Shown here: positions 1 through 23,996 of the stretch, piece after piece
How positions within the stretch are numbered: position 1 is the first letter of the stretch
How the letters are laid out: every line of letters starts with the position of its first letter
Virus record (IMG/VR): IMGVR_UViG_3300006862_000008
Location: 1 to 23,996 of that record
Length of the DNA: 23,996 bases
From: a virus
Strand: one strand, 5' to 3'
Program-made: the position numbers and the translations under genes
The notes under the pieces: model-generated
The model's input: only the letters and a program-made list of their open reading frames with translations
Database searches by the model: none
Told to the model about the DNA's origin: nothing

Positions 1-112
1 AAAAAATAATTTTATTTACTTATTATTCAATTAAACTTATCACGCCATTGCCAAACCAACTATAGGAGTTAGCATGGCAAAGAAACAAAAATCAGCAGAA
101 GATATAATCTAT
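1..112 (+). repeat. Inverted duplication, left arm
   Basis: This arm matches the reverse complement of 337-451. The outer 34 bases are identical (1-34 against 451-418), followed by a less conserved stretch, a conserved CCAACT...TAGGAGTT block and the first 13 codons of a small gene. The arm therefore contains a promoter-like element, a ribosome-binding site and a gene start. It begins at the edge of the window, so its true outer limit is unknown. The coding part is about 79% identical, so this is an old duplication rather than a simple read chimera. Confidence 0.9.
13..27 (+). promoter_or_regulatory. Promoter-like 15-mer, copy 1
   Basis: TATTTACTTATTATT occurs here, on the minus strand at 425-439, and on the plus strand at 23809-23823. 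In all three places it points toward a gene whose ATG lies 46-49 nt downstream. The core TATTAT resembles a sigma-70 -10 box, although no good -35 is obvious; read instead as TTTACT, it could be a -35 with a TA-starting hexamer 17 nt later. A promoter role is inferred from the repetition and constant spacing. Confidence 0.5.
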
Positions 113-169
113 TTATTTCCCTTTGTTTTTTTTTATTCATTAATAAATATATTACACAAAAATTTATAA
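74..169 (+). CDS. 31-aa peptide sharing its N-terminus with the minus-strand acidic protein; possible truncated copy
   Basis: ATG at 74 follows a TAGGAG ribosome-binding site at 63-68. The product starts MAKKQKSAEDIIY and then becomes a hydrophobic stretch (LFPFVFFYSLINIL) ending in HKNL. The first 13 residues match those of the convergent gene at 214-375 (MAKKSKSAEDIIY). Six of the 13 codons differ, and five of those changes are synonymous, which suggests that both copies were translated under selection before or after duplication. After codon 13 the two genes have nothing in common. It may be a decayed duplicate that lost its acidic tail, or a small single-pass membrane peptide. I do not recognise a family. 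Confidence 0.45.
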   Translation: MAKKQKSAEDIIYLFPFVFFYSLINILHKNL

Positions 170-182
170 TGGATCAAGTAAA

Positions 183-200
183 GGTGGCATTGCTGCCACC
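183..200 (-). terminator. Hairpin terminator of the minus-strand (late) unit
   Basis: On the minus strand GGTGGCA-GCAA-TGCCACC forms a perfect 7-bp GC-rich stem closed by a GCAA (GNRA-type) tetraloop and is followed by TTTACTT. It lies 13 nt past the stop of the 214-375 gene, the last minus-strand gene in the window. The plus-strand side has no T run, so it looks directional, ending the minus-strand transcripts. The U tract is short and interrupted. Confidence 0.6.
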
Positions 201-213
201 AATACTATGTGGA

Positions 214-375
214 TTACTCTTCTTCTGAATCTTCTAGATCAAGTTCATCCTCATCTAGATCATCTTCATCTTCAGAGATATAGTTATCATCTGGATCAAG
301 TTTCAATTGGAGATCATCCAATAAATCTTTGATCTCATATATGATGTCTTCTGCAGACTTACTTTTCTTTGCCAT
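214..375 (-). CDS. Very acidic 53-aa protein, unknown function
   Basis: ATG at 375 has a TAGGAG site about 7 nt upstream, inside the inverted repeat, and the stop is TAA at 216-214. The product begins MAKKSKSAEDIIY, continues through a short helical-looking part (EIKDLLDDLQLKL), and ends in an acidic tail running from about residue 27 to the C-terminal SEEE. I count 24 Asp/Glu against 5 Lys, a net charge near -19. It is the last gene before the terminator at 183-200. Small acidic phage proteins are sometimes DNA mimics (T7 Ocr is the classic case), but this protein is much shorter and I see no homology to Ocr, so a mimic role is only a hypothesis. The start and reading frame are supported by the duplicated N-terminus at 74-112. 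Confidence 0.7.
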   Translation of the reverse strand: MAKKSKSAEDIIYEIKDLLDDLQLKLDPDDNYISEDEDDLDEDELDLEDSEEE

Positions 376-451
376 GCACAAACTCCTATTAGTTGGTTAG
401 GCAGTGCGGAAATAGAATTAATTGAATAATAAGTAAATAAAATTATTTTTT
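337..451 (-). repeat. Inverted duplication, right arm
   Basis: This is the partner of 1-112, read on the minus strand. It holds the promoter-like 15-mer (425-439), a leader, the ribosome-binding site and codons 1-13 of the acidic-protein gene. The unique sequence between the arms (113-336) holds the divergent 3' parts of both small genes and the terminator. Transcripts from the two arms would be convergent and partly complementary. Confidence 0.9.
425..439 (-). promoter_or_regulatory. Promoter-like 15-mer, copy 2
   Basis: This is the minus-strand copy of TATTTACTTATTATT, ending 49 nt before the ATG at 375. The identity with copy 1 extends over 34 bases here (418-451). If it is a promoter, the acidic gene has its own start site as well as read-through from the late genes upstream. 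Confidence 0.5.
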
Positions 452-477
452 ATAACTTATTGTTTTGTAACTATTAT

Positions 478-603
478 TTATTTATTTTTATTATAGAATT
501 CTTCAACTGCTTTAGCATAGTCTTTCCAAAACTTCTTAGCATCTTCAAAAGCATCTGCGTAAAACTTAGTAAAGTATTCTTTGATTGATTTGTAATCAAG
601 CAT
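478..603 (-). CDS. 41-aa aromatic-rich helical peptide
   Basis: ATG at 603 is preceded by GGAG at 611-614 with a 7-nt spacer, and the stop is TAA at 480-478. The 41-residue product (starts MLDYKSIKEYFTKFY) is rich in Phe/Tyr/Trp (11 of 41) and Lys/Asp/Glu. Hydrophobic or aromatic residues recur every 3-4 positions, as expected for an amphipathic helix. It sits downstream of the glycosyltransferase gene and upstream of the acidic gene, on the same strand. I do not recognise a family. Supporting it are the good ribosome-binding site, its position in the operon and a non-random composition; against it is its small size. Confidence 0.55.
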   Translation of the reverse strand: MLDYKSIKEYFTKFYADAFEDAKKFWKDYAKAVEEFYNKNK

Positions 604-648
604 TTAAAAACTCCAGTTCTTGTTCATTATATGGTGCCATGACAGCTA

Positions 649-667
649 TATAATATATGATATTATA
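649..667. repeat. AT-rich dyad between the 41-aa gene and the glycosyltransferase
   Basis: TATAATAT-ATG-ATATTATA is a perfect 8-bp inverted repeat in the short gap downstream of the glycosyltransferase gene. It could be an operator, a weak promoter or chance in AT-rich DNA. It has no T run and is too weak for a convincing terminator. Confidence 0.3.
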
Positions 668-677
668 TTTACAAGAC

Positions 678-1433
678 TTAACGTCTGTTTATTTGATCTA
701 TGAATTTGCCGTAGTATTCTGTAGATCCTAAATGATTTATAGGCGTAGATAAGTCTGTCCAGATTTCAAAGCCACACTCTTCAGCTAATCTACAGAAGTA
801 ATAATCTTCAGATAAGAATCTATTAACACCATCTTTTTCTTTATATATTCCAACAGGAAAGAAATCATAAGCATTATCTGATCCTTCTATTCCTGTTCTT
901 AAATCTGGTTTATATTTAAGATTAGGAAATTTCTTCATGATTGTAGTAAACACTTCACGTTTAATCATCATAAAACCTGTGGCACTTTCTTTCACACGAG
1001 CGAATCCTTCTCTAAATTCTGTGTTAGGATATAGATTAACATTAAACTGTAACAAATAATCACGCATTAATTTTTCATCTATATCTGTATTCTTCTTGAT
1101 ACGATCTAGTAATTGCTGCCAATAGAAACCTTTGACAGGATAAGTGCAGGTTACAACTTCTTTATTAAAATCTATTATTCTTTTTAGATTATCAATAGTG
1201 AAACCTATGTCAGCATCAATGAATAATAAGTGTGTTCCATTAAATTCTTTATTATCTAAGAACTTAGTTACAAATTTATTTCTAGCACGATTGATTAATG
1301 ATTCAGTTGGAAGTGTTTCAACTCTGATATTATGTCCAGAATCATTTAACCAACGTAATGTATTTAGTATGGAATGGAATGTTAGATTAGAAACATTTCC
1401 ACCATAACAGGGGATTGCTATTAAGATGTTCAT
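678..1433 (-). CDS. GT-A type glycosyltransferase-like protein
   Basis: The 251-aa protein starts with a Rossmann-like strand and glycine turn (IAIPCYGG, residues 5-12). It has a SLINRARN segment (45-52) and a DxD metal/nucleotide-sugar motif in FIDADIGF (D73, D75). Further along are ATGFMMIKREVF (151-162), an acidic LSEDYYFC motif (207-214) that could supply the catalytic acid, and NHLGS near the C-terminus. This is the layout of family-2-like GT-A glycosyltransferases, which move a sugar from a nucleotide-sugar donor. It is the last large gene after the fibre-tip cassettes, so modification of host surface sugar or of a virion protein is plausible. The acceptor cannot be read from sequence. 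No clear ribosome-binding site precedes ATG 1433. Confidence 0.75.
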   Translation of the reverse strand: MNILIAIPCYGGNVSNLTFHSILNTLRWLNDSGHNIRVETLPTESLINRARNKFVTKFLDNKEFNGTHLLFIDADIGFTIDNLKRIIDFNKEVVTCTYPVKGFYWQQLLDRIKKNTDIDEKLMRDYLLQFNVNLYPNTEFREGFARVKESATGFMMIKREVFTTIMKKFPNLKYKPDLRTGIEGSDNAYDFFPVGIYKEKDGVNRFLSEDYYFCRLAEECGFEIWTDLSTPINHLGSTEYYGKFIDQINRR

Positions 1434-1482
1434 TGTTGTATGAACAGTATTTATATCTTATTCTTTAGGATTGTTAAATCTA

Positions 1483-1809
1483 TTATTTTGGATATTTAGC
1501 TTTAACTGCTAAACAATCGTTAATGTATTTTTGTATTTGAGCATTATCACCTTTAACAACACCATCTAGGTATTCTTTAAAGTCAGGATATTCTTTTGCT
1601 CTATTTGCTTTAACTAGGTTTAGTCTTTCAATTTCATTGGCTTGTTCTTCAAAGGCATCTAGTTGTGCCATTGTAGGTTTAGGTATATCAAGATTCCATT
1701 CAGCTATGAATACTCCTTTACCATCTAAATTGTCTTGTAATAGTACATCTTTAGAAAAATTTACTTCCTTGTTTGTGTATAGTTTTATTTTAATATCTAT
1801 ATTTTTCAT
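1483..1809 (-). CDS. Tail fibre assembly chaperone-like protein (cassette 3)
   Basis: This is a 108-aa protein whose C-terminal half has the pattern of the small proteins that follow marine phage tail fibres: a charged helix (LDAFEEQANEIERLNLVKA), then EYPDFKEYLDGVVKGD and a final C-x-AVKAKYPK. It starts 3 nt after the stop of the fibre gene at 1813-2652, so the pair is probably translationally coupled. Related short proteins follow the other two fibre-tip genes (3301-3600 and 4232-4522), though this one has a different N-terminal half. The likely role is folding or attachment of the fibre tip just upstream. The family is XkdW/tail-fibre-chaperone-like by pattern, not by search. Confidence 0.65.
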   Translation of the reverse strand: MKNIDIKIKLYTNKEVNFSKDVLLQDNLDGKGVFIAEWNLDIPKPTMAQLDAFEEQANEIERLNLVKANRAKEYPDFKEYLDGVVKGDNAQIQKYINDCLAVKAKYPK

Positions 1810-1812
1810 AAT

Positions 1813-2652
1813 TTATGCTATTTTCCAACCTGTCCAAATGGCTTCTCCACCAATAGCACCATTATTGAATTCTCTACTAGAACCTAATGAAGTCCATTTT
1901 GCAAATATTTCTATATAATCAGTAGCAGCCAAGGTAACTTTATATGCTGTAGCCATATAACATTCACCATCAGCAGAACCTATAATTGATTTATAAACAT
2001 CTGTGTTTGATGATGCACTACCATTTTTATAATATGCTAAAAATGCTATATCTTGATCGCTATTTAATCTGAAAGAACAAAAACAATTAAAAAGATAAGT
2101 ACCAGCTTCACTTGCTGTAAATCTATAATTAGTAGTTGGATCAAATTCATTAAAATTATCTATTAATTGTTGATTCCAAGTTGTTTTGTAAAAAACATTT
2201 TGTGTTGTCAAGGTTGTTGTTGAAGTAGTTGCCGCCATAAATCTTAATTGTGCATTATCAGTTGAAATATTATTTGGTGTTACAAGTCCAAAAGTATTAT
2301 TACCTTTTAGTAAGGTTGTAGCATCTTTAGTTCCAGTAGCAGTTAGTTTAGCTAAAGATACAGTATTATCAGAAGGTGTACCTAAATTTAATACATCTCC
2401 TAATACTAAAATAAAATCTATTGTATCAGATGAAGTTAAAGCATCTGAGAATACGATTGTTGAACCTGATATTGTATAAGCTGAAGTTGGCGATTGAATA
2501 ACACCATTTAAAGATACGATGCAGTTGTTTGCAGATTGTGGGTAATAAGAAACTCCACCATTTAATAAATTGTATGTAGCTGTAGCAGATGTAGTAATTG
2601 TATCTAGCTTTACAAAGTTTCCTACAATGGGAGTACGTCCAATATATGACAA
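1813..2652 (-). CDS. Fibre-tip protein with C1q-like jelly-roll C-terminus (cassette 3), TTG start
   Basis: The protein is 279 aa. Residues 1-95 (YIGRTPIVGNF, then SLNGVIQSPTSAYTISGSTIVFSDA) form the beta-rich repeat used in marine phage fibres to join modules. Residues 150-279 (FTASEAGTYLFNCFCSF, FLAYYKNGSAS, KVTLAATDYIEIFAKW) resemble a C1q/TNF-type trimeric jelly roll, a common receptor-binding fold. The start appears to be TTG at 2652-2650, immediately after the TAG of the HNH gene. AGGAG (2663-2667) lies 10 nt upstream, inside the HNH coding sequence, which supports this unusual start. The chaperone-like gene follows 3 nt after its stop. Confidence 0.75.
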   Translation of the reverse strand: MSYIGRTPIVGNFVKLDTITTSATATYNLLNGGVSYYPQSANNCIVSLNGVIQSPTSAYTISGSTIVFSDALTSSDTIDFILVLGDVLNLGTPSDNTVSLAKLTATGTKDATTLLKGNNTFGLVTPNNISTDNAQLRFMAATTSTTTLTTQNVFYKTTWNQQLIDNFNEFDPTTNYRFTASEAGTYLFNCFCSFRLNSDQDIAFLAYYKNGSASSNTDVYKSIIGSADGECYMATAYKVTLAATDYIEIFAKWTSLGSSREFNNGAIGGEAIWTGWKIA

Positions 2653-3297
2653 CTATGCTACTCTCCTTTCCCAATATGCTTTTGTTTTTTGTGAATATAT
2701 ATTTTTTAATTCTTTAGTCATGTAAGACATATCTCTACCAAGTTTATATCCATTATTCAAATATTCTTGCTTTAATTCTTTTTGTATTCTTTTAGATTTA
2801 TTATCTTTATTAACCCAAATTGAATTAGAATATATTTCACTATATCTTTTTCTTTGCTTATCTGAATAAACTTGAAACTGTCTAGCATATTTAATCTTTG
2901 CTTTAGTTTCTGCTGAAAGTTTCTTTCCTCTCATTTTCATTTTTGTTTCTTCAGTATGTTTAAATCCTGTATGTAAAATACCATATTCAATTCTAAACTT
3001 TTGATACATTCTTGAATTAATTTTATAAAATCTTTGTGTGCTTTTTGGTTTTACATTCATATAAAGAAAACCTTTAATCATTTTAAATCTATATTTTTTA
3101 GTTACGCAGAATGGCAAAAGCATGTGAATTATGTAATGCTCTCTAGCTGTTAAAGCTACAAGGTTATCTTTATCATTTGAACCACCACAGCTTTTAGGAA
3201 TGATATGGTGAACTTCTTTATATCCTTCTAATGTTCTGTTCTTAGCTCTAGCAATTATCTTATCATGCCAAACTTTATATTTGTTTTCAATAAACAT
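2653..3297 (-). CDS. HNH homing endonuclease with NUMOD-type repeats
   Basis: The 214-aa protein has an N-terminal HNH core: EVHHIIPKSCGG (H30, H31), DNLVALT (N45) and REHYIIHMLL (H54, H58). A NUMOD3-like DNA-binding stretch follows at about 111-140 (GFKHTEETKMKMRG, KLSAETKAKIKYARQ). Near the C-terminus is a W-V-N...SKR...NNGYKLGR module (161-188) also seen in phage homing endonucleases. Such enzymes cut a specific site and are copied into it by repair. The gene starts 3 nt after chaperone 3301-3600 and ends directly against the TTG start of fibre 1813-2652, so it sits between two receptor-binding cassettes without disrupting either. Its last codons carry the ribosome-binding site of the next gene. 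Confidence 0.9.
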   Translation of the reverse strand: MFIENKYKVWHDKIIARAKNRTLEGYKEVHHIIPKSCGGSNDKDNLVALTAREHYIIHMLLPFCVTKKYRFKMIKGFLYMNVKPKSTQRFYKINSRMYQKFRIEYGILHTGFKHTEETKMKMRGKKLSAETKAKIKYARQFQVYSDKQRKRYSEIYSNSIWVNKDNKSKRIQKELKQEYLNNGYKLGRDMSYMTKELKNIYSQKTKAYWERRVA

Positions 3298-3300
3298 AAA

Positions 3301-3600
3301 TTATTTTGGATATTTCTGTTTAACTGCGTTGATGGCTTGTTGCCATTTATTAGTGCCATTAATCTTATCCCAATACTGCATATCAAGTTGCTCTTGTATT
3401 GAAGGATAGTCTTTGGCTCTATCTCTTTGGTATTTATTAGAATTATATTCTGTAATTAGTTCTTGTTGCTTAGCAAGTATTTCATTTGCAGGAATTGGTG
3501 TAGTTCCATTAAACCAAGTTATTTGATTTATATCTTCATCATTAACACTAACTTGTGCATTAGGATTAATTGCAAGTATTGATTTAATTATATCAGTCAT
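3301..3600 (-). CDS. Tail fibre assembly chaperone-like protein (cassette 2)
   Basis: The 99-aa protein has the pattern INPNAQVSVNDEDINQITW, then an AKQQEL helix, then RDRAKDYPSIQEQLDMQYWD and a final VKQKYPK. This is the XkdW-like/tail-assembly chaperone pattern that follows many phage fibre genes. It is clearly paralogous to 4232-4522: both have AQVSV..(D/E)DIN..IWxN/D, KQxEL, QLDxxY and end near YPK/NPK. It begins 1 nt after the stop of fibre 3602-4159. The likely role is chaperoning that fibre; function is inferred from family pattern and position. Confidence 0.7.
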   Translation of the reverse strand: MTDIIKSILAINPNAQVSVNDEDINQITWFNGTTPIPANEILAKQQELITEYNSNKYQRDRAKDYPSIQEQLDMQYWDKINGTNKWQQAINAVKQKYPK

Positions 3601-3601
3601 A

Positions 3602-4159
3602 TTAACCTTTTATTTCAATTAAAGTAATATTAGAAGCTGTTCTTGCTAAATTAGAACTATCACCATCATTTGTTGAACGATTAATAGCAAATGTAGTTGC
3701 TGAAATAATTCTTCCTTGAATTTTATATGTTGTGCTAGATGTTGTGCTTGGACTATCTAAAAATGATAAATGAGTACATCTTATTGTACCAGAAGTTCCT
3801 AAATTATACATATCACCACCTGAAGCTAAAGTTCTACTTCCAGCTGCAGCACCAACATTTATATCAGTAGAAGTTCTTACTAACTTAATATATGCTTGGT
3901 CTAAAGCACCACCATTTATTTCTACTAAAACTAAAATTTTATTACTAGTAGATGAAGGAGTAATTGAAGCTGACATTCCTGTTATATCTGTGTATGAAGT
4001 AGATGTTGTTGTAAATGTATCAGTCTTAGTTGTTGAAACAACTTGTAATACAGCACCAGCACCTAATTTGGTTGTTGCTATTGCAGCACTAGCATTAATA
4101 TCGGCATTAACTATTGTGCCATCAGTTATTCCTAGTGATTGTATTTTTGTTAGTGGCAT
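3602..4159 (-). CDS. Fibre-tip / receptor-binding protein (cassette 2)
   Basis: This is a 185-aa protein. The N-terminal stem (MPLTKIQSLGITDGTIVNA, then DINASAAIATTKL, residues 1-32) is shared almost word for word with fibre 4525-5094. The rest is a beta-sandwich of the type TSTSYTDITGMSASITPSS.SNKILVLVEI ... FLDSPSTTSSTTYKIQGRI ... INRSTNDGD ... ITLIEIKG, a tip domain very common in marine phages. The gene is followed after 1 nt by its chaperone-like partner. It probably sits on the tail and contacts the host surface; whether it binds protein or sugar is not visible. Confidence 0.75.
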   Translation of the reverse strand: MPLTKIQSLGITDGTIVNADINASAAIATTKLGAGAVLQVVSTTKTDTFTTTSTSYTDITGMSASITPSSTSNKILVLVEINGGALDQAYIKLVRTSTDINVGAAAGSRTLASGGDMYNLGTSGTIRCTHLSFLDSPSTTSSTTYKIQGRIISATTFAINRSTNDGDSSNLARTASNITLIEIKG

Positions 4160-4231
4160 GTCTAAATTCCTCTTATAGTTTTATTAACAGTCTTTACAAG
4201 GAATTTCAACATGAAGCATAAATGCAGCATA

Positions 4232-4522
4232 CTATTCCTTAGGATTGTTAAGTTTAATATTAGCTATTCTAGCTTTCCAGCTATCTAAACCATTATGATA
4301 AATCTCATCTAATTGAAATACAACAGTTCCATATTCTTTACGTCTATTTTCATAAACATCTTCTAATGATTGTAATTCAGATTGTTTATCTAGTATTTGT
4401 TGATTAGTAATGTTTGTTGGATTATTATCATGCCAAATTAATGTATTAATATCATCTCCTGATACTGAAACTTGTGCATCTTTTTTTATTGAAGTTATTG
4501 CAGTACAAATATTTATTTTCAT
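4232..4522 (-). CDS. Tail fibre assembly chaperone-like protein (cassette 1)
   Basis: This 96-aa protein is paralogous to 3301-3600. It has KKDAQVSVSGDDINTLIWHD, then ILDKQSELQSLEDVYENRRKE, then VVFQLDEIYHNGLDSWKARI and a terminal LNNPKE. The QLD-x-IYHNGLDSWK block is the most typical part of the XkdW-like family. It starts 2 nt after the stop of fibre 4525-5094. The gap to the next gene (4160-4231) is 72 nt, longer than elsewhere in the cluster, and contains distant inverted repeats (AAATTCC/GGAATTT) that may fold. Confidence 0.7.
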   Translation of the reverse strand: MKINICTAITSIKKDAQVSVSGDDINTLIWHDNNPTNITNQQILDKQSELQSLEDVYENRRKEYGTVVFQLDEIYHNGLDSWKARIANIKLNNPKE

Positions 4523-4524
4523 AA

Positions 4525-5094
4525 TTAACCTTTAATTTCCATTACTATTATTTGTGCTACACGATTAGTAGAACCCATATATCCAGTTCCACCAGAAACT
4601 CTCATATAGCATTGGTAAGTTATTGCAGAAGTTGTATTTGGTGAATCTAAATGACAATAAGATACAACACCATCTATTGCAGCATTAAAAGTATCAATAT
4701 ATCCTATTCCATTTGAACCACCTAAATTGGTTGAATCTTTAAAAATCGTATAAAAAACAACAGCAGAATTAGTATAACCATAATGAGTAGCAAATATTGC
4801 AAATTTACTAGAAGTTGCTGATGGAGTAATTGTTACTGATAATGTATTTGAAGCAGTAACAAAAGATGTTGATGTTGTACTTCTTTGTGTTGAATCGGTA
4901 GCACCTAAAACCTGAATAACTTGTCCAGCAGTAGCACCAACACCAGATAATTTTGTAGAAGCGATTGCGGCACTTGCATTTATATCTGCATTGACAATAG
5001 TACCATCTACAATCTTTGCAGATGTTATAATACCATCAGCTATATCCGCAGAAGTTAAAGGAACTTGTGCTGGTGTATTTCCTATAAAAGGCAT
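4525..5094 (-). CDS. Fibre-tip / receptor-binding protein (cassette 1)
   Basis: This is a 189-aa protein. Its stem (MPFIGNTPAQVPLTSADIAD, GIITSAKIVDGTIVNADINA, SAAIASTKL) shares DGTIVNADINASAAIA with fibre 3602-4159. The tip follows the same plan (TSTSFVTASNTLSVTITPSATSSKFAIFA ... LDSPNTTSAITYQCYMRV ... IIVMEIKG), but the sequence between the fixed framework motifs differs, as expected for two specificities on one scaffold. The DNA of the shared stem has diverged at third positions, so the duplication is not recent. It is followed after 2 nt by a chaperone-like gene. Confidence 0.75.
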   Translation of the reverse strand: MPFIGNTPAQVPLTSADIADGIITSAKIVDGTIVNADINASAAIASTKLSGVGATAGQVIQVLGATDSTQRSTTSTSFVTASNTLSVTITPSATSSKFAIFATHYGYTNSAVVFYTIFKDSTNLGGSNGIGYIDTFNAAIDGVVSYCHLDSPNTTSAITYQCYMRVSGGTGYMGSTNRVAQIIVMEIKG

Positions 5095-5103
5095 TGTTTA
5101 TTC

Positions 5104-5430
5104 CTATGTTGAAATATCGTCAACTGCACTAACAATTACATCTAAAGATGTAGCTGTGTCAGAAATTACTTTTAGTGCATCACCAGATTCAAGAACGAAT
5201 TTAGCACCACCATCAATAACTTGTAATGATGATCCTGCTGGAATTGGTGCATTTTTTACTATGTAATAATCTGCAGCACTTGATGTAATATATACTGAAG
5301 CATTAACAGCTGAAGCAGTTGTGTTAGCTATAGATATTCCTATAATTGTATCGTAACTATTTGCAGTTAATAATGTACTAGCAGAAGTTGTTACGTTTCT
5401 TGCTATGTATCTTCTAAAATTTTGTGCCAT
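5104..5430 (-). CDS. Small beta-rich virion protein, probably tail-associated
   Basis: The 108-aa protein (starts MAQNFRRYIARNVTT) has alternating small, hydrophobic and polar residues typical of a beta-sandwich: TIIGISIANTTASAVNASVYI, then a YYIVKNAPIPAGSSLQVIDG turn, then GDALKVISDTATSLDVIVS. It resembles small proteins found beside tail fibre genes in marine phages, probably decorating or connecting fibres. It lies between the main tail fibre and the first fibre-tip cassette, 9 nt before the latter. No catalytic motif is seen. Confidence 0.55.
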   Translation of the reverse strand: MAQNFRRYIARNVTTSASTLLTANSYDTIIGISIANTTASAVNASVYITSSAADYYIVKNAPIPAGSSLQVIDGGAKFVLESGDALKVISDTATSLDVIVSAVDDIST

Positions 5431-5491
5431 TTAAATCCTTATTTAAATTTCTTTATTGAGTTTACGAAATAAAGCCATAGTATATTTTTCA

Positions 5492-7024
5492 TTATAATGC
5501 AATAGAAACAGCTAAAGCAAAACCTTTTGTTGCAAAAGTGCTTGTATCAGTAGCCTCTACATTTAACCAAGCAGAACCTGTATAATATTTCAATACACTA
5601 GATGTTGTGTTAAAGTAAAGATCACCAGCATTTAAAGGATCACCATCATTATCTACTGAAGGATCATTTGCTTTAGCACCTAAATATGTATCATCAAAAC
5701 TATCTGTTGCGGCTAGAGCTGCATCTCTTGCACTGTTTGCCGCATTAGCTGCGTTACTAGCAGTGTTAGCAAAGTTACTAGAATTATTAGCAAAGTTACT
5801 TGAGTTAGCTGCATGGTTACTAGATGTATTAGCAAAGTTACTAGAATTAGCAGAATGATTAGATGAATTACTTGCATGATTGCTAGAAGCATTGGCAAAG
5901 TTTGAGCTGTTTGCCGCATGATTTGAACTGTTGTTTGCGAAGTTAGATGAATTGGCAGAATGATTACTAGAAGCATTTGCACTATTAGAACTATTGTTAG
6001 CAAAGTTGCTAGAATTTGATGCGTGGTTTGCTGATGTGTTAGCACTATTGCTAGAATTGTTTGCAAAATTACTTGAGTTACTAGAATGATTTGATGCTGA
6101 GTTTGCACTGTTACTAGAATTGTTTGCAAAGTTAGAAGCATTGCTAGCAGAATTTGCGGCAGCATTAGCATTAGCACTTACATCAGCTAAATAAGTTGAA
6201 GCTGTATTAGCAGAATTAGAAGCATTGTTTGCAAAATTACTAGAATTTGATGCATGATTAGCAGATGCGTTAGCAAAATTAGATGAGTTGTTAGAAAAAT
6301 TAGAACTGTTAGATGCAGAGTTCGCAGCTGCATTAGCTGAGTTTGTAGCAGATTGTGCATCAACAATTAAATCCCATTTAGCTACATCAGCATTAGAACT
6401 GATTGGAGTTGTACCTGTAGATGTGTGAGTTGTATTACAAAGATATACGTTATTGTTAGAACCATCTTTTACAATATCTCTGGCATTGTATGTAACTCCA
6501 GCACTCCATGAACCTCTGTTAGTTCCAAGCTCTTGTGTAACTGATAATTCGCCATTAGTATCAAATGCTAGAATTTTATTAGCACGATCTGTAGCACCTA
6601 CAGTAAACTCAGTAGATGTCATTGTATTTGTTTTAGATAATTTTAAAGATCTTGTTACTTCTTCTTGCAATTGTTGAATTGCCATTGTTGCTCTGTCTAA
6701 ACCTTCTTCATGAGATTCAGCAGGGAATGGATCGTTAGCGATATAATCTATTGATTGTGTTTGTGGAATGTTACGTCTTAATACAACTGTCTGAGTTGAT
6801 GTTGGAATATTACCAGCTGTGAATATAACTGATCCACCACCAGCGTTACCTGCACCTGTTACAGTATAGTGAGTTGTAATAGTCTTAGTTGTTTCAGTTC
6901 CATTAGCTGAACGTATAATTACTTGAATATCTGAGTCTTGGAATATCTTAAATGTATATGAAAACGTAGTTGTAGAATTATCACCTGCGTAACTATTCTT
7001 AACTGTAGTTGAAGATATTGTCAT
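5492..7024 (-). CDS. T7-like tail fibre with long heptad-repeat shaft
   Basis: The 510-aa protein has four parts. Residues 1-135 match the N-terminal attachment domain of T7 gp17-type fibres (NSYAGDNSTTTFSYTFKIFQ ... VVLRRNIPQTQSIDYIANDP ... HEEGLDRATMAIQQLQEE). Residues 170-218 resemble a carbohydrate-binding-module fold (GSWSAGVTYNARDIV ... VYLCNTTHTS ... WDLI). Residues 224-432 are a shaft of about 30 seven-residue repeats of type SSNFANN. The C-terminus (DDTYLGAKANDP ... GDLYFNTTSSVLKYYTGSAW) is a common marine phage fibre module. It sits directly after the ejection-protein genes, as gp17 does in T7. The protein should trimerise and tether to the nozzle; the separate tip proteins downstream may attach to it. 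Confidence 0.85.
   Translation of the reverse strand: MTISSTTVKNSYAGDNSTTTFSYTFKIFQDSDIQVIIRSANGTETTKTITTHYTVTGAGNAGGGSVIFTAGNIPTSTQTVVLRRNIPQTQSIDYIANDPFPAESHEEGLDRATMAIQQLQEEVTRSLKLSKTNTMTSTEFTVGATDRANKILAFDTNGELSVTQELGTNRGSWSAGVTYNARDIVKDGSNNNVYLCNTTHTSTGTTPISSNADVAKWDLIVDAQSATNSANAAANSASNSSNFSNNSSNFANASANHASNSSNFANNASNSANTASTYLADVSANANAAANSASNASNFANNSSNSANSASNHSSNSSNFANNSSNSANTSANHASNSSNFANNSSNSANASSNHSANSSNFANNSSNHAANSSNFANASSNHASNSSNHSANSSNFANTSSNHAANSSNFANNSSNFANTASNAANAANSARDAALAATDSFDDTYLGAKANDPSVDNDGDPLNAGDLYFNTTSSVLKYYTGSAWLNVEATDTSTFATKGFALAVSIAL
5729..6355 (-). repeat. 21-bp-period coding repeat (tail fibre shaft)
   Basis: This encodes residues 224-432 of the tail fibre. The protein period is 7 and units take forms such as SSNFANN, SSNHSAN, SANHASN and SSNSANT. 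Position 3 is nearly always Asn and position 5 Ala or Ser, with Phe, His or Ser at position 4. The DNA repeats are degenerate at third positions, so the array is selected as protein rather than freshly expanded. One interruption near residues 274-290 (ASTYLADVSANANAAA) breaks the pattern. Confidence 0.9.
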
Positions 7025-7062
7025 AAAGTTCCTTTATTATATTTTAATCACTATGTCTATTA

Positions 7063-10000
7063 TTATTCTAAACCTTTTGGTATTTGTTTTTCACCAGCTT
7101 TTAAAGGTGTAAGCATTTGATACTTATATCCTTGTGATTTCTCTATTTCTTTTCTAACTTCTGGATATTTCTGTAACATATTAGCATAAGCTAATTTTTT
7201 ATAACCTTCAAATATTCTTTTAACAATATACTCTTTACCACCATCAAATGTTTCATCACCTTCTTTAGCTGATTTATATTGTGATGTTTTAAATGTATTT
7301 TCTAATTTTTGTTTAAGTGTTGTGCCATCAAAATCCTTAGCTTTACCAACCTGTTCTAACCAATAATCATAAGCAGTTTGATCTCCTTTTTTAAATTCAG
7401 TTAAATCAACTTTAAACTTTTTAGTTTCTGGTGCTGATAGTGTTAATTTAAGTCTTGCAACTTCATAAGATACTGGATCTTGTTTAACATCTGATGATTT
7501 TCCAACCATTGTTGGTCCCATAAACCAAAAAGAGAAAGAAGCTACGCCATCTGGATTTATAACTAATCCTGTTGGTTTCTTTTCAATAGGTTCGCCAGTT
7601 AATATATCTCTTTTTGTTTCTAAGTAACCTTTAGCAAAAGGAGTCTTAGCAATAACCTGATCTATAAATGATCTTGTTTCTAGTGCTTCTTTATCTGGAT
7701 CTAATATTCCTGGTATTCCTTGTGATCTAAATGATACAAAAGGAATAATATTACCTACAACTCCACCAAAGAATTGAGAAATGTTTTTAGGGGTAGGTTC
7801 AGCTAAAACTTCAAACACATCTGATAATCCTCTTAAATAAGTTTTATTAGTTACATTTTTAAATACTGTTAAAAATGCAGAACCAAATATATCTGATTTA
7901 TCTTCATCATTAATGTTTGCTATATTTTCTTTTAAATCTGCCATAATACCTAAAACATAAAAACGAGGATCCATTCTGTTGTATTGAACATAAGTTACTG
8001 TTCCATCTGAATTTTGTCTTGCAAATGAATAAGGTTGCCATCCAAGAGATAACCATTGTTTTTTAATATCAAAGTTTGCTGGACCATTACCTGTAAGTTT
8101 AGGTAATCTCATACCATCTTTAGTTTCAACATATTCTAATGCAACATCTAGTGCATACATTGTTCCAGCGAATCCTAGAGCTTGTCTTCCTAAAACTTCT
8201 GCTCTTGCACGTCTATCTCCACTATTCCATAACTCTTGATTTTGTTTTGTTAAAGCACCAAAACCTGGAACACGATTACTAAAATGCCTCCATAAGTTAG
8301 TTGGAGTTCTAATAAATGGCATAATAAATCTAAACTCAGGAGATTGTCTTAAAAAGTTTTCAATCTTAGATCCCCAGTTTAAATAAGAACCATTAGTTAA
8401 TGAATTAGTAAATGTAGATTCTCTAGCATATTGTAATGCTTTTTCATTAATAGGATTATTTTTAATATTTGCTAATCCATTTTCATCAAATCCTTCTTTT
8501 AAAATTCTTTCAATATTCTTTTTACCTTCTTTAGATGTAATATCTAAACCAAGTTCCATTGTATTTTCTAAAGCATTAGAAAGTAATCTTCCTCTGTAAT
8601 TAACTTGTTTTAAAAATTCATCACTTGTAATTAATAATCTTGATGGAAGTTCAACAACTCTACCAATCCAATCTACTGCAGTTCCAACTCTTCCATTAAA
8701 TCCTAAATTAGCTGCACTGATTGGTCTTACTGTTTTACCATTAACAATTTGTAAATTATCTTGAGTTCTAGCAAGTGGATCAAGAACAGCATCTCCTTGT
8801 CTTAGTGCTATACCTACAGCTTTCCAAGTATCTTTGAATGATGTTACCATTCCACGATACTGAGCAAATCCTAATTGAATTGATTTTTTATCTCTTGCAA
8901 TAGCACCACCAATAACTTGTTCCATTGGTCTAATTAGTGCTTCATATAATCCACTTTTTAAGTTTACTGCTTGTGTAAATACACCAGATAGTAATGAGTT
9001 AATATAAGCAGAGTTAAATACTTCTATTGCTTTTTGATATTTAGTTTTACCAGCATTTTGAATAACCTCATCTAAAGAACCTTTGCTAAATTTCTTAGCA
9101 AGAATAATAGGATTAGAATTATATAATCTTACAAATTGAGCTGCTTTTTCTGCGTCAATAACTTTACCACCTACTGCACCAACTTGTACTCTACCAGCTT
9201 GAGTTACTCTTGCTGCACCTCTTATTTGTTCTTTTAATGAATAAGTTACATTTTGAATTAGATTTGCATAATTAGCAATTTCTTGTCTAGCTTCTTTAGT
9301 CCAAAGTTTTTCATTTTCACCAAACTGAGCTATATATTTAATAGATGTATCTTGTAAATTTCTAGCAATTTCTTGCAATACCATTTTAGATGCTAACATT
9401 CTAACTGTTCCTTGTTTAGCAGCTTCAGTTTGTTTTGGTAATGCTCTTAATATTTCATCTTTATTTCTTGCTAATGTTTTTGCAAGTTCTTCTGCAACGT
9501 CATTTCTTAACACGTCATTTTCTAAAAAGTTTTTAGTAGCATCATCAAATTGATCTGCAACATCATCTATTGTTTTAAGAACATGCTCAGCATTTCTAAA
9601 TGATTTAGTATTTAATATTTTTTTAATAAAAGATTCTGAATCTGTTTTTGCAGTCTTTTCACCAATTTTAAATTCTTTTGTAAGCTCATCTACATTAATT
9701 GCATTATTACCATCAACGATTGCTTTTTTAACAACAGGTGATGTTTTGTTACCAGCCTGTACTTCTTTTATTGCCTCACCAGCTTCTTTATAAATAGCAT
9801 TCTTTTCATCAAAATTTTGTGTGGCTTTAGCTTTTTTAAATGCTTTAATACCAAACAGAACTCCTTCTGCAACACCTCCAACAATCATACCCTCTAAAAC
9901 ATTTTTTAATCTTCCTTCCATTTCTGTATCTTCTACATCTGTAGCAAGATATTGAGTAACAGCATTGTTTAATACTGGTGAATCAAACTCAACTAACATA

Positions 10001-10662
10001 TCAGATAATCTTCCTTCGTTAGGATCAAACACAGTAAGATCTGCAACAGCTCCTGCAGCCATACCTCTTAATGCTGTAACTCCAAAACCACCAACTAATC
10101 CTGCTCCTTTAAGAAATTTGTTTGGTGTATAAAACCCAGTAACAAATCTTGAAACTCCTTCAGTAATATTACCAGCTAATGTTTTTGGTTTATAAAATAA
10201 TGGTAACTGTCTTTCTTCTGAATATCTTTTTTCTTTCCATCTTGTTGGTGAAACATATTGTGGAATAAAATCTTTGAATGATAATTTTCCATCTTTATCA
10301 CCAAATTCAATACCACCTAAAGATACAATATTTTCATCTAAGAAATCTCCTTGTTCTTCAACAGCATTAACAACTCCTTGTGGAATTGATAAAGTCATAT
10401 CCCCCACAGTACGCCAAAAACCAAAATCATCTTCCTTTGGATCTTTAACTAAACCAGATTGCTTAGGTTGTATTTTTTCATAATTTCTTTTTTCTTCATT
10501 AAAAAAATTTAATAAATTAGGATCTACAGGTTGAGGTTTGCCAGTAGGCTTAGGTTCTGGTGCCACTGTTTCTGTAACAGGAACAGGTGGTGTGTTTATA
10601 TTTTTATTAGGAGTATCTGGTGTAGAGAAAAACTCCTGCAAAGCTGGATCAATAGTAGGCAT
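7063..10662 (-). CDS. Large internal virion / DNA-ejection protein (T7 gp16 position)
   Basis: The 1199-aa protein has the size and position of T7 gp16 (1318 aa). It begins with a Pro-rich linker holding two short repeats, IDPALQEFF (4-12) and VDPNLLNFF (46-54). Glycine/alanine-rich, membrane-active-looking stretches follow near 185-275 (GLVGGFGVTALRGMAAGAV; EGMIVGGVAEGVLFGI). The middle is charged and helical, and a segment near residue 550 onward (NSLLSGVFTQAVNLKSGLYE ... RPMEQVIGG) is typical of ejection proteins of marine podoviruses. I do not see a clear lytic transglycosylase motif such as T7 gp16 carries. It probably travels in the capsid core and helps form the channel through which DNA enters the cell. 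Confidence 0.7.
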   Translation of the reverse strand: MPTIDPALQEFFSTPDTPNKNINTPPVPVTETVAPEPKPTGKPQPVDPNLLNFFNEEKRNYEKIQPKQSGLVKDPKEDDFGFWRTVGDMTLSIPQGVVNAVEEQGDFLDENIVSLGGIEFGDKDGKLSFKDFIPQYVSPTRWKEKRYSEERQLPLFYKPKTLAGNITEGVSRFVTGFYTPNKFLKGAGLVGGFGVTALRGMAAGAVADLTVFDPNEGRLSDMLVEFDSPVLNNAVTQYLATDVEDTEMEGRLKNVLEGMIVGGVAEGVLFGIKAFKKAKATQNFDEKNAIYKEAGEAIKEVQAGNKTSPVVKKAIVDGNNAINVDELTKEFKIGEKTAKTDSESFIKKILNTKSFRNAEHVLKTIDDVADQFDDATKNFLENDVLRNDVAEELAKTLARNKDEILRALPKQTEAAKQGTVRMLASKMVLQEIARNLQDTSIKYIAQFGENEKLWTKEARQEIANYANLIQNVTYSLKEQIRGAARVTQAGRVQVGAVGGKVIDAEKAAQFVRLYNSNPIILAKKFSKGSLDEVIQNAGKTKYQKAIEVFNSAYINSLLSGVFTQAVNLKSGLYEALIRPMEQVIGGAIARDKKSIQLGFAQYRGMVTSFKDTWKAVGIALRQGDAVLDPLARTQDNLQIVNGKTVRPISAANLGFNGRVGTAVDWIGRVVELPSRLLITSDEFLKQVNYRGRLLSNALENTMELGLDITSKEGKKNIERILKEGFDENGLANIKNNPINEKALQYARESTFTNSLTNGSYLNWGSKIENFLRQSPEFRFIMPFIRTPTNLWRHFSNRVPGFGALTKQNQELWNSGDRRARAEVLGRQALGFAGTMYALDVALEYVETKDGMRLPKLTGNGPANFDIKKQWLSLGWQPYSFARQNSDGTVTYVQYNRMDPRFYVLGIMADLKENIANINDEDKSDIFGSAFLTVFKNVTNKTYLRGLSDVFEVLAEPTPKNISQFFGGVVGNIIPFVSFRSQGIPGILDPDKEALETRSFIDQVIAKTPFAKGYLETKRDILTGEPIEKKPTGLVINPDGVASFSFWFMGPTMVGKSSDVKQDPVSYEVARLKLTLSAPETKKFKVDLTEFKKGDQTAYDYWLEQVGKAKDFDGTTLKQKLENTFKTSQYKSAKEGDETFDGGKEYIVKRIFEGYKKLAYANMLQKYPEVRKEIEKSQGYKYQMLTPLKAGEKQIPKGLE

Positions 10663-12081
10663 TTATTCCTTCTGTCTTGATTGAATAACTTTTTGATATT
10701 CTTTTAAAAAACCATTAACATCTGGATTACCATTTTTATCTTTATATCCATTTAATTTAGCTAATGTTTTTAACTGATTAGGTTGAGTAGGATCTAAATT
10801 ATAAGATGTAATAAGATCAGCAATCTGTTGTTTTTCTCTTACAATATTAAATTTGTTTTTCTGTAAATCAAATGTTGTAATGTTTGCAATATCTGCATCT
10901 CTATATTTATCAATTAATAAAGTTGATAATTCTTTTGCATATAATTTTTTCTCTAATACAGAAGCAGAAGGATTAGCAGCTAAGAATTGATTAAGTCTTT
11001 GATCATATTCAAAACCAGATTCTGTTGCTAAAGTTTTATTTCTTTGACCAGATAAATCTGGAACAATGGCATTATAAAATGTTTTTTGTAATATATCTTT
11101 TTGAGCAACACTATATTCATTAACCTCTGTTCCTCTAACAACTTTAGTTCTAATTTCATCATGTGCTATAGATTCTGATAATAAATTTTGTTTAAAATCA
11201 CTCCAATCGCTTTGTTGTTTTCCTGTTAATACTTTTTTACCATTAGCTCTTTGTAATGTTTCAAATTCATTTGCTATCTGTATTGCTCTATCGTAATCAG
11301 AATTAGGATCTCCTTTAACTGCAATCTTAGAAATCTTTTCTTTATAAGTAATAAATAATGCTTTTGATAATTCATCATCTTTAACAAATCTTGTAGCACC
11401 AAATGCTTCATCCATCTTAGCAAAGTTTTCTTTAGCATTTGTAGTTCCAATAACTGAATCTAAATCTAATAAAAACAAATCACGTTCAACAGCATTTCTT
11501 TTATTAATTTCATCTATTGGAGATAATTGCATAGACTTAACAAAGTCAGTTGCATTGTCTAACATTTGTGTTTTAACTTGTGCTTTAATAATAGGATTGT
11601 CTTTATAAGTTTGATACTTAGCAGCTAAAGTATTTTGTTCAGTATTGTAAGTATTTGTGCTTTCAGTTTCTAATGCTTTGAATGATTGTTTTTTAATATT
11701 GTAAATGTAATCACCATACTCAAGATCTAAATTTTGTTTTATTCTTTCTCTTACGCCAAGATTAGAAATATTAGATAATTTTTGTTTTGTTAATTGTTCC
11801 CATTTATTAGAAAAATTTTGAATAGCATTTGTTTCATTAAAATTATTTTCTTCTTGTTTTAAAAATTTATCTGCTTCGCCTTTTATAATAAAAGTTTCTT
11901 TTTTAGCTTCAACTTTTTCTGTTAAATCTTGTTGAGCAACATAATAATCACTTAATTTTTGCATTGCTGGAATCAATTGAGCAATGGGTCCACCAGTTAA
12001 AGGTGCTTGGTATTGAGTTTTAATATCAGCAACATCTGAAGTAATTCTTGTCTGTGCTGTAAATGTAGGTATTTTTGGCAT
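10663..12081 (-). CDS. Internal virion protein, coiled-coil rich (T7 gp15 position)
   Basis: The 472-aa protein is almost entirely charged helix (for example LTEKVEAKKETFIIKGEADK), with no signal peptide or membrane span. It begins MPKIPTFTAQTRITSDVADI and ends QKVIQSRQKE. It lies between the gp14-like and gp16-like genes and abuts the next gene (its stop ends at 10663, the next ATG is at 10662). By size and position it corresponds to T7 gp15, the middle ejection/core protein. The identification rests on gene order more than motif. Confidence 0.6.
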   Translation of the reverse strand: MPKIPTFTAQTRITSDVADIKTQYQAPLTGGPIAQLIPAMQKLSDYYVAQQDLTEKVEAKKETFIIKGEADKFLKQEENNFNETNAIQNFSNKWEQLTKQKLSNISNLGVRERIKQNLDLEYGDYIYNIKKQSFKALETESTNTYNTEQNTLAAKYQTYKDNPIIKAQVKTQMLDNATDFVKSMQLSPIDEINKRNAVERDLFLLDLDSVIGTTNAKENFAKMDEAFGATRFVKDDELSKALFITYKEKISKIAVKGDPNSDYDRAIQIANEFETLQRANGKKVLTGKQQSDWSDFKQNLLSESIAHDEIRTKVVRGTEVNEYSVAQKDILQKTFYNAIVPDLSGQRNKTLATESGFEYDQRLNQFLAANPSASVLEKKLYAKELSTLLIDKYRDADIANITTFDLQKNKFNIVREKQQIADLITSYNLDPTQPNQLKTLAKLNGYKDKNGNPDVNGFLKEYQKVIQSRQKE

Positions 12082-12084
12082 AGT

Positions 12085-12573
12085 TTAAGCGAATGGGTTA
12101 GGTACACTTCCTAGTAATGTTTGACCAGGTTTTGATTGACCAAAAGAAAAAGCGGCACTAGCTAATGTTCCTAAAGCTGCTGCTCTACCTTGTTGTCTAG
12201 CAACTCCACCTTGTATTCTCGCAAAGTTAGCTTCATTAAATTTAGATTGTTGTGCTATTTTAGAATTGTAAGTAATTGTGTTTCTTTCTAATTGTGCTTG
12301 TGTATCATTATTATGTAATATTCTTAATCCAGATCCAGATAAATCTGCACCAGATGTTAAAATTCTAGTTTTAGTTTGTCCCTGAAGTTGTGAAAATTTT
12401 TGATCAAATCTTTGTAAATCAACTTCATTTTGTTTTTCTATTTGTGCTGCTTCTTGTTCAGCTATCTGTGCATTTCTATTATAAACTTGTTGATTATATT
12501 TTCCAGCTGCACTTTGATTTTTAGCTTGAACTACTTGAAAGCCTAATTGTACAAAAGGTATTGCCTGTGCCAT
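12085..12573 (-). CDS. Small internal virion protein (T7 gp14-like)
   Basis: The 162-aa protein starts MAQAIPFVQLGFQVVQAKNQ, continues with an Ala/Gln/Asn-rich helix (NRNAQIAEQEAAQIEKQNE), then a conserved-looking turn LTSGADLSGSGLRIL, and ends in a small-residue hydrophobic stretch (AAALGTLASAAFSFG) and VPNPFA. This is the plan of gp14-like proteins, which form the outer-membrane part of the ejection channel in T7-like phages. Its ATG overlaps the stop of the preceding gene by one base (TAATG), indicating coupled translation. Confidence 0.65.
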   Translation of the reverse strand: MAQAIPFVQLGFQVVQAKNQSAAGKYNQQVYNRNAQIAEQEAAQIEKQNEVDLQRFDQKFSQLQGQTKTRILTSGADLSGSGLRILHNNDTQAQLERNTITYNSKIAQQSKFNEANFARIQGGVARQQGRAAALGTLASAAFSFGQSKPGQTLLGSVPNPFA

Positions 12574-13040
12574 TAGTAAATCCTCGCAAATCTATAATGA
12601 TCGCTACCATCAAATCCGTAGTGCTTCATTAATCCTTCATTAGTAAATCCTAACCATTTAGCAAATCTAATTCCAATTCCAAAGTCTGCACGAACTGCAG
12701 TTTGTAATCTTTTAATATTATTTGTTTTAGCTAAATGATCTAAATTTTGTTTAACTGCTTTCGCAATTGTTATTGGATGATTCCATACATCATTTTTACC
12801 AAGAAACCAACCCTCAGCTACATTACCCCATACTCTTTTCATACCAGCTGATGCAATAACTTCATTATTAATTAATCCTGTAAATGCTAAACCATCTTGT
12901 TCTAAACTCATACATTCAACATTATTATCTTTTTTAATAAACTCAGCATCTCTTTGAGTAAGCATGTGGTTCATTTGGGATTCCATGATTATTTTACCAT
13001 GATCTGAAATATAAGGAATTATAATTAATCTATTAGTCAT
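12573..13040 (-). CDS. gp13-like internal virion protein with GNAT-type fold
   Basis: The 155-aa protein has features of the T7 gp13/DUF2833 family: an N-terminal helix pair, a strand-turn-strand GLAFTGLINNEVIASAGMKR, a VAEGWFLG segment, an ITIAKAVKQNLDHLAKTNNI helix, then RADFGIGIRFAKWLGFTNEG and a final YRFARIY. That series is an acetyltransferase-like (GNAT) fold in which the acetyl-CoA loop is poorly conserved, so an enzymatic role is doubtful. It lies between the nozzle gene, which it overlaps by 8 nt, and the gp14-like gene, exactly as in T7. Confidence 0.7.
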   Translation of the reverse strand: MTNRLIIIPYISDHGKIIMESQMNHMLTQRDAEFIKKDNNVECMSLEQDGLAFTGLINNEVIASAGMKRVWGNVAEGWFLGKNDVWNHPITIAKAVKQNLDHLAKTNNIKRLQTAVRADFGIGIRFAKWLGFTNEGLMKHYGFDGSDHYRFARIY

Positions 13041-15291
13041 TTGTTATTAATTCTGGGTATAACGATAAAATTGTTAAAGGTAAAGGTTGAGTTTGACGTA
13101 CATATATAAAACCATCAGTTTCATAGTTGCCTCTAAACTCTACTTCTTTATCACCTGTAAATACTGGTATAGCTTGATCCATAGGATTAGCAGAAGATCT
13201 AAATGGTATAGCTTCCATATTGTTTAAATCTGGACCAACTTCAACACCAATAGATTCATATAATCTAATAGAGATATTAAATATTCTTTTTGTTTTAGCT
13301 TGAGATGTACCATTTTGAGCTCCAGCATCTAATCTCATAGTTTGTAATAGTGATGTATATTTTAATCCAACTTTAACTTTAGTAGATGATCTTGCTAAAG
13401 TAATAGATCCACCAGATACAGTTCTGTCTGGATGTGTTGCACCATTTGCAAGAACAGATACAACTTGTCCCTCAAGATGATCTAATCCTGTAATTGTAGT
13501 AGTTGCAGATCCAGAGTAAGCAAGTTGTGAATCTAAGAAATTAAATTCTGTATTATCTGTTTCATTAAAATCAAATTGATTGATGTATTCAACATAACGT
13601 CTTGTTACACCATTGATTGTTCTTTTGATAACAACCCATGTTTGATATTCTTTATCATCTGTTGGAATAGTAGCTATAGATTCGCATACTGCAATACCAT
13701 TTCCAAATGCACCACCAAATATATGTTGATGCCAAGCAACAACTTGTTGTTCTCTTTGATAAGTTAAACCAACTAATCTTCCATCTGATCTAACACACCA
13801 AATAACTTGATTAGGTTCTTGTTGATAAGACATAGAGTTAATTCCAGATTCTGAAATATGTTCAGCAAGAATAGTCATGTCAGGAGCAACATAACCATCA
13901 ACATCAAAGTTATAAGCTAGTTCTCTAATCTTTCTTTTAGCACGTTGCAAAAACAGAGTTACGTTACCTACTGGTATAGCATCTATATTTGCACAACCAT
14001 GGTTAGATTGTTTTTTAATAAGAATGTTTGTTGGAGTTACAGGATCATCTGTACCACCACCTGATACTGAAAATTCTCCACCTACTGTGCCAACGATTAG
14101 TGTTCGTGTTGCAGATAAAAATCTAATTGCATTAACTTGGTTAGAAGCGATTGTATAAATGATTGCATCATCATCAGCTACTGTACCATGATAATTATCA
14201 TCCATGTTTTCATAATCACCTGATTTAGAAAAGAATAAAGTTTGTGGTTGATGTTCAGTTCCTGCAAATACTAATCTTTGTTCATAGAAAGTTACGCAAG
14301 AAGGATAACCTGTATATTCTGACCACGCACCTAAAGCCCAGTCAGTATCTGCAGTGGTCTTACCTAAATCTTTAATAACAGTTCCAACAACTACTGTTGT
14401 AGATGTAATAGATGTAATTTCAAAATGACCAGTATTAAAATGAACTATTCTTCCAATATCAGCAGATGTAAAACCATTACCATCATTAATACCAGTAACT
14501 GCTGAGAATGTTGCTGTAACAGTATCACCAACGTTTTTATGTGATGGTGTCATTGTTGTTGTTGTAATATTATGATCTAAGAATGGTCCATTAGAAAAAT
14601 CAACATCTGTAATAGTCCAAGAGGTATGACCAGTTCTTGATAATTTTCTTGGTGGAAAATCAGGATGACAAATGTACATAACGTCAGCTGATTGAGCAAA
14701 TTTTAAATCTGGTAGATCTGCAGTTTCGTAAGTTGTTGTTAATGTATAAACTCTATTTGCAACTCCACCTGATGTATAAGCAGTGTAAGAAGATGTATTA
14801 ACATTGTTGCCATCTATATCTTGTAATTGAAATGTATTTGTTGCAACACTTGCAACTTTAAATCTTTTACCATTTACTTGTGTCATTCCCACAACACCAG
14901 AAATAACAACTGTATCTCCATTAGCAAAACCATGCGATGAAGATGTAACAACACCAGGGTTAGCTTGTGTAATTCCTGTTATAGTTTTACTTGATTCTAA
15001 TATTGCACCATTATCTTTATAGAAACGAATATATAAATTTCCAAATTCTAAAATGTAAGTTTGTGTTGTTGAAAATTCAAAAGGAATTAATCTTGTAAAT
15101 GCAGATGATGTTTTAACTTCTGCTACAAATGTTGTGCCTGGTCTTCTAGCTGCAGATCCATGAGGATAAACAACCATGTTTTGTAATGTCTTACAACCAG
15201 ATGCGTATTTAGTTAGATCATTTCTACCATCTAAACGTGGTGATAATTCTCCACCTGTAAAGTTTGTTAATTGAACAGCAACTCTAGCCAT
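13033..15291 (-). CDS. Tail tubular protein B / nozzle (T7 gp12-like)
   Basis: The 752-aa protein opens with TNFTGGELSPRLDGRNDLTK and LQNMVVYPHGSAARRPGT, the hallmark of gp12-like nozzle proteins. Residues about 103-181 (GITQANPGVVTSSSHGFANG DTVVISGV..., FKVASVATNTFQLQDIDG) form an FCCH-type beta insertion often seen in these nozzles. The propeller-like middle holds SCVTFYEQRLVFAGTEHQPQ and FSKSGDYENM, also typical. The protein forms the hexameric tip of the short tail and the binding platform for fibres. It lies directly after tail tubular A and has T7 gp12-like size (794 aa in T7). Confidence 0.9.
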   Translation of the reverse strand: MARVAVQLTNFTGGELSPRLDGRNDLTKYASGCKTLQNMVVYPHGSAARRPGTTFVAEVKTSSAFTRLIPFEFSTTQTYILEFGNLYIRFYKDNGAILESSKTITGITQANPGVVTSSSHGFANGDTVVISGVVGMTQVNGKRFKVASVATNTFQLQDIDGNNVNTSSYTAYTSGGVANRVYTLTTTYETADLPDLKFAQSADVMYICHPDFPPRKLSRTGHTSWTITDVDFSNGPFLDHNITTTTMTPSHKNVGDTVTATFSAVTGINDGNGFTSADIGRIVHFNTGHFEITSITSTTVVVGTVIKDLGKTTADTDWALGAWSEYTGYPSCVTFYEQRLVFAGTEHQPQTLFFSKSGDYENMDDNYHGTVADDDAIIYTIASNQVNAIRFLSATRTLIVGTVGGEFSVSGGGTDDPVTPTNILIKKQSNHGCANIDAIPVGNVTLFLQRAKRKIRELAYNFDVDGYVAPDMTILAEHISESGINSMSYQQEPNQVIWCVRSDGRLVGLTYQREQQVVAWHQHIFGGAFGNGIAVCESIATIPTDDKEYQTWVVIKRTINGVTRRYVEYINQFDFNETDNTEFNFLDSQLAYSGSATTTITGLDHLEGQVVSVLANGATHPDRTVSGGSITLARSSTKVKVGLKYTSLLQTMRLDAGAQNGTSQAKTKRIFNISIRLYESIGVEVGPDLNNMEAIPFRSSANPMDQAIPVFTGDKEVEFRGNYETDGFIYVRQTQPLPLTILSLYPELITND

Positions 15292-15296
15292 GGTTT

Positions 15297-15878
15297 TTAA
15301 AACCTAGAGTTAATAAACGTATTTGAATCTACTACAGATGCCATACCCATTTCTTGATCTGTATTATATCCTTCTGTTGAATCTACGAATCTAGCATCTT
15401 TTAATTTCTCTTGATACAATGAATACATTTGCTGAGCTACTGGATTAGATGAAGTTACTGCATAAGCAATATCAGCAGCTAACGCAGCACTTAAAACTTC
15501 TCTTAGTAATTGATCGTATTCGTTAGGATCTTCAACTCTTGATATGTATAATATTTTCATAGAAGATGCGTGAGATAAAATTTTTCTACCTTCTACAACG
15601 TGATCAGATTCGTAATCTAAAATTTTAATTAATCTTAAACAGTCTGATGGTAATGTAAATTGTTTTGTAAATCCCCAAGCTGGTGTTTCTGTATCAGCTG
15701 GTAGTTGAGCTCTTTTTAATAAACAGTTCCAAGGATGATGTCTAAATACTGCATCTCTTACATTCAAATATCTAGCATTGCAAAGTCTTGCATTTTTAGA
15801 ATCTTCTGTAAGTGTTAAGATTGTAGATGCACCTAATTGATTTAAAGCACCATTGCATATTTCTACTATACTTGCCAT
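15297..15878 (-). CDS. Tail tubular protein A / adaptor (T7 gp11-like)
   Basis: The 193-aa protein starts IVEICNGALNQLGASTILTL and contains RYLNVRDAVFRHHPWNC, LKRAQLP, WGFTKQFTLPSDCLRLIKI and a C-terminal helix LSAALAADIAYAVTSSNPVA. This is the standard pattern of gp11-like gatekeeper/adaptor proteins (196 aa in T7). It forms a dodecameric ring under the portal and carries the nozzle. Its gene is separated from the head genes by the HNH gene and a 67-aa gene. The 50-nt gap upstream (15879-15928) is very AT-rich and contains the palindrome AATTATTAATAATT (15881-15894) and an 8-bp inverted repeat (15897-15918). Confidence 0.9.
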   Translation of the reverse strand: MASIVEICNGALNQLGASTILTLTEDSKNARLCNARYLNVRDAVFRHHPWNCLLKRAQLPADTETPAWGFTKQFTLPSDCLRLIKILDYESDHVVEGRKILSHASSMKILYISRVEDPNEYDQLLREVLSAALAADIAYAVTSSNPVAQQMYSLYQEKLKDARFVDSTEGYNTDQEMGMASVVDSNTFINSRF

Positions 15879-15928
15879 GAAATTATTAATAATTTGTTAA
15901 TATAATTGAATATATTAATTTTTTAATA

Positions 15929-16471
15929 TTACCAACATATATTTTTATCTAATATTTTGTTGGATTTAGACATATTTATATTAGATTTAAGATACTGTAA
16001 ATTCCAATAAACATGTAATCCAGAAACATTTTTACCTTTTAATGGTATAATGTGATCAACATGATAGCCTTTTGGACAATTTTTATAAATTTCTTTTATT
16101 TTATTTATATTACTCCATTTTGGAGTGGCTTTTAATTTTAATGCTCTTCTATTTGCTGATCTAATTAAATTATATAATCTTCCATGTTCTGATTTAGACC
16201 ATTTTTTATAAGCATTTTTTACTACTATTTTTCCAATTTTACTTTTTCTATATTGTTCTCTAATTTTTTTTCCTTTTGTTTCATACCATTTTTTTGATCT
16301 TAATTTTGATTTTTCTGTTTTATTATATTTTTCTTGTCTTATTTTTAAAAGTATTTTTGATTTTGGTGAATTATAATATTTTTTGTTTCTACATTCTTTA
16401 GAACAAAATTTTTTTATATTATTATGAGTTGTATCTTTAAATTTATTATTACAAATGAAACAATTTTTCAT
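15929..16471 (-). CDS. HNH endonuclease with N-terminal zinc knuckle
   Basis: The 180-aa protein has Cys4-x2-Cys7 and Cys23-x3-Cys27 at the N-terminus (zinc ribbon), then a very Lys-rich linker. The HNH core is YHVDHIIPLKGKNVSGLH (D139, H140), followed by VYWNLQYL (N157) and N164/N166. It is a free-standing, probably mobile, nuclease. The gene is more AT-rich than its neighbours (long runs of ttttt/aaaa, heavy AAA/AAT codon use), consistent with a separate history. Its ATG shares one base with the stop of the 67-aa gene (TAATG). It lies at the head/tail junction, between the 67-aa gene and tail tubular A. Confidence 0.88.
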   Translation of the reverse strand: MKNCFICNNKFKDTTHNNIKKFCSKECRNKKYYNSPKSKILLKIRQEKYNKTEKSKLRSKKWYETKGKKIREQYRKSKIGKIVVKNAYKKWSKSEHGRLYNLIRSANRRALKLKATPKWSNINKIKEIYKNCPKGYHVDHIIPLKGKNVSGLHVYWNLQYLKSNINMSKSNKILDKNICW

Positions 16472-16674
16472 TAATCTTTCTTTATAATATATTTACGTCT
16501 TAATTGTCTAGGTTTAACCAATGCAAAGATCTCAGCTTCTGTAAGTTCTAAGTCTTTATCAAAACCATGATGTGCAGTTGATGTATGTTTAAATCTATCA
16601 ACTAGAACATAGCGATAGATATAATCTTTATTTTGGAAATGTAAAATGGTTTTTACTTCGTTGATTTTCTTCAT
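16471..16674 (-). CDS. 67-aa hypothetical protein
   Basis: The protein reads MKKINEVKTILHFQNKDYIY... and ends PRQLRRKYIIKKD. It is basic, with an N-terminal beta-like part and a C-terminal helix (LTEAEIFALVKPRQL). I do not recognise a family. Its ATG lies just after the 10-bp hairpin at 16680-16706, and its stop overlaps the HNH start by one base. It may be an old phage gene of the head/tail junction, or it may have arrived with the HNH gene; the coupled TAATG junction fits either. Confidence 0.6.
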   Translation of the reverse strand: MKKINEVKTILHFQNKDYIYRYVLVDRFKHTSTAHHGFDKDLELTEAEIFALVKPRQLRRKYIIKKD

Positions 16675-16679
16675 TGTAG

Positions 16680-16706
16680 ATAGTGGGGATTTTTAGTCCC
16701 CACTAT
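16680..16706 (-). terminator. Strong hairpin after the head gene block
   Basis: ATAGTGGGGA and TCCCCACTAT form a perfect 10-bp stem around a 7-nt loop, 12 nt after the stop of the 16719-17216 gene. In T7, terminator Tphi lies just after the capsid gene; this hairpin is one small gene further on. On the minus strand it is followed by CTACAATG rather than a T run, so it may act as an mRNA-stabilising or processing hairpin more than a Rho-independent terminator. Confidence 0.55.
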
Positions 16707-16718
16707 TTAAAGTAGTAA

Positions 16719-17216
16719 TTAGCTTACTGTGTATTCAATAACAAAGCTAACATCACCAGCTGTATCGCCAGCTCCTGGGAAAGATAAACCTACAAAGTAA
16801 GTCAATCCTGAATCAGAAGAAAGTCCAGCATCTTGCCAAACTTTTTGTCCACATTTGTTAATATCTCTAGCTTCAAAAGCCACTTCCACACCTGTTGTGT
16901 TAGCAGATCTTAAAGTAGTAATAGCAGAAGCATAAGCGTCAGCATCTACAACAGATAAATCTTGTTTGTAAATACCAACATCCGCAGTGTTTGTAGTGCT
17001 AGAATCTAAATCATCATTGAAGATTTTGATTGAAGTAATACTCGCATTGCTTGGGATTGGTGCTAACATAACTGTATCGTTAGCTCCTAGATCAGCAACT
17101 GCTAATGCTATTGTTCCAGCTGCAACTCTTTTCACACCATGTAATTGTTGTGCAGAGCTTAATACTTGAGGAACAGCAACAAAATTAGTTACTAGATCAC
17201 TATTTGCGTTTGACAT
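16719..17216 (-). CDS. Head-associated structural protein, possible capsid decoration protein
   Basis: The 165-aa protein is beta-rich and small-residue-rich (MSNANSDLVTNFVAVPQVLS, VKRVAAGTIALAVADLGAND, PIPSNASITSIKIFNDDLDS, final VSFVIEYTVS). It lies immediately after the major coat gene, with a good AGGAG ribosome-binding site in the 24-nt gap. Proteins of this size and position in BPP-1-like and marine podoviruses are usually virion components that stabilise or decorate the head. I cannot identify the fold with certainty. Confidence 0.55.
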   Translation of the reverse strand: MSNANSDLVTNFVAVPQVLSSAQQLHGVKRVAAGTIALAVADLGANDTVMLAPIPSNASITSIKIFNDDLDSSTTNTADVGIYKQDLSVVDADAYASAITTLRSANTTGVEVAFEARDINKCGQKVWQDAGLSSDSGLTYFVGLSFPGAGDTAGDVSFVIEYTVS

Positions 17217-17240
17217 ATTTTATTCTCCTATTGTTAATTA

Positions 17241-18113
17241 TTATTCGTCGCAAGCAATTTCCACAACTTTTTCTTCTTCCATTCTAGTAGCTCCGATGCT
17301 CATAGAGTAGTAAACTTGAGTGCTGTAAGATTTATCAGCTCTCTCGTCTATTCTCGCTACAACATCTTGACCCACTGCTAATTTAATAGCATCTTGAGTG
17401 AAAGCGTAACATAGTCTGTCGTCAGTGTTAGTTGCGTCAAATTTCAATCTGTTAGAAACGATGAATTTAAATCCTAAGAAAGAATCTAATTGTCCCTGAA
17501 CAAGAGCTTTAACAGTGTTAAAGTCACTTGAAGTAACTTCAGTTGTTCCTAATAAATTGTTGATTTGAGTTGGACCACATACGAAGTATCTAGGCAAGCT
17601 AGGATCAACATCGTTTAAGTCCAATATTTTTTTTGCTTCTCTTAGTTTAGCAATAGTTAAACCATCAGTTTGAGATGCACTGTATGGTTTCTGTCCAGAT
17701 GGAAGTGATACAGAAGTAGATCCTGTTTCACCAGTGTATGATGTTCCACCTAAAGCAGTGATTACTACATCATCCATCGCTCTTCCCATAGCAGCAGCCG
17801 CAGCTTTTGCGTAAGAAGAAGTTGGATCAATTAATAATCTAACTTTATCTGCATTGTCTATTAGATCAGCCCACTCGTAATCTGCAAGACTTACTCGTCT
17901 TCTAGAGTGAGGCGTATCAATCTGTGGAGTATCAGCGTGTCTAGAAGCTCTTAGAACAGCAGTTGTTTTACCAACTTGATCAAAGAACGCATTCTTTCCT
18001 ACTACTGACTCAACATCCACAGCTCCTCTTAGTAATGATCCCATTTGCTGAGATAACATTTGTACGTTTGAACTGTACTGCTGTACAAAAGCAGTTGTTA
18101 TTTGATTTGACAT
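17241..18113 (-). CDS. Major capsid (coat) protein
   Basis: The 290-aa protein (starts MSNQITTAFVQQYSSNVQML) has features of HK97-fold coat proteins: an N-terminal arm, a RVSLADYEWADLIDNADKVR segment, a spine helix with SSYAKAAAAAMGRAMDDVVI, then LREAKKILDLNDVDPSLPRY and the P-domain sheet FVCGPTQINNLLG. Its C-terminal half reads LDSFLGFKFIVSNRL ... YAFTQDAIKLAVGQDVVARI. It follows the scaffold gene, as expected. The gene has a long structured leader and an AAAGGAAA ribosome-binding site 7 nt before ATG, consistent with high expression. Codon use looks less AT-biased than in surrounding genes. Confidence 0.9.
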   Translation of the reverse strand: MSNQITTAFVQQYSSNVQMLSQQMGSLLRGAVDVESVVGKNAFFDQVGKTTAVLRASRHADTPQIDTPHSRRRVSLADYEWADLIDNADKVRLLIDPTSSYAKAAAAAMGRAMDDVVITALGGTSYTGETGSTSVSLPSGQKPYSASQTDGLTIAKLREAKKILDLNDVDPSLPRYFVCGPTQINNLLGTTEVTSSDFNTVKALVQGQLDSFLGFKFIVSNRLKFDATNTDDRLCYAFTQDAIKLAVGQDVVARIDERADKSYSTQVYYSMSIGATRMEEEKVVEIACDE

Positions 18114-18330
18114 AGTGTCATTTCCTTTATGTTAAGTTAAGTTTAAGTTTTAGTTTCAGAAAGTTCCCCACCAAAAGATAGGCTATCTTGCATTTAACGA
18201 CTGTTAGTCGGTTGTCTTTCCAACAGGCATGTAAGGTTCTAATAGAATTGTCTTACAATTTCTAAGGTAACTTAATTAAAAATCACCCTAGAAATCGCAA
18301 TATAGTATTTTTGATTTGATTGCAATAAAA
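18114..18330 (-). ncRNA. Structured leader upstream of the coat gene
   Basis: This 217-nt gap is the longest inside the late operon and has no ORF. On the minus strand GATTTCTAGGGTGA (18296-18283) pairs with TTACCTTAGAAATT (18270-18257) in 14 consecutive pairs, three of them G-U. A second stem, AATTGT-AAG-ACAATT (18260-18246), uses bases 18257-18260 of the first, so the two are mutually exclusive. Nearer the ATG are a CGACT-AAC-AGTCG hairpin, a 15-bp palindrome AAGATAG-C-CTATCTT (18175-18189), and an unstructured A/T-rich tract with repeated ACTTAA ending in AAAGGAAA. It could be a promoter plus translational enhancer, a processing site, or a regulatory RNA. Confidence 0.5.
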
Positions 18331-19206
18331 TTATTGAGTCAATAATTCTCTTAATGCAAGCACCTGATTTACTACTTTGTTATGGTTAGGGTGCATTTTA
18401 TTCCAATAAGCACCTTGTTTATCAGATGTTAATTCATCTATTTCTCTTTCAATATCTCTACCTTGAAGAACATTATCAGCTTCTGTACCAATAATTTTAT
18501 CTTCAGATAATAGATTAGCAATATTAGCAAATGCTTTAATAATCTTTGGATTATCACCTAATCTAGTACCATCTCTTAATTGAGTATCAAGAAGTTCTGG
18601 TTCTAAATAAGTTTGAGCAACATTGGCAGCTTTTCTTAAGTTGTCATCGTATGCTCTTCCCCATTCAGCTCTTAAAGCATTAGTAGCTTCAGCTTGTGCA
18701 GCTTCCATATTCACTGACATTTCTTTTGCTGAGCCTTCTAATGTTGATTTATAAAACTCTAGAATACCTTGAGCTTGTTTATTATTTAAACCTAGCTTGT
18801 GAGCATTCTGTGCGAATCCTTTGATTATATTTTCATCAACAGGAGCAACATCCGTTTTAAGTTCTAAAGTATATTTATCAGGAGATTCTGGTCTGCCTAA
18901 TTTATTATATACTTCATTCCACTGTTCATCTGTTGCAGACTTTCCTGGAAGAGGAATCTTATCAGTTCCAATCATAGATACTGCATTGATGTAGCTTTTA
19001 GCTAGTGCATCTAATTCAGTAAATTTTTCTATATTTGGATTTGATCTGTACTCTTGTGAGATTGCTTCTTTCCAAGTCTTACCAGAAAGTGGTTGAGTTG
19101 GTTGTTGTGTTGAGCTTAGTATTGGTGTTGCTGTTGCGGTTGTTTGTGTTGTTGTTTCAGTTGCAACAGGCTGAGTTACCTCAGTTGTCTGTATTTGTTC
19201 TGACAT
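18331..19206 (-). CDS. Capsid scaffolding protein
   Basis: The 291-aa protein has a Thr/Gln/Pro-rich disordered N-terminus (residues 1-40), then TWKEAISQEYRSNPNIEKFT, PGKSATDEQWNEVYNKLGRP and PDKYTLEL. A helical, charged C-terminus contains NALRAEWGRAYDDNLRKAAN and ends ALRELLTQ. The E(Y/F)R..P....F.....LAKSYIN and LGRPESPDKY elements are typical of scaffold proteins encoded just before podovirus coat genes. It should direct procapsid assembly and leave before DNA packaging. It starts 1 base after the stop of the Bbp19-like gene. Confidence 0.85.
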   Translation of the reverse strand: MSEQIQTTEVTQPVATETTTQTTATATPILSSTQQPTQPLSGKTWKEAISQEYRSNPNIEKFTELDALAKSYINAVSMIGTDKIPLPGKSATDEQWNEVYNKLGRPESPDKYTLELKTDVAPVDENIIKGFAQNAHKLGLNNKQAQGILEFYKSTLEGSAKEMSVNMEAAQAEATNALRAEWGRAYDDNLRKAANVAQTYLEPELLDTQLRDGTRLGDNPKIIKAFANIANLLSEDKIIGTEADNVLQGRDIEREIDELTSDKQGAYWNKMHPNHNKVVNQVLALRELLTQ

Positions 19207-19425
19207 TTATTTTCCTTTTAGTTTATCATTAAGCAGCATGTTTTTAATAAATAGAAGAACGCTGCGTTGTCCCTCCATATATGCACTTTCATGACTATCC
19301 CCTCTTACATTAGTGGTAGCATTATAGTGGCATCTCTTTTCTAAATCTTGCATGACAATCTTGCCATGATCAGATTCAAAAACTATTTTATAATATTCTT
19401 TTAATTTATTTACTTGGTCTTCCAT
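19207..19425 (-). CDS. Bbp19-like small protein
   Basis: The 72-aa protein follows the pattern F(D/E)S.HGK.VM.DLE.RCH.NATT.V.GD..ESAY.EGQRSVLLFI..ML, seen in a small family named after Bordetella phage BPP-1 Bbp19. It lies between portal and scaffold genes. The function is not established; a structural or assembly role is likely from position. AAAGGAAA precedes its ATG. Confidence 0.75.
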   Translation of the reverse strand: MEDQVNKLKEYYKIVFESDHGKIVMQDLEKRCHYNATTNVRGDSHESAYMEGQRSVLLFIKNMLLNDKLKGK

Positions 19426-19443
19426 TTATTTTCCTTTCAGTTG

Positions 19444-21069
19444 TTATTCAGATCTAATTAACTCTTGTGCCTCCTCAGGTAATGCTTTTGCAAGTGGAGC
19501 TATTTGACCACCTGCTTGTGCAACTTGTTGTAATTGTTGCAATTGCATTTGTTGATCTGCTTGTTGTTGTTTCTGTTGTCTAATCGCATTAACTTCTGAT
19601 TTAGAATTTAATACTTTAGCAGGAACTCCAACAATATCAGCCAAATGTGTAACTAGATTATCAATATTAATATGATCAAATACTGGAGATACTTGTGCAA
19701 GTGATCCGAATATTTCAATCGCTCTCATAATAGATTGTAGTTCAGAAGATCTTTGTGCTTTAGCTAAAGGTGATACATATTCAATTTGAATATCTACACC
19801 TGATAAGAAATCTGGTGCTGGTCTAAATAATTTTTTTCTAAGTAATATTGCAAAAGTTCTATCAATTAATGGTCTTAATAATTCAGATTGTAATCTTCCA
19901 AGAACTGGACCAAGTAATCTCATCTTCTCTTCGTTACGTTGTACAACTTCTGTTGCAGTCATTTGTGGTCCAGATTGCATCATTAATTGATTTACATAAA
20001 ACGTATCTCTAATTGCATTTCTTCTTTGCTCTTCCATGTTTAAACCTAATGGATTATTTGCACCAATGTTTAATGGTTCAATTCTATCTCTAGTACCTGC
20101 TCTATAAAAATTTAATCCACCTGGTACTGTTCTTACTGGTAATATAAATCCATCATCAGGAACCAATAGTGGAGGATCAACTTGTTTTTGTGCAGCTTTA
20201 ATAGTTGTCTTAGACATTTCATTTAACATCTTAACATCTGGTAAAGCAGTCATAGCAGGAGATCTTCCGTAGATTTCAAATGATGCTTTTAAATAACGTG
20301 GTACAACGTATGGGAATTCATTAAATCCTGATTGAGATATTTCGTGTTTGTTTTCTGGTTCAATATAGCAAGAAGCAAATGGCATATTCTTGTTATCTTT
20401 TTTTCTAGGATCGTAATTCTCTCTTGGATATACAACGTGAAGAATTGTAATTTCTTCATAAGGATCTTTTAATGCAATACCTCTAGTTGTTTTAGAAACA
20501 TTCTTTTCTCCAAATTGCATAATCGCAGCACGAGCTGTAAGTTTAAATTTTCTAAATACTGTATCTACTTTTCCTTTATTGTTTTCTGAAATGTAAACTT
20601 CTCCAATGTGTCTTGTAGAAAATCTTACTATGTCTTCTTCATCTTCTTCAATGTACATTGCTGCTGTACCGAAAGTAATTAGATCGTGATACAGTTCAAA
20701 TATTTCTTGTTGAAAATTAGATCTATTAAATGCTTCATACATTTTCTCAGTTGAATCTTCTAACCATTCTTTAGCTGCATCTTCATCTACTAAATCTATA
20801 TTTTTAAATTTTAATGAGAACCAAGGTGTAGATGGATTAGTTAACATACCATGTAGAGATGCAGATAACAATTCCACTGCATGTAATGGTGATGAATCAA
20901 ATATTAATTCAGAACGTTTATCTCCTGGTGATCTTCTTTTAGTTACATCTGCTTTTCTTGGCATCATGTAATCTGAAACTTCTTGCCAATGCGATTCCCA
21001 CGTTTGTCTTTGTGTTACTAATTTTCCAAATCTCTTTAAGAGATCTTTTACTAAATCCGTTTCACCCAT
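19444..21069 (-). CDS. Portal protein (T7 gp8-like head-tail connector)
   Basis: The 541-aa protein matches T7 gp8 in length (536 aa) and in hallmark segments: QTWESHWQEVSDYMMPRK, HAVELLSASLHGMLTNPSTP WFSL, LYHDLITFGTAAMYIEED, NEFPYVVPRYLKA, GRSPAMTALPDVKMLNEMSK, and a C-terminal Gln-rich helix ending EEAQELIRSE. It forms the dodecameric ring at one capsid vertex through which DNA is packed and ejected. The Gln-rich tail (QKQQQADQQMQLQQLQQ) is typical. It follows the second small RRRxGR protein after 3 nt. Confidence 0.92.
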   Translation of the reverse strand: MGETDLVKDLLKRFGKLVTQRQTWESHWQEVSDYMMPRKADVTKRRSPGDKRSELIFDSSPLHAVELLSASLHGMLTNPSTPWFSLKFKNIDLVDEDAAKEWLEDSTEKMYEAFNRSNFQQEIFELYHDLITFGTAAMYIEEDEEDIVRFSTRHIGEVYISENNKGKVDTVFRKFKLTARAAIMQFGEKNVSKTTRGIALKDPYEEITILHVVYPRENYDPRKKDNKNMPFASCYIEPENKHEISQSGFNEFPYVVPRYLKASFEIYGRSPAMTALPDVKMLNEMSKTTIKAAQKQVDPPLLVPDDGFILPVRTVPGGLNFYRAGTRDRIEPLNIGANNPLGLNMEEQRRNAIRDTFYVNQLMMQSGPQMTATEVVQRNEEKMRLLGPVLGRLQSELLRPLIDRTFAILLRKKLFRPAPDFLSGVDIQIEYVSPLAKAQRSSELQSIMRAIEIFGSLAQVSPVFDHINIDNLVTHLADIVGVPAKVLNSKSEVNAIRQQKQQQADQQMQLQQLQQVAQAGGQIAPLAKALPEEAQELIRSE

Positions 21070-21072
21070 TGT

Positions 21073-21294
21073 TTATCCTAATAAAGTTGGTGTGCCTAAA
21101 GTTGCACCTTCTGAAAGACCAGCTGATCCTGTTAGTATCGTTGGAGATCTACCACGTCTTCTTCTTTTAATTCCTTTTTCATCCATATCAGTTGTTGTAG
21201 CCTGAGATACTTCTGCAGTAGTTGGTGCAGCGGCTACAGGTTGTGGTGCAGGAGCAGATGGAGATTTAAAAGGATTTGGTATTGGACCACCCAT
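21073..21294 (-). CDS. Small Pro/Ala-rich protein with RRRxGR-TILT...LLG motif, copy 2
   Basis: The 73-aa protein has a Pro/Ala-rich N-terminus (PNPFKSPSAPAPQPVAAAPT), then GIKRRRRGRSPTILTGS and a C-terminus GTPTLLG. It shares the RRR.GR..TILT......LLG tail with its upstream neighbour at 21296-21508, 1 nt away, so the two look like a tandem duplication. Proteins of this type lie between terminase and portal genes in many podoviruses; their role is not known to me. The Arg cluster may bind DNA or the portal. Confidence 0.65.
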   Translation of the reverse strand: MGGPIPNPFKSPSAPAPQPVAAAPTTAEVSQATTTDMDEKGIKRRRRGRSPTILTGSAGLSEGATLGTPTLLG

Positions 21295-21295
21295 A

Positions 21296-21508
21296 TTACA
21301 TTCCTAATAAAGTTTTTTTCTCTGTCGTTGCTTCTTCAACTAATGGAGATGTTAATATTGTACTTGCTCTACCTTTACGTCTTCTTTCAATTGCGTCTTG
21401 TTCAGATTTAATTCTTGCCTGTTCCTCTTCTGACAACTTAGTAGAAGGTGGTTCTGGCAATGGTTGCACTGGTGGCAACGATGGCATTTTCGGCGATAAG
21501 AATCCCAT
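21296..21508 (-). CDS. Small Pro-rich protein with RRRxGR-TILT...LLG motif, copy 1
   Basis: The 70-aa protein (MGFLSPKMPSLPPVQPLPEP) has a Pro-rich start, a charged helix (SEEEQARIKSEQDAIERRRK), then GRASTILTS and a terminal KTLLGM. It shares the C-terminal motif with 21073-21294 but has a longer acidic/basic helix. It begins 2 nt after the terminase stop. Position and motif indicate a conserved virion-assembly accessory protein of unknown function. Confidence 0.65.
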   Translation of the reverse strand: MGFLSPKMPSLPPVQPLPEPPSTKLSEEEQARIKSEQDAIERRRKGRASTILTSPLVEEATTEKKTLLGM

Positions 21509-21510
21509 AT

Positions 21511-22875
21511 TTATATAATCCTATAATCACTATCTGCTACACTTTGCGGTGCAGATTGTCTAGTATTTATTTCTTGGATTCCAACTGCAAGGTAACGCAT
21601 AGCATCACAAGCGTGGGAACTCCAATCATGTACAGGCTTAGATCTAAACATTCTGTTTTTATCTATAAACTTCCTATGGTAGTGTCTTAACGCATCTATT
21701 AGTTTTTTGCAACTATCTGTATCAATCCAACATCTAGGTAATAACATTGTGGTAGCATGGATTCCATCTTCAAAAGGAATCTTAGGAACTACTTTAAAAT
21801 TAACACCTAATTGATAAGCAACCTCACGTCTTGTTTTACCATTACTAAAATCAGTAACTTCAATATCATGGGGTGCAAAATGATCTTTATAAACATAGTC
21901 TTTGCTTTGTAGCATTTGAATATAATGCGGTAATCCTTGACCACGTTCTTCGTAGTAATCAATAATGTTTATAGCTCTACCCATTTGTTGAAAGAATATA
22001 ACTGCTGAATGATCTGATACACCTAGATCCCACGCAGTAGAAACTGGTAGTGATGGATCATAAGGCACTCTTGTTAACTGCCTAGCATCTTCCATCTTAG
22101 TTATAATATCTCCATAAACAGCGCCTTCTATATTTGCAATCCAATCGCATTCAAACTCTTGTAGGTATTTCTTTTCACCCATTACTTTTTTCGCAGCGTC
22201 TAATTCGGCTTGATCAACTATTTTAGTTTCAGATGCTTTAGCTTTATAGTTAAACCATTCTTTATCGCCTTGTGCATGTTGGTAGAGTTCATAGAAGTTA
22301 TTATTTGTTCCTTGTGGTGTACCAATAAATACGCACCATCCTTTTCTATCTGATAATGCTGGTCTAATAATTTCTGTAAATAGTTTACCTTGTACGTTTG
22401 CATACTCATCAATAACGCAACCATCTAAATAGATACCTCGTAATCCATCTGAGTTCTCTGAACCTAATAAAGTTATTCTTGAACCATTCGGTAAATCACA
22501 ACGTAATTCTGTTTCATTGAATTTAACACCTGGTATTAATGCTGTGTATTGTTTCATATAATCCCAAGCAATTGATTTAGCTTGTTTGAATGTGGGTGCT
22601 ATATAGGCGTATCTGGGTGCTTTGTTAGTAGAACGTAGTGCTGACATAAGTAAATGATTAATCATACAAACTGTTTTACCAAATCTTCTGTGGCAGACTA
22701 ATACCGACCAGCGATATTTCTTCATATTGAAATGAAGTTCTATTTGCTTTTCTCTTGGGTAGTATGGAATTTTGTATTGTACAGTTCCACTGTTAATTAC
22801 TGTTTCTGTAATCTGTGTCATTAGTGTATCGCTACAGTGTTGTTCATTAGTGTATAGCTTTAGACTTTGCATCAT
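21511..22875 (-). CDS. terL: Terminase large subunit
   Basis: The protein is up to 454 aa. ATPase motifs: Walker A CHRRFGKT (61-68), Walker B GCVIDEYAN with catalytic E157, and coupling motif IGTPQG (184-189). Nuclease motifs: AWDLGVSDHSAV (D283, D288), APHDIE (D337) and DWSSHACDAMRYLA (D424). It packages DNA through the portal and cuts it. The start is uncertain: ATG 22875 overlaps the upstream gene by 29 nt and has no clear ribosome-binding site; ATG 22872 and ATG 22821 (MTQITETV) are alternatives, the last giving 436 aa. No small terminase subunit is recognised next to it. Confidence 0.95.
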   Translation of the reverse strand: MMQSLKLYTNEQHCSDTLMTQITETVINSGTVQYKIPYYPREKQIELHFNMKKYRWSVLVCHRRFGKTVCMINHLLMSALRSTNKAPRYAYIAPTFKQAKSIAWDYMKQYTALIPGVKFNETELRCDLPNGSRITLLGSENSDGLRGIYLDGCVIDEYANVQGKLFTEIIRPALSDRKGWCVFIGTPQGTNNNFYELYQHAQGDKEWFNYKAKASETKIVDQAELDAAKKVMGEKKYLQEFECDWIANIEGAVYGDIITKMEDARQLTRVPYDPSLPVSTAWDLGVSDHSAVIFFQQMGRAINIIDYYEERGQGLPHYIQMLQSKDYVYKDHFAPHDIEVTDFSNGKTRREVAYQLGVNFKVVPKIPFEDGIHATTMLLPRCWIDTDSCKKLIDALRHYHRKFIDKNRMFRSKPVHDWSSHACDAMRYLAVGIQEINTRQSAPQSVADSDYRII

Positions 22876-23056
22876 TTATGATTGCATTCTCAATATTCAA
22901 TAACATCATTAACCAAGAACTAAATATTGCTGAATGTTCTTTGCTTTCAAATCCTGTGAACTTAACAGTTATGGAATTATCCTTTTCTATAAATACAACT
23001 GCTTTGACGTTAGAGTTGTAAAAGTCATCATCATCTTGGTGCATGTTTTTAAACAT
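22847..23056 (-). CDS. 69-aa hypothetical protein upstream of terminase
   Basis: The protein (MFKNMHQDDDDFYNSNVKAV) has an acidic start, then two strand-like parts around FIEKDNSITVKFTGFESKEH, then a hydrophobic helix SSWLMMLLNIENAI. It is the first minus-strand gene after the large control region and overlaps the longest terminase reading. It is too short and lacks the helix-turn-helix look of a typical small terminase, although that role cannot be excluded. A start at the internal Met (23044) is also possible. Confidence 0.6.
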   Translation of the reverse strand: MFKNMHQDDDDFYNSNVKAVVFIEKDNSITVKFTGFESKEHSAIFSSWLMMLLNIENAIINDAKSKAIH

Positions 23057-23158
23057 ATACTATTAGTGGTATTTTAATATTATATTAAGGTTGGTCAGGC
23101 AAAGGAAAAAGGTGCGGGTTGTTTTGTGGATATACCCATTTATGTTTTTGGAAACTTT

Positions 23159-23263
23159 GGTGCGGCGGAATCCTGTGGAAGGCTGACTGGCTAAAGGTAT
23201 CCTAAAAAGTCCCATGTATATATATAATAAAAATGGCGGCGGTTTATGGGGGTGTAGGGGGGG
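23159..23263 (+). other. G-rich, strand-biased segment next to the terminase end
   Basis: GC rises to about 42-48% over 60-bp blocks, and in 23221-23280 nearly all of it is G on the plus strand. GCGGCGG occurs at 23162-23168 and 23236-23242, GGTGCGG at 23111-23117 and 23159-23165. Runs GGGGG (23248-23252) and GGGGGGG (23257-23263) could form G-quadruplex-like structures. A role in packaging initiation or replication is possible but unproven. Confidence 0.5.
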
Positions 23264-23364
23264 TGTTCAATCTGAAATTATGTGATATTTATACAACACC
23301 TATATTGTTGCATAGAATTAATTGGATGCAATAATACGCCAAATACAACCTACACTGCATTTCC

Positions 23365-23381
23365 GATAATAAATAGTTATC
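23365..23381. promoter_or_regulatory. Dyad 1, operator-like
   Basis: GATAA-TAAATAG-TTATC, followed by AC. Its centre is 50 bp from that of the dyad at 23415-23431, so both would face the same side of the helix. This suits cooperative binding of a repressor or initiator, although the arms are short in AT-rich DNA. Confidence 0.4.
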
Positions 23382-23414
23382 ACCCTTGCACTGCAACATA
23401 ATGGCATTACTATT

Positions 23415-23431
23415 GATAATCATAAATTATC
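23415..23431. promoter_or_regulatory. Dyad 2, operator-like
   Basis: GATAAT-CATAA-ATTATC is a perfect 6-bp inverted repeat followed by AC, matching dyad 1 in sequence and total length (17 bp). Confidence 0.45.
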
Positions 23432-23467
23432 ACTACTAATAATTAATGTTGTATATTTATTACACAA

Positions 23468-23480
23468 TGTTGCAATAACA
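23468..23480. repeat. TGTTGCAATAACA dyad, member of a TGTTGCA/TGCAATA motif cluster
   Basis: TGTT-GCAAT-AACA is an imperfect palindrome. Related sequences occur at 23306-23312 (TGTTGCA), 23327-23336 (TGCAATAATA) and 23392-23398 (TGCAACA, the reverse orientation). Four copies in 175 bp suggest protein-binding sites such as origin iterons. Confidence 0.35.
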
Positions 23481-23551
23481 TCACACCGAATTATAAACGC
23501 ATAACAAGCAAACGATTGGATGTGATTATAAATAGGATCTTTTATTGATCT

Positions 23552-23613
23552 TTTAATCTTAGTAATTACTCACACAACCAATGATTTTGTTTCATCTATT
23601 GTTTAATCTTAGT
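23552..23613 (+). repeat. Direct repeat TTTAATCTTAGT, two copies 50 bp apart
   Basis: Copies at 23552-23563 and 23602-23613 are identical over 12 bases. The repeat distance equals that of the two dyads upstream. Confidence 0.5.
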
Positions 23614-23808
23614 TGCTATTAAATTCCTAAAATACAATCTAATAGTTAGTTGTTTATAACTTGGTCCAATGTCCAGGATATGTTTAAAGCTATTTCTCTT
23701 TTATATAATTTTCTCTTTTTGCCTTTCCCTTTTTTAATTGGCGTAAAATATAGATATAAAGAAATAAGATAATAAAATCAGTTATTTAATATTTTAGTTC
23801 ATTTTATG

Positions 23809-23823
23809 TATTTACTTATTATT
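23809..23823 (+). promoter_or_regulatory. Promoter-like 15-mer, copy 3
   Basis: TATTTACTTATTATT, identical to the copies at 13-27 and 425-439, ends 47 nt before the ATG at 23871. An ATTTTAT block precedes it here as in the other copies. Outside the 15-mer this region is unrelated to the inverted duplication, which argues that the 15-mer itself is the conserved functional part. Confidence 0.5.
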
Positions 23824-23870
23824 ATTCATACCCTAAAAGGTTATTTAATTAAACAACAAAGGTAAATAAT

Positions 23871-23996
23871 ATGAAAAGCAAAATAAGAGTAGTTTTTGAA
23901 TATGATCATTTAGAAGTAGAATGGTATGGAACTTCTACATTTAATGTTTATTCAATAGATGAAACTGGAAGTAGAGATCATCATGCACTTGATTGT
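23871..23996 (+). CDS. Start of a plus-strand gene, runs off the window
   Basis: ATG at 23871 is preceded by AAAGG (23858-23862), and the frame stays open for 42 codons to the window end. The visible part begins MKSKIRVVFEYDHLEVEWYG and includes STFNVYSIDETGS, which looks beta-rich with charged turns. It is the first gene on this strand after the control region and is preceded by the promoter-like 15-mer, so it is probably an early gene. No family is recognised from the fragment. Confidence 0.65.
   Translation, partial: MKSKIRVVFEYDHLEVEWYGTSTFNVYSIDETGSRDHHALDC

Follow-up and report, generated by a model that had tools for sequence, protein, structure and literature searches.

The stretch of DNA analysed here (the window, 23,996 nt) comes from an HTVC010P-type pelagiphage, of which it is a 24-kb fragment. 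Each of the 20 phage records that match it belongs to a Pelagibacter phage, with identities of about 75-78%, homologous structural genes and identical gene order. The hosts of pelagiphages are the ocean's commonest bacteria. A preliminary description had placed three tandem cassettes between positions 1483 and 5094, each consisting of a fibre-tip gene and a chaperone-like gene, and all six genes were found there, on the minus strand like every feature located below. The gaps between tip and chaperone are 2, 1 and 3 nt in cassettes 1, 2 and 3, respectively. The three pairs are real, but their tandem order is broken between cassettes 2 and 3 by an HNH/NUMOD3 homing endonuclease (2653..3297; PF01844, phrog_655), which is missing from the equivalent junction in three other loci (L028, L105 and L107). 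The array is preceded by a conserved 108-aa protein (5104..5430), called virion structural in relatives and aligned with six isolates, and by the main tail fibre (5492..7024) with a T7-type N-terminus and NSSNFAN repeats. No head can be recognised in this fibre: beyond its repeats there is a short domain, after which the protein ends. When the fibre and the 108-aa protein were scanned with Pfam and PHROG, no T4gp10-like docking domain was reported, of which a diverged form could escape such scans. Promoter and terminator scans returned nothing exceeding shuffled sequences. Chaperone 3 is followed by what remains, out of frame, of the 3' end of another chaperone (1459..1487); this remnant encodes NNPKE and is 86% like positions 4233-4261, and such a remnant was found in four of 68 XkdW-type cassettes.

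Tip 1 (4525..5094, 189 aa) and tip 2 (3602..4159, 185 aa) occupy slots 1 and 2 and belong to one family, whose heads are referred to as class I. The N-terminus of tip 1, MPFIGNTPAQVPLT, is retained in relatives in slot 1. Its stem DGTIVNADINASAAIA (4960..5007) is common to both tips, as had been noted before, and matches residues 148-189 of the P-SCSP1u fibre 8i4m (E 4.5e-4). Tip 2 matches residues 496-658 of orf22 in PDB entry 9efk (8.6e-21), and the class I family corresponds to the C-terminus of a long protein in an 18-chain assembly; a literature search found nothing on the identity of this orf22. The AlphaFold model, which covers tip 2 only and as a monomer (overall pLDDT 86.9), places the head at residues 37-185 (3605..4051), where pLDDT is mostly over 90. 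The best structural match of this model is PLTL 9ib7 (Z 15.2, rmsd 1.9 over 121), and BC2L-C gave Z 14.4. The head of tip 2 is therefore predicted to be a TNF-like jelly roll of lectin type, and the same fold can be proposed for tip 1 through its homology to tip 2.

Tip 3 (1813..2652, 279 aa, TTG start; phrog_18673, 1.3e-44) lies in slot 3. Its N-terminal domain (residues 1-103; 2344..2652) shows 83-90% identity in many loci in which the remainder does not align. A C1q-like head is assigned by profile match to C1q chains, with approximate boundaries at about residues 138-279 (1816..2241). The earlier label "C1q-like" holds for the family profile, which matches the C1q-like protein 4qpy at 2.1e-6, but the sequence of tip 3 alone has no significant C1q match; PF00386 was found in 9 of 30 family members and is absent from tip 3 itself.

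The three chaperones, of 96 aa (4232..4522), 99 aa (3301..3600) and 108 aa (1483..1809), share phrog_9114 (1e-19, 1e-27 and 8e-14, respectively). Chaperones 2 and 3 end in YPK, and chaperone 1 ends in NPKE (NNPKE in full). Chaperone 2 is composed of an N-half of the client-class type "NGTTPI" (3463..3600) and a C-half (3304..3462); in its model the N-half is mixed alpha/beta and helices extend over residues 38-96. Chaperone 3 joins an XkdW-domain N-half (PF09636, 3.9e-14, 52.6 bits against a cut-off of 24.6) to a YPK-type C-half. Chaperones 1 and 2 did not reach the PF09636 threshold, and no chaperone model in Pfam matched them. The Pfam "phage tail assembly chaperone" PF16778 matched no chaperone of the window, and it is matched by relatives with an N-half of the chaperone 2 kind and a different C-half, the match lying on that C-half (HTVC203P gp36, 4.2e-11; also L082). 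Near-identical DNA of the chaperone 2 C-half stands behind other N-halves in L213 and L231, so that the C-terminal half, common to unrelated N-halves, appears to be traded freely between chaperones. A fold search with the chaperone 2 model gave nothing below 0.001; its best match was XkdW 2hg7 at a Z of only 3.1, a weak resemblance, and Mu Tfa and gp25 were absent among the matches listed. A PDB sequence search with chaperones 1 and 2 offered Hsp70 at E 0.047, which was taken as chance, and otherwise no convincing match.

The adjacency of tip and chaperone is a property of the whole family and exceeds chance. Among 443 chaperone-family ORFs (421 loci), 416 lie within 60 nt of the end of a tip ORF that is 110 aa or longer, with gap peaks at -4, -1, 1 and 2 nt; the survey contains 321 unique pairs, and its loci were collected with the window's own proteins, which biases it toward similar chaperones. 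The earlier proposal that a short-tailed phage carries receptor-binding heads as separate proteins, with partners resembling chaperones, is supported.

The type of the N-half follows the fold class of the neighbouring head. After removal of the 28 of 321 cassettes whose tip ends were uncallable, all 218 tips called class I were accompanied by a non-XkdW N-half. The XkdW-type N-halves (n=68) stand beside C1q-type tip ends in 65 cases and beside class I in none, three being uncallable. Shuffling within loci gave a mean of 30.5 and a maximum of 48 matches in 5000 shuffles, against 61 of 61 observed. A held-out set, obtained from 80 XkdW N-half ORFs by removing 51 old or duplicate ones and six without a tip ORF, and including four loci from an XkdW-alignment scan of bacterial genomes that were used solely here, gave C1q-type tip ends in 23 of 23 cassettes. 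Isolates are consistent with the same matching. When cassettes were selected by their C-halves instead (424 kept out of 605 matches, after dropping 47 without a tip ORF as well as duplicates and short N-halves), the adjusted mutual information between N-half and tip end was 0.634 (shuffled maximum 0.041), and that between C-type and tip end 0.227. An end-motif classifier put ten non-XkdW N-halves in class II, most of which have ends like FIKLGET or GGCRLK.

The match concerns the class and, as far as the sequences indicate, not the individual tip. Homologues of chaperone 2 are 77-92% identical while their tip bodies diverge widely, the last 110 residues of the tips scoring 0.09-0.35 in nearly all matches listed, and a one-to-one pairing was rejected. 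Strict pairing is not general in any case, because P-SSP7 has four class I tips and one chaperone. The preference of each chaperone for its neighbour, as previously expected, is thus strict with regard to the head's fold class and resides in the N-half only, but does not extend to individual pairs.

Close relatives of the window keep the slot-specific N-termini of the tips constant and vary the head together with its matching chaperone. Codons 1-22 of tip 2 (4094..4159), its conserved 5' end, are a candidate recombination handle: these stem codons have 100% synonymous identity in six of seven relatives with a different body, against 57-63% in the flanking 108-aa gene. The locus L015 is 93.4% identical to the window through the 108-aa gene and the stem and then continues with a C1q head and an XkdW chaperone. 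The array is best read as three exchangeable heads, probably receptor-binding, with chaperones like Tfa or Pam3 gp25, which would be reshuffled by recombination.

Several other explanations were weighed against this reading. Part of the association between N-half and head is linkage because the two adjoin in the DNA, and one could attribute all of it to gene neighbourhood and co-travel without functional pairing, as the N-half is coded immediately after the head and the more distant C-halves associate less. This is very unlikely, however, given a control on 256 cassettes, in which the N-half and its own tip end gave 0.620 and the equally close junction of C-half and next gene's N-terminus only 0.200. 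Moreover, cassette pairs with similar N-halves (score >0.7) and dissimilar tip C-termini (<0.35) belong to the same class in 1095 of 1095 cases, the background being 0.618. XkdW-type chaperones followed by a further tip (n=12) have a class II tip of their own in 12 of 12, and the downstream tip is class I in ten, class II in one and uncallable in one.

The small proteins might also remain attached once the head is mature, forming part of the adhesin, and contact the receptor themselves, as in the case of Mu Tfa, which stays on the virion and has been proposed to touch the receptor (available text of PMC10579305 and PMC9608196). We regard this as unlikely, since chaperones conserved at 77-92% beside varying heads are the opposite of what is expected of a receptor-contacting surface, and Pam3 gp25 was undetected in virions according to the same portion of PMC9608196. 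That the tips decorate the capsid or the tail nozzle and do not set the host range is distinctly unlikely: their stems could attach elsewhere on the virion, but the tip stem occurs within the P-SCSP1u fibre (8i4m) and, by eye, in P-SSP7 gp17, the tip head family forms the C-terminus of the long 9efk protein, and the main fibre gene precedes the array. Finally, a reversible DNA switch could select one of the three heads at any one time, and shared stems and near-identical borders might serve it by inversion or duplication. However, no long inverted repeat of good identity was found within 1483-5094, and all three tip genes are intact and in a single orientation, which makes such a switch extremely improbable. 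The search brought up no invertible element and hence no sign of a reversible switch, and what survives of the "switchable" host range first suggested is a clear exchange of cassettes between relatives.

We return to exchangeable heads with class-matched chaperones, and consider it probable that three heads are served by two-part chaperones and that head and N-half are exchanged as a unit. The array would provide three receptor-binding heads, each made as its own protein and all of the TNF/C1q superfamily, two TNF-like of lectin type and one C1q-like, presumably as trimers. A chaperone gene comes directly after each head, apparently in translational coupling, and its product may work in the manner of Mu Tfa or Pam3 gp25. 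The N-half of this chaperone would recognise the head's fold class, most likely via the last beta-strand of that head, and the C-half would be a client-independent helical module that gathers the three chains. The slot-specific N-terminal stem may set the place of each head on the tail. The unit traded between phages would be the head plus the chaperone N-half, with recombination borders upstream in the nearly identical DNA of the stem and downstream in the C-half that the chaperones share. Four receptor-binding proteins had been proposed, of which the three heads stand and the main fibre is without a recognisable one; three heads on a headless fibre fit at least as well. The branched tail spikes suggested along with them, and a display of all three tips on one virion, would be hypothetical features.

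A wider and more tentative proposal, which we hold to be possible but somewhat doubtful, is a combinatorial chaperone code in marine short-tailed phages, in which about ten N-half types and three or more C-halves are joined interchangeably. Each N-half type would read the last strand of one head class, and one recombination would be enough for a head of quite different fold to enter any of the three fixed slots, since the head brings the matching chaperone half with it between standard DNA borders. The unsettled problem of how one family of tail-fibre chaperones can act on widely differing fibres has mostly been approached through one or two pairs. The several hundred natural cassettes amount to a swap experiment, which suggests that recognition takes place between the N-half of the chaperone and the last strand of the head. 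They also offer a concrete mechanism for a hypervariable region of an abundant marine phage group, and names (head, chaperone, slot) for genes annotated there as hypothetical.

Modular tail-fibre chaperones and podoviruses with several receptor-binding proteins (RBPs) are already known; the head-class code and the three-slot exchange are new. The window shares with the Tfa/Pam3 gp25 type a small gene directly downstream of the head gene and a variable, client-specific N-part joined to a conserved helical C-part. In the available text of PMC9608196, Pam3 has a fibre with a TNF-like domain (gp24) and a chaperone numbered next to it (gp25), which joins an N-terminal domain that binds the client and is not conserved to a conserved, helical domain at the C-terminus. 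Pam3 is, however, a myophage described there with one fibre and one chaperone, whereas in the window three heads occupy slots, N-halves of several classes match the classes of the heads and C-halves are traded, and no structural match to gp25 was obtained. Mu Tfa is likewise a modular assembly chaperone for a tail fibre (North 2019, as cited in the same text), but no sequence or structural match to it was obtained and the window chaperones have only about 100 aa. The Alteromonas phages A5 and V22 have a fibre and cognate chaperone shared horizontally among distant phages; they differ, in the accessible sections of PMC10579305, by a single pair per phage and lectin-like heads of another kind. 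K1-5, G7C, CBA120 and KP32 carry several RBPs whose N-terminal docking parts are conserved and whose specificity domains are swapped, but these are enzymatic tailspikes with T4gp10-like docking domains, neither of which was found in the window, and the portion of PMC6872550 at hand describes no class-matched separate chaperones. In the islands of HTVC010P relatives, C1q, XkdW and tail fibre assembly proteins were reported in hypervariable metaviromic regions, where, within the text available of PMC3909814, XkdW is listed as of unknown function and no head-chaperone link is drawn between the genes. P-SSP7 (gp17 plus gp37, gp38, gp39, gp41 and gp40) also has a T7-like fibre gene, behind which lie several small tips of class I and one gene of the chaperone family, and differs from the window in its four tips to a single chaperone, with one head class throughout.

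The window, 23,996 bases in one virus record, is probably a fragment of a virus genome. Its gene order is that of HTVC010P-type pelagiphages, and each of the 20 phage-collection records that it matches, at about 75-78% identity, belongs to a phage of Pelagibacter. Inverted repeats at the left contig end (1-451; arms 1-62/390-451, 85%, and 72-112/337-377, 80%) form a fold-back, possibly an assembly artefact or inverted paralogues. A 180-aa ORF amid the head and tail genes (15929-16471) carries zinc-ribbon cysteines and HVDHIIPL, and by its look we take it to be HNH-like. Ubiqueviridae was proposed as a family for this phage group, and hypervariability of its tail-fibre region is already on record (PMC10504331).

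The six tip and chaperone genes lie on the minus strand from 5094 to 1483 as previously described, with tip-to-chaperone gaps of 2, 1 and 3 nt in cassettes 1, 2 and 3. All three pairs are present, but they are not strictly tandem, with an HNH homing endonuclease between cassettes 2 and 3; this junction lacks it in loci L105 and L107 (by coordinates) and L028 and is filled in L095, L212 and L363. All three chaperones match phrog_9114, and chap3 additionally XkdW. A total of 443 chaperone-family ORFs were found in the collected loci, 416 adjoining a tip, with 321 unique pairs. After slot 3, close relatives retain a 251-aa gene (678-1433; phrog_1574, weak glycosyltransferase match). Other phages (L267, L272, L277) have arrays in which 3 to 5 cassettes were recognised.

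Family grouping placed tip1 and tip2 together (class I) and the C-terminal part of tip3 in a separate family (class II). The predicted model of tip2 is a TNF-like jelly roll. It lies closest to PLTL, Pgp3 and BC2L-C (for PLTL, Z 15.2 with an rmsd of 1.9 across 121 residues), and the class I profile matches residues 482-658 of PDB 9efk orf22 (18 chains) at 6.7e-40. The C1q-like assignment of tip3 holds at family level (profile against C1q-like proteins 2.1e-6; PF00386 in 9 of 30 members), but tip3 alone gave no match. Because the tip1 stem matches a segment inside the P-SCSP1u fibre, the tips resemble fibre ends that have become separate proteins. The main fibre (5492-7024, minus strand) has a T7-type N-terminus followed by NSSNFAN repeats, and closes with a short domain in which no known head was seen. 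The comparison with T7 draws in part on PMC3909814.

Judged by sequence, the chaperones are bipartite: compared half by half, the N-halves fall into unrelated types, across which the C-halves recur. The chap2 C-half DNA is near-identical in L213 and L231, whose N-halves are unrelated; counted back from the stop, bins show 87-100% identity over about 165 nt, then 20-53%. Further C-half kinds are the KQSALNKLKALGL type and one matching PF16778 (4/4 and 3/3 proteins in two separate scans), the latter set including isolate HTVC203P, where it is joined to an N-half of the chap2 kind.

The preliminary description would be refuted if chaperones showed no preference for their neighbouring tip; a preference was seen, between N-half and head class. 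The chaperone played no part in calling the tip ends, for which a position matrix was trained on tips labelled by profile. Beside 68 XkdW-type N-halves, 65 tip ends were class II, 3 uncallable and none class I; beside the 253 others, 218 were class I, 10 class II (by matrix) and the remainder uncallable. With near-duplicates removed, the counts were 0 class I and 61 class II against 206 and 10. In 30 mixed loci the class matched in 61/61 cassettes (within-locus chaperone shuffles: mean 30.5, maximum 48 of 5000), and held-out cassettes agreed in 23/23 under a rule fixed in advance. When 424 cassettes were picked by chaperone C-half alone, adjusted mutual information with the tip end was 0.634 for the N-half (shuffled maximum 0.041) and 0.227 for the C-type at the loosest of three thresholds. 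The two stricter thresholds gave 0.579 and 0.466 for the N-half. Further pairings, of N-half type with tip end, are 'WYGW...DDNGNKIP' with FIRLGDT (23/23), 'YALIVDNKVVQISYQ' with IWKVT (5/5) and 'LVNGIKVDLT' with YGVK (60/65). Cassettes listed from nine cultured phages agree, except the HTVC010P C1q gene. In this reference isolate the tip gene (L005 7877-8708) is annotated as two pieces, and a different frame encodes a C1q-type end directly before an XkdW-type chaperone.

Mere linkage of neighbouring genes contributes to this match but alone explains it poorly, since among 256 cassettes with a following gene the N-half scored 0.620 with its own tip end, against 0.200 for the C-half with the next gene's start and 0.139 for the tip's own start with its end. 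Moreover, where two cassettes resembled each other in the N-half (>0.7) but differed in the tip C-terminus (<0.35), they shared the class in 1095/1095 cases, against a background of 0.618.

Three slots, defined by the tip N-terminus, are kept in close relatives (MPFIGNxPAxVPLT, MPLTKIQSLGITDGT and M[SA]Y[IL]G..P..GNF), while heads and chaperones vary within them. By regular expression over 128 loci the pattern is less tidy: the slot-1 type occurs in 57/128 first genes (a related IG start in 56 more), the slot-2 type in 28/128 second and the slot-3 type in 32/123 third genes. L015 follows the window at 93.4% as far as the tip1 stem end, then carries a C1q head and XkdW-type chaperone. Against seven relatives with different tip2 bodies, synonymous identity over stem codons 1-22 was 100% for six of them and 89% for the seventh; it was 51-64% in the body and 73-96% in the chap2 C-half. 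These relatives were found via their chaperone, so its identity is partly by choice; the stem identity is unselected. The 108-aa gene preceding the array (5104-5430) shows 57-63% synonymous identity in the six that have it. IMGVR_UViG_3300027518_000018 (L207/L174) holds the window's slot 1 (100%) at one end and, at the opposite end, another slot-1 allele running into the tip2-chap3 block at 99.6%; the alleles meet at the tip2 start, either through recombination in nature or through joining during assembly. Behind chap3 lies what is left of another chaperone's 3' end, as in 4/68 XkdW-type cassettes, which also points to past exchange.

Modular chaperones (PMC9608196), fibre-chaperone modules shared between phages (PMC10579305), multi-RBP podoviruses (PMC6872550) and C1q plus XkdW genes in islands (PMC3909814) are already published; the head-class code was not found in the literature searched, most subscription journals lying outside its coverage. 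The tips would sit on the virion; the chaperone N-half would bind the head and the C-half would trimerise its chains. In the model cyanophage P-SSP7 (L504 2517-5237) four small class I tips share the one chaperone-family gene beside them, which agrees with what recognition at class level would predict. In Pam3, as PMC9608196 describes, the TNF-like fibre gp24 is embraced by its chaperone gp25: the N-domain of gp25, which is not conserved, attaches to the fibre, and its helical C-domain, which is conserved, makes the fibre a trimer. The window cassettes fit this plan, and differ from Pam3 as there described in extending it to three heads of two classes.
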